A stretch of DNA of 64,000 nucleotides. It comes from Bursaphelenchus xylophilus. Taxonomy: Eukaryota; Nematoda; Chromadorea; Rhabditida; Aphelenchoididae. Below the pieces are notes generated by a model. That model worked only from the letters and a program-made list of their open reading frames with translations. It was not told where the DNA came from and searched no databases. Positions 1 through 64,000 of the stretch are shown piece after piece (position 1 is the stretch's first letter; each line of letters begins with the position of its first letter). A program made the position numbers and the translations under genes. Location: contig CAJFCV020000003.1 in NCBI GenBank assembly GCA_904066235.2, forward strand, positions 9,672,001 to 9,736,000. Reading direction: 5' to 3'.

Positions 1-25
1 CCTTTTGAAAAATAATTTTTAGGCA

Positions 26-3000
26 ATGATGTTACTCCTAGCATCATTACTCCTCCTTTTTCATCATGGCTTCTCCGAGATTCCTCAATCCGAAGAAGCC
101 GACCTCAATATTGATGACAAAACTTTCCGTGAGCTTGAAGGATTTCACACGTTTGCCATGTCCGTTCTGCATGAAGAACGGAATGCAGAAAGAGATCGTT
201 TGATCAAGCTCATGGAAAAAGATGAAGAGAATTTAGAGCCTTCCGAGATCTACAACTCCTATCGAAGATTGGCCGATCTTTACAGAGTCTATCAAAAAGA
301 AGGCAAAGATGTTGCTGAGCTCAAAAAAGACGATCTTCCCTTGAGGGTAAGAGCTCTACTCTTGCTTGATTATGGAATAAATGAGGAGTCGAGTAGCACT
401 CTAAACGAGGATCATGTCTTCGACAAGCTGAAGGAGATCCTCACCAGCGATTTGCCATTATCTTGGCTTCCTCAAAACGTCAGCGAAGAAAGTGCGGAGG
501 CTAGAGAGTTCGTCATGTCCAAGTTTTTGGACTCTTTTGCGCAGAAGTTGCGAGAACAGCGAAGAAATCCGGAAACTTTTCCGATTAACAAGCTGGATTA
601 CGTCATTCCATCGGAGATCCGGGCCAAATTGATTGAGGATCCCGGATTCTCCCCTGAAGTATATCATTTACTCAATTACGACGGGGCTTTCAACGAGTCT
701 GTGGCCAAAACTCTGAAAAAAATTCAAGATCAACGAGCCGATATTGAGGTTGTTGATCTAAATAAAGAGTCAGAAGAGATGTTAAGACGCCGAGCGATGC
801 CCAAATGGAAGCCAAAGGGAAAAACCGACGCTCTTATTCCCGAATCTCGTTCTGTAGGTCAAGACGAAGTCACAGAGATGTTCAAAGAGCGGCTCAGTAA
901 GCTGAGAGAGGAGCAAAATGCCTTGGAGGAGAAGAAGAATGAGTTGCCTAAGGCCAAAAGACCAGAGATTAGGGTGAAAAGAGACGTTGATCCGACTTTA
1001 AGGTCAAAAAGAGATTTAAATTTGAAGGTACGAGCCAGAAGACATGAGATCAGCAAGCATCGCGGGTTCATTGTTGAGGAGAAAGTTCATCAAGAAAACG
1101 CCACCGCCTTAGGCGATATTGAGGAGACTCCGCTGCACAATGAAGAGGCTCACAAGATTGTTCCTAGATCTGCTCAAACGGAGATTTTTGGACATATCAT
1201 TAAGAAACGGGAGGCAAAAATTGATGAGAAGTCGCAGGGCTTGAAATCCCTCAAAAAGGATCCACGAGAAATCCTAGTATCTCCTGAATATCAGCAAGCG
1301 CAGGAGCAGTTCTATGGCAAAGAAGAACGTCTGATCAAGCAGATCATCAATGAGCTCAGCCTCTCAGAAGATGATGTGGTCGACATTGACAACGATCCGA
1401 AAGAAAAGATGGAGACTTTGCTTGACGTAAAAACTCTTTACAACCTCGACGATCCGGTTGATTTCCCCGCCAAGCCCTCGGAAAAAGAGTTGGATGAGGA
1501 GATGTTGAGAAAAGAGCTGCTTCAGGATTACTATGACAAAGTGGATGCCAAATTGAGGATTGAGTTCACAGCTAGACAACAGCAAAAGAGGCTGAAGTAT
1601 TTGGAAGAGCAGTGGCAGTTGATCCGGGAGAAAAAAAAGACGATGAAAGTGGAGGAGATCTTGAAGTCTCCGGATGTTGTAACTTTAGTCTATCGGAACG
1701 CAACATCGCAAAATTCGAACAGAAGTACTGCCAAGAGCTTGCCAAATAACCCTCATATTAATCAAGAGAATATTGGCAAGAGTGATGGTCAAGAAGCATC
1801 TGAAAATTTGACGACATCAACAGCCAACAGTGATGTCCCAAGTACTCCAAAATCTCAGCAGATCATGGCCAATCCGGATGACATTTCGATCAACGGTGAC
1901 TTAGTTGACGGAAGCATTGCTGATAGTAAAATCGAAGGCTCGGCGGACATGCCATTGTCATCAATTCCTATTGCGGACACACATGAGATCAAGGAGAATA
2001 TGAATGATAATCTCGAAGGAAATAAACTTGATTTGGCCGCCTCGATTGATGATAGCATCAGTAATTTGATTGATGATGACGCTGAAGAGACGAATTGGCC
2101 AATGAATACTGAAGAAAAAGCTGAGGAAGAGCCGGAGAAGAAGGAAGAAGATAAGGAAATTGAGAAAAAAGTAGAGGAAGTCAAGGAAGAGCTGATCCAG
2201 AAAACTGAAGACGCAGAGAGCCCAAGCAAAGTGAAAGGTGTGGCTGTGGATATAACACAACCTTTGGCGGAGTCATCAACAGCTGCAGCTGCCGTGACTG
2301 AAAGTTCAACTGTTGTTACTGAAAGCTCAACGGTTATTACTGAAGACGAATCAAGTGAGTTTTTCAAAATACGCAAAAAAAATTTAAGAACAACAAATAC
2401 TAATTCATTTTATCAATCGAATCTGGGATGTAAAAAGCTCTTAACTTCCAATTTTCAGATGCCTGCTTCCCCAAGCTCGACATTGTCTTTGTCCTCGACA
2501 CCTCCGGCTCCCTAGAAAGGGCCTATCGCGAGCACGTCCACTGGGCTGTCGCTCTAGTCAACTCTCTTCCACTTGAGCCGGATACCATCCGAATCGCCGC
2601 TGTTCAATATGCCCGATTCCCGCTGACCGAGTTCGCCTTAGGCACTTATCCCACCGCCAATGATATCAGGGAGCATTTGAGTCAAATGAATGCTACAACG
2701 GGCGTTGCGAACACTGGCTATGCGCTGAGGAAAGCGGAAAATGAGCTGTTCAGGCCGGATAGGGCTAGAAATAACGCCGCAAAGGTCATTGTGCTTTTCA
2801 CGGACGGAAAGTCGGCTGATGATCCAACAAAGCCGGCGAAGCAATTGCGAGAGCATAAGAATGTAAGGATCTACGTGGCTAGCGCTGTGGAGCCGGCTTC
2901 GGAGATGATGCTGGAGAAGATTGCCGGCAAGGAGGAGAATGTGTTCGGGTAGGTCGTATCTCAAGTTTTTTTTTAATTTGGTGCATCTCAAAAGCCTTGG

Positions 3001-5298
3001 AAATCTAGTTTTACAATTTTTATATTTCTCCCGGTTTAATTTTGTTATTTCCAGCCCCACCAAGCTCCGCAACCTCCGTGACACGCTGATAGTTGAAGCC
3101 GAACGGACTCGAGCTTGTATCCGAATTGGTGGTCCTCGAAGTGAATATAAACATAAGCCATTGAGACCAGTTCTTCAATCCTCACCCACTGCAACAGTAA
3201 CAGCGCCATTGGTGAATCATGAGAACAAAATTGAAGTCTTAGATACCAATAGCATCAAAGATCATAAGGATGACAATGGTAAGCGGGGTAAAGAAGAAAT
3301 AAAACGGTTTTATACTCTAAAAATAATCTATCAACAATAAATTTCTTTGTTTAGTCAACAATTTTTGATTCCTGACAATTTAGTCATCAAAAATGACCTC
3401 TAACGCCCACCGCTTTTACATAACATCCTATTTCAGAGATTCAAAACCTCGGCGAGCTTGCTGAAGCTTCAGCTCCCTTCCAAGACTCCGTTCCTTTGAT
3501 TCCAATGGGAGTGACGGGAATTCCAACTGAATCTACCAGCAGCCCCTCAACTTCTCCAACAACAACTCCTTGTCGACTCGAAGAGACCTCATGCGAAGAC
3601 GCTTTTGAGGCCAAGACTGTCTTTATGACAACCAAACCTTTGATCCGAACAACGCCATCTTCCAGAGAGCAAAAACTTATTGAAAAGGTCGTCAAAACAA
3701 AGCTCCCGTTGCCTGAGGAAAAGAAGGAGAAATTGGAGATAAATCATCGACCAATTCCCACTAGAAAACAGACAATTACGACTGCAAAAAGCAGTGTGAT
3801 TACTACTCAAACAACTAAGATTCCGGTGACTTTCAGTACACGAAAGCTCACGCCAACCGGACGATTTTCAACAAGACTTTTTACAACGCCAACAACAACA
3901 ACTTTGACGACAGGAGCAACTCGAAGATTATTCCCGATTAGAACTACTAAAAAACCGATTTTCGGAGGAAAAACGGAGAGTAGCACCAATAGGGTTGTAA
4001 CTAGCACAGGAAGAAATGAATTTACCGTCAGAGCGACGGAGAATGAAAATCAGGAGACTCAGAGTTGGCGCCAGATTGTCACTACCACAAGAAGAGCCCC
4101 TACGCCTACTGGAAGGCAGAATACTCCATTTACAACTCTCCCACCGACATTGCCAACACTCTCAAGAGCCTTTGAAAGGCTGACAACAAAGGCAGCGAGG
4201 AAAAATCTAACGCCAGCCGCGGCAATTGTTGGAAGCGGAGATACAGGTTAGTTTTAATGGGGGAATCTTCTGATTTTACGATAAAATACAGTCTTCATAA
4301 GATAGTGAGATATGAATTTTTTAAAAAAATAGGCGGTAAAATTTGGGTTTTTGATTTTTCGCACTGTGCAAAAGAGCACAATTTTTGCACCGTGCATGCC
4401 GAAAAATAAGCTAAAATTGGGACTGCACCATGCAATGAGCTTGATTTGTTGCACAGTGTAAAAATTATGATTTTTCAATATACTTTTGCTCTTTCCAGTG
4501 TCAGTAGCCTGTCCACACGACATTCTCATCATTGTCGACTCCTCCGGCTCCATTCAAAAGACCTACGATCAGCAGAAGAGATTTTTCACCGAGATCCTCT
4601 CTCAAATGAAGGTTGGACCAAATGCGCATCGCGTAGCGATGATTCAGTTTGCCGGGGCTCGAATTCAAAAGACCGAATTCACTTTTGACAACTTCAACGA
4701 TGGACGGGAAATGATGGACAATTTGAATCAGGTAGGAGGGATTTTTGAAAATTTATGTTTTCGTTGCGGGACCCAAACTAAAGACCAGACTTTGGTGAAA
4801 AGTAAAACCAAAGTTTCTGAGATATATACGACGCTATTGGCGTCGTGTGTACGACGTTTTAAACCTTTATTTCATAGTAAATACAAAAAAATTTTCTTTC
4901 GCGTTAGGACACTAAATTATGACATGCCATTTAGCGAGGGACAACGCTGCATTTCAGGCATAAAATCAAGTCTAATAATCTTTCTTTAGATCCGACATTT
5001 AACTGGCACGACTTATATCGGCGCTGCGTTGTCCAGCGCCCGTCATCTTCTGGAAACTCGCAGACGAAATGTCCCAAGTCTTGTGATTCTCAGCTCCGAT
5101 GGCTACAGTCAAGATGATGCCCTAGCACCTGCTGAAAGAATCCGGCAGCTTCCGAATTCAGAGTTCTACGCCGTCAGTATGAGCGATCACAGCAACCAGA
5201 AATATTTGGCGGAAATTGTGGGCTCAACAGAGAAAGTCTTCCTGAACGATGAAAATAGGCTGAAGGAGCTTGTGAAAAGACGGTTAAGTTGTAAATAA
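26..5298 (+). CDS. secreted protein with two von Willebrand factor A domains
   Basis: Six exons join in phase: 26-2354, 2459-2948, 3055-3278, 3437-4246, 4499-4731, 4990-5298 (1464 aa). The ATG lies 3 bases behind a TTTTTAG acceptor, consistent with trans-splicing. A signal peptide (residues 1-17) is followed by about 760 residues of acidic, coiled-coil-prone sequence. VWA1 (about 777-945) has the MIDAS motif DTSGS at 790-794 and the strand VIVLFTDG. A Thr/Pro-rich mucin-like linker (about 1030-1284) leads to VWA2 with DSSGS at 1298-1302 and LVILSSDG. Both MIDAS sites look able to bind metal, so an extracellular matrix or adhesion role is inferred. Three furin-type sites (RVKR, RSKR, RARR) sit at 316, 326 and 336, exactly ten residues apart. 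I do not recognise a named orthologue. Confidence 0.9.
4361..4460 (+). repeat. tetra-palindrome GCACNGTGC element, intron 4 of the VWA gene
   Basis: Four degenerate copies of the palindrome GCACNGTGC lie in about 100 bp around a core AAAATAAGCTAAAATT. This is one of about twenty copies of this family in the window, here in the sense orientation of the host gene. Confidence 0.8.
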
Positions 5299-5380
5299 TG
5301 TCTCTACTAATAATTTATGACAATTGAAATCCATTTTCGATTTTTGTAATACTATATATTTATTAACTACTTTTTAACTA

Positions 5381-5397
5381 TTTATTGTTTTAATAAA
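5381..5397. promoter_or_regulatory. convergent poly(A) signals
   Basis: AATAAA (5392-5397) lies about 95 bp after the stop of the VWA gene on the plus strand. TTTATT (5381-5386) reads as AATAAA on the minus strand about 100 bp after the decarboxylase stop. The two 3' ends therefore probably overlap. Seen by motif only. Confidence 0.5.
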
Positions 5398-5487
5398 CTT
5401 GGCTTTATTCAATTTCAATCTAACTGGAACTAGTAAATTTTCTAGCGCAAAAATCTGAACTAAACCTCAAAACACATTGTAATTATA

Positions 5488-7821
5488 TTAGTCGACTCGC
5501 TTAGCGAGTTCGGCGATGACGTCATAGGCAAATCGAATATGTTTTTCCCTGGTATCTTGTGAGCAAACGGCGAGTCGAAGATAGAAAATATCATCTGTCT
5601 TCCCAGGGACCAAATGAATTCGATTATCTTGATTCAGCAGATTCAGCAAGGCTTCGGAACGTGAGTTGGGGCCCTATAAATGAAACTTTTAGAAAAAAAT
5701 TTAATTTCTTCCATTTTCCCGAACTTTTTTCTCTTCAAACTCCCATACCTTCAATCTAAAGCACACCAATCCAAGATTTGGAGGGACGATCACTTCGAAG
5801 TCACTGTCCGCAGAGATGATTTGATGGAAAAGTTTGGCTAACTTAACTTGTAATCGTTGGTATTCTCTGATTTTCTCAAGCCCTAGAGCTCTGAGGACAA
5901 ACCAAATTTTCAAAGAGCGGAACCGTCGGCCAAGGGCTACTTGCAGATGCTGAAAATAGGATTTTTGAGGGAAACTTTGAAAAAAGGGTTGGACAAAAGT
6001 GGTCATAACCTCGCTCAAGTAACATCATATAAGAGAAACCCCTTTTGTCCTTTTGTGGCAAACACAGAGGCTTCAATATACTGCCTGTACAACAAACTGA
6101 TGACCAAAATTTTCAAAATCATTTTTTCCACCCCCACTCACTCTAAAATCCTGTGCAACTGCTTGATACTCGTGCTTCAGGTATTCGGCCTCAACATTAA
6201 AATGTTTGATAGCCTCTGTAGCGTCTTTGAACCACAACGGCGAGCAATCAAAGTTGACCATCAAGGCTTTGTGGGCGTTGAAATTAAAGGAGTCGACCAT
6301 TTCGATTCCCTCGGACATCCAGCGGAATTCCGGGCACAAAAAGAAGCTGCCGGCGTACGCAGCGTCCACGTGCAACCAGATCTTCTCCTTGTTGCAAATG
6401 GGACCCAGTTCGGTCAGGGAATCGACAGCGCAAGTTGGAGTTGTGCCTAAAGTCGCGACGACGATGAATGGAATGTACCCATGGGCTCGGTCCTCCTGGA
6501 AATATGAGAATTTAATATGTAATTTGGTCAGAACTAACTACCTCCTATTTAAACCCTCATTACTATTATACTATTATTTCTCACCTTAATTGCATTTTTC
6601 AATGCCTCCGGGTCCATGCAAAAGTTGTCCATTTCATTCTGTCTTGTGGTCTTGATCTTTCTCATCCTCACCCCCGCCAACATGAAACCTTTATGGACTG
6701 AAGAATGCGCTTGATCGGAGCAGTAGCCAACGAATTTTGTGAAATACGAGGGATCATGGTTCTCAAAAGTCACCACCTCCTCCTCTTTTCCATTCTCCAA
6801 GATGTTATTGATCGCGTTTTTGATGTTGAAATTCTTGACGGTATTCGAGATCTTGTCCAACTGGGACTCACTGCCTTTCAAGGACTGAAAAAAAAGTTTT
6901 TTATATTCGAAAAGCTTGAATAAATTGTTTCCGCACAGTGCGGAGAACACTAATTTTTGCACCGTGCAAGTCGAAAAATAAGCTGAAATTGGCGTTGCAC
7001 AGTGCAGTCAGTTTAATTTTTGCACGGTGCAAAATTTCAAAGCTAAAAAAATTTATGTAAATTTTTTCAGCTTTTTCTGCACAGTGCAGAGAACACAATT
7101 TTTTGCACCGTGCAAGCCAAAAACTAAGCAAAAATTGACGTTGCACAGTGCAGTCAGTCCGACTTTCTGCACCGTGCAAAAAATTAAAAAATTTCATAAT
7201 TTGTTTAGACTTACAGCGACCGCTCGACTTCTCGCAGCCAAAATTGCGACCAGAGTTGCATCACTAGCTGTACATTGAATACAACCAGCCCCATTACCGG
7301 AGTGAGAATTCTTAAAATGTTCGGGAAGCCCCAACGCTTCCACCAGCCAATCCATCATCTTCATTTCGAGCTCAGTCATGGATGGAGATGATTTCTGCAA
7401 AAAAGTCGGTGAATAAAGAACCTTTCATTCAGCCCTTACCCAAGTAAACCCGATGCTTGCCATCGCGCCGCTCAGCATATCCGCCATAATCGAGGGATAA
7501 CTGCAGGCAGTTGGGTAGTATGCAAAGAAGAGAGGGTGATGCCAGTTGGTGTTGTTGGCCAAAACAATTGGATCTACGTCCTTGAAAATGGTATTCCAGG
7601 TCTCCGGAGATTCTGGGGGACGATCCACCACCTAAAACATTATTTAGAAAAGCTCAAAAAAATATATGCGATACACAGTGGAAATTGTCATGCCTTACCA
7701 TGCTATTCAAAAACCCAGGCTTACAATCGGGCATGGCTTTTCGGTCGGGCATTGATTTCCAATAATCGGCGATCAAATCGACCATTTCTTTACCGTGCTT
7801 TCGAAACTCTTCGGCGTCCAT
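5488..7821 (-). CDS. aromatic-L-amino-acid decarboxylase family enzyme (PLP-dependent, group II)
   Basis: Seven exons, all joined at phase 0: 7821-7699, 7631-7440, 7394-7215, 6884-6585, 6495-6142, 5949-5749, 5673-5488 (511 aa). The ATG follows a TTCGTCTTTAG acceptor, suggesting trans-splicing. The start MDAEEFRKHGKEMVD is typical of AADC/TDC/HDC enzymes. Visible motifs are NWHHPLFFAYYPTACSYPS, SDQAHSSV, HVDAAYAGS (His307, Asp309) and the PLP lysine in NFNAHKALMVNFDC (Lys341). The catalytic-loop Tyr is kept in YLKH. LGRRFRS has Gly where histidine decarboxylases carry Ser, arguing against HDC. Exon 4 holds an insertion of about 30 residues before SDQAHSSV, and the residue after the PLP lysine is Ala rather than the usual Trp. 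It probably makes a biogenic amine (dopamine/serotonin or tyramine); the substrate cannot be read from the sequence. Confidence 0.94.
6933..7178 (+). repeat. two tandem tetra-palindrome GCACNGTGC elements in decarboxylase intron 3
   Basis: Two copies, 6933-7030 and 7080-7178, each with four GCACNGTGC palindromes and the spacer AAAATAAGCTGAAATT or similar. They are antisense to the host gene and fill most of the intron. Confidence 0.8.
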
Positions 7822-8067
7822 GGTAAGGGGATTACTAAAGACGAATAAATCATAGCCAAAAGATTCAAAAACAATGGACACGAAAAAGGGGAAAGTTTTC
7901 CTCCTAAAGTCATACAGTTATGGTTAATACATGCAATATAAAAATCGGTGAGCTAGATTAAAAACTGATTCGTGAATCTTTGAGATTTATAATATATGTG
8001 AAGATGAGCACACCCATCATGGAAAATGGCAAGAGAAAAATGAAAACAATTAGGAAAAACTTTAATT

Positions 8068-9050
8068 TTGATAAAACTTGGCACAAATTTAGCTTATTAC
8101 ATATGCCATTTCCCCAGGCATTCTAAAGATTTCTAACTTGCAATCTGCAGAACCAATCGAGACTTTTTGCCCAAAATTTTTCAAAAAATCAAAAATTACC
8201 TTTACATGCGATGAGTTAAAAATTTCAGAAATCAATACAGACTTCATATTAATTACAACTACAAAATTCAAAGTAAATCCGGACTTTGCCCCTCGAGCAA
8301 CTCCCCTTTCTACTAAATTCTCCTACAAATTTTGGTCCCACCACGAAAACTTCCCCTCAAAGGCGCGAATGAACTTTGCCTTGACAAATCTCTTACAATT
8401 AGCACCTTAAATACGCCGATTTCATGTTTACAAAACTATATATGACTGTAATAAAATCAGTCTCAAGACAAAAAGTCGTTAATTCCGATATGTTTGTGGC
8501 CATGAAAGGGCCCATAAATGCAGATAATGATGACCATCGTTGCTGGGAGACAAACAGTTTCATTAAAGAAAAAGATTTTTAAGGGCGTCCTGATAAGGGA
8601 TATCAGCGAATTTGAAGGTCGTAAAAAAAGTTGCGAGTAATTAACGGAACGCTATAAAAAATATGATAATCGCGCTGGTCACACCTTCGTCTGGTCGTTA
8701 AAAAACCATGAGAAAAAACTCTGTATAATGAATGATGAAAAAATCGGCTAACGGCTGGGGTGGCAGACGGGCGTTTTATGAAAAGAAGATGGTTACTTGA
8801 AGCCTCAAAAAAAATGTAAAAATGTTGTTTTTCAAGTACATGTGTGAATTTTTAGAAGTGAAATTCTTAAGGTTTGAACCTCCGATTTTCTTTAAATTTG
8901 GCCCAAGGGTCGTTCATAAGCAATATATTAATTTCAAAAAATTTCAGCATGCGCGTTGCAGTGGCACCCGAGATATTCAACGATCTTTGCCGGCGTCTGC
9001 AAAATAAGGAGAGCGGACAGAGAAAAGTGACTGTTGGCCGTCTTTTGCAA
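8068..9050. repeat. two decayed fragments of the ~450 bp TIR element
   Basis: The stretch at 8068-8095 matches the AAACTTGGCACAAATTTAG end seen at 17650. The stretch at 8885-9050 matches the GATTTTCTTTAAATTT end and the GATATTCAACGATCTTTGCC interior seen at 17920 and 49800. Both lack the outer terminal repeats. Confidence 0.5.
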
Positions 9051-9451
9051 AATCGGGGCTGAAGAACTTTGCAAAGGAAAATCGTTGTCTTTCACAAATT
9101 TTCTTTTCAAAAAAACCACTATTTGACCATTTTTTGACCATTAAAAAAGTCCAAAGTTTGATGTGACCCTAAGCCCCTCATGGATTTATAAAAATATTCA
9201 GAAACTGCAGAACGCACGAGAATTCAACGCCTCTTCCCAGTGCCAATCGTGATTTGCATCTATTATTCACTGATTTTCAGATCACTTTTTAGCTTTTTTA
9301 TCATCAAAAAAAGCGCTCGACTGTGATCGCTGATTTCATTTACATAATATATAATACTTCACGCTGCGTCATTTCCCATTCTGGACAGACGAAAAATGAT
9401 CGATTGGACACGGACAGAATAAAAACAGAAATTTTATGAAACCCGATTTTT

Positions 9452-9550
9452 GCACTGTGCAAAAGATAGACCTCATTGCACGGTGCAGGCCATATTTTAG
9501 CCTATATTTTGCCTCGCACAGTGCAAAAATTAAATTTCGTTGCACAGTGC
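9452..9550 (-). repeat. tetra-palindrome GCACNGTGC element
   Basis: Four palindromes around TTTTAGCCTATATTTT, the reverse orientation of the copies at 4361 and 6933. Confidence 0.75.
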
Positions 9551-9805
9551 ATAAAAATTTTTTGTTAAAATTCAAAATCAATTGAGGTTTGCACTTTTGG
9601 CAAGTTAAAATTAGCATTGGACTGGTTGCTCATAAAAAAACGTTTGCGACATTAATCATGCCAATAACAACATAAAATGATTCTTTGATAAAATATTTTG
9701 TCATATGTTTGCTCTTTTATGGTAAACAAAATTACAATCGGGGTAAAATACAGCGTATATCATCACGTTTTTGATTTATGAAGTTTTGAAAAAAAAAATG
9801 TTATT

Positions 9806-9878
9806 GCACAGTGCAGTTTAAATTTTAGCCTATTTTTGGGTGCGCACAGTGCAAAAAAATATGATTATTGCACAGTGC
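9806..9878 (-). repeat. tetra-palindrome element, three palindromes left
   Basis: Three GCACAGTGC copies flank TTTTAGCCTATTTTT. One terminal palindrome is missing. Confidence 0.7.
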
Positions 9879-10563
9879 AAGAAACAGTAAAACATTTTTT
9901 TTTCATGAAATCATCCGCAAAAGTATGATATCTCAAAAAAAAACCGAGCCCATTTTACACGACCATATTCGCTGATAATTGAGACACAACCATTCTCGTC
10001 CCGTCTCCCAGCCACTTCTCCGCTTTCTCGATACCTAAAACCCCTCCGGGCTTCCGATGAGGTATGCCAAATCCGCATTCTTCAGGCATTCCAAATGAGC
10101 TGTCGGAAGTTTTCTCGATACGTATTCTCGTTTCCTGCGCTCCGTGGTTTCCGGAGAGGTTCAAGACGGGAAACGAGAGGGGTTCTCAACATATTCTGTT
10201 ATTCCAAGTGGTATAGCATAGTAAAATACGCCATTTTCTCACATCCCTCGTCTTTTTAAAACCTACATTCAACTTCAAAAGCATCAAAAATCCATCAAAA
10301 GTTTGATTAATCTCGTTTATTATGCAAAATTTAGAATAAATTACATTTGATGGGTATCACAATATAAAATAAGGTTGTGTACAACATTCATAGGTCATAT
10401 ACAAGAAGTTTACAATGTAAGTTGATCAAAATATGACTGGACTTTCATAAAAACATAATTTCAAATTAGAAAGCATCAAAAAATTTTCAAAAAATCGACT
10501 TTTCTTACAAAACTGTCCAAATTAACCAGTAATATCAGAGAACAGGGGCCAAAACTTGAATCT

Positions 10564-12562
10564 TCACTGAATTACACAATCCTTTTTCTTTTCCTGCTGT
10601 GGATAATATGGATATTGAGGTGGGGCGTCCCCAGGAGCCTGTTGATAATCGCCAGGGGCCGGCTGATTATTGTAGCTCTGGTAGGGCTGCTGGGGATAGG
10701 CGCCGCCCGAGCCTGGGCCATACGATGTTGGAGGGTATGCGGCACCTCCGGATCCTGGATAGGGCTGCTCTCCGGGTTTCTGGTCGTAGCCTTGATTGGG
10801 ATACGAGGATCCGGCACCTGGATATGGGGTAGAACCGGGATATGGTGGGTTATTTGGAGGCTGACTGGTGGGATAAGCGGCTCCTGAGCCTGGATAAGGC
10901 TGGTTTGAGCCTGGGTATGGCTGATTTGATCCGGGATAGGGCTGATTCGCTGCTGGGTAGGGCTGACTTCCACCTCCAACGGCCTGACTATACGGGGGCG
11001 GGGCCACCGTGCTGAGTCCCTTCACCTTCAAAATCCTCACATGAGTCTGATCCTGGGGCATTCCAGGCAACGGTTGGTCGAAGTCACCCCACACATACAC
11101 ATTCCCTGAGGCTGTCGTGCTCAATCTCGGCTCAATCAGAGGGATGGGCATCTGAGCTGGAACCTGATTCCACTTGAAGGTCTGCAGATCCAGAACCCAA
11201 TAATCCACAAGTCTCTGAACATTTCCTTGCCCATAGTCAATCTCTCCACCAGCCAGGAGAATGAATCCAGCGATCGAGTCAAGGCCGGCTTGTTTTCGAG
11301 CTGGGGGATTTCCACGTTGGGGATCCGGTTGACAGTACTGAGTGGTCAGCTGCTGGGTGTTCAAAGAAAGGATGTGAACACGGCTGTAGTCGAGGTGGCC
11401 ATCCGGGGAGGCACTCAGGAAGTAGACGTTGCTAAAATAAAGGAAAATTAGTAAAAAATCGCATAAAAATTATTAACTTTAGGATGAAGAACATATTAGT
11501 GGGGTACAATACGCTTAGAAATTCTTCGCGTTCAAATTTATTCCAAAATCTCATCAAAAATTATAAAATTTTATATTGTCCATGACAGAAATCTGCGATT
11601 TTTTTCTTTAAAAAAATAGGAAATCTATCTCAAAATGCTACATAATGCCTTTTTTAACCCACATTTCAATCAAAAACATCCCTTTCCCCGTGTTTCAACC
11701 TTAAAAATATCAACTTTTAAACTAAAGTAATACCACCTACCCTTGGCTAAGAAATCCATCATAGAAATGCGAAACCTCCGCTCCGGGTACGCTGAATTTC
11801 TTTATGGGATCTTGAGGACTTTGAGCAAGAGCGTTAAGGCAGGTTACAGTCATTTGAGGTCCAGAAATTACAACAATTTCCGGAACGTCTTCTCTTTGGG
11901 AAACAATGTAGTCCTCTCCCACTGGAATTGGTCGGGAAACAAGAGATCGAGGTTCGCCGGCGATTGATAGTCCATCAGCAGTAAAGTCCACTCGCCAGAA
12001 ATGAAGCTGCAAGCATTCAAATTAGGGAATCAACAATAATTATGTTGTAGTAGGCCAAGAATAAAATAATTTTGATCATTTTTCTGACCACAACGGACAA
12101 TATGTCAAAGCAGACAAGGTAGAGCCTAAAACAAAGAACAAACAAGACAAAAGACTTACAACGTATTGTCCATAATCTTCGGAGTGGGTCACTACGACAA
12201 CGGAAGTTCCGCCAACAGGTGATGGCTGAGTCAACGTAAACAGAAACTTCACTCTGCCTTGAACTCTCAACGGGATCTCGGCTATAAAACATTTTCGAAT
12301 TGTGTCGAAGACAGCGAAGCAGGTCATTCCTTTTCTTCCACCACTAAAATTAGAAAAATTAACCATGGACAATAAAAAATAAAACTTACGTAGTAATGCA
12401 GGTATCATCAGCCACTGGATCGTAAAGGAAATACAATTTTGTTTGATCCAAGGATTCTCTGACATCCTGGAAAACGGCCAATCTCCATTTTCCATATTGG
12501 TGATCAGCTGGGTCGGGAGACTGGCCCCAGGGCACGGTAATATCTTCAGTCGTAGCTTGCAT
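10564..12562 (-). CDS. possible kelch-type soluble protein with Pro/Tyr/Gly-rich tail and CaaX box
   Basis: Four exons join in phase: 12562-12390, 12343-12160, 12006-11741, 11431-10564 (496 aa). The ATG ([20 protein letters not shown]) is just behind a GCTATTTCAG acceptor, so trans-splicing is likely. There is no signal peptide. Residues about 1-360 alternate short beta-type stretches ([27 protein letters not shown]) that resemble kelch blades, though no canonical repeat is clean. Residues about 365-486 are low-complexity with several NQPYPGS units, like the tails of annexin A7 or PLSCR-type proteins. The C-terminus KKKDCVIQ is a polybasic stretch plus a CaaX box (Cys493; X=Gln favours farnesylation), predicting attachment to a cytoplasmic membrane face. 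No named orthologue recognised. Confidence 0.88.
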
Positions 12563-13574
12563 TATCTGAAATAGCTAAGAAATAGTCTATCAAGTGAGGT
12601 TTTAAAGGGTCAGCGCGAGAAACACGAAGATATTTGGAGAAATGGCAAAATTAGATAACACTGGTCCTATATTTCATAAAAGAGATGGCTAGAATAGTAA
12701 TAAAAAACTTGAAAAGCCCGCACAAAATTTGAAACAGTATTTGAAACACACAGCAATCACAAATAACCAAAAAATCTCGAGACTTCCCTCATTTCTCATC
12801 AAATTTTATATTATCCATGAGGTCTAAACAAAATCAGCTGAAAAACCGCAAAAACAAAAAATTTCGAAAGGAAAAGAGAGTGAATAAGACGAAACACACC
12901 ATTATCCGCATGCAAACTGAAACTACTTCAAGAAATTTCGAAATTTATACTACATTTGTCCTTCATTTATCTGAAACACGTCACTAGAACGGAGAATTCA
13001 CCGCAAATGCCTTGAAACTGGGAAGGAACGGGAGAAAAGTTACACGTAAACAACTGTTTCGCGAAAGCGAAGGTCAGTAAGGAAGAGGAAAGACCAAAAA
13101 CATATGAATTTATATTATTCATGAGCATGGAGAATATAAAAAAAAGTTCGAGAAATGTGCAGAATATTATGGAAGAAGTTCCATGGAGCTTTACATTGCC
13201 TTTTCGATCAGATTATAGTGTTTTAGAGGGGAAAAAGACGGAAATCGAGGGCTTTTCATCTCTTTGTTTCGAAACCGAACGCTTTTGAGAGCGCGTCAAG
13301 AGGAAAAAAAGGAGGAACGTGGGTGACTCATAGGTTCTCCTTTCTCCGAATGGGTAAATATAGCAACGAAAAAGGGTAATGGATAAACTTGGGTGGGAAG
13401 CCCTTCAAATATCGCCATTTTTAGCCAAGAAATCGACCAAAATCCGGTAAAAACATCAAATTTTAACCCATCAAAATTTTGGAAAAAACATTCTAGAAAA
13501 TCGGTCAGTGCGACGATAAAAATAAATTGGCCAAAGAACACGAGAATTTATGCCACGATTTTTGGCACCTCTGT

Positions 13575-14010
13575 TTTCGCGGCGAAGTGCACAAATGTCG
13601 CCGGAACAATTGCGATCGTTCGCACAGTGCGAAATGCACTCGGAATTGCTCACTGTGCGACCAGCGAGAATTGACCGCACCGTGCAATTTTTGCTGACCT
13701 CCGTTTTCCCGATTTTGGGGAAAATCCGTTCAATTTGGAGGACAGAAACAGTGCGAAATCGCCGCACAAAACGCACCGTGTTTCGTCGTTTGTCGCTCAT
13801 TTTGCATTGCGAAACCAAAAGGAAAGACGGCGTTCGGTTTTCGCACAGTGCAATTGAATGCGCTCTTCTTGCACAGTCGTAATCGTCTCGAAAATATGCA
13901 TAGAATACCCTATACAATTTTGTCGCGGACCCCACTTGTGCACGGTGCGGTGCATTTTCAGGATTTGCACTGTGAGAGGGAATTCGGGCTGGCTGCACAG
14001 TGCAAAATCG
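13575..14010. repeat. degenerate cluster of GCACAGTGC/GCACCGTGC palindromes
   Basis: At least eight palindromes or half-palindromes (for example 13621, 13650, 13677, 13842, 13938, 13995) lie at irregular spacing. They look like one or more old tetra-palindrome elements plus spread. Confidence 0.55.
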
Positions 14011-14954
14011 GTTCTTCTTTGTTTTAGGGTCGTTAGAGTCGGGGTATGGCTGTTTTTTGAGGAGAAAAATATTAAACGGCTGAGATTTAGGCACTGAGTT
14101 TTCAGGAAGGTGCGGTGTGGCGGGATTTATTCAATTTTGACTTCAAATTAAAATTTTCCAAAATTTTGCCAAAAAAATCTATGCGACGACAAAAACAAGT
14201 TTTTTTCCAGTCGAGAAATACAGTCCAAAGTAGAGAAAGAAGATTGAATCAGCTGGTAAAGTCGAGGTTTTTCTGGGAAAACTATATTTTGAAGTTCAAG
14301 GTCATGTGTAATATAAGTGAATGGTCTAAAAATTGGTTCCTGCTTGATGGTTGTTATTGTTTCTAATAAGTTAGAAAATAAGGCCAACACAATGTAAATA
14401 AAATTGTTTTACTGAATCTGGGCGACATATTAAAGATTATAAAAAATGATCTTTCATAGTAAAAGAATATGTCCTTGAAGCCAAAAAAAAAAATGTTATG
14501 CAAGGCCAATATTTTGGATTAAACATGATATTAAGCCTACTTGGTTTGCTTGAGATCTATCTACAACGTTCCACATTACCTTATTTCCGACCTTCAACAT
14601 CAGCTGGTCATGGTTAATATAAAATCCTTATATTTTCTTACGTTTTGTTGCAACCCATCTTCAATGGCAGAGTGAAATTGCATTCACTTTCTTCGACCGT
14701 CTTACCGACCAGTTCAAACCGGATTTGAACTAGTTTACAAAAGAAGATGAGCGAAGTTTTCTTTTTTAATGTTATCGGATGCCTCTTTTTGGAGATCCCA
14801 ATCACTTTCGTTTATTTAAAGATCGCCGGAGGGTTTAATTATCGACGTTGAGAGATTTCTGTTTGAAGCGTTCTGAGCACTTATTTCTGCTTTTAAATCG
14901 AAAAAATGATGGGCGATTTTGAGAGGATAATAACGGCATTGTTAATATCCTTAT

Positions 14955-15393
14955 GGAACTGGGACGATTGGGGAAGCCAAAAAGTATTATTTTTTCTTCG
15001 ATGTCGAGGTGTCGAGTTAGTATAATCGAGAGTGCTGATTTCGAAAATGACATTCATTTTTTTGATCGCTACTTTTTTCCTTAAGTAGTACTGTAAAGAA
15101 GTAATTTTTTGATTTTTTTTGTGAATATTCGACTTTGGGGGTTTTCGGTGGTGCTGCTTACAAATCAGAAGAAAGAATAAGATTTTCGAAATCAGCAAGG
15201 TCGAAACCCCCCAAATCGAGTATTTGTGAAAAAATTAAAAAATTACTACTTTACAGTACTGCTTAAAGAAAAAAGTAAAGATCAAAAAGAAAATGAATGT
15301 GATTTTCGAAATAAGCACCCTCGATTATCTAAATTTCGACACTTGCATCGAAGGAAAATAATCCTTTTTGGTTTCCCCAATCGTCCCAGTTCC
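14955..15393. repeat. 440 bp foldback (inverted repeat, ~190 bp arms)
   Basis: The left arm begins GGAACTGGGACGATTGGGGA and the right arm ends with its reverse complement at 15393. Arms 14955-15145 and 15205-15393 pair with moderate divergence around a ~60 bp loop. No coding content. Confidence 0.75.
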
Positions 15394-16630
15394 CGTCTGA
15401 AAGCTCCACTTTAGCTTCAAATCCTATTGAAGAATTTGAAAATCCGCTTTTATACGCTGCTGAGTTTGTATGTAGGTTTTTACACTCAGTATATGCCCTT
15501 ACTCGTTCACCTTTGATAAGTGATATTATGGGTCATCCTACATTTCAAAGACCTCACTTCCGCCTGTAAACGGTCATAAAACTGCTAAATCAGTGCCTCA
15601 TGGACTTTAAATGTCTCTAAACACTTCTAAAGCTATTTCAAACCTCGATTTTTTAACTGTCACCACTATATTTGACCTCATTTTCCACCAAGAACTATTC
15701 TTTTGGCTAGTCGATTGGTACTTTCCCGTATTTTCAATTCTGTCATGTTCTGTGCACTTTAATAAGCCCCCATTGAGGGTCTTATCATGCCCGCCGCGAC
15801 TTATCATTTCGGTTTTTGTTTCGAAAACTATGTAATTCCATCCACGAGGCTTTGCGGGAACGCTTTCCTGGCGGTTTATGACATTTTTATTGGTTTTAGC
15901 GAGGGTTTTAATGTTGCGAGGTCAAAAAGATTAGTTTAAGACGAAGTTCAGAGTGTTACCCCTGACTAATCTGATATGACAGCTGAGAGGCTGGTATATA
16001 ATGAGGGAATTGGATTGTGTTTGCCATCAGTTTTTATCGAAATGAAAGCTGTATACATGTGGCCTTTATTTGCTTTAGGACACTATCAGTAGAGTATAAA
16101 AACGTGTTTTTTATTATTGAAATGGACCAGGGTTGCTCATGGTATAGACATGAGGTTGGGGGGTAAAGAATGAAGTTTCGGTGGTATGAGATAAGCCTGA
16201 ACTACATTAAATTAGTTTCTTATCTGGGCTAGAATACACTTCTGTCTTGCGCTGAAATACTCACCGCGAAACGTCTCTAAGACTCGGTACAACGACGCCT
16301 GCCTATAACGAAAAATTTAGGGTTTTCAAGCAGAAATTTTTGGTCAAATTCAAGTTGCGTAACCGGCCTATGGCGTATAAAAATATGGTCTCTTATTCTG
16401 TTATCTATGGGTTATAGAGTAAATAGGAAATTAGGTTAAGGATCACCGAGATCAGAACTATTGATAAAAGTGTTTTGTTTTACGATAGATTTCGTATCAA
16501 GGAATAGGAGATCAAAAATCGCGGAACAAGAAAGTGCAGGCTCCGCCATTCCGACTGTTTTTAGAAAATCAGTGGGTTCAAGTTTACGATATCTTATAGA
16601 TTATATAACTTCCTATACATATACATAAAG

Positions 16631-16955
16631 ATGGTCAAGGAAGTTCTCGGCTTGTATCTTTGCTGCTGGGTCGAATTGCGGTGCAGGCGAAGACACAAAA
16701 AAAGGTTTTGCGAAGTGCCTACGAGGCTGGCTAAACCGTTGGATACTCGGATGGTCGGCGAAGCCCCGGCGGAGAATTGGCGAAGGTTTTCAGCATGGCT
16801 GCTTTATCTAACTTTAGCTATCACTAACTTTAGTTTCCTTGACCCTGAGTTATTGTAACATAGAAAAAAGGAAAACTTGTGGCAAAAAACGAAAATCCGT
16901 AACTTTTATCTAGATATTATTTAGATGTAAAATACCTCAAAATAGGTGATAAGCT
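16631..16955 (-). repeat. dispersed repeat family N, copy 1
   Basis: Reverse-strand copy of a ~330-450 bp repeat also found at 20205, 21280 and 24070. The shared landmarks are GTTACGGATYTTCGTTTTTTG, a TCTTCGCC..CCGCC run and TAGGCACTT. No ORF survives between copies. Confidence 0.6.
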
Positions 16956-17607
16956 ATCGTAGGACCCGATTTCAGGGCATACCCCATGTATGCACCTACG
17001 AACCGATTCATAGTACCCGAACTGTGGCTAACCTGAAAAAATGTAGCGCTTAATTTTCGAGCTTTTTTGGCAACGAAACTGAAATTCGACATAAAAGCAA
17101 AAGTAAATGTCTTCTGTGGGAACTTCTGTGGCCATCTTTACATAAATTTGCTCCTTTTTTAAGCCAACCACCTGTCTAATCTGCAATCTTATTTTTTCAA
17201 ATTTTTAAATTTCTTTGAATTCCATTATTACGTCGCCATATTGTCTCCAACTTAGCGTTGGGTGGTCTACATGTTTTTTTTTGCTCGTCTGACCTTTACA
17301 ATCATTTCTTAAAAGTTCAAGTCGTCTCTTGCAAAACGTGCATATCATCGTCTTTATTACCGTGTTTACTACTTTCGCATAATCGTAAAATGTCAGGACC
17401 TATAAAAGTCTCGGTCAAAACAAAGGAATCGCCGTGTTTTTTGGGGTGTTTTCAGCGCATTTCATTTCCTTTATCACGTTAAGAGGATCACAAGCGACCT
17501 GCCTGCTCGAAACTAATACCATTGGTGATGAAAAAGTGGCAAAGGCGCTTAATTTTATCAGACAGAATAGGGTATATATACAATAGTTTTTGGGTACCTT
17601 CATTAAT

Positions 17608-18062
17608 TCTAACAGGGGAAGTACCCCAAGTGCGACGCTCAGATTTCGATGAAACTTGGCACAAATTTAGAATAGTTTTTTCTAAGATATATATATAATC
17701 TTAGCTCGCGCTTTGCAGAAAGAACCGAGATTTTTAGACCGAAAGTCGGCGAAGATATGACACTTTTTGCAGAATTTCGACACGAAAAGTTTCATGCTTA
17801 TTTCTATTGTAATGGGTAATGCTTCCACAAAAAATGAATTTTTTCCGTACGAAACTAGCGAAGTTATGGCCAAAAAGTGTTTTTCTCCCTGACCGCTCTC
17901 CGCGCTTAGCATGCTCTCTCGGCGGCAAAGATCGTTCAATATCTCGGCGGCGCTTGTAAAGCGCGAGCTAAAACTTTCAGGAATTGAAGCTTAGTCCATG
18001 CCCGACGTGTGTGCAAAATTTAAAGAAAATCTGAGCGTCGCACTTGGGGTACTTCCCTTGTA
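17608..18062. mobile_element. ~450 bp terminal-inverted-repeat element, full copy 1
   Basis: The ends are perfect inverted copies over about 28 bp (AGTACCCCAAGTGCGACGCT at the left). The interior matches the copy at 49672 in inverted orientation. No transposase ORF, so it is a non-autonomous MITE-like element. The outermost bases (TAACAGGGG / CCCTTGTAA) fit TA at the borders. Confidence 0.75.
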
Positions 18063-18167
18063 AATTCTCTGTTAGGAGTGTAATTGCATAGTAGGAAAAA
18101 ATCAAAATAATTTTTTTACGTTGAAAATGTATTTCGTTGGCTTGAAGTCAGCGAAAAAATCGTTTTT

Positions 18168-18560
18168 TTTTTGCACATTGTCATCCCGGGTTTGGCCTAT
18201 TTTTTGCCCCGCACAGTGCAGAATTATGGGGGCTAAGGTAGTACAACCCCCCAGTCCAGTTCAGCCCCCCTTGACCCAGTATAAACCCCCTCATCCAATC
18301 TGAACCGCCTACTCGGGATTGGGTTCTCTCGGCTACGATCATCGCTGCCTGAACCACAAGAACGAACTTGGACGGTAACTGGGGGTTTGAGCTAAAACGC
18401 CGGGGGTCATTTCACTCTAATTTGCATTTTTTGTATTATTCTAATTTTTTAATTATGGGGGGCGTGAAATGGACAAAACATTGGGGGTTTGAACTACCTT
18501 TCGTGGGGGGCTGAACTACCAAAGCCCCGAATTATGGAGTCTCTGCACTGTGTAAAGAAT
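18168..18560 (-). repeat. tetra-palindrome element interrupted by a hAT-like MITE
   Basis: TTTGCACATTGTC, GGCCTATTTTTTG and GCACAGTGCA lie left of 18229. The element resumes at 18539 with GAGTCTCTGCACTGTG. Removing the insertion restores a normal-looking copy. Confidence 0.65.
18229..18538. mobile_element. hAT-like MITE (310 bp) with 8 bp target-site duplication
   Basis: GAATTATG flanks both ends (18221-18228 and 18539-18546). The termini are inverted: GGGGCTAAGGTAGTACAACC at the left pairs with GGTAGTTCAGCCCC-type sequence at the right, ending AAAGCCCC. An 8 bp duplication is characteristic of the hAT superfamily. The interior is rich in runs of C/G and has no ORF. Confidence 0.75.
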
Positions 18561-18755
18561 GACACTATTTGAAAAATGGAATTATCTTAGCTGGGGCTGT
18601 CTGGGGTCTTCCCCGTCGACGTGATTTCAGTCATTTCAAACCCAAAGTGGAGATCGCGACGCTGTTTATTTCAGGCGTGTCGCGTGTTTTTCGCTTTCAA
18701 ACCCTTCAATTTCAACTTGCCTTTTAAGCATCGTTTCAGAGAGATTTTTGGAGAA

Positions 18756-19969
18756 ATGAAGGTCGCGCGAATAGACAATTACAAGGAATGCGGCTCAACT
18801 ATACATTATAGTAAGTCGAGTTTTGTTTTATTGTTTTGGGTTGGTTAAAAATTAATATTGACCTGATTCTGTGATAATTCAGGAAAGAAATCGAAAATTA
18901 AAAATCATGTTTTATGGTCAGAAAAAAGATAAGCCGAGAGTGATTCAATTTTTTTCATTGTTTTTAGACGAAACTTGATGGAAAGCAAGGCTAGGATTTT
19001 CCAACGCTTATGCGAAATTTCTACTTTCCTAATCTTTGCAAAAATAGCCGAAAAAATGGCCCTTCTCCCGAAAATAGTCGCCGCAAAAAGCACTGTGCAT
19101 GAATTTAAAAAAAGCATTTCGCACCGTGCATCCGCCCAAAAAGTGGGTTTGCACAGTGCAATTTTTTCTTTTGCCTTACGTCGCGCGCGATTCCTCTTTT
19201 TCGCAGCGCAAAAAATTCCCAGGACTTTTAGCGCCGACTAGGCCACTCTCCGCATTTGGCGTTCACTCTCGGTGGCAAAGATTGTTGAAAAACACGATCT
19301 CAAATTTTCTGAAATTGATAAAGGCCTGTGCGCAAAGTGCGTGTTAAATTATAATAGAAGGAATATGAGGGACGCATCACTTCCTTTTTCAATATTTTTT
19401 TTGTTGATTAAAAAGACATGAAATGCTGCTGTTTCGCGAGAAAAATGATGGAGAAGCATAGTTTTGACCTAAATCATCATAATTTTTTTTAACCCTGTTC
19501 ACTTTGAGAAACGTATTTTTGACCTAAATCATCATGAATTTTATCCCGGTTCACATTGAGAGACATATTTTTGACCTAAATCATCATAATTTTTTTATCC
19601 CGGGTCACTTTGAGAAACATATTTTTGACCTATATCATCATCATTTTTCATCCCGGTTCACTTTCAGACACCTCTCTGCAGCCCCATTTCCTCCATTCAG
19701 CTCCATCCACATCCAAGTTCAAAACATATGCAGACATCTTCAACACCGACCCCAGTCCCTTGTACGACTCTTCGCGGCCGTGTTGCTATATTTGCTTTGA
19801 CGTCACCCCCACTGTAACCTGCCGGTACTGCGAGCAAAAGGTCGGTTGCGCGGAGTGCATGGAGACTTGGGCGAGGTGCAAGTGGAACAGTTACGAGGAG
19901 ACAACGTGTCCGCTGTGCAGAGTGGAATGGCCCGGGTATTACGAGGATCTGTTGAAGAACAAGAATTGA
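18756..19969 (+). CDS. small RING-type zinc-finger protein (C8 ligand set)
   Basis: Two exons, 18756-18810 and 19668-19969, join in phase (118 aa). The ATG follows a TCGTTTCAG acceptor. The C-terminal half has four CxxC pairs: C58/C61, C70/C73, C79/C82, C99/C102, ending CPLCRVEWPGYYEDLL. All eight ligands are Cys with no His, a cross-brace spacing closer to CNOT4-like or RINGv/PHD-like fingers than to a classic C3HC4 RING. A ubiquitin-ligase role is inferred from the fold only. The 3' splice site of the intron lies inside a tandem repeat (19462-19667), and the intron also carries palindrome repeats. Confidence 0.8.
19090..19160 (+). repeat. partial tetra-palindrome element in RING-gene intron
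   Basis: Three palindromes (GCACTGTGC, GCACCGTGC, GCACAGTGC) remain. The AAAATAGGCTAAAA core is not recognisable. Confidence 0.6.
19462..19667 (+). repeat. four tandem ~53 bp units ending at a splice acceptor
   Basis: Units start at about 19462, 19516, 19568 and 19622. Each has TTTTGACCTAAATCATCATA then a CCCGGTTCACTTTGAGA-like block. The last unit reads CACTTTCAG and supplies the acceptor of the RING exon. Confidence 0.85.
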
Positions 19970-20204
19970 AAAGGAATCGGAATGGTTGGAGTCGATTTAT
20001 CCGTTGAAACACGATTTATTTATGATCATATTTAAATAGCGAATTTAGTTTGCATTGTTTTTTTAATTTTTTGGGTTAGGTATTTCAATGTACATATACG
20101 TAAGTGAACATATTTGTTTTTTTTTTTGAATAAATTACAAAAACTTTTTCGGCATTCTGCTGTCGCAAAAGGGTATAAAGGGTACTGAAGAAAGCTCGGG
20201 TCGA

Positions 20205-20530
20205 CGATAGCATTTATTTTACATGCACTCACATCAATAATATCAAGATAAGGGTTACCGATCTTCGTTTTTTGCCGCAAATTTTGGTCTTTCGTATGTT
20301 AGAATACCTCATCAGGGTAAAGAAAACCAACCTCACTAGTAGTCAAAATTAGAGAAAAATAGACATCTTGCAAATCTTCCAAATTGCAAATCCTAGTCTT
20401 CGCCGAGCGTCCGCCTACCATCCAACGGCACTGCCAGGATTCGTAGGCACTTCCTACAACCTTTTTTTTGGGCGTCCAGCTGCTCTACAACCCGTATTGA
20501 TCGATTTTGTGTTGTCGGGACGCGGCCAGA
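20205..20530 (+). repeat. dispersed repeat family N, copy 2
   Basis: Shares GGTTACCGATCTTCGTTTTT, GTCTTCGCCGAGCGTCCGCC and GTAGGCACTTCCTACAACCT with copies at 21280 and 24070. It lies just upstream of the pepsin-like gene at 20713. Confidence 0.65.
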
Positions 20531-20712
20531 GAACTTGCAGCAGTGAAACCACAAATTTGTGAAATCTTTCGGGACATTACTCACAATTAGACTTACAAAT
20601 TTAACCAACGTTTTTTTCGACTTCTAAGGATTGGAAAATGACCTTATTGATAACACGCGTTGAGACGAATCTAAATAAAGCGTTCTTTCTTTGTAGGGTC
20701 CATACATTTGAA

Positions 20713-22650
20713 ATGCTAAGTTCAAGAAGCCTTGTTCTTTTATCATTTATTCACCATTGCTCTGCCAGCATTGGAATTTTTCGTCTATACGCTCGGTTCA
20801 ACGATGATCCCGACCTAAGTCGAAGTTTTTTGATCGATTTAAATACCTCGGAGAGCTTTGTTCTCAATGCCACTCCATTTGAAGCCAAATATGGAAAGGA
20901 CAAGGTGTTTGATCCAAGGAAATCCACAACATTCAAAGACCTGGCCATCCCCTTCTCCGAAGTTTACAGTGACTATGGCAATGAAAATTCTGGACTTGCT
21001 TCGGGTCGAGTTGCCGAAGATCAAATCGAAATGTTCAGTGTGAACTTCCCCGCGTTATTTGGTGTTGTAAATTTTGTGCAAGGAAGTCCAACCGAATTTT
21101 ATGGGCAGAAATTTGCTGGAAGGATTGGCTTTTCCAGGAAGGAACATAAGACGAATTTACGGGATAAATTGTTGCGAGGAACACCTCTGCAAGTCATTTG
21201 TTTGGAAGTCAATGTTCCTCAAGCCGGAGGGTAAGTTGAGGTAGCAAAATGAAATCGCAATTCGGGGCAGTGACAGTTCGAGTCAACGGTACTATGGATG
21301 CTGTCGGTTTGTCGTCGTCTGCATGGCGAGGCTAGGGGAAGGTTTAGTTAGTATTAGGAATATTTCATAAGATTTATCGGGCCCTAAGTTAGCTTATCAC
21401 TTTTTAGGCTTAGAAGTATGATCGTGCCGTTTTTTGGAGGTGCATTTTTTACAGGTAGAATTAAAGTTTTGGCTCATCTGTTAATATCACCTGAAAGAAC
21501 GTTGAAAACGCTGTCGATTGTTATATGTTTCGTGTGGCTAGGTTTATAATAGCGGTTTTTATAAAGCCTCGAAGATGACCAACTTTCGCCCAGAAAAATG
21601 CCATTGGCGGGAAATTTTCCCTTACGTATGTAAGGTGAGGAAAGGCGCCGTTGACGCATGGAACTATTTTGAGGTATTTTATATGTGCCCACGAAAATAA
21701 TATATAGATAAAAGTTACGGGGCTTCGTTGTTTGTCACAAATTTTGGTTTTTCATAAGTTACATTAACTCAGGGCAAAGAAAACTAACGTCAGTAATCGC
21801 TAAAATTAGAAAAAGCAGACATATTTTAAGTCTTCGCTAAGTTTCCACCGTGCCTTCGCCGGGCCTCCGCCAACCGTCCAACGGCTTTACCAGGCCTCAT
21901 AGGCACTTTCTACAACTTTTTTTTTGGGTATCCACCTACCTACGCTCCGTATCGGTCGATTTTGTATTGACCCGAACTGTCGTCGAAAGTTGGGACACGA
22001 GAAAAAACTTCCTCCCTGTGCTGTATTCTTCGTCTGATATCTAAATCATCACCGTCGATAGAAGACTACATACATTATTCACAAATATTTTCAGCCTGGT
22101 CTACGCTGTCATCGTACTGGGACGCTATCATTACGACGAATATAACTTCTACACTAAAATAAAGGCCCTTCCAAGTGTTAATGGCGACTGGGAAATGCGT
22201 TTGGATAAAATTTCGATTGGAAATTCTACGCTCAAACTCTCGGCCTCCTCCGTTATCTCCTCTACCTACGATGGAATTGGAGTGCCGTCGAGATATTTCA
22301 ACTCGGTTATCCGCATGCTTGACGCCAAATTTGATCCAAAAAACAATCGTTTCATCGTGGATTGCGCGCAAAATGTGCCCATTAAGATTTCCGTTAATGG
22401 AATTGAAATTCCCATTCAATTTGATGCATTTACAAAAAGAATCCAAGGAAATGAATGCGTCTTGAATATCCGCAATGTTGGGCAACCTCAGTTCATCCTG
22501 GGATTACCGTTTTTTACCAACAATGGAATATGCTTGAATTTTGATGGCGATGAAATTCATTTTTACAAGGCTCGAGGGCCCACAGTTAACTTGGAAGCTG
22601 GTAATTTCGTTGAAGAAGATGGATCAGTTAGAATTGTTACTGTTCAGTGA
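20713..22650 (+). CDS. secreted pepsin-like (A1 fold) protein, predicted inactive, paralogue A
   Basis: Two exons, 20713-21230 and 22095-22650, join in phase (357 aa). The ATG is close behind a TTTCTTTGTAG acceptor. Signal peptide: about residues 1-18. The N-lobe motif DTGS is replaced by DLNT (FLIDLNTSESFVLN). In the C-lobe the expected I-V-D-T-G-T reads V-I-S-S-T-Y, so the second catalytic Asp is Ser. Fold markers remain, including FDPRKSTTFK, the VDC..NVPI strand and FILGLPFF in place of WILGDVF. The same intron position and the same losses occur in paralogues B, C and D. It is probably extracellular or lumenal with a binding rather than cleaving role. Intron 1 holds repeat N and a mariner fragment. 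Confidence 0.9.
21280..22000 (+). repeat. dispersed repeat family N, copy 3, with nested mariner fragment
   Basis: Outer parts match the copy at 24070 (GCTGTCGGTTTGTCGTCGTC versus GGTGTCGGTTCGTCGCTG, and CCAACCGTCCAACGGCTTTA). The match is interrupted by 21404-21662. Confidence 0.6.
21404..21662 (+). mobile_element. 5' fragment of a mariner element
   Basis: Starts TTAGGCTTAGAAGTATGATC and stays similar for ~260 bp to the first part of the mariner copy at 30420 (shared CGTTGAAAACGCTGTC and GGTTTTTATAAAGC). No right end is present. Confidence 0.65.
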
Positions 22651-23345
22651 TAATATAATATTAGGTTGGATAAAAGGTTATTACTATTTCCTTGCAAAAA
22701 TTTGAAGTCGATTAGTATTTTCTAGATCGGATCCCTCCGCGGAAGAGCCGATTTTGGCAGGGTATGAAGCAGCTCAAGTTGCGTCCTTTTGTCATACATT
22801 TTCACAAGTCTTCTGCCAAGGGAACATTTTGTAGTCTGCTTATTGCTTATCGAACCGGCGAACAAATGTTATTATTGCTCATAAACAGGTTGTTTTTTGT
22901 GTGAAATTTTGTACGATTTATAAGGAAATGGATGCCTCGAAAATTTATGTTATGTAAATATATTTGAGGTCGTTCGATCCTTTTCCTGCAATCAAAATTG
23001 AGGATTCAAAGAATATTGTAAAATGAATGAGAGGTCAACGGACCACGACAAGCCATCGGAAATTGTTCCGGATCATGATACCGTAAATTATTTGGTCGAA
23101 ATTCCAGAGGATGCTGAAAGGGAAAGCATTTGACAGTAATCTAGTCTAGCTCTCACAGTTAACTTGGAAGCTGGAACCTTCTTATTTCCACGTAGTTATA
23201 GACTAATAGAGCGTTTATCAAAGCTTCATTTTGGCGTATTGCTAATCCTTATGGCGTAGCCGAGATTTTCTATTGCTAGAAACTCGGAAGAGCCCGGATT
23301 TTGGCTGGGTATGAAGCAACCCAAGTTATGTCCCTTTGTCGGCCG
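22585..23345 (+). repeat. local duplication of the pepsin-like gene 3' end around an orphan NRAMP exon
   Basis: CACAGTTAACTTGGAAGCTG occurs at about 22580 and 23155. GAAGAGCC..ATTTTGGC.GGGTATGAAGCA occurs at 22743 and 23288. The offset of ~565 bp indicates a tandem duplication. Confidence 0.6.
22795..23135 (+). pseudogene. orphan copy of the NRAMP paralogue promoter and exon 1
   Basis: From TGCCAAGGGAACATTTTGTA to GAGGATGCTGAAAGGG this matches 27597-27908 closely. It includes the ATG-led exon encoding [20 protein letters not shown]. The splice donor GCAAGC of the full copy is changed to GAAAGC here and no NRAMP exon follows, so it is a detached first exon. Confidence 0.75.
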
Positions 23346-23934
23346 CTGCTGGTCTCGGATTGGTGTTATTGTAGTCAATAAAGTGGTAATGAATGATAAA
23401 GGTGGAAATGTGAAGGAAATGCGATGTTGAAAATCATTTTTATTAATTTTTCAACATTTGATTCTAATCAGTCCAAACTTTAGGAAGAAAAAAGATAAGG
23501 AAGTTGAAGAGGTCAAGGCATTCTTCTTACGGTCAATTTTTGTCAAAAAAGTTAAGGACTCCAAAAAATATTAGTTTCTCGAAATGTTGAACTTAGGAAC
23601 ATAATCTTTAACTTTTTTGGACGTCTCCTTTACTCATGTCATAAACTTTCCGCGAAAAACGACTCCCCGGTTTAACATCAGGCCAGAACGAACCTCACTT
23701 CGTATTTACAAATGTCGAAAACGTGCAAGAGCGGACAAAAAAATAATGTGCAGTACATTGTGCTTGATAACGCGAATGGCTGATCGAGATAATGCGTTCT
23801 TATTTTTCATGAGCAATTTTGGTCGGAAATTGAAAAAAGATAATTAAAAGTAAATTTGTCATTTTTTGCAAGACAAGAAGGCTCGTAGGCAGGTGCATTT
23901 GAAAATTATGATTATTTATTTGATTTCTTTGTAG

Positions 23935-26900
23935 ATGGCGGTGGATAGCGAGGACAGAAAGGGTGATGAGGATAAGGAGAGCGAGGAAATAATTGCGAAT
24001 GATGAGACGATACAGTATTTGGTAGAGATCCCGGAGGATGTGGAGAAAGTAAGTAAAAAAAGGACGACTTTTCGGGTCAGCGATGCTATGGATGGTGTCG
24101 GTTCGTCGCTGTATGCATGGCGGAGCCTAGGAGATGGCATAGTTAGCAGAAATAATAAGATTGGTCTGGATAGCTTGTCGTTTATTTTGAGGCTTTTTAC
24201 ATGTGCCACATCAATAATATCTAGAAAAAAGTTACGGATCTTCGTTTTTTGCTGCAAATTTTGGTTTTTTATATGTGACAATAACTCAAGATAAAGAAAA
24301 CTAACGTTAGTAATAGTTAAATTTAGAAAAAATAGACATATCTCAAGTCTTCGCCAAGTCTCCGCCGAGCCTTCTCCGGGCGTCCGCCGACCGTCCAACG
24401 GCTTTGCCAGGCCTCGTAGGCACTTTTTATAACCTTTTTTGGGCGTCCACTTGCCATACGCCCCGAATCGCTCGATTTTGCGTTGACCCGAACTGTCGTC
24501 GACCCGAAAAGTCAGGACGCGGAAAAATTTACAGTTGTCATTGTGTTGACTTCACATGTTTTTTTAGACAGGATTCAGTTTTCGCAAATTATGGGCCTTT
24601 ACTGGACCAGGCTTCTTGATGAGCATCGCGTATTTGGACCCCGGGAACATCGAGAGCGACCTTCAGTCGGGCGCTACGGCCCGTTATCAGGTTCGATCTT
24701 TGATCTTTGTTGAAAAATTGAAGCCCTAATTTTCAACGTCTTTTTTCGGCGATTTCAGCTGCTGTGGGTATTGCTCTTTGCCCATGTCCTCGGCTTTGCC
24801 CTACAATTACTCTCCGCCCAATTGGGCGTGGTCTCTGGCCGTCATATGGCCGAGGTAAGTCGAGAGCTGTATCCAAGATGGCCAAGATATGCGCTGTGGA
24901 TCATGGTGGAGATTGCGATTATTGGAAGTGACATGCAGGAAGTTATCGGTACAGCGGTAGCTATTTATATGCTGTCATATGGAAAGGTCTCGCTGCTGTT
25001 TGGCGTGCTGATAACAATGCTGGACACGCTGACTTTCTTGTTCATTGATCACTTTGGCTTCCGGAAATTGGAGGGATTTTTTGCATTTCTGATCGCGCTG
25101 ATGGCGATAACCTTTGGATTTGAAGTTAGTATTTCATTTTTAACAGCACGTAAAATTTTAAAAAAATTTGACAAAAAAATAATTTTTTTTAAAAAATTTG
25201 TTATTTTTTCAGTTTTTTATGGTCCAACCGGACGCCGTCGACCTTGCCAAAGGGATATTCATTCCATGGTGTTCGGGCTGTGGCCAAGAAGAATTCCTCC
25301 AAGGCGTTAGTGTTGTCGGCGCTGTCATCATGCCCCACAATTTGTATTTGCACTCAGCATTGGTGAAGAGTCGGAGAATCGACAGAAAGAGGAAGAAGGC
25401 TGTGGAAGAAGCGACATTTTACTATGGCGTCGAATCTGGGATCGCCTTAATTTGCTCGTTCATCATCAACATGTTCGTCGTGGGAGTTTTTGCTCATGGA
25501 CTCTACGACAAGTCCAATTTGGAAGTAGTAGGTTTTTAATATAATAGAAAATATGGCAAGTTCCTTTCGTAGCACGATCTTTATTATTGAGAAAGAATCT
25601 TTCTTTTGAATTTGATTTTTTTGAATTAGATAAGAGTTAAAAAACGTCATAGCCATCTCAATCGCAAGTGTGTAGTTTAGTGGTTGCAGCATTTTCGGGG
25701 TTTTTTTCAACGCATATCTTGGACTGCCGGGAACGGCCAAAAAAGAGAACCGACGAAAAAAGTAATAGACAGGGCTTGAATTTGGTATCTCAAAGATTAT
25801 GCCCTTAAGCCATACGTATTTTTGGAGAAGGTTAGAAATAAAGAAAACGTGCTGAAAATAGTCAAGCGTCCAGAAAATATTGATTCAAAAGACGGGCTGG
25901 CTTTTATTCATCCTCTTGAATAAAAAATGTTGCGAAATTTTGAGTTTACTTTGCTCCTTTTATTATACATATAAAGGTACTATTTACATGCCCTATAGCT
26001 CTAGAAATTACTTTTTGCGCTAAAGGGCGTATGAAAATTAGATTGATAAGCTACAATATTCAAAAAAAGAACTTATCTCTGTGCCTTACATGTTTATATT
26101 AGTAAATTGTGGGTTCGCTGACTGTTCCTGTTTTACTTTTCCAATCCCTTTTTCAGCGAGAAACCTGCAACAATCGAGATGTACTCGATCCCACTCTCTT
26201 CCCCATGGACAACTCTACTGTTGAAGCAGATCTCTATCGAGGCGGAATCTTTCTTGAATGCACTTTCGGCAAGGCAACCCTTATTGTTTGGGGAATTGGA
26301 ATCTTGGCCTCCGGGCAGTCCTCAACAATGACCGGAACTTATGCCGGCCAATTCGTCATGGAAGGATTTCTGCATATGAAATGGCCAAGATGGCGGAGAG
26401 TTATGGTCACTCGGTTGATTGCCATTATTCCGACGGTAGTTGTGACGTTGTTTGCTGAGGGAGTTAGGTCGTTGACTGGGATGAACGATCTCTTAAATTG
26501 TGTTCAAATGATTATTCTGCCGTTTGCGCTACTGCCGATCATCACTTTTACTGCAAATTATAATGTAATGTTCGAATATAAAACTGGAAAGTAAGTGAAG
26601 CCTTCATCTACTGCTTATGATAAAGTTTACAACTATATAAAAAGGAATTTTCAGAAAAACGCAATTTGCTGCGTTAACAGTGTCGTTAATTGTGATCGGA
26701 ATTAATTTGTACTTCTCAACGGGCATGATCTTCTCATGGTTTGGGACATCGTGGACAATCTACCTAATGTTAGCACCGCCTATTATCGTTTATGTTCTTT
26801 TTGTGATCTACTTATTTATTGTGTGCCTTCAGATTATGGGCATTTGCTCAACAAGAGTGTTAAATGTGAGTTGAGGAAGAATGACGTTAAAACCTCTATT

Positions 26901-27366
26901 ATTATAAAATTCTTAAACATTTTGGTGTGGACCTTGCAGAGATGGCTGAGATATTCAGTCATTTTCGTCGACGAGAGAGTTCGCTAAATGAGGAGAGTAA
27001 TCAGAGAGAGAAAAATTTTTGCTATACATAATCTCCGCCAATTTCTCGCGGAAAAAAGTGACTTTTGATGTTGACGTTGTCTTCTCCAATAGAAACAAGG
27101 CTGACGTTTTTTATGCATTGCACTCGCCAAGAAATGCTAAAAATCTCGGTTGTTTCTGCAAGGCGCTGGCCACATCATCTCGCCTAGAATGTTTATTCTC
27201 GACGATTGCAATGCAGATAGAATTACAGTAATTGTGTTTCTCCTTTCAGTTCAACTTCCTTCGAGCCGAACTTGGTACCATCTCGATAAAACCCCTTTGG
27301 CAGCCAGAATCACCGAATTCCTGCAGTGGAACAGCAATTGTTCCAACCCTGGCATCTCCTATTTAA
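23935..27366 (+). CDS. NRAMP/SMF divalent-metal (Mn/Fe) proton symporter
   Basis: Seven exons join in phase: 23935-24048, 24568-24690, 24759-25124, 25213-25527, 26157-26590, 26655-26865, 27250-27366 (559 aa, a normal NRAMP length). The ATG touches a TTTCTTTGTAG acceptor. The TM1 metal-site motif DPGN is in [13 protein letters not shown], and the TM6 motif MPHN is in [17 protein letters not shown]. The extracellular loop before TM8 ([15 protein letters not shown]) and the conserved [20 protein letters not shown] transport signature (TM8-TM9) are present. It should move Mn2+/Fe2+ into the cytoplasm with protons, as C. elegans SMF-1/2/3 do; which SMF it matches is not decidable here. Intron 1 carries repeat N and intron 6 a TIR-element fragment. 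A broken paralogue follows 0.4 kb downstream. Confidence 0.96.
24070..24520 (+). repeat. dispersed repeat family N, copy 4, in NRAMP intron 1
   Basis: The fullest copy, from GGATGGTGTCGGTTCGTCGC to GACCCGAAAAGTCAGGACGC, almost fills the intron. Confidence 0.65.
27030..27180 (-). repeat. interior fragment of the ~450 bp TIR element in NRAMP intron 6
   Basis: AAATCTCGGTTGTTTCTGCA and GCGGAAAAAAGTGACTTTTG resemble 49910-50035. The terminal repeats are absent. Confidence 0.45.
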
Positions 27367-27988
27367 TATTAATTGCTATTTCGGCGTCCATATACTACGT
27401 TCACAAATGTTGTTTAATAAACGTGTACATTTTTATGTTTTTGGCTCAAATTCATCCACAATTTCTTTGAGGTTCAAGCAGCCGCACCTTGTACCCAGAA
27501 GATATTTAATCACTAGCTAAACAAGTATTATCAATGACCTTATCAGATGATCAGCTGCAAAGAACCGAATATTTTTACATTTTCACAACTCCTCTTGCCA
27601 AGGGAACATTTTGTAGTCGGCTTATTGCTTATCGAACCGGAGAAAAAATGTTATTATTGCTCATAAACAGGTTGTTTTTTGTAAAATTCTGTACTATTTA
27701 AAAGGAAATGGATGCCTCGAAAATTTATGTTATGTAAATATTTTTGAGGTCGTTCGATCCTTTTTCTGCAATCGAAACTGAAATTTCAAAGAATACTGTA
27801 AAATGGATGACCGAAGGAGATCAACGGACCACGACAAGCCGTCGGAGATTGTTCCGGAAGATGATACCATAAATTATTTGGTCGAAATTCCAGAGGATGC
27901 TGAAAGGGCAAGCGTTTTATTTTATCGACCTTACTTATTTTATATATACTAAGCTTGCTCGAAAATGGAGTGAGCCAGAGCTCTCAAC

Positions 27989-28385
27989 CAGAGATTGCCA
28001 CGGTCAAAATTTTGGCTCCGGCTCTTTGCTCCCAGAGCCGGAGCCGAGGCCGAATTTGCAGCTCCGGCTCCGGCTCTTGGCTCCGCGCAAAATTTAAAAA
28101 GGCATCCGGCTCCGAATACCGGCTCCTATGCAAAATGTTTTTTTTTTAATATTTTTCCAAAAATAAAAGTTATTAGTGCAAGAGATCACACGGCCAACAT
28201 TTTTGCAGTCAAGTCACATCCTCCGCAGTGTTTTTCAAGCAATTTGGTTTAACAAGATCACGAAATTTTTACTTTTCTGACCGCTGGGAAGCCTGGCTCC
28301 GACTTTGGGCTCTGGCTCCCGGCTCGGAGCCGGAGCCGCTCAGAGCCGGAGCCAAGAGCCGGCTCCGGAGCCGTGGCAATCTCTG
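27989..28385. mobile_element. hAT-like MITE with GGAGCC repeats in NRAMP-pseudogene intron 1
   Basis: Perfect 15 bp terminal inverted repeats (CAGAGATTGCCACGG at 27989, its complement ending at 28385) are flanked by an 8 bp direct duplication CTCTCAAC (27981-27988 and 28386-28393). CAG-type ends and 8 bp duplications are hAT hallmarks. The interior is dominated by GGCTCC/GGAGCC repeats with no ORF. Confidence 0.88.
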
Positions 28386-30419
28386 CTCTCAACATTACAT
28401 TGTGTGGAAGGCTTTCAATAATACGTCTAGCAGAGATCTCATTATCGTCTAACACACCAAGAAAAACTCATTGTTTTCTCTTCTAGAAAGTTGTTAATAA
28501 TTTTATGCACGAACAAACCTTTTTGGATGCTTGACATTCAAAAGTCACCAACTTCTTCGCAGTCAGATTTGACTCTTCCGTTTTCAGCCTGGGTTCAGTT
28601 TCCGAAAGCTATGGGCCTTTACGGGGCCTGGCTTCTTGATGAGCATCGCCTATCTGGATCCTGGCAACATCGAAAGCGATCTGCAAGCAGGAGCTGTGGC
28701 TCGATATCAGGTAAAATTCCAAGCAAACCCTCATAGTACTGTAAATTTCTACAGCTTCTCTGGGTCCTTCTTTTCTCCCACGTCCTTGGCTTCACCTTGC
28801 AAAATTGCTGGCTGCGAGATTGGGCGTGGTATCCGGCCTTCATATGGCCGAAGTTAGCCGAGAATTGTATCCAAGATTCCCGCGATATTTCCTTTGGATT
28901 ATGGTCGAAATCGCGATTATTGGAAGCGATATGCAAGAAGTCATCGGGACCGCAGTAGCTATTTACATGTTATCGTATGGAAAGATTTCTCTGATCTTTG
29001 GAGTTCTAATCACCATGTTGGACACTTTGACATTCATGTTCATAGATCACTTTGGGTTCCGAAAACTGGAAGGATTTTTTGCTTTTTTGATTGCTGTTAT
29101 GGCTGTTACCTTTGGATTTGAAGTAAGTTTACAACTAGTCGAAAAGTCATAAACTTTCAAAAAAAAAATTTTTTTTGAAAAACAAATTTGATCGTATAAA
29201 ATGTCTTCAACGCCGAAAAGTCAGATATTTTTCCTAGGCATCTTTTGGAATGTTCCGAAGAGGTTTTTGTGTTTATTTTCAATCAAAGCTCAAATTGACG
29301 ATAATGTGACGAAGTGTTAACAAAATTATTGATTTTTGAAAATAGCAAAGCTTCGACAAAAGAATCATCAAATTAAATATATTTTTCAGTTCTTCACAGT
29401 CCAGCCGGATGCTGTCGACCTCGCCAAAGGCATGTTTATTCCATGGTGCCCGGGCTGTGGTCAACAGGAATTCCTGATGGGAATCAGCGTAGTTGGCGCC
29501 GTGATTCAGCCACATAATTTGTATCTGCATTCCGCGTTGGTTCGGACTCGAAAAATCGACCGAACAAAGAGCAAGGCCGTGGAAGAAGCTACATTTTATT
29601 ATTCGATTGAATGCGCAGTAGTGTTGTTCTGCTCGTTTATTATCAACATGTTTGTTCTTGGGGTCTTTGCTCATGGATTGTATGACAAGACCAATTTGGA
29701 AGTGGTAGGCGGGATTTTGGCAATAAAAGTATTGAGATAGTACTAATCACGACAAAAATTAACTAAACAAATATGTTTTTAAAATGTCTCTAGAAGGGTT
29801 TTGAAATAACGTATCAAAGCCTATAACTTAACGCTAATACATTCAGCGAGAATCCTGCAACAACCGAGATGTCCTGGATCCCACTCTTTTCCCCATGAAT
29901 AACGAGACTGTCAAAGCGGACCTCTACAAAGGCGGGATCTTCCTAGAATGCACATTTGGCAAGCTAGCCCTTATTGTTTGAGGAATTGGAATCTTGGCCT
30001 CCGGGCAATCCTCAACAATGACCGGAACTTATGCCGGCCAATTCGTCATGGAAGGATTTTTGCATATCACTTGGCCACGATGGCGTAGAGTAATGGTCAC
30101 TCGGCTTATTGCTATCGTCCCTACATTATTCGTTACTCTGTTCGCAAATGGCGTTAGATCGTTGACTGGGATGAATGATCTTTTGAATTGCGTCCAAATG
30201 ATTCAACTGCCATTTGCGTTGATTCCAGTGATCACTTTTACCGCAAATTCGAACGTCATGTTTAATTATCGGATTGGAAAGTAAGCGGTGACGCATTCTG
30301 ACTAGGTTGATTCAGAAAAACACAAGCTGCGGCGTTGGCAGTGGCGGTACTGGTTATCGCTATCAACTTGTACTTCTCCACTGACACTATTTTCTCATTC
30401 TTTGGGACAGCGTATACTA

Positions 30420-31435
30420 TTAGGTCTAAAAGTATGACTCCGCCGTTTTTTTGTTTTGCATTTTTTACAGGATGGAATATAATTTTGCAATTTCTGTTTA
30501 TATGCTATAAAAGGACGTTGAAAACGCTGTCTAATGATATATGCTTCGTACAGTGAGGCCTTATATGACGGTTTTTATAAAGCTTCAAAAATGATCAACT
30601 TCATCTTAAGAAAAGGTGACTTGCGGGAAACTTTATTCTGCACGTGTAATGTGAGGAAAAACGCCGATAACGCATCGAACGTTTACAGAAGCTTGTGCTA
30701 GTTGTTCCTTGAGTGGAAAAATCCGACGGGAATGGCTTCAACGGTTCAAAACCGGTGATCTTCACACCCATCCAAAAAATTTTAAGATGGAGATTATGCG
30801 ATAAAAACAATCCCCAGACGCAAAAAAAAGTTAGCCGTGAAGCTAAAGCTGACTCAGAAAGCAGTTTCACAGAGTCTGCAACAAAAGTGAAAGACGCAGG
30901 GAGCAAGGAGTTGGGTACCATATTAATTGACCTAAAACAATATGCAATATTCTGATGGAAAGACAGAAAAGAAATTCTTTTTGCCTCAATTCGTGACCGG
31001 GGGCAAACAATAAATGAATTTTGACAACAGTTACAGCCACCGGAATAAAAAAAATTATCCTGTTTTTTGGTCATTTCAGACTCTATGTTGAAAAACTGGC
31101 CAAGGCACGCTAGAACACCTAAGGTTAAAGGTCCTACCCTACCCGCTATACTCTTCTGACACCACACTTTCAGAATAACACTTGTTTCGACCGATGAAAC
31201 CCGATCTGAGGCAGCAGCGCTTCGCTGAATACAAAAATGTCCAAAATTGGCCCGATGAATAAATTGCCTCAAAACAAAAAATCGTTTTCACTGATGGTAT
31301 TGAAAAGTTGCTCAAATTGTGGGAAAATGTCGTAGTTAATAATGGTAATAATAATTAAACTTTAATGTAAAAATTTTTTGTTTTGATTAAAATTGTCAAG
31401 CCAAAAAAACGGCGGAGTCATACTTTTAGACCTAA
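30420..31435 (+). mobile_element. mariner-family transposon, degenerate, inserted in an NRAMP exon
   Basis: 34 bp perfect terminal inverted repeats start TTAGGTCTAAAAGTATGACT. A TA duplication flanks it (30418-30419, 31436-31437). Removing element plus one TA gives exon length 211, identical to exon 6 of the intact paralogue. Broken frames recall mariner transposase: EWLQRFKTGDL near the N-terminal helix-turn-helix region, VLPYPLYSSD for the YSPDL motif, and FTDGIEKLLKLWEN at the C-terminus. Shorter than a full mariner (~1.3 kb), with stops and deletions. Confidence 0.9.
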
Positions 31436-31763
31436 TACTTATCTTTTAATGGCTGCCCCAATTGTCATCTATGTTTTAGCAGTGGCATATTTATTTGTCG
31501 TTTGCCTTCAAGTCATGGGAGTCTGCACAAAGAAGATCTTTAACGTGAGGAAATTTACATTGTTGTAGTATTTTACACAACTTTTCAGTTCAATTTCCTT
31601 CGAGCTGAGCTTGGATCCATTTCTGTAAGGCCATTATGGCAGACGGAGTCTTCGCCAAGTGTCCATCTAGGAGCTTCATATAAATTGTAAAAAAATATAT
31701 GTTTTGTAGGGTCAGGAGCATCTACCAAATTTCCTACATTTTTCTACATGGCAAGCCACAATA

Positions 31764-32002
31764 GCGGACTTGATCCAACGGCAAAAAAACTTATTATTTT
31801 GCATCCGGATAGCATCAAAAAATGTAGCAAAATGCCTCCCTCTCCAAGTGAAAAAACTCCGATTTCAAAAGCGCGCTAACTCTTTTTGTGAGGGAAATGG
31901 TGCGCCTTTCAAAACGGAGTTGTTTAGTTGAGGCATTTTGCTACATTTATGATACTTCCCGGATGCAAAATGATACGTTTTTTGCCACTGTATCAGGTCC
32001 GT
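31764..32002. repeat. 240 bp palindromic foldback element
   Basis: GCGGACTTGATCCAACGGCA at the left pairs with TGCCACTGTATCAGGTCCGT at the right. The TTTTGCATCCGG and TGTAGCAAAATGCCTC blocks and an inner ACTCCG block pair too, so nearly the whole element folds on itself. Confidence 0.75.
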
Positions 32003-32692
32003 CACTGTACAACGATAAAAAATACACGATTAATATTTTTTCCAAGCCAAATTCAGATGCAAAAGTTTCTGAATGTGTGTACTTTCCTTATTATTATAGG
32101 ATCCTACAACCAAATAAGACATCCCTAGACTTCTCAGAACATATCCAATAAATTGTAAATATCAACTGATGCTTAACCCGTCAGAAAATTTTTCCTCATC
32201 GTTTAACTTTTTTCCGCTTTCTTTAAATACTTTTTCGTTCGTTGTAAGCAGAGACTCAACAAGTTGGCCTCGGGGGAATTGGAACAAACGGCACGATATC
32301 CTCGCAGAAAAATCGCGTATTTTTTATGTCGCTGTTTTCTTGGGGCCTCGTTTATTTCCGGCGCGAGAAGGAATTGCCTGGCGTCATTTGCTCGGGGAGG
32401 AGTTTGACCGGTCAATAAGATTGGATAATACGGTGAAATCTTTGTACATGACTCTCTTACAGGTGAACATGCCGATAAGAAATGATTTCTGGAGGTGCCA
32501 AGGATCATTGTTAGACAAAAATTAACCCCATTGATAACGAAAAGTTTATGACAATAAACTCTTTGGTACCTTGCGGTTTGTTGTATAGAAGTTTGAATAG
32601 ATTTTACTGCTGTAAATCTCATAAAAATTTATTTTTGACTCATCCTTGATTTCAAAGTAAACGTCCGCCATCCCTTATAACCGTAGTAAATC

Positions 32693-34560
32693 ATGCTCTC
32701 TATTACCGCCAGAAAATCCAATAAAATCTCTTTTAAACTTTCCAAAAACGATTAGTAATCTGATCCAGATAAATATTCATCAATCATGCTTCTCATCGCA
32801 TTATTACGAAGCTTCAAAATATTTCTTTTTTAATTTTGGGCACTTCAGAAAGCTTGTTTTCAAAGTGTACATGCCCCAAGGCACATGCAAGATAATGACC
32901 AGTGGCCATTATGGCCTCTAATAACTTTAGAGCCCATTTTGAAGGGATTTTCCAATTCGCCAAATGAGTTGGCCGAGGAAAAAACGAAGGATGTTGGTAG
33001 GTTTGAAGGGCACTTACTGATATGAAAACAACGTGTAAGACGTGTTATTTTTGTACAGACAGACCTCTGTAAAATGAAGCACAAAGTACCAAAAAATTAT
33101 TTTTTATAGAAAGTGTTTGTTGTACGATAATTTTTGCCAAAAAAATGACTCTTAAAACCTCTGAAATTGCTCGTTATAGACAGGTTTTGTTGTACAGGAA
33201 TTTTTTGCAAAGTGGTTATTTTTTATTGTAAAATTTACCCCTATCTTTGGCGTTACATCATCCATAAAAGTGCACAAAGTTTCCCTTTGTCGTGAAATTA
33301 CTGTCCATAAATCGCTTCTGAATTGTTTTTTGGGTTCATTTTCGCTGTCCAGGGACCCTTTTTCGCGGATTCAGAAACAAGTTGGAGGAGGGAAAAGAAG
33401 AAGATTGACGGATTTTGCCTTTTTCGACTACAGAACTCGAAAAGTCAGCCGAATCGGAGAGTTTTTTGTTTCTTCAGCCCGTCCTCCTTCCGCGGCACGT
33501 GACTGTTTATTTGCAGGGTTTTTCGAGGTTAAAGAGGTAATCGAGGGGATTCCGGAGGATTCAGAGACAATAAGAAGTTGGGGCTTCAATTTTTTGTTGT
33601 TTACAAATGGCTTCAGTTTTTGTTGTTTACGCCTAGATCCCTTATCTGAAAGGTGATGAGATTATTTCAAGCACTTATATAACTATGGCCAACATAGCGC
33701 GAGGATGAAAAATTTGAATAAAATGAACTCGTGAGCTCGCATTTTGAAAACTTTCTTTGTAAATTGACTAGTACAAAAATGTCCTTTTCTGAACGCCTCT
33801 CACCTCTGATTTTTTATAAACATCCCTTGTTGTAAGCAGACACATTTTGGCCTCGGATTTATTCTTGAGACTTCTGAAATTGTTTGTCATAGAAAAGTTT
33901 TGTTGTACAAGAGTCTGTTGTACTAACGTTCCAGGGTTATCGTTAGCAAAGGGAACAGCTAAAACTTTACTGTAGAACATCTTCTCTTCTTTCGTATTTT
34001 CTCGTATGAAAAACGCTAGTGAATTTATTTAGAATTCTAGTCATGCAACTTCCGAGATTCTTTTTGATACACGGGCAGCAAATAGCGTCTCGCGAACTTG
34101 CCTCAAATTTGGTACTTTGGCGTACCATGTGGTTAAGAACTTTGTTTTTTTATGCTGATGAGCGCTTGCTCTAATTTTTATATAACAGATTCTTATACAA
34201 GATTCTTATTAGCCCTTTCAATCTAATTGTAGCGCTCGTTTTTTCCTCGGCCAACTCATTTGGCCAATTGGAAAATCCCTTCAAAATGGGCTCTAGAGTT
34301 ATTAGAGGCCATGCGGAGAGATGAAAAGTAATGGCCACTGGTCATTATCTCTCGCATGTGCCTTGGGGCATGTAAACTTAGGAAACAATCTTTTTGAAGT
34401 GCTAAAAATATAAAAAGAAATAGTTTGAAGCTTCCTAATAATGCTATGGGTAGTATGATTGATGAATATTCGTCTGTATCCGATTACTAATCGTTTTTGA
34501 AAAGTATAAAAGAGATTTTATTGGATTTACCACCGGTAAAACAGACCATGATTTACTACA
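32693..34560. repeat. 1.9 kb element with ~300 bp inverted ends
   Basis: GTAGTAAATCATG at 32693 pairs with CATGATTTACTAC ending at 34560. Arms continue through ATTGATGAATATT, TGCCCCAAGGCACATGC and TTGGCCGAGGAAAAAACG. The interior (32995-34240) holds two direct copies of a TTTTGTTGTACA-containing block and no convincing gene. Confidence 0.75.
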
Positions 34561-35808
34561 CCAGCTGAAATGGAAAACTTTTTTATGATTACTATGATTT
34601 TGCAGTATCCAGAGCCCTTTTTCCCCGTTCTTGTGACAAAATCAGCCCTGTTTTTTGACTTCGAACCTCGGACTTTGCAAATCTTCTTGGATCTCATTAA
34701 AAATTGAGTTGAAAAAATTTGCCGAGACCAAAACATCTGTGTTATAACGACACGAAAAGAAGAATCGGCTTCATTTCGTGACGGCTGAATACAATTATTC
34801 AAATTGGGGTGAGTGAAAAAAATGAGTGGTTTTAGATTTATTGAATTTGTATACAGTTGAGCTGGATTTGGGAGATTTTTGGGATACAGGGATTTTCGAG
34901 ATTTTTAAAGAGTTTGTAGGGTTACTGTAGGTGAATTTAGACTTTTTGGGCAGTTTAATAATTCTTTTGGCATGGTGGTCTTATAAATCGTCTGCTTGTT
35001 TATAAATTTGCATAATTGGGATAAATTATGCAAATTTATTGTTCTTATTTTACAACCTCAAAGGCCATCTTATTTGAAAGAAATTTTCATACTCTCTAAT
35101 ATGAAAATCTTTAAATTTGCATAGATTATGCAGATTCGCATTTTTTCTTTTAAGACATTAAAATGTCATAAGAATTTAATACCCCGTATTTTACAAACTT
35201 CCAAGATATTTGTTAGCCTATAATAAGTTTAGTTTTAGTATGCACAATTTATGCAGACTTCTCCAAATTTTCATTTCCACATTCATTTATTTTGCTGACA
35301 ATTTGCTCGCCATTTTTACGGTCCATTAAAATGTCGGGGCGACGTCGTTTTTTTTAGGTTCAATTTTTGGAAGCGATCCTTCTGGGAGGTCACTTTCCGT
35401 GCTCCAATTGCGGCGAGTTATTCTCGGTTATGTAAACCGCTTGGTCATTTTTTTCACTTTCGTTTCGAACCTAGAACTAATATCATGTTTTATGATGATG
35501 AAGGGAAAATAAAACGGTTAAATTTTTGCCCAAATTTATGTAAAGTCATTTTGCGGAACTTTGGTTAATTTTGTGACGGTTTTTAAAAATTTGAATAAAT
35601 CCATTAAATAGGAGTGGACGTATTTTAAAATGACTCTTCTATGCGCGGAAGATATTTCAGATCTCGAGAAACAAACTTTTTGTAGGTTGCAAACAACTAC
35701 ATTACAATTTTGATGCTTTGGAAGCGAATTTTTGGCACATAACATCGGCTTTCTTTCACTTCACAATTTGGAATCACAACATAAAAATATTATTTTCTTG
35801 TCATCACA
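34561..35808. other. intergenic, nothing recognised
   Basis: AT-rich sequence upstream of the cysteine-rich protein gene; no exon or clear repeat seen. Confidence 0.5.
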
Positions 35809-37224
35809 ATGGATTGTGCAGTAATATGCGTTTTATCCATGGTAGTGCAGATGCAACCTCATGTTGAAAATCTGGTATGTTATATATACATAATATTATG
35901 TGAATATAGTTATATTAAAATTTGAGCGCTTAATTATAATATAAATTACATTTACAAGCAATTTTTGAAATCAAATAGGTAGATTGAAGCAATCTACAAG
36001 TTCATCAAAAACATAATTTTTATAGAAATGCTCTTACTGTATGAATGTCGACGCCCTCTCCACAGACTGCTACAATGACCCCCTGAAATGTTGGCACACT
36101 CAACCGGAAGACCTTCTCTACTGTCTAACATCAATAGAATATCGATCAAACATGGCGTTAAAGTCCCGCCGATGTGTTGCCCAACCCACCTTCCCCATGG
36201 ATAAGCATATCCTCCAAATGGCTATGCAGCAGCGCCCTGTGTGCGATTTCCAGTCGGCGCAAGCCTGCAACTGCACGAATTGTGTGGCCCCACCGCCAAC
36301 TACACCTAGACCTTTCAGACCACAATATCCACCGCCCAGATTATGTGAGTTTTTTATTTATTTTTTTATTTTTTCGCATTTTTTCGCATAATTTTTATTT
36401 TTTTATTTTTTTCGTTTCAATTTTTGCACATTGCGGAGAAAAAATAAGGGAAAGTTAGGCTTGCACTGTGCAAGTAGACAAATTTTTTTTCAGTGTGCGG
36501 ACGGAAACAAAATTTTTTTTTTTTTGCATTGTGCAAGGAAAAAATTGTCACTTGCACAGTGCGAAGCACGGGAAAAATGAAAAATTCACCTTGCGTTGTG
36601 CAAAAAAAACCAACTTCTTAGAAACATGCAAAAATTAAAAGTAGTATGTTTAATTTTTTGATTTTTTTCGAACACTATTTTTCAAACCTTTCGCAGAGTG
36701 CGCAGAAATTTATTTTTTGCACTGTGCAAAGCCTAAAATAGGCTAAAGTCGGCCTTGCACAGTGCAGTAAATTCCTCTTTTTGTACAATGCAAGAATTGA
36801 GCTGTTTTATGACTCTGCTTTAAAGAGAAACCTCTGGAAACAAAATCTTAGCCTACTAGAAACTAAATTTCATTATTTTTCTCATTTTATTTTGCAATAA
36901 ACTGCAACATTTACCCAATTACAGCTTCCATACCCCTTTGAATCCAGTTTTTTCTCAATTTTATAACGTGTAGACGGACCAATAAATTTTTGGGAACACC
37001 AATTAATCTTGGTTGTTTCAGCACCCCCACCCCGGAACCGTCCCAAAACTTTGGCCATTAATTTGGGTCGTAAAGGAGACAAATATCTGATGCCCAAGAA
37101 GCACGAGCCCGTCGAAAAGGCCCATAAACTTCGCGCACTCTCATCGCAATCGTCGTCATCGGCCGTCTTCCAATTGAGCTTGGCCTCAATTTGTGGGGCG
37201 GTTATTTTGAAAATGGTTTTCTAA
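35809..37224 (+). CDS. cysteine-rich, probably GPI-anchored secreted protein (Ly6/ODR-2-like candidate)
   Basis: Three exons, 35809-35874, 36026-36344 and 37022-37224, join in phase (195 aa). Exon 1 encodes a hydrophobic signal peptide (MDCAVICVLSMVVQ). Mature residues about 23-115 carry a CxxC start (KCSYC), spaced cysteines (DCYNDPLKC, YC, RRC, VC) and a closing ACNCTNC, recalling three-finger Ly6/uPAR or ODR-2 family domains. A Pro-rich spacer and a basic stretch follow. The C-terminus is a Ser run then a hydrophobic tail (FQLSLASICGAVILKMVF), the usual GPI signal. Likely displayed on the outer cell surface; the ligand is unknown. Intron 2 holds palindrome repeats. Confidence 0.8.
36429..36791 (+). 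repeat. tetra-palindrome GCACNGTGC elements (one complete, one decayed)
   Basis: The complete copy at 36693-36791 has the AAAATAGGCTAAAG core and palindromes at 36693, 36719, 36757 and 36783. The 36429-36605 part is a more diverged copy. Confidence 0.7.
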
Positions 37225-37975
37225 TCGAAAATATGGTCAAAATATGGTGAAAATGATGATTTTGGGATTTTCTGTGATCTCATGGAGAAGAATTTGGAAA
37301 ACGCCGACTGTTTTACATTAAAGAAAAAGCAATATTATGTATATAAAAGTATGAATATGATGGTAATTTATCTTGAAACCGAATAAAAATTGAAAAAATT
37401 TGTCTTGCGACCTTTGTAAATTATAAAAGTTGCAGTATTCAATGGGAGATGCTTATATTTTCTTGTAATTTTTCCTGCAATGCCTACATAGGACACGTTT
37501 AAAATCCTGAAAATTTTTTATTTGCTTTTTGCAAGGCTGCCAAGATTTGAAGCTCTTTTTTATCTTAAAATGGAAAAGGCTTATTTTTTGTATGCCAGAC
37601 ATACACTGTAAGAGCCAAGTCTCAACAATTTAGATTTTGAAAACTTTCAAAAAATTCCGAATTTTTCCTATATTCAGGCCTAAAAACATCGGTATTGTCT
37701 GAAAAATGCAAAAACAACCATCTTCAATTTGTCTTGGCACTTACATAATCTAAGTTTTTGCTAAGTTACATTACAATCGAAGCATCACATTTTAAGCATA
37801 TATCGAAAAATAAAATCATCATCATTCCTTTTCTATATGCAAATTTGCTTATGATATTTATTTGAAGATTCATTAAAAAATCTCAAAAACTAAAACATAA
37901 ATATTGAAGAAAAGAATAAGTATATGATCAAAAACCGGGTGCGTATATATAGAAATGGGATCAAAAATTGTAGGA
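37225..37975. other. intergenic between convergent genes
   Basis: AT-rich 3' flanks of the cysteine-rich gene and the DOMON gene; nothing else recognised. Confidence 0.5.
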
Positions 37976-39436
37976 TTATTGAGTGCATTTGTCCAAACAG
38001 ACTTCTTGCCGGATCGGGAATCGAGTGTGCTTCGAAACGTGGGACGGCGAAGCCAAACTGAGGCCAGTCACGAACTGAAAACGATGTTTTACATGTCAAT
38101 GATCACTTCTCTGTGCTATAGAAGCAAAACAAAAACGAAAAGTGTCTAGTTTTTAGAGCTATGTCCCACCAAATTCCTGTTTTCTTTTCCCTAAACCTAC
38201 CTGCCAGGGAGTACAGCCATTTAGCGCGGCATCTTGTCCTCTTTGATTAGTCTCGACTGGCTTTGTGAACTGAACTCTGAGGACTCCATTTTGAATGGAT
38301 CCACCGATCATCTTGACGTCCTGAACTGAATCTGGGATTGATGGGCCGTAACCTCGAGTAAACTCGTCCGTGACAATAATCCGGCCACCCAGAACGCGGA
38401 CAATAACGGCATCAAGTCCAAACTGAAAATATTTTGTAAGCTTTTTGATATTTTTTTGTTTTTTTGCCTTAAAATAAATACCAAATCAAGATGCTTATCA
38501 TCTTGATTTGCTATCGGAAATTTCACTGTAATCTTACACTCCTTAAACTCTATATTTATTATTTTTTAAACTCTGATTACATCATTTGCCCTTGATTCGT
38601 ACCGCTGCAGAGTTTTCGTTTTCTTAAAATTTCTCTTCAATTTTTTTTGCAAAATGACCTTGAAGTCATCATAAATACTTCCCGGTAACCTCAACTTACC
38701 ATCGAATTTCCGAATGCCACTCCAGTCCACACATCGTATTGCTGAGGGAAATTATTGTAGGTCAGGTCGAAATGAACACGGCCAGTTTTGGAATCCAAGA
38801 AGAATTGGAGCTTGTAGTCCATGTCCGAGAAACTACACACATTTCCGTCGGCTGAAATTATCAGCCGCTAATTTCAAACAGTTTTTCAGTTTAAAAATGT
38901 TTGCACTGTGCAAAAAAAGACTCTTGCTGCACAGTGCAGCTTCGATTTTAGCCCATTATTGAGCCTGCACTGTGCAAAAATGCAGTCCCTTTGCACTGTG
39001 CGGAAAAATAGGAAAGTTAGAAGATTGAAATTTTTTATAAATCTGAAAATCCTGCATTATGATGAAAATCTAACCCACCGCACAGTGCAACCTCAATTCT
39101 AATCTATTATTGGCTTTGCACAGTGCAAAAATAATATTTCCTTGCACTGTGCAAAAAAAAATTTTTTTCAAAACAGACATTTCTAATATTACAAATTATT
39201 TTTTGTTAAAATTTCCTTACATTTTCTCCGTCTTGGAGTCTCCCTTCGCACATGATGAACAGGCATTCGAGATCTGGGCATGTCGTGAACTGTCATCATG
39301 GAATGCCTGCCAACCACATTTATCGTGGCTTCATGGTTCTCGCCGTAAACTGTAATCATTCATAGACACCATACGGCTGTATCTTACCATTAACAGCCAA
39401 TGCGAGCAAAGAGAAAACCACGATGAGTTTGAACAT
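37976..39436 (-). CDS. secreted DOMON-domain protein
   Basis: Four exons, 39436-39388, 38851-38700, 38422-38201 and 38074-37976, join in phase (173 aa). The signal peptide is MFKLIVVFSLLALAVNG. The rest is a single DOMON beta-sandwich: CSFSDMDYKLQFFLD, VWTGVAFGNSMFGLDAVIV, a DxxxxGY block (TDEFTRGYGPSIPD) and NGVLRVQFTKPVETN. It closes with NGCTPWQFVTGLSLASPSHV and VCLDKCTQ. DOMON domains bind haem or sugars; no reductase or transmembrane part follows, so it would act outside the cell as a small binding protein. Cys pairs at both ends could form disulfides. Nematodes have many such small DOMON proteins. Intron 1 contains two palindrome elements. Confidence 0.88.
38903..39152 (-). repeat. two tetra-palindrome elements in DOMON intron 1
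   Basis: 38903-39001 has four palindromes around TTTTAGCCCATTATT. 39080-39152 has three. Orientation is the same as the host gene (minus). Confidence 0.75.
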
Positions 39437-40471
39437 GATGCTGTGCCAAGTTTGAGAGTAGCAAGCTGAAAAAATCACTTGTAATCGATGGAGAACTAAG
39501 TTCAGACTACTTTTTAGTTGATCGTTTTTTCAAAGGCGTCACAAACAACATACAAACTGAGAAAAGGGAAGAATAAGCCGATTCCTCGAAGGACTAATAC
39601 GATTATGCAACGAAATGTCAGAAGAAATATTTAGTTCAGTATGACAAGGTCAAAGTGGAAGGCAGCAAGGGAAGAGGGGTTTTTTAAGTCTTTGAAAGTA
39701 CAGTATGCCATTGTTTCGTTGAATTTGGAAGGTATAGTTGAAGTTGTAGTTTTAGCAGGGAATAAAATACAAAGCAAACTGTTGGGCTTGTAGTGAGCAG
39801 TAAGAAAAAGAGAAACTGTAATTGGAATGATGAGAAAAGTAAGAAAAAGTGGATTTCTGCTTGTCGAATTTCGATTTTACCTTAAAACACTGCTATTTTC
39901 ATACAGGCTATAGATATTTTGCCCCTTACCACAAATTAATGAAGGTTACCAAAAAAAATTACTGTGCAATTTTTCGAATGTTTTGGTGTTCAAAATCACC
40001 TTCTGAAGACTTGAATTTATTGAAAAGAAGAAGTTCAGACCTCATCGCAATATCGATAAATTACAGCTCAAAAAACAGTCATTATCGCTTATACAACATC
40101 GCGATGACCACGGCCTTACCGGCAGGAAGCCCGGCCCATACTTGTCATTCGTTTCATACGCAAAAATTCCAAAACTAAAGCCATGATAATTGCCAGCAAA
40201 CCCTGTACCAATTCTCGGAAAACTCTCTACCAAACATCGCTAACGCCCACTCAGTTTCGTTCTGTAGAAACCAGTTTTTAACTTTTTTCTCTTTTTACAA
40301 ATTTCCTTCTTACTTTTCGAAACTAATCGTCCTACTGTTAAAAAAATCGGAGAGTTAGCTAAATTGTCACCACTTTATATAAATATAAATAAAACGCAGT
40401 TTAAAACACCAAATTTTTTTATTTCTTCTGCTATCTATACGCTACTACTCGCCAAATTTACATTATCATAA

Positions 40472-42656
40472 ATAGTTTAAAACAGGTTTTACGAGAGACT
40501 CGAGCTTTCAGATATGCCTTGTGCACAAAAAACAAGATGTTACAGTAGAGACTTGAAATACCAACCGTAGTTAGCTAGTTACCAGTGTATTAAAATGGGC
40601 AGGTCAAATTTTCAATTTTTGGCTTACTGTAGGTATACTGTAACATTTTCATATTTTTCGTTTCTCCTCGACTAGTTGCCCGATTGACTCCGGACCTTTT
40701 CAGGGTTATAGAATGATTGATTCTAAGCAACTTTCATATTGACACCTTTTTGCTAGGACTTCTGGAAGTGTGAGAAAAATTTGCATATTTAGCAAAAAAT
40801 TTAAAATTCTTGAATTTTCTTAAAAAATTTGCAACCTTGTACATCCTTTTTATTGCTGTAAATAACACTCTATGATGTGGGGATTCCAACGGTGGCAAAA
40901 TCATGGCTGGGCGGCCTGTCAACTCTGAGAACGAGGCCTCTAAACATTTGGTCATCACGAAATTTTTTTGCTTCAAAGTTGGATACGTGAGATATCGGGA
41001 CAAAGTTTAGTTCCATTATAATCTACATAAAATTCTAAGACTTTTAAACCCTATTACCATGAGTCTCAGACCGACCGGTCGAAAGATACGACCAATTTTC
41101 GAGATTTTTTTTATTTTTTTCAGTTTTCGCCATGAAGATGACAGAATTGCAGAATTTTTATGGTCACAACTGAATCAGTGCCCTCGCTGTACCCTCGTAC
41201 TATATAGTTTTAATCTTGGTCGCTTTGGGTGCTGTTCAAAATTTTTTGAAACCTTGGCAAAGTCCTCAACTTTTGAATTTCTTTTTTCACAGACAAGGTC
41301 AAATTCGTATCGTATGTCATATTTTAAAAAATACGGCGCGGGTACCACGCTAACTACCCCACAACTACCCCTCTAACTTTTACAACCTTTTATAACCTTA
41401 CAACATCGAACCTAAATATGTCGTGCAAAGGCGACCAAAGCTTTGCCCTATTTCTTTGCACAAAATAATAGAATTTCCACTTTCATGACGAAATCTTGGT
41501 ATTTTGATGGCACCATTAAATTCAGAACTTATAATTTTACCTATATGTATATGTGCATAAATCGCTACAATAACGTTTCGTATTTTGGACATTCAGATTT
41601 TCTCGAGATTCGGGAAGTCCCGAATACCGATATTTCCATAACTTCCTGAAAATTATGGCAAATACTTTTTTACCAACCTAATACAACTTTACTCAAAACT
41701 CAAAAAAAAACGAAAAAGAAATTTTGTCGATTTTATGCGACCCTTCGAATATGACTTCCGAACGGTTTCAGAATACGAAAGACATACAGGTGTACGTCTG
41801 AGTGTTTCTAAAAAATTCACGTAACTCTTTTTATGAATTTTGACCTTGTCTGTGAAAAAAGAAATTCAAAAGTTGAGGACTTTGCAAAGGTTTCAAAAAA
41901 TTTTGAACAGCACCCAAAGCGACCAAGATTAAAACTATATAGTACGAGGGTACAGCGAGGGCACTGATTCAGTTGTGACCATAAAAATTCTGCAATTCTG
42001 TCATCTTCATGGCGAAAATTGAAAAAAATAAAAAAATCTCGAAAATTGGTCGTATCTTTCGACCGGTCGGTCTGAGACTCATGGTAATAGGATTTAAAAG
42101 TCTTAGAATTTTATGTAGATTATAATGGAACTAAACTTTGTCCCGATATCTCACGTATCCAACTTTGAAGCAAAAAAATTTCGTGATGACCAAATGTTTA
42201 GAGGCCTCGCTCTCAGAGTTGACAGGCCGCCCAGCCATGATTTTGCCACCGTTGGAATCCCCACATCATAGAGTATTATTTACAGCAATAAAAAGGATGT
42301 ACAAGTATGCAAATTTTTTAAGAAAATTCAAGAATTTTAAATTTTTTGCTAAATATGCAAATTTTTCGCACACTTCCAGAAGTCCTAGCAAAAAGGTGTC
42401 AATATGAAAGTTGCTTAGAATCAATCATTCTATAACCCTGAAAAGGTCCGGAGTCAATCGGGCAACTAGTCGAGGAGAAACGAAAAATCTGAAAATGTTA
42501 CAGTATACCTACAGTAAGCCAAAAAATGAAAATTTGACCTGCCCATTTTAATACACTGGTTACTAGCTAACAACGGTAGGTATTTCAAGTCTCTACTGTA
42601 ACATCTTGTTTTTTGTGCACAGCTAACTCGAGTCTCTCGCAAAACTTGTTTTAATA
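40472..42656. repeat. 2.2 kb long inverted repeat (~830 bp arms, ~525 bp spacer)
   Basis: The left arm 40472-41308 and right arm 41834-42656 are reverse complements at very high identity. An 89-codon open frame at 40734-41003 (-) recurs at 42138-42407 (+) with only two residue changes. Arms begin near ACGAGAGACTCGAG / CTCGAGTCTCTCGC and end at ACAGACAAGGTCAAA. The open frames resemble no family I know. Confidence 0.92.
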
Positions 42657-43357
42657 GATAGAGGAGAGAAACCAAAATCTAAACTCTCTGAACGTTTGAT
42701 GTTTTACATTAAACGACTCTCTTCAATAAACTCCGTCTACTATCAAGTGCTGTAAAGATTCACAACTTTTTTTGTCAAGCCTTTTTAGAGGAGAGAAAAG
42801 GGAAAGTGAAAAGAAATCGTACAAAATCGGGAAAAACGAAACTTTTCCCAACTTTAGTAAACTGTTGATAATTGAGGCAAACAATTGGAGGAAAGTAATG
42901 TTAACAATCAAAAAATGATTTTTTCGTAAAAGTGAACTTCAAAGTTCTCGCTGTATTACATGTATAAAAGAAAAAAAATTGAAGCGTTCTCTGGTTGAAA
43001 GAAATAGAAAACATGATTCTAAAGATACAAAAAAGTCTAAAGTAAAGTATAGATTTCCAAGTCCTAGGCAAAAGTGGCAAACTCACAATTAAAAAAAAAA
43101 TTGATAAAACAGTGCCCCTTATTTCCTCAGCAATTATTTTGACCGCAAGAAATTCCAGATATGCCTTTTTTCACAAGATTTTCAATTTGAAGCTTTTTTC
43201 GAATTTGCTTTGCCCAAAAGCTAGTATAATATAATAGCTTCTCTTTAAAGCCCAGTTCCTCAAATACTGTGCGTTATAGGGGTCAGTTATTGCGTCATTT
43301 ACCCTCTAACCGGCAGCAGTAACCGTCGAAGCGAGCTTTGCCTCCTAATATGTTGTG

Positions 43358-43383
43358 AAAGCTGGCCTGGCCAGGCCAGCTTT
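43358..43383. repeat. 26 bp perfect palindrome
   Basis: AAAGCTGGCCTGG followed directly by its reverse complement, GC-rich in an AT-rich background. Confidence 0.8.
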
Positions 43384-44276
43384 CTGGCTCTTTCGCGATG
43401 GGGCCAACTTCTCTAAAAGGCAGCAAGAATCGTATTGAGCAAGCTTTAAGCATTGCAATTCGATTCTTTAGGTCAAAAAAGGCAACTCGGTTAGTTAACT
43501 TAACTATTCGCCCAATCTTTACTACGAAGCAATCTCTCGTTTGCAAAATTGTAAACACTACTTGTTTACAAGTTCCATTCCTAAGTTTAACATAGCAGTG
43601 TAAACCCAGCTCTACTATATGATCAATGAATTTGATAGAAGCTTTTTGTACCAAAGTTTACAGAACGCTTACTTTTGGGCAAAACATTCCCACGCTTTCC
43701 CATCAATTATAACTTCTTTCTCAGAAAGCAAATTTGTTTGATAAAGGTGCAAATTGAAGCAAGACAAGTAAAAAAATCGATGTTGCACAGTTCTGGGGGC
43801 CCAATTTCTTTTTTTTTGTTGAAAAAATGACAATTCTACGGTAGCTTTGTCAACAAAAAAAACGAAAAAATGCAACACCAACTCGCTCCGGCTTCGTTAA
43901 ATAATAAATTCGCTAGCCAGTTTTTTTCCTCCAAATTTTCTACGCGCATTAATCATTTCGGAGTAAGTTTTAAAAAGTTTACAAATTGTTAAAATAATAT
44001 TTTTTTAGACAATGACCTCATTTTTCACCTCGACCTGAAGGTTTAAAAAAAGCACGCGCGACAAAAAAAAAGCAGACGAAAAGAAGAGTAATTACTAGGA
44101 TACCAGTTATAGAGTCAAGGGTGCAAGAATTTGTAAGCAATTACGCAACTTTTCATAATTGGGCTGAAATTTAGTCCAGGTTTTGACGAAGTCTATCATT
44201 TTTAAAAAAGATGGCATCGATGTAGATTTTTCGTAATCAAAAATTAAAAAAATTAATTTTTTTTTAAATTAGTTCT

Positions 44277-44375
44277 GCACTGTGCAGAAAGTCGTACCGT
44301 CTGCACCGTGCAAGGCAAATTTTAGCCTATTTTTCGATCCGCACTGTGCAAAAACCTCATTCGAGTGCACAGTGC
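44277..44375 (-). repeat. tetra-palindrome GCACNGTGC element
   Basis: Four palindromes around TTTTAGCCTATTTTT, just upstream of the membrane-protein gene at 44504. Confidence 0.8.
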
Positions 44376-44503
44376 AAAAAAAATATAATAAAAAAATAAT
44401 AAATAACAGAACATTTTTTCAAAAAAAAAAAATATTTTAATTTGAAATTTTTTGTTCATTTTACCTTACTTTTATCTCAAAATCCGGTTGTTTTTGATGA
44501 CCG

Positions 44504-45564
44504 ATGGGCAATTTTTTCGCAACATTGGGGCATGAGTAAGTTTACCGTAATTTTTGACATTCTTAATCCATGTTTTTTACAGACTCGACAAGTCAAATTG
44601 CATAAAATCTCAAAATTGGACGGAATGCCTCATCATAAATCGCCAAAACATCCTGCATAAGAAATATACTGACTTTATTCTGATCATGTGCCTGTTCATC
44701 GTGTCTTCCCTCGCATCCGGATTCATTATTTATACCATTCACTCCCGCACTGCAAATCCAGTAGATCCAAGTCGAGAATTTTATCGAAAAAAGAGAGAGA
44801 AAAGATGGCGCGAAGTGAAAAATCGAAGAAAATTGAGGGAAAATCGACTGATAAATGGAAACAAAGGTGCTCAAGTGAGTCTTACTGTCTTTACAACAGA
44901 TTTTAAATTATATTTTAATCTTGGTTTTACAACGTTTCTCCGCACTGTGCAAAGGAATTTGATTTTTGCACTGTGCGGAGCCAAAAATAGGCTAAAATTC
45001 GGCGTGCACGGTGCAGCCGGTTATATTTTTTGCACAGTGCGAATTATGAAAATTTTTCTATTTTTTCTCTTTCAGCAGGCTTCCTCAGCATATGCCAAAT
45101 CGACCATATCAACCACCACTCCAACTAAAACACCGTCCCGTTCCGCCTTACATTCTCCAGGTTCAAAAAATCTTGTGAGAACAAAGGGAAAAGTTGCAGT
45201 TTTGGCGGAAAACTCGGGAAAAACAATTCAAAATGCCCTGAGGAAACGTTGGATAATCGAAATGGAAGATCAGCAGGCTTATGTAGACAACATGTTTAGA
45301 CAACAAGTAAGAGTTTTGAGACAATACTTTAAAAAAATTAATTTTATTTTTGCACTGTCAAATACGTGTGATTTTTGCACTGTGCGACGGCAAAAATAGG
45401 CTGAAGTTTGTCTCGCACAGTGCAAAATGTTTGAGTTTACGCACTGTGCCGGTTCTTACGTATTTTTATTTGATGACGAAATAGCAATACTTTGTGTTAT
45501 TTTTCAGGTGTACCTCTACCGAATGCACAATAAAATCATGGACAGAGGAGCTAAAAATAAATAA
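44504..45564 (+). CDS. single-pass membrane protein, function unknown
   Basis: Four exons, 44504-44535, 44583-44874, 45076-45306 and 45508-45564, join in phase (203 aa). The first exon encodes only MGNFFATLGH plus two bases; intron 1 is 47 bp. An N-terminal segment with two Cys (SNCIKSQNWTEC) precedes one strong transmembrane helix (FILIMCLFIVSSLASGFIIY). A highly basic stretch (RKKREKRWREVKNRRKLREN) then gives positive-inside topology with the C-terminus in the cytoplasm. The tail is Ser/Thr-rich then helical (RKRWIIEMEDQQAYVDNMFR). Exon 3 has a tandem CAGCAG acceptor. Introns 2 and 3 each contain a tetra-palindrome element. No family recognised. Confidence 0.72.
44942..45449 (+). repeat. 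two tetra-palindrome elements in introns 2 and 3 of the membrane-protein gene
   Basis: Copies at 44942-45040 and 45352-45449, both sense, both with AAAAATAGGCTRAA cores. Exon 3 lies between them. Confidence 0.8.
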
Positions 45565-46200
45565 ATCGACGTTGAAAATTTTTGAAAATTTATTGGTACG
45601 GAAATCATCAAAAAACACAATCGAGGTCTAAAAGTAGAGCATCATAGACGCCATTGACGCCGCTTCAAGATGCGGCGTTTTATGCTAACTACAAAAAATC
45701 CTACTGCTATAGAATGTAGCCGTTCGGCACCATTTGTCATCAGGCTCGTTATTTTATGATATCTCTGCTCTGAAAGAGAGAAGATTTTAGGTCTGCACCA
45801 CGAGCGCTCTCAGACTATGCAGTTTACAGTATCTGATCAAAGGTACTCCTTAAAATTTGTCATCTTGCTCGGCTGAAAATCAGATAACAGGGAATTATAA
45901 TAAAACCAAAGCAAACAACTCGTCACTGTCAAATTTATCAAGCCTCTAAACGCCACGCGGTCCACCTATATAGTTATATAAAACAAAAAATTGTTCTAGT
46001 CTGTTACAGCTAGAATTTGCAGCTTCTATTCGCTCAGATGAATAGAATTGTAGGGAGCAGACCTATCCTTGAACAGTCATTCAAAGAGTATTATACATAC
46101 TACATATAAGTTATCAAATTTCTGGCATAATAATGTGCTTATATAAGGAAAACAGGAAAACCTTTCAAGCTTTTATCATCAAAATGAATCGTATTTATTC
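45565..46200. other. intergenic, nothing recognised
   Basis: 3' flank of the membrane-protein gene and promoter side of pepsin-like paralogue B. Confidence 0.5.
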
Positions 46201-48570
46201 TTGCTACTTTTCTTTGGCCTTTTATTTACCACGAATGGATATATGGTACAATTTGGGCTGGAAGTAATCTTTGCTGATAGCCCTAATAAAAAGTCCCTTC
46301 AAATTGATCTAACGTCCGCTGAAAGTTACGTTCTTGACCATCGATATTTTGGCCAGCTTACTCGGAGAGAACAAGACTTTGATCCCACGAAATCTCCGAC
46401 ATTTACGGAGGTCAACAACAACTTTTCGAAGGCTTATTTCAGACCTTACGATAAACAGGATATTGCCGTTGGAGGAATTGTCGGCAAGGACAAGTTCAAC
46501 TTTATTTTTGAAGATATCGAAGGAGAGTTTGCGGTGATAAATAAGACCGACAATAATAAGGTTGTGCAAGGACTTGATGGGCGTTACTATACAGGTCGAA
46601 TTGGATTTTCAAGAGCCGAAACTAATGTGGCGGATCTGAGAAATGCAATTTTTGCGTCGCATGTCAACCATAGCTTGTGTATGTACGTGTCGCCGCGGCT
46701 AGAGTAAGTTACATTTGAGTCCGTTTAAAAAAACATGGTGGATGCTAAAAAACCACTCATTCGAACCTTTGGAGTGCGGTTTTGGTGACTTGTGCAACAT
46801 GAGAGCAAGTTGACTCGTGGAGGAAGATGACTTGGCTTGTCTTTCAGTCGAATAGCCCCTTCTTGAGGTGTAGTTGGGCATCACAGAGCTCCTTGCTGAC
46901 CGTGGCGTTTTTTTAAAAAGAATTTCCCAATGCACCACGCCGGCGGGCGCACACTTGCGGGCAACCACTTTGCGGGCAATTAGTTTGCGGGAAATTTTTT
47001 TGCGGGCAGCCACTTTGCGGGCAGCCGACATTTGCGGCCAGCACCGGCATTTGCGGGCAGCCTGGGACATTTGCGGGCAGGGTCGACAGTTGCGGGCAGC
47101 CTGGAAGATTTGCGGGCAGCCGACATTTGCGGGCAACCGACACCTGATTGTGAGGTCAACAGGGTGGGCGTGGAAAAATTACTATGATATTTTGGAAATT
47201 TGCCGACATTTGCGGGCAGCCGACATTTGCGGGCAGGCAATACTTGCGGGAAACCGAAATTTGCGGGCAACAGTTCCAAAAGTTGCTATACAGTCTGTGT
47301 GATTGTTTTTTCGTATTGCCCGCAAATGTCGGCTGCCCGCAAGTGTCGGCTGCCCGCAAATGTCGGCAAATTTCCAAAATATCGCAGTAATATTTCCACC
47401 TCCACCCTGTAACCCTCAGGTGCCGGTTGCCCGCAAATGTCGGCTGCCCGCAAGTGTCGGTTGCCCGCAAGTGTCCCAGGCTGCCCGCAAGTGTCTCAGC
47501 TGCCCGCAAATGTTTCAGCTGCCCGCAAATGTGGCCCCCCAAATTTTGCCCGCAAAGTGTTTGCCCGCAAAAAATTTGCCCGCAAACTGGTTGCCCGTAA
47601 AGTGGTTGCCCGCAAGTGTCGCGACGCCACCACGCCTTCCCAGTCCCCCAAATGCAGATCATGGCCTTTTTGGGTGGTGATCTTGCTTTACTGTTCCCTG
47701 GGGTCACCCACTCCAGGAAATAGTCGACATTTTGCTTCATATTGGCGTACAGACACCATTTCTCATCCCCCATGATGACTCGGTACAAAAACCGCTGTTT
47801 GTGTCCACTTGTTGCTCGGCGAAAAGAGCAAGTGTCAAAAACGCAAATTTTTGCCTCCTGGATGGTTGACTTTTGAGCCCAAAAAATAATAAAAAATTAA
47901 ATTTTCAAAAAAGACTAAAAGCATAGTTTTGTAGAGGGGAAAGAGGTCTTTCGAATGTATATACGCACTTTGCCAAACAAACAACTATCGTTGTAAAACA
48001 AAGCAATAAAAAACCTACGAATTCTCGAATTTAATAGGGCCGTCATCATCGCGTGTTTTCAGTCGCAGAGGAGCTATCGTCTCCGTGAGTGTGGGTGACG
48101 AAAGTTATGGGAAGGGAAGCGAATTCATCACCAAATTTGACGCCGAATCCAACGACCAGGGCCATTGGCAAGTCCCTGTGACCTCCATCAAAATCGCACG
48201 TTACGTTTATCAAGCCCACTTTCCCGGAATTTTGAGTACTACAACTGACAAAATCGGCGTTCCGGCGCCAGTTTTTAATGGACTAGTCAGAGCAATGAAT
48301 GCGACATTCGACCGAGAGGTGAATTCCTATGTTCTGCAATGTATCGACGAGTTCCCTGACCCGTTGAGAATCAACGTTAATTTTAAGGAATTGGAAATCC
48401 GTTTTGACTCGTACACAAAGAGGGTTGTTGACAAATGCGTCTTGAATATGATCCCCTTGAAGGAAAGAGTTGTCATTCTTGGCGCTCCCTTCTTCAACGA
48501 GCATGTAATTTGTCTGGATTTTATTAATGAGACGGTGACCTTGTTCTACGTCCCTCCATTCGACTATTAA
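46201..48570 (+). CDS. pepsin-like (A1 fold) protein, predicted inactive, paralogue B, start uncertain
   Basis: Exon 1 ends at 46703 and exon 2 is 48063-48570, in phase (about 336 aa). The frame encodes a signal-peptide-like LLLFFGLLFTTNGYMVQFGL, but the only nearby ATG (46184-46186) is one base out of frame. Either a 1-base indel broke the start, the assembly is wrong, or an unseen 5' exon exists. N-lobe DTGS is DLTS (IDLTSAESYVLD). The C-lobe catalytic Asp is Ser (GILSTTTDKIGVP). Other fold markers (DFDPTKSPTF, GIVGKDKF, VVILGAPFF) are kept. Intron 1 (1.36 kb) contains a mariner relic filled with GCGGGCA arrays. The intact exon 2 argues that decay, if real, is recent. Confidence 0.75.
46735..47880 (-). 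mobile_element. mariner transposase relic in paralogue-B intron
   Basis: On the minus strand, HKQRFLYRVIMGDEKWCLYA (about 47750-47810) and KKAMICIWGTGKAW match the catalytic core GDEKW..Y and KK.M..IWWD of mariner transposases. NATVSKELCDAQLH and VIFLHESTCSHVAQVTKTAL (46760-46910) match the C-terminal LLHDNARPH region. Stops, frameshifts and a ~700 bp array insertion make it non-functional. Confidence 0.85.
46930..47622. repeat. opposed arrays of TTGCGGGCA units
   Basis: About 15 units of the type TTTGCGGGCAGCCGACA run forward from 46930 to 47275. About 14 run in reverse (GCCCGCAAATGTCGGCT) from 47318 to 47622. The unique block GGAAATTTGCCGACA and neighbours are also inverted, so the two halves can pair as a hairpin. 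The spacing (12-30 bp) is irregular. Confidence 0.88.
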
Positions 48571-49087
48571 GTTAAAATGCTTTTGGAGAGCAACAGAACT
48601 TCGTCTTTTGATGGAAGAACAGCCCAATTTAAGCGTAAAATTTATGATGTTTGAACGTCAATTGTAAAGGAATAAATGCAATGCAAAGCAATCTTTCAAT
48701 CATTTCTAGAAAGCCAACAGTCTCCCATATGTCTCGCAACAAAATTCATTTTTTCGGCGATGCGGCATTGCGTTCATTATTTTCCCGACTGACTGTTCAT
48801 TATTTTCCCGACTGACGGCATTGCGTTCATTATTTCCCCGACTGACCGAGTCATCTTGGGAAAAACTTTGGAAAAAACTTTTAGCGCATTTCTCAAGAAC
48901 TTTGCTCTCAAAGATAATAATGCTTTTTCCGAACTTCCTTGCCACCCAGGACTTTCTGTTTGATAAAATTAAGCCCATAGTATCATTGTTTATTTTGATG
49001 ATAAGACGTTAAGCCTACCCTTGAGCTATCACTGCCACAAAAAGCGGTTCTCGAAACGTCAGCAGTACAAGTTGTTCTCATTCAGAC
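48571..49087. other. intergenic between paralogues B and C
   Basis: Contains a short direct repeat of CGTTCATTATTTTCCCGACTG (three tries between 48770 and 48845). Otherwise nothing recognised. Confidence 0.5.
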
Positions 49088-50990
49088 ATGAGGCATGGTC
49101 AGTGTTTATTGTTTCTATCAATTATTAGTTACGCTTCCGGATACGTTGTGCAGTTCGAAGTGCCCGTCAAATTTGCTGACTCAAATTTGACCGTCAGATT
49201 GCTGTCGCTTGATCTGACGACCGTTGAGAGCTTTGTTTTCGACTATCGATCCTTCAATAAGTCAAGACTCAACGCCTTTGACCCTTCCGCATCCAAGAAG
49301 TTCAAAAACAAAGGCGAATTTAAGGGGCTTTATTCCCCACCGTACAACAAAGAGTTCGTCTCAACTTCAGGAATTTTGGGAAAGGATAAAATTGAATATC
49401 ACGGGCATGTTTTCAAAGGAGAATTTGGAGTAGTTGACCGGGACAATAATAATTACATCCATAAAGGAATTGATGGTAAAGAACGAGCAGGAAGGCTTGG
49501 ATTTTCACGTGGCGATGAAACTTGGGCTGACTTGAGAGAGAAGTTCTTGAAGGGGAATGAGAATAAAAGTCTCTGCTTGGTAGTCAGGGAATATCGAAGG
49601 TAAGCTCGTATATCAGTGTTATAAAACAAGTAGAGAGCAATTGAAATTTATTGATTACTGCAAAAAAAATTAACAGGGGGGGGGGGAGTACTCCAAGTGC
49701 GACGCTCAGATTTTCTTTAAATTTTGCGCACACGTCGGGAATGGACTAAATATAAATTCCTGAAAGTTTTAGCTCGCGCTTTGCGGGCGCCGCCGAGATA
49801 TCGAACGCTTTTTTGCCGCCGAGAGAGCACGCTAAATGTGGAGAGCGGTCAGGGGGAAAAACGCTTTTTGGCTATAACTTTGGCGGTTTCGTGCGGAAAA
49901 TTTTGATTTTTTGTAGAAACATTATCCTTTATGGTAAAAATAGGCATGAAACTTTTCGTGCCGAAATTCCGCAAAAAGTGCTAAATTTTGGCCGACTTTC
50001 GATCTAAAAATCTAGGTTGTTTCTGCAAAGCGCGAGCTAGGATTCTCGCATGTATCTTAGAAAAAAATATTCTAAATTTGTGCCAAGTTTTATAAAAATC
50101 TGAGCGTCGCACTTGGAGTACTTCCCCTGTAAATTGGAAAATAATTTTAGGCATTTTATTTTTTGGTGCGGGATTGTAATTTCTGCGCTTTCTGCACAGT
50201 GCAAAGAAAACCATTTTTGCACAGTGCAAAGCCAAAAATAGGCTTGTTTTATTCCTGCACAGTGCAATGAGGTCAAGTTCTTAGACTGTCCAAAAGATCA
50301 GAGCCAAATTTATAAAGCGTTTTTTCATTACATAAAGCCTGCAGTTTTAACGTAAATTTTTTTTCTTTTACCCGTCTAACCCACCCTAACTCAACTCCAA
50401 AAATTTCCAGCGCAGTCGAAGCTACCGTCTCAATTGGCGACCCAATTTACAAACCAGACGAAATTGTCTCTTACTTCAACGCTTCTTTCAACAACAATGG
50501 TCATTGGCGAGTGCCACTGACTTCCATACAAATCGGTGATTATGAAATTGAAGTCGACACACCTGGAATTCTAAGCACATCAACTGATGAGATTGGATTT
50601 CCAAAGCGTATATTCAATTCGGTTATTGCGGAATTAAGAGCGGTTTATTACTCGTCTTTGAAGGCATACATTGTGAGCTGTGCAAATCGGCAACCGCTGA
50701 GAATCGGGGTTAATTCAACCGAAATTACGATCGATCCCTCATCGTACATGAAGAGGGTTGGCCTACAATGCGCGTTGAGATTGAGCCCGGTGGATCAGAG
50801 TATCTTTATTCTCGGTGGCCCGTTTTACAATAGACGTGGAGTCTGTATGGACTTTGAGGATTATACTATTACGTTGTTCAGGCCTGTTCAACGGATTTAT
50901 GACGGATCTCAGCAAGCCAAAGAGATGGTTGATGATGGTAGGAGATACATGTATACCCAACGGTTAAGAATTGATGAAACCTTTGAATAA
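49088..50990 (+). CDS. secreted pepsin-like (A1 fold) protein, predicted inactive, paralogue C
   Basis: Exons 49088-49599 and 50411-50990 join in phase (363 aa). Signal peptide MRHGQCLLFLSIISYASG. N-lobe: LSLDLTTVESFVFDY, so Asp is kept but Thr-Gly is replaced by Leu-Thr. C-lobe: GILSTSTDEIGFP, Ser instead of the catalytic Asp. Pepsin-fold landmarks seen are NGHWRVPLTSI (usual GYW....I), AYIVSCANRQPLRIGVN (VSC strand) and IFILGGPFYNRRGVCMDF (ILGD..... strand). The intron sits at the same place as in A, B and D. It and paralogue D are the most alike by eye. The intron contains a full TIR element and a palindrome repeat. Confidence 0.92.
49672..50133. mobile_element. ~450 bp terminal-inverted-repeat element, full copy 2, in paralogue-C intron
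   Basis: Inverted relative to the copy at 17608. Ends are AGTACTCCAAGTGCGACGCT and its complement, with CCCCTGTAA at the right and a run of eleven G at the left. No ORF of transposase type. Confidence 0.75.
50194..50265 (+). repeat. tetra-palindrome element, three palindromes left
   Basis: GCACAGTGC at 50194, 50220 and 50257 around CCAAAAATAGGC. It lies 60 bp after the TIR element in the same intron. Confidence 0.7.
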
Positions 50991-51039
50991 AAAATAGACA
51001 AACTGAAGATATTTATATAGCATTCTAAAACAGCTCTGT

Positions 51040-51190
51040 TTGAGCAGAGAGATATACAAAAATTTTGTTTTTTCTCTAGCCGCTCTCTGCTTATCGCATG
51101 TGCCCCTCTTTGTAAAGATTGTTGAATGCCCCGGCAGCGCCGCCAGACCGCAGGCTGAAGTTTTCAGGTGTCTACACCTGATCTTGACCC
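51040..51190. repeat. decayed fragment of the ~450 bp TIR element
   Basis: AGCCGCTCTCTGCTTATCGC and AAAGATTGTTGAATGCCCCG resemble the interior at 17880-17940. It sits between the 3' ends of paralogues C and D. Confidence 0.45.
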
Positions 51191-51380
51191 TAATCAACTA
51201 TCATTCTGGGGGTTCGCCCTCCAAAAGCCGATAATCAAGGCTTGTCCTTTATTAAAATTTATTAAAATAGGTTTTAATAAAATGCCATGTCAATAAACAT
51301 AATACGAAAAAACTCGACAAATTTATTATCAAATCAAGAAATATGTTTTTTTTTCAACATAATAAAGTCATCATCAAAAC

Positions 51381-52794
51381 TTACGCAACCTTAACTCTTC
51401 TAATGTTTTGAATTCCTCTTCTTCTTTGACTTTGATTCATATTGCTTAATTTCTTGAGGTTATAATCCTCCGGTTTATACAAAGTTACGGTAAAATCGGC
51501 GTAGTTCAAACAAACTCCGTTATACATAAAGTAAGGGCCTCCAAGAACGATGGCTTTCTGGGCGGTCGGGCTAATTCTCAACACGCATTTCTGGCCAACT
51601 TGCTTTGTATAAGATGCAGGAATAATCTCAAACAGCTTAGAATTCACCCCAATCTTCAATATTTCCTTATTCGAACAGTCCACAACATAGGCGTTTAGCG
51701 CCTTGTCCAACGTCGCTTTCAACGCCCGTACAACTGAGTTGAAGATTGGTGTTGGGAAAACGATTTGATCCGTTGAAGTGCTGAGAATTCCGGGCGTCCC
51801 AACTTGATATTTGTAACCGCCGGCTTCGACAGAAGTCACTGGCACTTGCCAATGGCCATTGTTGTTGTCGGCCGCTTTGAATTGGGTGATGACCTCTTCC
51901 GGTTCGTAATACGGTTTACCAAATTTGACAGCGGTCAGTATTTCGCTGCAATATACTGTAATTAGAAAAACTTCTGATTGTTTTTACAAGGGAAGGTTTT
52001 AATTTTGGACAAACATAATTATGTAAAGGTCGGTGAGACATTATTTTCTAACTTCAGACATGCACAACAACATTTGCAGAAACCGCCAAAGCTTTTTATC
52101 AATAGTCGAAAAAGATATGGTAAAACTCGTGGATGACGTCATCGACAAAAAATTCGAATCTACAGCCTTCTTATATCCAAAAATTTAAGCAATTTGTGCT
52201 GTTCTACATTCCAGTTTTCATATGAGACATTTTCAACGTCTTTGAGTGCGAGTTCTTTTAAATTCCCCACAAAACTTACTCATCAAACCGGAAAATAGCC
52301 AAGCAGAGGTTTTTCTCCTTCTGTGCTGCAAAGATGGCGGATCTCAAATCAACATGCGTCGCCTTGGCACGCGATAGCCCAACTCTTCCGGCTTTTTCGC
52401 TTCCATCAATTGAATTCAACACTCCCTTTCCGTCAGCCCAATTTACAACCGCGAAATCACCAATCAAAACTTTGCCAGTGGTGTTGATGACGTCCGCCCC
52501 TAAAAATCCTTGTACCGTCATGTTCTGACTGTTTGCTGGGGTAAAATAGGATGCTTTGAAGGAGTCGGAGATCTTTTTGAAGGTTTTTGATGCAGATGGA
52601 TCAAATGCGTCGACGTGCGATTTGTTGAAGGCGCGGTAATCGAAAACAAAGCTTTCGGAGGTTGTTAAATCAACGGCCAAGTATTTCGAGCGATCAGAAT
52701 CCGAGAATTTGACTTCCAACTCGAATTGAACAACATCACTGGTAATGGAGCGGAGTGAGAGTAGCCATAAGGCAAAAGAAAATAAAGTAATCAT
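51381..52794 (-). CDS. secreted pepsin-like (A1 fold) protein, predicted inactive, paralogue D
   Basis: Exons 52794-52280 and 51945-51381 join in phase (359 aa). Signal peptide MITLFSFALWLLSLRSITS. N-lobe: LAVDLTTSESFVFDYR. C-lobe: GILSTSTDQIVFP, again Ser for the second catalytic Asp. The end of the protein has AIVLGGPYFMYNGVCLNYAD. It is convergent with paralogue C, and its 5' end is 404 bp from the divergent SIAH-ATG8 gene, so the two may share a promoter region. Confidence 0.92.
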
Positions 52795-53198
52795 ATTGAA
52801 AACTAAACAATATAAGTTTTTAATGTTTTATTCGAAAAATCCCTTTTAAATAGTCAAATATATAAGGATAGCCGCAGATTTTTGAATTCGTACATTAGCT
52901 AAACAATAGAATTAAGTTCTTACAAGGGTTAGTTTGCCTTATCGAACAATGACTTCCTTTTTGGAAGTCTTATGAACCATGTTTCATAAACATTGTGAAA
53001 AAGAACAATGTCCAGCAATAAAAAAACAACTCTGACATCATTCTAAACAAATGGCAATCAGTTTCTCCTCCAATTTTCAATTTCATGCTCTTTCGTATAA
53101 AATGACGCCGCACTGCGCACAATCCTTGGGCGCAGCTTGCAATTTCATCACATGCAAAAAAATAAATAAAAACATTTCCGATTGACATCAAGTACAAG

Positions 53199-54015
53199 AT
53201 GGGGACGTCAGAAATGGAGGAGTCCATTTCTTTGGCCGACTCAGTGAACGTTGACAAGCTTCTGAATCAGTTGGAGTGTCCAGTTTGTTATCAATATTGT
53301 ACTCCGCCCGTTTTTCAATGCAAAAATGGGCATCTGCTGTGTAATTGTTGCTTAGAGAATGTGCGAAATTGTCCATTATGCAGACAACCTCATGGTGAGT
53401 AGAGTTCTAATTGGTTTTTGGGATTTTTTTGATGTTATCCTTGGGATTAAAAGAAAATTCTTTTTTTTTAGGTGTGAATCGAGCCTTAGCCTTGGAAAAG
53501 ATGATCGATATGTTCCAGTTTCCTTGCGAGTACAGATCCAGAGGTTGTGGAGCCGTAATGAAGTTGAATGAAAAAATTATTCACGATGAAACTTGTCCGT
53601 ATATTAATGTAGAAGATCTTGGAGAAACTTCGAAGAAACTGATAGAAGAAGATGAAAATGGTAAGATTTTTTCTCTAAATATATTCTCTGATGTTTAGAC
53701 AATGTTCCGCTGAAGTTGCTCTTCCGTCGACAGCCTGGTAAGGTGCCAGTGGTCTTTTTGCCTTATTTCGCCGAGAAGAATATGGCTCAAATCAAACCAA
53801 ACAAGTTTCTAATCGATGAACGACATCCAGTCTCATACTTGTATGCCATTGTGAGATCACGGCTGAAGTTGAAAAAGAACGAAGCCATCTTCTTGATGGT
53901 TGGAGGCACGAATTTGGTCTTACAATCAATTCCAATCAGCTCCTTGTATACTACAATGAAGGCGGCGAATGGTGTTTTATACGTGACCTACTGCTCTCAG
54001 CCGACTTTTGGATGA
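53199..54015 (+). CDS. SIAH-type RING and zinc finger fused to an ATG8-like domain
   Basis: Three exons, 53199-53394, 53472-53660 and 53699-54015, join in phase with introns of 77 and 38 bp (233 aa). Residues 27-61 are a SINA/SIAH RING: C27, C30, C41, H45, C48, C51, C58, C61, with the spacing of SIAH1. Residues 84-107 match the first SIAH zinc finger (C84, C91, H103, C107) after RALALEKMIDMFQFPC. The second zinc finger and the TRAF-like substrate-binding sandwich are absent. Instead residues about 131-233 are ATG8/LC3-like: RRQPGKVPVVFL, KFLIDERHPVSYLYAIVRSR, NEAIFLMVGG, ANGVLYVTYCSQPTFG. The protein ends exactly at the glycine that ATG4 exposes in ATG8s. The ATG8 N-terminal helices are missing. 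Inference: an E3 ligase carrying its own autophagy-type ubiquitin-like fold, possibly lipidated or used to bind LIR motifs. Confidence 0.9.
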
Positions 54016-54998
54016 AAGGCGAGCCTTGTAGAGGCATTTACAGCACTTTATATACAACATTAGTCGATTTTTGTCTTTTAGCAAAATATTATCCATGATG
54101 GGTAGACAATTTTGATGGCCTGAAATTTCAAGGGATCCGGTCACAGTCGTATTTTACAATCTCTGTCTAGTTGTGCATGTTCTGGATTAAAAATATTGGT
54201 ATTACAAGACGAAACCAAAACGAAATCCATAAATTTTCTCATGGGTAATATAAATTTGAAAAAATTTCTGGTTATCATAGGACCTCAAGTCTTTTTAGAC
54301 GATGTAGACCATTTTTGACCTTTCTATTGCATTTTTACCGCATTTATAGTCACTTATAAATTGTAAAAATTCCATTTCTATCTTACTTTAGCTAAAATAA
54401 TATCAGAACTCCTCTAGGTTTGCGAATTCGAGCTATTCATCGAACATCTCCACGGTTTCCCGTTGTGTTTAGTCTTAAATTTTAACTTTTTTATTGTACA
54501 TAAAAATTTTTTTTCTTCTTTTTGGGAACAGAAGACTCATTTGAGGATAAAAAATATTCTGAAATTAGAGAAGGAAGAGGCGAGTGACCTTGTCCGTAAT
54601 GAGAAAAGCACTGAGACATTAGGAAAAGCTGACAGATCATCCATTTTCGGGGTGTGGGGGGCTTACTGATCAAACAAACGACGGGTTTATGACTTGTTTT
54701 ATGGAAGGTGTTCAATATGACATTGGGTTTAGGCGAAAACTTGGCTTGTAAGAACTTCGGCTACCGTAATTTAGCCTGTAGAATGGCATGCTTGGTTTTT
54801 AAATCCCAATTTTTCATTTTACTATCAAATAAGCGAATATTCGTGAAAAAAGTTGGAAACATTTTTGTTTCTTTGTTTACCAATGTTGTTTCGAAATTTT
54901 AAAGCCGTTTTGGCACTAAAGAAAGGGCTACTCACATAGTTTACAACTATGTTTATGATGTGCACGTTCCTCACAAATTTTGCAGCTATTTTTTGAGT

Positions 54999-55097
54999 GC
55001 ACTGTGCAAAGAAACAGAATTTTTGCACTGTGCGAAGGCAAAATTAGGGTTAAATTGGCCCTGCACTGTGCGTTGAGTTGATTTTTTTGCACAGTGC
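54999..55097 (+). repeat. tetra-palindrome GCACNGTGC element
   Basis: Four palindromes at 54999, 55025, 55063 and 55089 with the core GCAAAATTAGGGTTAAATT. Confidence 0.8.
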
Positions 55098-55366
55098 GGA
55101 ATTTTCAGAAAAGAAAATATTGCAAATTCGGTTGTTGTGCAATTTCTAATTTTTTTTTGTTTCTCTGACGAGAGATATTTTATGAAACTTTCGAGACTAA
55201 AATTTATAAAAAAAAAAGACGTTCGAGTTGATATTCCGAAACTCATAAACTTGTAATGAGTTCTCCGAGCACCAACAAAAATTTTAATTTCAGTTCCTAA
55301 GCATTTTTTGCCAACCCACTCCATTTTTATCCACATTTTTTCATTATTTTTTACTTTTGAAATTTT

Positions 55367-55412
55367 GCACTGTGCAACGCTTATTTTAGCCTATTTTTTG
55401 CTGCGCACTGTG
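55367..55412 (-). repeat. half tetra-palindrome element
   Basis: Two GCACTGTGC palindromes flank TTTTAGCCTATTTTTTG. Confidence 0.65.
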
Positions 55413-55453
55413 CAGTCCGCTTTACACGAAAATTTACCTCATTCCCCCCATTT

Positions 55454-55840
55454 TTGGCGAGTGAAAAAGGAATATTCTTGGTCGAGAAAGAGCCAACCAC
55501 TCATCGAGGTGGACAGGTACGCCGGAGAGAGTGCGAAAAAGCGAGAGAGGGCCCGAGAAAAACGCGTGGAGCCTCAAAAAGGGGTTTTTGCGGGCGAAAT
55601 GGAGGAGTTTTGGTCAAAGGATTGGAATTCGAGTACAATGGGCAACAAGTTCGTTACAAAACGTCTTTACAAATCTGCATTCCTCCGTCACTCCTGACTT
55701 TTCGGGATTTTGAAGCAGTTTTGAACGTGGAAAACGGGGTTTTTTTTTGTTTTGAGAACGGTTATGTCAGAAAATTTGGGAAGAATGGCGTCTTTGACAA
55801 CATTTGCAACGTTGCAAATGATAAGATGACTTTGTTTTGA
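55454..55840 (+). CDS. doubtful 128-codon open frame
   Basis: The C-terminal half (VLNVENGVFFCFENGYVRKF) looks protein-like, but the N-terminal half is arginine-rich and unlike any family I know. A second frame is open over the same bases. No splice acceptor or poly(A) signal helps. It could be a remnant or chance ORF. Confidence 0.15.
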   Translation: MASEKGIFLVEKEPTTHRGGQVRRRECEKAREGPRKTRGASKRGFCGRNGGVLVKGLEFEYNGQQVRYKTSLQICIPPSLLTFRDFEAVLNVENGVFFCFENGYVRKFGKNGVFDNICNVANDKMTLF

Positions 55841-56109
55841 AATTTGTTTTTGATTTTTTCGGAATTTTTTCAGTCTTATTCTCGGTTTTCCTTTATAAAA
55901 TTGGTCGAAAATGTGGTTTTTGAGTTTCTTTTTGATGTTGGAACAAAATGTAAAGCAGTTTGGTCTACTTTACATGTAAAGTAGTTTTTTCTTTGCAGGG
56001 AAGGCCTTTATCACAGTGGGATATGAAAAAGTTTTGTGTTTATTTCACTTCTCGAAGAGAAAATTGCATTTTTTGGTGAACTTCTGAAAAAATTAATGAC
56101 ATTTTTTGG

Positions 56110-56225
56110 AAATTTGATGCTCAGAGTTGATGCCACTTGGCACAAATTTAGATTAATTTTTTTTCTCATACTTATGCGACCTTTTAAGCTCGCGCTTGGC
56201 CATAAAACGCGGCAAATGTCATAAT
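56110..56225. repeat. decayed fragment of the ~450 bp TIR element
   Basis: ATGCCACTTGGCACAAATTTAG and TAAGCTCGCGCTTGGCC resemble 17648-17720. Confidence 0.5.
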
Positions 56226-56835
56226 TTTGAACTTTCTTATGTCCCGAAAACTTAAAAAAAAACTTTACCTGTTTTCCGAAGCCCCACAACGTCCTGGAAG
56301 ATTGTTTTGCACAAATTACGCTTCAAACCCAATCTTCCACGCAAATGGCCAGCAAAAAAACATTTTACCGCTTCAACTCTTTCTTCGATAAGTCCTCAAT
56401 TTCCTCCCCGCGTTTTGTCGCTCTTCCTTAAAAGTACGCTATATACTTGTTGTTAGGCCCAAATCGTCCGCCCCGAAGTCAGTGGGGAATTATTTCGTTT
56501 TTTTTTGCGAAAACTTGGCCAAAAACCTTTGCGGCTTTTTGCGGCCGAATAATTGCGAAAAATGGGGGGAAAAAGTTTTTTGTTTGGGTGCTAAGTTGGA
56601 CGGGACCTTAATGATTGTACTTGAGTGTTTCCCTCGCCCAGTCATTAGGGAAGATGAGCGTTCCGGAGGAGCCCAAGAAAGAAAAGGAATGACTTTTATG
56701 CGAGCAGCACTAGTTTTTGAAGCCTGGAATTGATGACTTTTTGGCGCTTGACACAATAGTACTCAATTTGTTTTGTAATTAAAAGTAAAAACCTACTAGT
56801 CCTTCCGGAAAGTCGCCGGACTGATTTTTGGCGTT

Positions 56836-57098
56836 TGCACTGTGCGAGAAAAGTCAGGGTGCGAGCGACAGCCGAAAAAAGCCTATTGCACGGTGCAAAA
56901 AGCAAGAAATTGCACGGTGCAAAGAAAAGTTTTGTTTTCGCACAGTGCGTGTCGCCGATTTGTCCGGCGATTTTCCGGAAGAACAGACAAGTCCTCCAAA
57001 AAATTTTTTTTTTTTAATTTTTCCGTACGGTGCAAAGAAATAAATTTTTTTGCACAGTGCGAAGTCAAAAAAAGGGTAAAATTAGGCTTGCACAGTGC
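56836..57098 (+). repeat. two tetra-palindrome GCACNGTGC elements
   Basis: Palindromes at 56836, 56888, 56911 and 56940 (no clear core), then at 57025, 57052 and 57089 with AAAAAAAGGGTAAAATTAGG between. Confidence 0.65.
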
Positions 57099-58032
57099 AA
57101 TCGGTCGATTTTTTTCCAGAACGCCAAAAAGTTTCATTCATGAAAAATTACAATTTTTCTTTCTTACACCCTACTTGCGCATAGGGGGAAGCACAATTTT
57201 CCCCAAGTAGCCTCGTTTTCCAATCAATTTTATATTTTTATAAAGTGCCTTGAACAAAGCCGGCCAAAACTTATAATTTTGTTTTCCCATCGTAAATTTA
57301 TTTAGTGTTTGTCATACGTTAGACCGGAAAGTGTGTCCTAGTACTAATTATTTGATACTATTTGTCAAAACACAAGTCAAAATGACAATTACTTTATCCA
57401 TGACACCTTTTTATTTTTAAAATATCTATATCAATTTTTCTTTTGTATTTTGACTTGCGAATAGCTTGCATAGGCGTACTGTGACCCCAGGGATGTAAGC
57501 AAATTAGCCTTTTTAACATAAATTATCTTTAATTTTGTTTCACGACTAGCAATTTGTAATGAATTGTCATCGTTTTCATTTAATCCGTTATTCACTTTAC
57601 ATCAAGAAATTATCGATATTACTCATTTCCGAAAGGGAAATAAACCTCTTTTAGAGGATCTATATTATTTTTACATCAATTTAGATATTGTTGTTGTTAC
57701 AAGTTTCTAGTAATTCACTCCAAAATGGTCCCGTTTCCACTCATCGCCCTTTGAATTTCGGGGTTTTAGGTTAAAAAGAGGATGAAGAAATGGTTGTTTT
57801 TACGTTGTTTTTACTAGTGCGACATCCAGTCCTTCCTTCTCCTGACATTTCCCGTATTTACACATTTAGTGCACCACTTTTTTACCCAAAAATTGTTCAA
57901 CGTCGGTAGAGCTGGGGGGAGTAGAAATTTTTTTTTGTTATAGAAATTTTGGAGGAGCTCAAAAGTTCGGCAGAGCCAACAAAATTCGATTATACACAGG
58001 TTTAATCTTATTTCTAACAACAATGATGTTTT

Positions 58033-58079
58033 GCACTGTGCAAACCTATTTTTCCATTTTTTTCCCTCTGCACTGTGCA
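58033..58079 (-). repeat. half tetra-palindrome element
   Basis: Two GCACTGTGC palindromes flank CCTATTTTTCC. Confidence 0.6.
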
Positions 58080-58943
58080 ATCCTCTCTCTTTTTTTTGAG
58101 TTTTTTATCGCAAAAAAAAGTTTATTCATCCCATAAAATTTTGAAAACCCGATGGGAAAGTTATGCACATAAAGGAGTTTCTCCATCCGGAAGCCCTCAC
58201 CCACTTGTCATAACTCTTTCCCCGTCTTTTTCGATATTAGAGTAGACATCAATTATTCCGTTCCTGAAAGCCTCGCCTAAAGCGCCATTAATGGCCGTTT
58301 TCCTTGATGTTTCATGCATTTTCGAACGTGTTTTGATTCCCTACGTCTCACAAAATTGTCAGTCTTCCTCAAACTCCACGCTTTTCCCGACTTTTTTCGC
58401 GGGGATTTTCATGTTCCCACTTTTCGAGGAGTACAATAAAAATTTGTGGGAAATTCGCGATTAATCTTTGAGTTTTAACCTTGATACGTTGTTTTTGAAT
58501 TTTTCGGAGCTTTGAGAATTAATTTTACCTTTTTTGGGCAAAATATTTTTTTAGGTATCAAACGCCTATTTTAACAAAATCTTTTATAATTTTTAGCTAG
58601 ATTGCCAAAATTTCTTTGTTTTACACGAAGCTCTAGGCTTTTTGCTGGGTAATCTTTTAGTTTTTCTTGATTTTACATCGAAATTTTTATTTTTTCAACA
58701 GTTTTTTGATCTTCACCTAAAATAATATAATTTTTATAATCTTTGATGTCTGTTGCTCTTGGTTTTATGTCCGATCTGCTCATTTCCACCTGTACGCTCG
58801 TGGAATTTGTGTTTTCTCTCAATTTTTCAATACTTCCCATATTTTTATATTATACTTGACATCTGATGTATTTTGTCGTATAAAATACTCGCATTTTAGT
58901 GGTTTTTTGTCCGATTTGATAAATATTCATCAGCTTGAGAGCC

Positions 58944-59100
58944 ATGGTAACTAAGGACATTAAGTATTCGATGCTTTATAGTCTTCTTTTCGTGTTCTTG
59001 TTCGTTTTTGAGTCAAAAAGTAAGATTTTGAATAATAATTTGAATTTTAGGTGATAACCGGGCAACACGGGCGTCTGAAGGTCTACTGGCGGTAAAATGA
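58944..59100 (+). other. possible upstream ORF in the neurobeachin 5' region
   Basis: ATG at 58944 opens a frame with a hydrophobic core (MLYSLLFVFLFVFES). If a 31 bp stretch (59020-59050, GTAAG...TTTTAG) is removed, it runs to a TGA at 59098-59100 that overlaps the neurobeachin ATG (ATGA). 31 bp is very short for an intron, so this is tentative. The acceptor could equally serve trans-splicing of the neurobeachin mRNA. Confidence 0.25.
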
Positions 59101-62100
59101 TGCCAGATACAGGCCAAGACAACAAACTAGACAAAGATCTAAGTCCGGAGCCGACGAGTCTTGAGGAAAACGAAGCTCAGCAGGTCGGCCATGATGAAGA
59201 TAAAGATGTTCATGAAGATGGGGGAAATGACGAACCTCAAATGCCCGAAGTTAGAGTGAAGCATTCCCTCACTTTTGACAACGAATCCATGGAGTCTGTT
59301 CAATTGGGTGAAGAGTCCGGACTCGAACAGTTGGATGAACAACAAGAAGAGGATGAAAAATACGAGCAGCTTCATGGGCATGTTCCAGAGCATATTCCTG
59401 AAGGTGAATCAACTCCCGAGGCACAGTCGGAGGCCGCTGAAGAGCATGAAACGGTTAAGGAAAAGGTTGGTTTTTAAAATTATATTATTCTTGATGTTTA
59501 GAAGAGTCTTTCGCCAACTTCCAGTCTAAGTACTCATGCTGCTTTGAAGGAAAGAAAGTCAACAATTGACAGAAGTGGTGAGACACCAGAGGAGACATTC
59601 AAGCGGTTGATTGAGAGCATTGAATCAGGAGAATACAATAATAACACAGTTGTTGATGGAGTATTTAATGTGGTGAGTAATTTTGGTTGTTTTTCTTTGA
59701 AGTTCAGAGTGCAAATGATGTTGTGAGGTAAAATCTGTATGGAGAGGATAATTTTGACTTTGTTTTAGCTGGTTGGAGGTCCATTCGACATCGAATCTCG
59801 CTTTTCCATTGAAAGTCATGAAACCATTTTGGGGATGCTCAAAGTTTTGGACGTAGCTCCCGTCGATTTGCAGGTATGCACTTACTACTTTGTTTTGTGT
59901 TTAGACGATGCTGTCAGCTTGAAAATGGGCTTACGTTTGAGAGCAATATCACTTATTCAATATCCGAATTAATCGGTGTTGTTTTAGATCCAAATTCTCA
60001 CAGTTTTCGTTGGAATTTGCCGGAAAAGCTTCCGAAATTTGGAGAAATGCACAAGGATTGGGTTGATCTCACTGTTCCTCGATAGAATCCCAAATGACGA
60101 TCCAAAAGTCGCGGATTTACTGGTCGATTTGCTCTCGATTCTAACGAATTATTCGATCACTGTAAAGGAAACGAAACATTTCTTGAGGGCTTTACAGGCT
60201 GAAAATGGCAAATGGGTAAGTATATTTGTTTTTGTTTGGTTTTTAGGTACATCGCACTTGATTCTCAAACTTTTTTGATTGAATTTGAAAGACGTGATGT
60301 CAAGGAGAATGTAATGTTTATGTTTCAGCGGCGAAATTCGGCAAAATTGCTCAAAGTTATGTTGGAAATGCCTAAACGCGATGGCTGTGATGTGTTTTTC
60401 TCATTCCCAGGGAATGCTGGAGCTGTAAGTACTCTTTTTTTGTCTAGTGTAGTATAACAAGAAGATTGAAACTGGAATAATTTCGAAGTTTTTTTGAAAA
60501 ATTTTATGGAAATTGTACTAAAGTGATGTTTCCAGGGTATTGCGCTTCCTCCGTTGTCCAAATGGCCTTATCAGAACGGGTGGACTTTCTCCACATGGTT
60601 CAGAATGGATCCCCTGAACAGTGTCAATTTTGAAAAGGAGAAACCAATTCTTTTCGAGTAAGTGATTGTTCATTGCTCTTATTTTAAAATGAACTACCTG
60701 TTTTAGCCCTCAAATAGTAATATTATATTTATTTTTCAGTTTCAAAACCGCCAAAGGTGTCGGATATACGGCGTATTTTATGGGCGCTTGCCTGGTCCTC
60801 AATGTGAAGAGAGGAACAAGTAAAGAGCTCACAAAGTGTATAAAATTTGAGTTTACATCCCGTCGATGGCATCATATTGTCTTGTCATTCGTCTACGCTC
60901 GATGGGGACAAAGTGAAATTCAAGTTTTTATTGATGGACAACTGGTCGAAACTATTCATAATTCTTGGTAAGTTGTGGTGGAAGTTTTGAAAGTGGGAGA
61001 GATTAGAAATATAGCGACTTTTTGATGATTTCCCAAGTCATCAAAAATGGTAGTGTCAAGTGCAATATAAATTTAGTCTCAGGTTTGGATTTTTTCGTAT
61101 TATTGAAGATTCTTGGTAGGTAATAAGGCATTTAGATTTCTCAGATGTTATTTTTAACGAAAAAATTGGGTGAATTTTGAGATTTTTTACATTTGATAGC
61201 TAAAAATCCTAGATAATATAAATTTTCGAAAATGTTTTAAACTTTAATGCAGATTTTTCCTTTATTATTAATGAGGGAAGATTGGGAAGACATTTAGATC
61301 CATTTCATCTATTTGGACATTGTTTTTTATATTATACTTGACATTTTCAGGTATGTCAATTCCTCCGAACACTTTGACCGCTGTTTTGTTGGCTGTGGCC
61401 CCGAACCCAACCCAAATGAGGCGTTTTGTGGCCAACTGGGCGCGGTCTACTTATTCTCTCAGCACCTCTCCCCGGATCAAGCCAATTGCCTCTACAGTTT
61501 GGGCCCAACATATCAATCTCTATTTAAACATGACGCCGAATCCAATCTCCCCGAAGGCTATAAGAAGCATCTGTTTGACGGAAGACTTCATAATTGGCTG
61601 GTGTTTGCATACTCACCCAAAAATTGTCATGGCCAACTCTGTTTGTACAATGGAGGGAGGTCCGATTATTTCGTGCAGATCCCCCATGCCGTCATGAAGG
61701 ATGTAAGTGGAAATTTATAGCGGGTTTGAGAATTTCTGACGTTAATTTAGTCTTTTTGTTTATGAAAATGAGAATTTTTTGCAAAGAAATGAGGGTTTGA
61801 CATAAGTTTATATTAATTTAGGTATTAAATTTTATTTCGTATTTTACATAAATTTTTTTAGCCGGTAGAAGTGATAACAACCCACTCCATCCACAACTCC
61901 CTCCATTCCGTCGGTGGAATTCAAATGCTTTTGCCATTATTTGCTCAAATCGATCTTCCACATGAAGGTGCACCAAAGTTGGATTATGAATTATGGTAGG
62001 ATTTGAGTTTATAATGGAATGGTAAATGCAGATTCGTAGTTTTTAGTGGTTGTAGGGTATTTTTGAAAGATTTTTTTGTTATTTTAGGCGATTTTTTTAT

Positions 62101-64000
62101 TTTTCATTTTTGAAATTTTTTGAATTTTTGCATAATTTATTTTGGGTTAGAACGTACAAGGTTGTTTTGAGACTTTTGAAGGGGTTTATTTATATATCTT
62201 TGTCCGATTTATTTGACTTTTTGTTAATATGAGATTTTTTGAAAATCTGGGAATTTGGTAGTTTTTTTTGAATGTTTTCGACTGTTTTATAAGTAGTATA
62301 TCCTCGAACTTGCAGCTCATCAATGCTCTCTGTGATTTCCCTCCTCCTTGAGACTTCAGTCCGCGCTCAGCAGCAGCTCTTTTACTCCCAAGGCTTCGTT
62401 ATCATCGCTCATGTCCTCCAACACGCCGCCTCCCCGGAACACCTGAGTGTGATGGTCCTGGACTCCTTTATCAACATCACCAAACTCCTCATCAACTCCT
62501 CGACCGGGATTCCCCTTCTGAAACAACTTTTCGAACATGTTTTCTTCGCTCCGCCCCTCTGGATCCGAGCCTCGGCCCTGATCCAAGTCCGACTTTATGA
62601 GTACATGGCGGTGGATTTGTTCACCAATCCCGTGAATTTGACGTATGTGAGAAGGACCCCGATTGTGGTGCAGCTGATGAATGCCGTCAAGAACTATTAT
62701 TGGATGGTTCCGACTGGGAAATCGGAGAAATTGAAAGAGCTCAGATTTGATGAACAAGGTGAAGATAAATTGGATCGAAGCTCGATTATTCGGATTAGAT
62801 CGGCGATTTTGCAGGTAAGTGGAGGTAGTAGAAGGAGTGAAGAATGTCAGTGTGAATTTTTGATTAATTTTACAATGTTTTAGCTGGTCAATCGGCTCAT
62901 TTTCCAAACCGTCCCATCCAATTTCCAAGATGAAAAGGAAGCCAAACGAGATGAGGAATTGCAATGTCTCTTCAATTTTGTTGCCACGGAATCCGAGGAT
63001 GAGAATATTTATGACGTACTGACATTTATTATGAGGCTGATGAACGATCAGCCGGCTGTGATGATCCCTGCCTATGATAAGAAAAAGGGAAATTGCGTGA
63101 TTTTCAAATTGCTGGGATCGGCGAATGAAACTGTCCGGCTCACAAGTTTGAAGATTTTTGGGTCCTTTTTGTGTCGAAGCACGGCAAAGTGAGTTTTTTT
63201 TAAAATTTTGGGAGCATTGTTAGAGATTTTACACTTCTATTTTGATACGTGTTATGTCCAAAAATATCGTTGGCAAGTCTAGTGTAATATAACTTTTCCA
63301 ATTTTTTGGTCAAAAATTGTTTGAAATGTAGAATAAATAATTTTTATGACATTCCAGGCGAAAATCCGAGGCCGTCAATCAAATGAATCTCCTCCATTTA
63401 CTCACCACCCGCCTCATGAACAACTCCAAAAGTTTGAGTATGAAGACCTACAATGTCCTCTTCGAGATCCTTGTGGAATGCGTTACGTGCGACCCGAATT
63501 TCGCTAAACGTGAGGAATATCAGTACGAGAAATTGAGGTTCGAAAACTCGGCGTTGTTAAAAGTCATTGCCAATTTGTTGGAGGAAAGCGAACAAACCCC
63601 GGAATTGATGGAAGTGAAGCGAGTTTTCGTCATCGATCTGATCAAAATCTGCAAAGATAGCCGAGAAAATAGAAGAATTGTCCTGCAGATGTCGGTCTGG
63701 CAGGAGTGGCTCATCTCTTTGGCCTATGTTTATCCCAAAAATGACTTGGAAGCAACAATTTCGGAGTTGGTCTATGAATTGTTTGCCATCCTCTTATATC
63801 ATGCCATCAGATTGGAATATGGAGGATGGAGAGTGTGGGTGGATACTCTGGCAATAGCTCATTCAAAGGTAATTTTGTTTTAAAATACGGGGCATCCGGT
63901 TGTGTCTATTTTATCGACCTTGTTTTAGGTATCACTGGAGAAAAACTCTCTGAAAAAGCTCCCCAAATCGAACGGCACGAACAGCGAAGCTGAGGAGGCT
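59097..64000 (+). CDS. sel-2: neurobeachin/LRBA homologue, N-terminal half (runs off the window)
   Basis: Thirteen exons join in phase: 59097-59465, 59502-59672, 59769-59873, 59988-60215, 60329-60424, 60536-60657, 60740-60967, 61351-61702, 61862-61995, 62316-62814, 62884-63188, 63358-63868, 63929-64000 (1064 aa so far). After an acidic disordered start, the neurobeachin armadillo region is clear: [38 protein letters not shown] and [20 protein letters not shown]. The concanavalin-like laminin-G fold follows ([34 protein letters not shown]). Then come [40 protein letters not shown] and [18 protein letters not shown]. The DUF1088, PH-like, BEACH and WD40 parts must lie beyond 64000. C. elegans SEL-2 works in endosomal traffic of LIN-12/Notch in polarised epithelia. 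Start chosen as the first ATG of the open exon after an ATTTTAG acceptor. Confidence 0.96.

What the first reader, a model, noticed from the sequence alone, without database searches (positions are those of the whole stretch)
53199..54015. SIAH-type E3 ligase module fused to an ATG8-like domain with a pre-exposed C-terminal glycine
Seen: three exons with phase-matched junctions encode a complete SINA RING (8 ligands), a complete first SIAH zinc finger (CxC spacing 6, 11, 3), then a ~100-residue ATG8/LC3-like fold that replaces the SIAH substrate-binding domain. The last residue is Gly after Phe, the form ATG8s take only after ATG4 cleavage. Known: SIAH proteins recruit substrates through the domain that is missing here; ATG8s bind LIR motifs and are conjugated to phosphatidylethanolamine. 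Inference: the ATG8 domain may now choose LIR-containing substrates for ubiquitination, or bring the ligase to autophagosomes. I know of no described protein with this architecture.
Basis: partly seen in the sequence, partly recalled or inferred. Interest (0 to 1): 0.92.

Follow-up and report, generated by a model that had tools for sequence, protein, structure and literature searches.

The report
Ubiquitin ligase fused to autophagy tag
A gene in the pine wood nematode, with a matching gene model in a related species, is predicted to encode one protein that joins a SIAH-type ubiquitin-ligase head to an LC3-like autophagy tag ending in glycine, so the ligase would likely be carried onto autophagy membranes by its own tag.

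Summary
Exons 53199-53394, 53472-53660 and 53699-54015 join in phase to 233 residues: SINA RING (8 of 8 ligands), first SIAH zinc finger, then an ATG8/LC3-like domain ending SQPTFG. The protein matches Bursaphelenchus xylophilus; B. okinawaensis has a full-length counterpart (69% identity), which argues against an assembly chimera. No third fused protein was found by word-limited searches. Intron 1 splits the same codon, in the same phase, as in the genome's normal SIAH gene; intron 2 has the phase of the LGG-2 intron. This points to joining of SIAH and LGG-2-type exons. The tail is fully kept and the LIR pockets are kept in character; the second zinc finger and the substrate-binding domain are gone. 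Best mechanism (inferred, untested): a ubiquitin ligase placed on autophagy membranes by its own ATG8-type tail, with LIR binding possibly helping. Transcript, ligase activity, lipidation and LIR binding were not tested. An unusual new variant of a known kind.

The parts
53199..53394 (+). Exon 1: N-terminus and SINA RING (residues 1-65 and the first base of codon 66)
   Evidence: the B. okinawaensis model starts at the equivalent residue (by inspection)
53277..53381 (+). SINA RING finger, residues 27-61, 8 of 8 zinc ligands; R62 follows the last Cys
53395..53471 (+). Intron 1, phase 1, same aligned codon and phase as intron 1 of the canonical SIAH gene of this genome
53472..53660 (+). Exon 2: SIAH zinc finger 1 and linker
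53525..53596 (+). SIAH zinc finger 1, residues 84-107, C-x6-C-x11-H-x3-C
53597..53660 (+). Linker, from residue 108, poorly conserved between the two species
53661..53698 (+). Intron 2, 38 nt, phase 1 like the coding intron of LGG-2 in this genome; retention closes the frame at 53698
53699..54015 (+). Exon 3: ATG8/LC3-like domain and stop
53722..54012 (+). ATG8 domain, residues 137-233
53995..54012 (+). C-terminal tail SQPTFG with encoded terminal Gly, residues 228-233

Best explanation
This gene is predicted to encode a single spliced protein in which a SIAH-type RING and zinc-finger head is joined to an LC3/LGG-2-like ATG8 domain that ends in glycine, and the protein likely works as a ubiquitin ligase anchored to autophagy membranes by its own ATG8-type tail. 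Shown by sequence: the phase-matched exons, the full set of RING and ZnF1 ligands, the ATG8 domain with its encoded terminal Gly, the loss of the second zinc finger and the TRAF-like substrate domain, and the same architecture in B. okinawaensis. Inferred: the RING recruits an E2. The terminal Gly, already exposed in the translated protein, is taken up by ATG7 and ATG3 and conjugated to phosphatidylethanolamine, as for LGG-2. The anchored ligase then ubiquitinates LIR-bearing or nearby proteins on the growing phagophore, coupling ubiquitin marking to selective autophagy. Origin (inferred): exon joining between a duplicate of SIAH and a duplicate of an LGG-2-type gene, followed by fast divergence before the two Bursaphelenchus species split.
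For: Spliced frame and domains. Full-length B. okinawaensis counterpart: 235 aa, 69% identity, both Sina domains and ATG8; RING 28 of 35, ZnF1 15 of 24 and ATG8 82 of 103 residues identical, while the linker is poorly conserved. SIAH1 is the best solved match for the head (E 1.1e-22). For the tail domain LC3B leads (6e-19), then LC3A (8e-16) and LGG-2 (1e-15), ahead of GABARAPL2 (4e-8). The alignment to LC3B is ungapped over 100 residues to the terminal Gly. Profile comparison with LGG-2, LC3B and LGG-1 gives probability 99.3 over 101 columns. The weak domain model (pLDDT 54.8) finds ATG8-family structures in 49 of the 50 rows shown (of 404 with E <= 10; the other row has no informative title), TM about 0.5, none at E <= 0.001; Foldseek also uses sequence. 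Tail SQPTFG: 6 of 6 residues equal LC3B or LGG-2, against 31 of 79 background positions (Fisher p 0.005, classes chosen by me). ATG4 (two loci), ATG7 (one) and ATG3/ATG10-type (two) matches are in the genome. Intron 1 is shared with SIAH in position and phase.
Against: No transcript, protein, ligase, lipidation or LIR-binding data were seen. LC3B F108 (pocket 1) is V/I here, P55 (pocket 2) is D and R69 is S. No helix alpha-1 of ATG8s is recognisable. Identity to LGG-2 is only 32-35%, so activation by ATG7/ATG3 cannot be assumed. LIR-pocket identity (7 of 12) is not significantly above background (p 0.17). The trees put the fused pair on a long branch without resolving its closest ATG8 relative. 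From PMC7615515: unlipidated LGG-2 predominates in C. elegans embryo extracts, and lipidated LGG-2 is not detected in the atg-4.1; atg-4.2 double mutant, so an exposed Gly alone may not make lipidation easy or free of ATG4. I lowered this confidence from 0.45 to 0.43, and the novel case from 0.38 to 0.35, for that passage.
Confidence: 0.43

Rival explanations
1. Soluble LIR-directed ligase: the ATG8 domain replaces the SIAH substrate-binding domain as a reader of LIR motifs, chooses autophagy receptors or adaptors for ubiquitination, and is not conjugated.
For: Pocket positions are 11 of 12 identical or hydrophobic-for-hydrophobic; the domain takes the place of the SIAH substrate domain.
Against: The tail with terminal Gly is fully kept although the domain has diverged to 32-40% identity from LC3/LGG-2, which a mere reader would not need. 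F108 and P55 changed; pocket identity is not above background (p 0.17).
Confidence: 0.3
2. Regulator or decoy: the protein competes with LGG-2 or SIAH for partners, with little ligase or conjugation activity of its own.
For: Both halves are strongly diverged from their relatives (stem of the fused pair 1.45 to 2.39 changes per column for ATG8 by model, 1.84 for the SINA head); pocket residues are altered.
Against: All 12 zinc ligands and R62 are kept in both species, and the last seven residues are identical in both.
Confidence: 0.17
3. Two separate genes or a gene-model artefact: exon 3 belongs to another mRNA, and no fused protein exists.
For: Intron 2 is very short (38 nt); no RNA reads were available to me; an unseen upstream coding exon spliced to exon 3 is not excluded.
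Against: The exon-3 frame has no ATG before the M of EKNMAQ inside the domain. Both species' models make the same join. The paper on both genomes states that Augustus was run with RNA-seq intron and exonpart hints (PMC9095866, passages); that P0001 and P0002 come from those sets is my inference from organism names and, for P0001, contig length. Phases match.
Confidence: 0.04
4. ATG12-like role: the domain is conjugated to a protein, not a lipid, as ATG12 is to ATG5.
For: Weak APG12 match above cut-off in both species; an encoded terminal Gly is also the ATG12 state (this genome's ATG12-like ORF ends NAWG).
Against: ATG8 scores far better (64.4 vs 23.8 bits); identity to ATG12 is 20%; the tail is LGG-2-like.
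Confidence: 0.04

Closest known systems
SIAH/SINA E3 ubiquitin ligases (human SIAH1; canonical SIAH of this genome at C4:6341137-6342067)
   Same: RING with all 8 ligands, first SIAH zinc finger, same first intron position and phase as this genome's SIAH
   Different: No second zinc finger, no TRAF-like substrate-binding domain; head 38 of 94 residues identical to this genome's SIAH
LGG-2 / LC3 (ATG8 family)
   Same: Ungapped LC3-type domain, SQPxFG tail, encoded terminal Gly as in LGG-2
   Different: Fused behind a RING head; no recognisable helix alpha-1; 32-40% identity
E3 ligases carrying a ubiquitin-like domain, such as parkin (recalled)
   Same: Ubiquitin-like domain and RING-type ligase in one chain
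   Different: Different ligase class and Ubl family; parkin's Ubl is N-terminal and not a conjugation tail (recalled)
SIAH1 in PINK1/synphilin-1 mitophagy
   Same: SIAH ligase acting upstream of LC3 recruitment (PMC5849152, passages)
   Different: There SIAH1 and LC3 are separate proteins

Membership tests
SIAH/SINA E3 ligase | SINA-type RING | tested here: met
   PF21362 1.6e-11 above cut-off; 8 of 8 ligands
SIAH/SINA E3 ligase | Two SIAH zinc fingers | tested here: not met
   Only ZnF1; profile positions 2-36 of 77, below cut-off
SIAH/SINA E3 ligase | TRAF-like substrate-binding domain | tested here: not met
   PF03145 not among the families listed for the protein up to E 1; its 2 matches in the genome both lie at the canonical SIAH gene
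SIAH/SINA E3 ligase | Ubiquitin ligase activity | not testable with these tools
   needs an assay
ATG8 (LC3/LGG-2 type) | ATG8 domain over its length | tested here: met
   PF02991 positions 10-104 of 104, 1.2e-17; LC3B alignment of 100 residues
ATG8 (LC3/LGG-2 type) | N-terminal helices alpha-1 and alpha-2 | tested here: inconclusive
   The domain-only alignments shown start at LC3B residue 20 to 22 by chain numbering. With the whole protein, alignments to two LC3B chains (5xac, 3x0w) reach back through the linker, but the linker is poorly conserved, so alpha-1 is not recognisable rather than shown absent
ATG8 (LC3/LGG-2 type) | C-terminal aromatic-Gly for conjugation | tested here: met
   SQPTFG at the end of both species' proteins
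ATG8 (LC3/LGG-2 type) | LIR-docking pockets | tested here: inconclusive
   7 of 12 recalled positions identical (p 0.17), 11 of 12 with hydrophobic swaps; F108 and P55 changed
ATG8 (LC3/LGG-2 type) | Ubiquitin-like fold | tested here: inconclusive
   Homology is clear, but the model is weak (pLDDT 54.8); Foldseek top hits LC3/LGG-2, best E 3.7e-3
ATG8 (LC3/LGG-2 type) | Lipidation by ATG7/ATG3 | not testable with these tools
   matches to the enzymes' families are in the genome
ATG12 | Best match to APG12, ends Trp-Gly (recalled) | tested here: not met
   23.8 bits vs 64.4 for ATG8; ends Phe-Gly

The most novel reading that the evidence does not exclude
A self-anchoring ubiquitin ligase: an E3 that is itself an ATG8 modifier, conjugated through its own genome-encoded terminal glycine to autophagosomal phosphatidylethanolamine without a first ATG4 cut, so that ubiquitin writing happens on the phagophore surface.
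Probability: 0.35. Interest if true: 0.88.

Novelty: new variant of a known kind. Interest (0 to 1): 0.72.

Why it matters
Ubiquitin ligation and ATG8 conjugation are usually linked by separate proteins with LIR motifs. A natural single-chain fusion, held in two species, would show that direct coupling is useful, would give a ready tool for placing a ligase on autophagy membranes, and would make testable whether ubiquitin marking on the phagophore itself drives selective autophagy.

Tried and rejected
Terminal Gly as a unique feature: rejected, LGG-2 has it. Exon-3 gene with its own start: rejected as unlikely, first ATG inside the domain. Assembly chimera: rejected, B. okinawaensis has it. 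ATG12 identity: rejected. Full-length structure model with two sequences: uninformative (pLDDT 32.5). ATG8-domain search for unfused relatives: 10 candidates, none at E <= 0.001. Viral-contig search for ATG8 relatives to deepen the alignment: 91 pattern matches, none a relative. Trees: the place of the fused domain is unresolved. Spliced-leader-like acceptor pattern: 0 matches in the window (my own pattern, not diagnostic). A LIR-like core YxNV just behind ZnF1, kept in both species, was noticed, but such short cores are common, so I give it no weight.

Full report
Where it is. The window is G000:C3:9672001-9736000 of a 78.25 Mb, 8-contig genome. The encoded protein is 100% identical over 98% of its length to a gene product named Bursaphelenchus xylophilus, P0001, whose longest-contig length (12,730,644) equals that of C3; so P0001 is probably the model made on this same assembly and not independent support.

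The observation. The three exons join in frame to 233 residues. The head carries a SINA RING (8 of 8 ligands) and ZnF1 (4 of 4), and all 15 Cys/His residues of the first 112 positions are in register in B. okinawaensis. The second zinc finger and the TRAF-like domain are missing. The last domain matches ATG8 (positions 10-104 of 104, E 1.2e-17; APG12 weakly) and aligns without gaps to 100 residues of LC3B, ending at its Gly. Profile comparison to a set of LGG-2, LC3B and LGG-1 gives probability 99.3. The domain-only model is weak (pLDDT 54.8, 3 rows of which two are the same protein). Its elements run strand-strand-helix-strand-strand-helix-strand, with no strand called where LC3 has its second one (recalled). 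Its best PDB matches are LC3 and LGG-2, none at E <= 0.001. The full-length model is uninformative (pLDDT 32.5).

Is it one real gene? B. okinawaensis holds a 235-residue counterpart at 69% identity with the same domains. RING 28 of 35, ZnF1 15 of 24 and ATG8 82 of 103 residues are identical, while the linker is poorly conserved, as for two constrained domains on a free tether. Exon 3 alone offers no ATG before one inside its domain. The published gene sets for both species used Augustus with RNA-seq hints (PMC9095866, passages only); that P0001 and P0002 belong to those sets is inferred. I saw no reads.

How common? Of 146 candidates, 10 passed E 0.001 and 2 carried both domains. With the two-species profile, 14 of 2981 passed and again only those 2 were fused. 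The ATG8 domain alone gave 10 candidates and no match (lengths allowed there exclude the fused proteins). The searches need shared five-residue words and returned 12 SINA-type proteins without ATG8, few of the many SIAH proteins known (recalled), so a diverged third member could be missed; the narrow spread is a lower bound.

Origin. This genome shows one canonical SIAH gene (counts there are lower bounds), LGG-1 (tail VYGAAEE; 120 aa as I joined it, the length published for BxATG8 in PMC4813143, passages), LGG-2 (123 aa, tail SQPAFG), a third ATG8-like gene on C5 (tail EDTMG) and ATG12 (tail NAWG). Intron 1 of the fused gene splits the same aligned codon, in the same phase, as intron 1 of SIAH (CRQPH|G against CRGPV|P). 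The LGG-2 intron is also phase 1 and lies upstream of the shared Q-P-x-K-V-P stretch, about two codons away from the place of fused intron 2 (counted by eye). SIAH intron 2 also reads as phase 1, so phase alone is weak evidence. The tail SQPTFG shares SQP with nematode LGG-2, not SQE of human LC3A/B. Together this favours joining of SIAH and LGG-2-type exons; sequence trees do not resolve it, because both halves sit on long branches, and one of the ATG8 trees weakly put the pair next to LC3B.

How it most likely works. The glycine is not special in itself: a review says that C. elegans LGG-2 exposes it directly (PMC7615515, passages; another review, PMC12005284, speaks of LGG-1 or LGG-2 being cleaved by ATG-4.1 or ATG-4.2, passages). 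But its retention after the domain fell to 32-40% identity with LC3/LGG-2, together with the whole tail (6 of 6 against 31 of 79 elsewhere, p 0.005 with classes that I chose), suggests that conjugation still matters. The genome has matches to ATG7, ATG3/ATG10-type and two ATG4 loci (several matches run through stops, as expected when introns are read through). Against this, unlipidated LGG-2 predominates in C. elegans embryos and lipidated LGG-2 is lost in atg-4.1; atg-4.2 double mutants (PMC7615515), so ATG4 may still be needed; I lowered two odds slightly for it (0.45 to 0.43, 0.38 to 0.35). LIR pockets are kept in character (11 of 12) but not significantly in identity (7 of 12, p 0.17), with F108 and P55 (LC3B numbers, recalled) changed. 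I therefore put a membrane-anchored ligase first and a soluble LIR-directed ligase second. All functional steps are inferred.

Compared with what is known. It fails membership of the SIAH family proper (no substrate domain, one zinc finger), and it is an ATG8-domain protein without a recognisable alpha-1. It works, if the inference holds, like a ligase with an autophagy address. SIAH1 is already tied to LC3 recruitment in mitophagy as a separate protein (PMC5849152, passages). Five literature searches showed no RING-ATG8 fusion in the rows listed: 9 of 9 papers, 20 of 2,498, 20 of 117, 20 of 489 and 16 of 16. Most rows were seen as listings only, passages of four of those papers (PMC7615515, PMC12005284, PMC4813143, PMC5849152) were read, and the library holds open-access papers only.

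Noticed in passing
46147-52827: A tandem cluster of aspartyl-protease-like ORFs on both strands. Three C-terminal halves match Pfam Asp and three N-terminal halves have no match; the latter read DLTT or DLTS where catalytic DTG is expected (motif recalled), so they may be pseudo-proteases.
   Followed up: partly
46955-47619: Degenerate tandem repeats of 15-19 bp around TGCCCGCAAATGTCGGC, in both orientations, inside the protease cluster.
   Followed up: no
62293-63880: Exons of a neurobeachin-type gene (PF15787 at 1.4e-36 and 1.4e-50).
   Followed up: no
L004 (G000:C5:6630087-6630378, minus strand): A third ATG8-like gene with a long N-terminal extension (177 aa in the join used) that also ends in an encoded Gly (EDTMG); the published BxATG8 is 120 aa and appears to be LGG-1.
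   Followed up: partly
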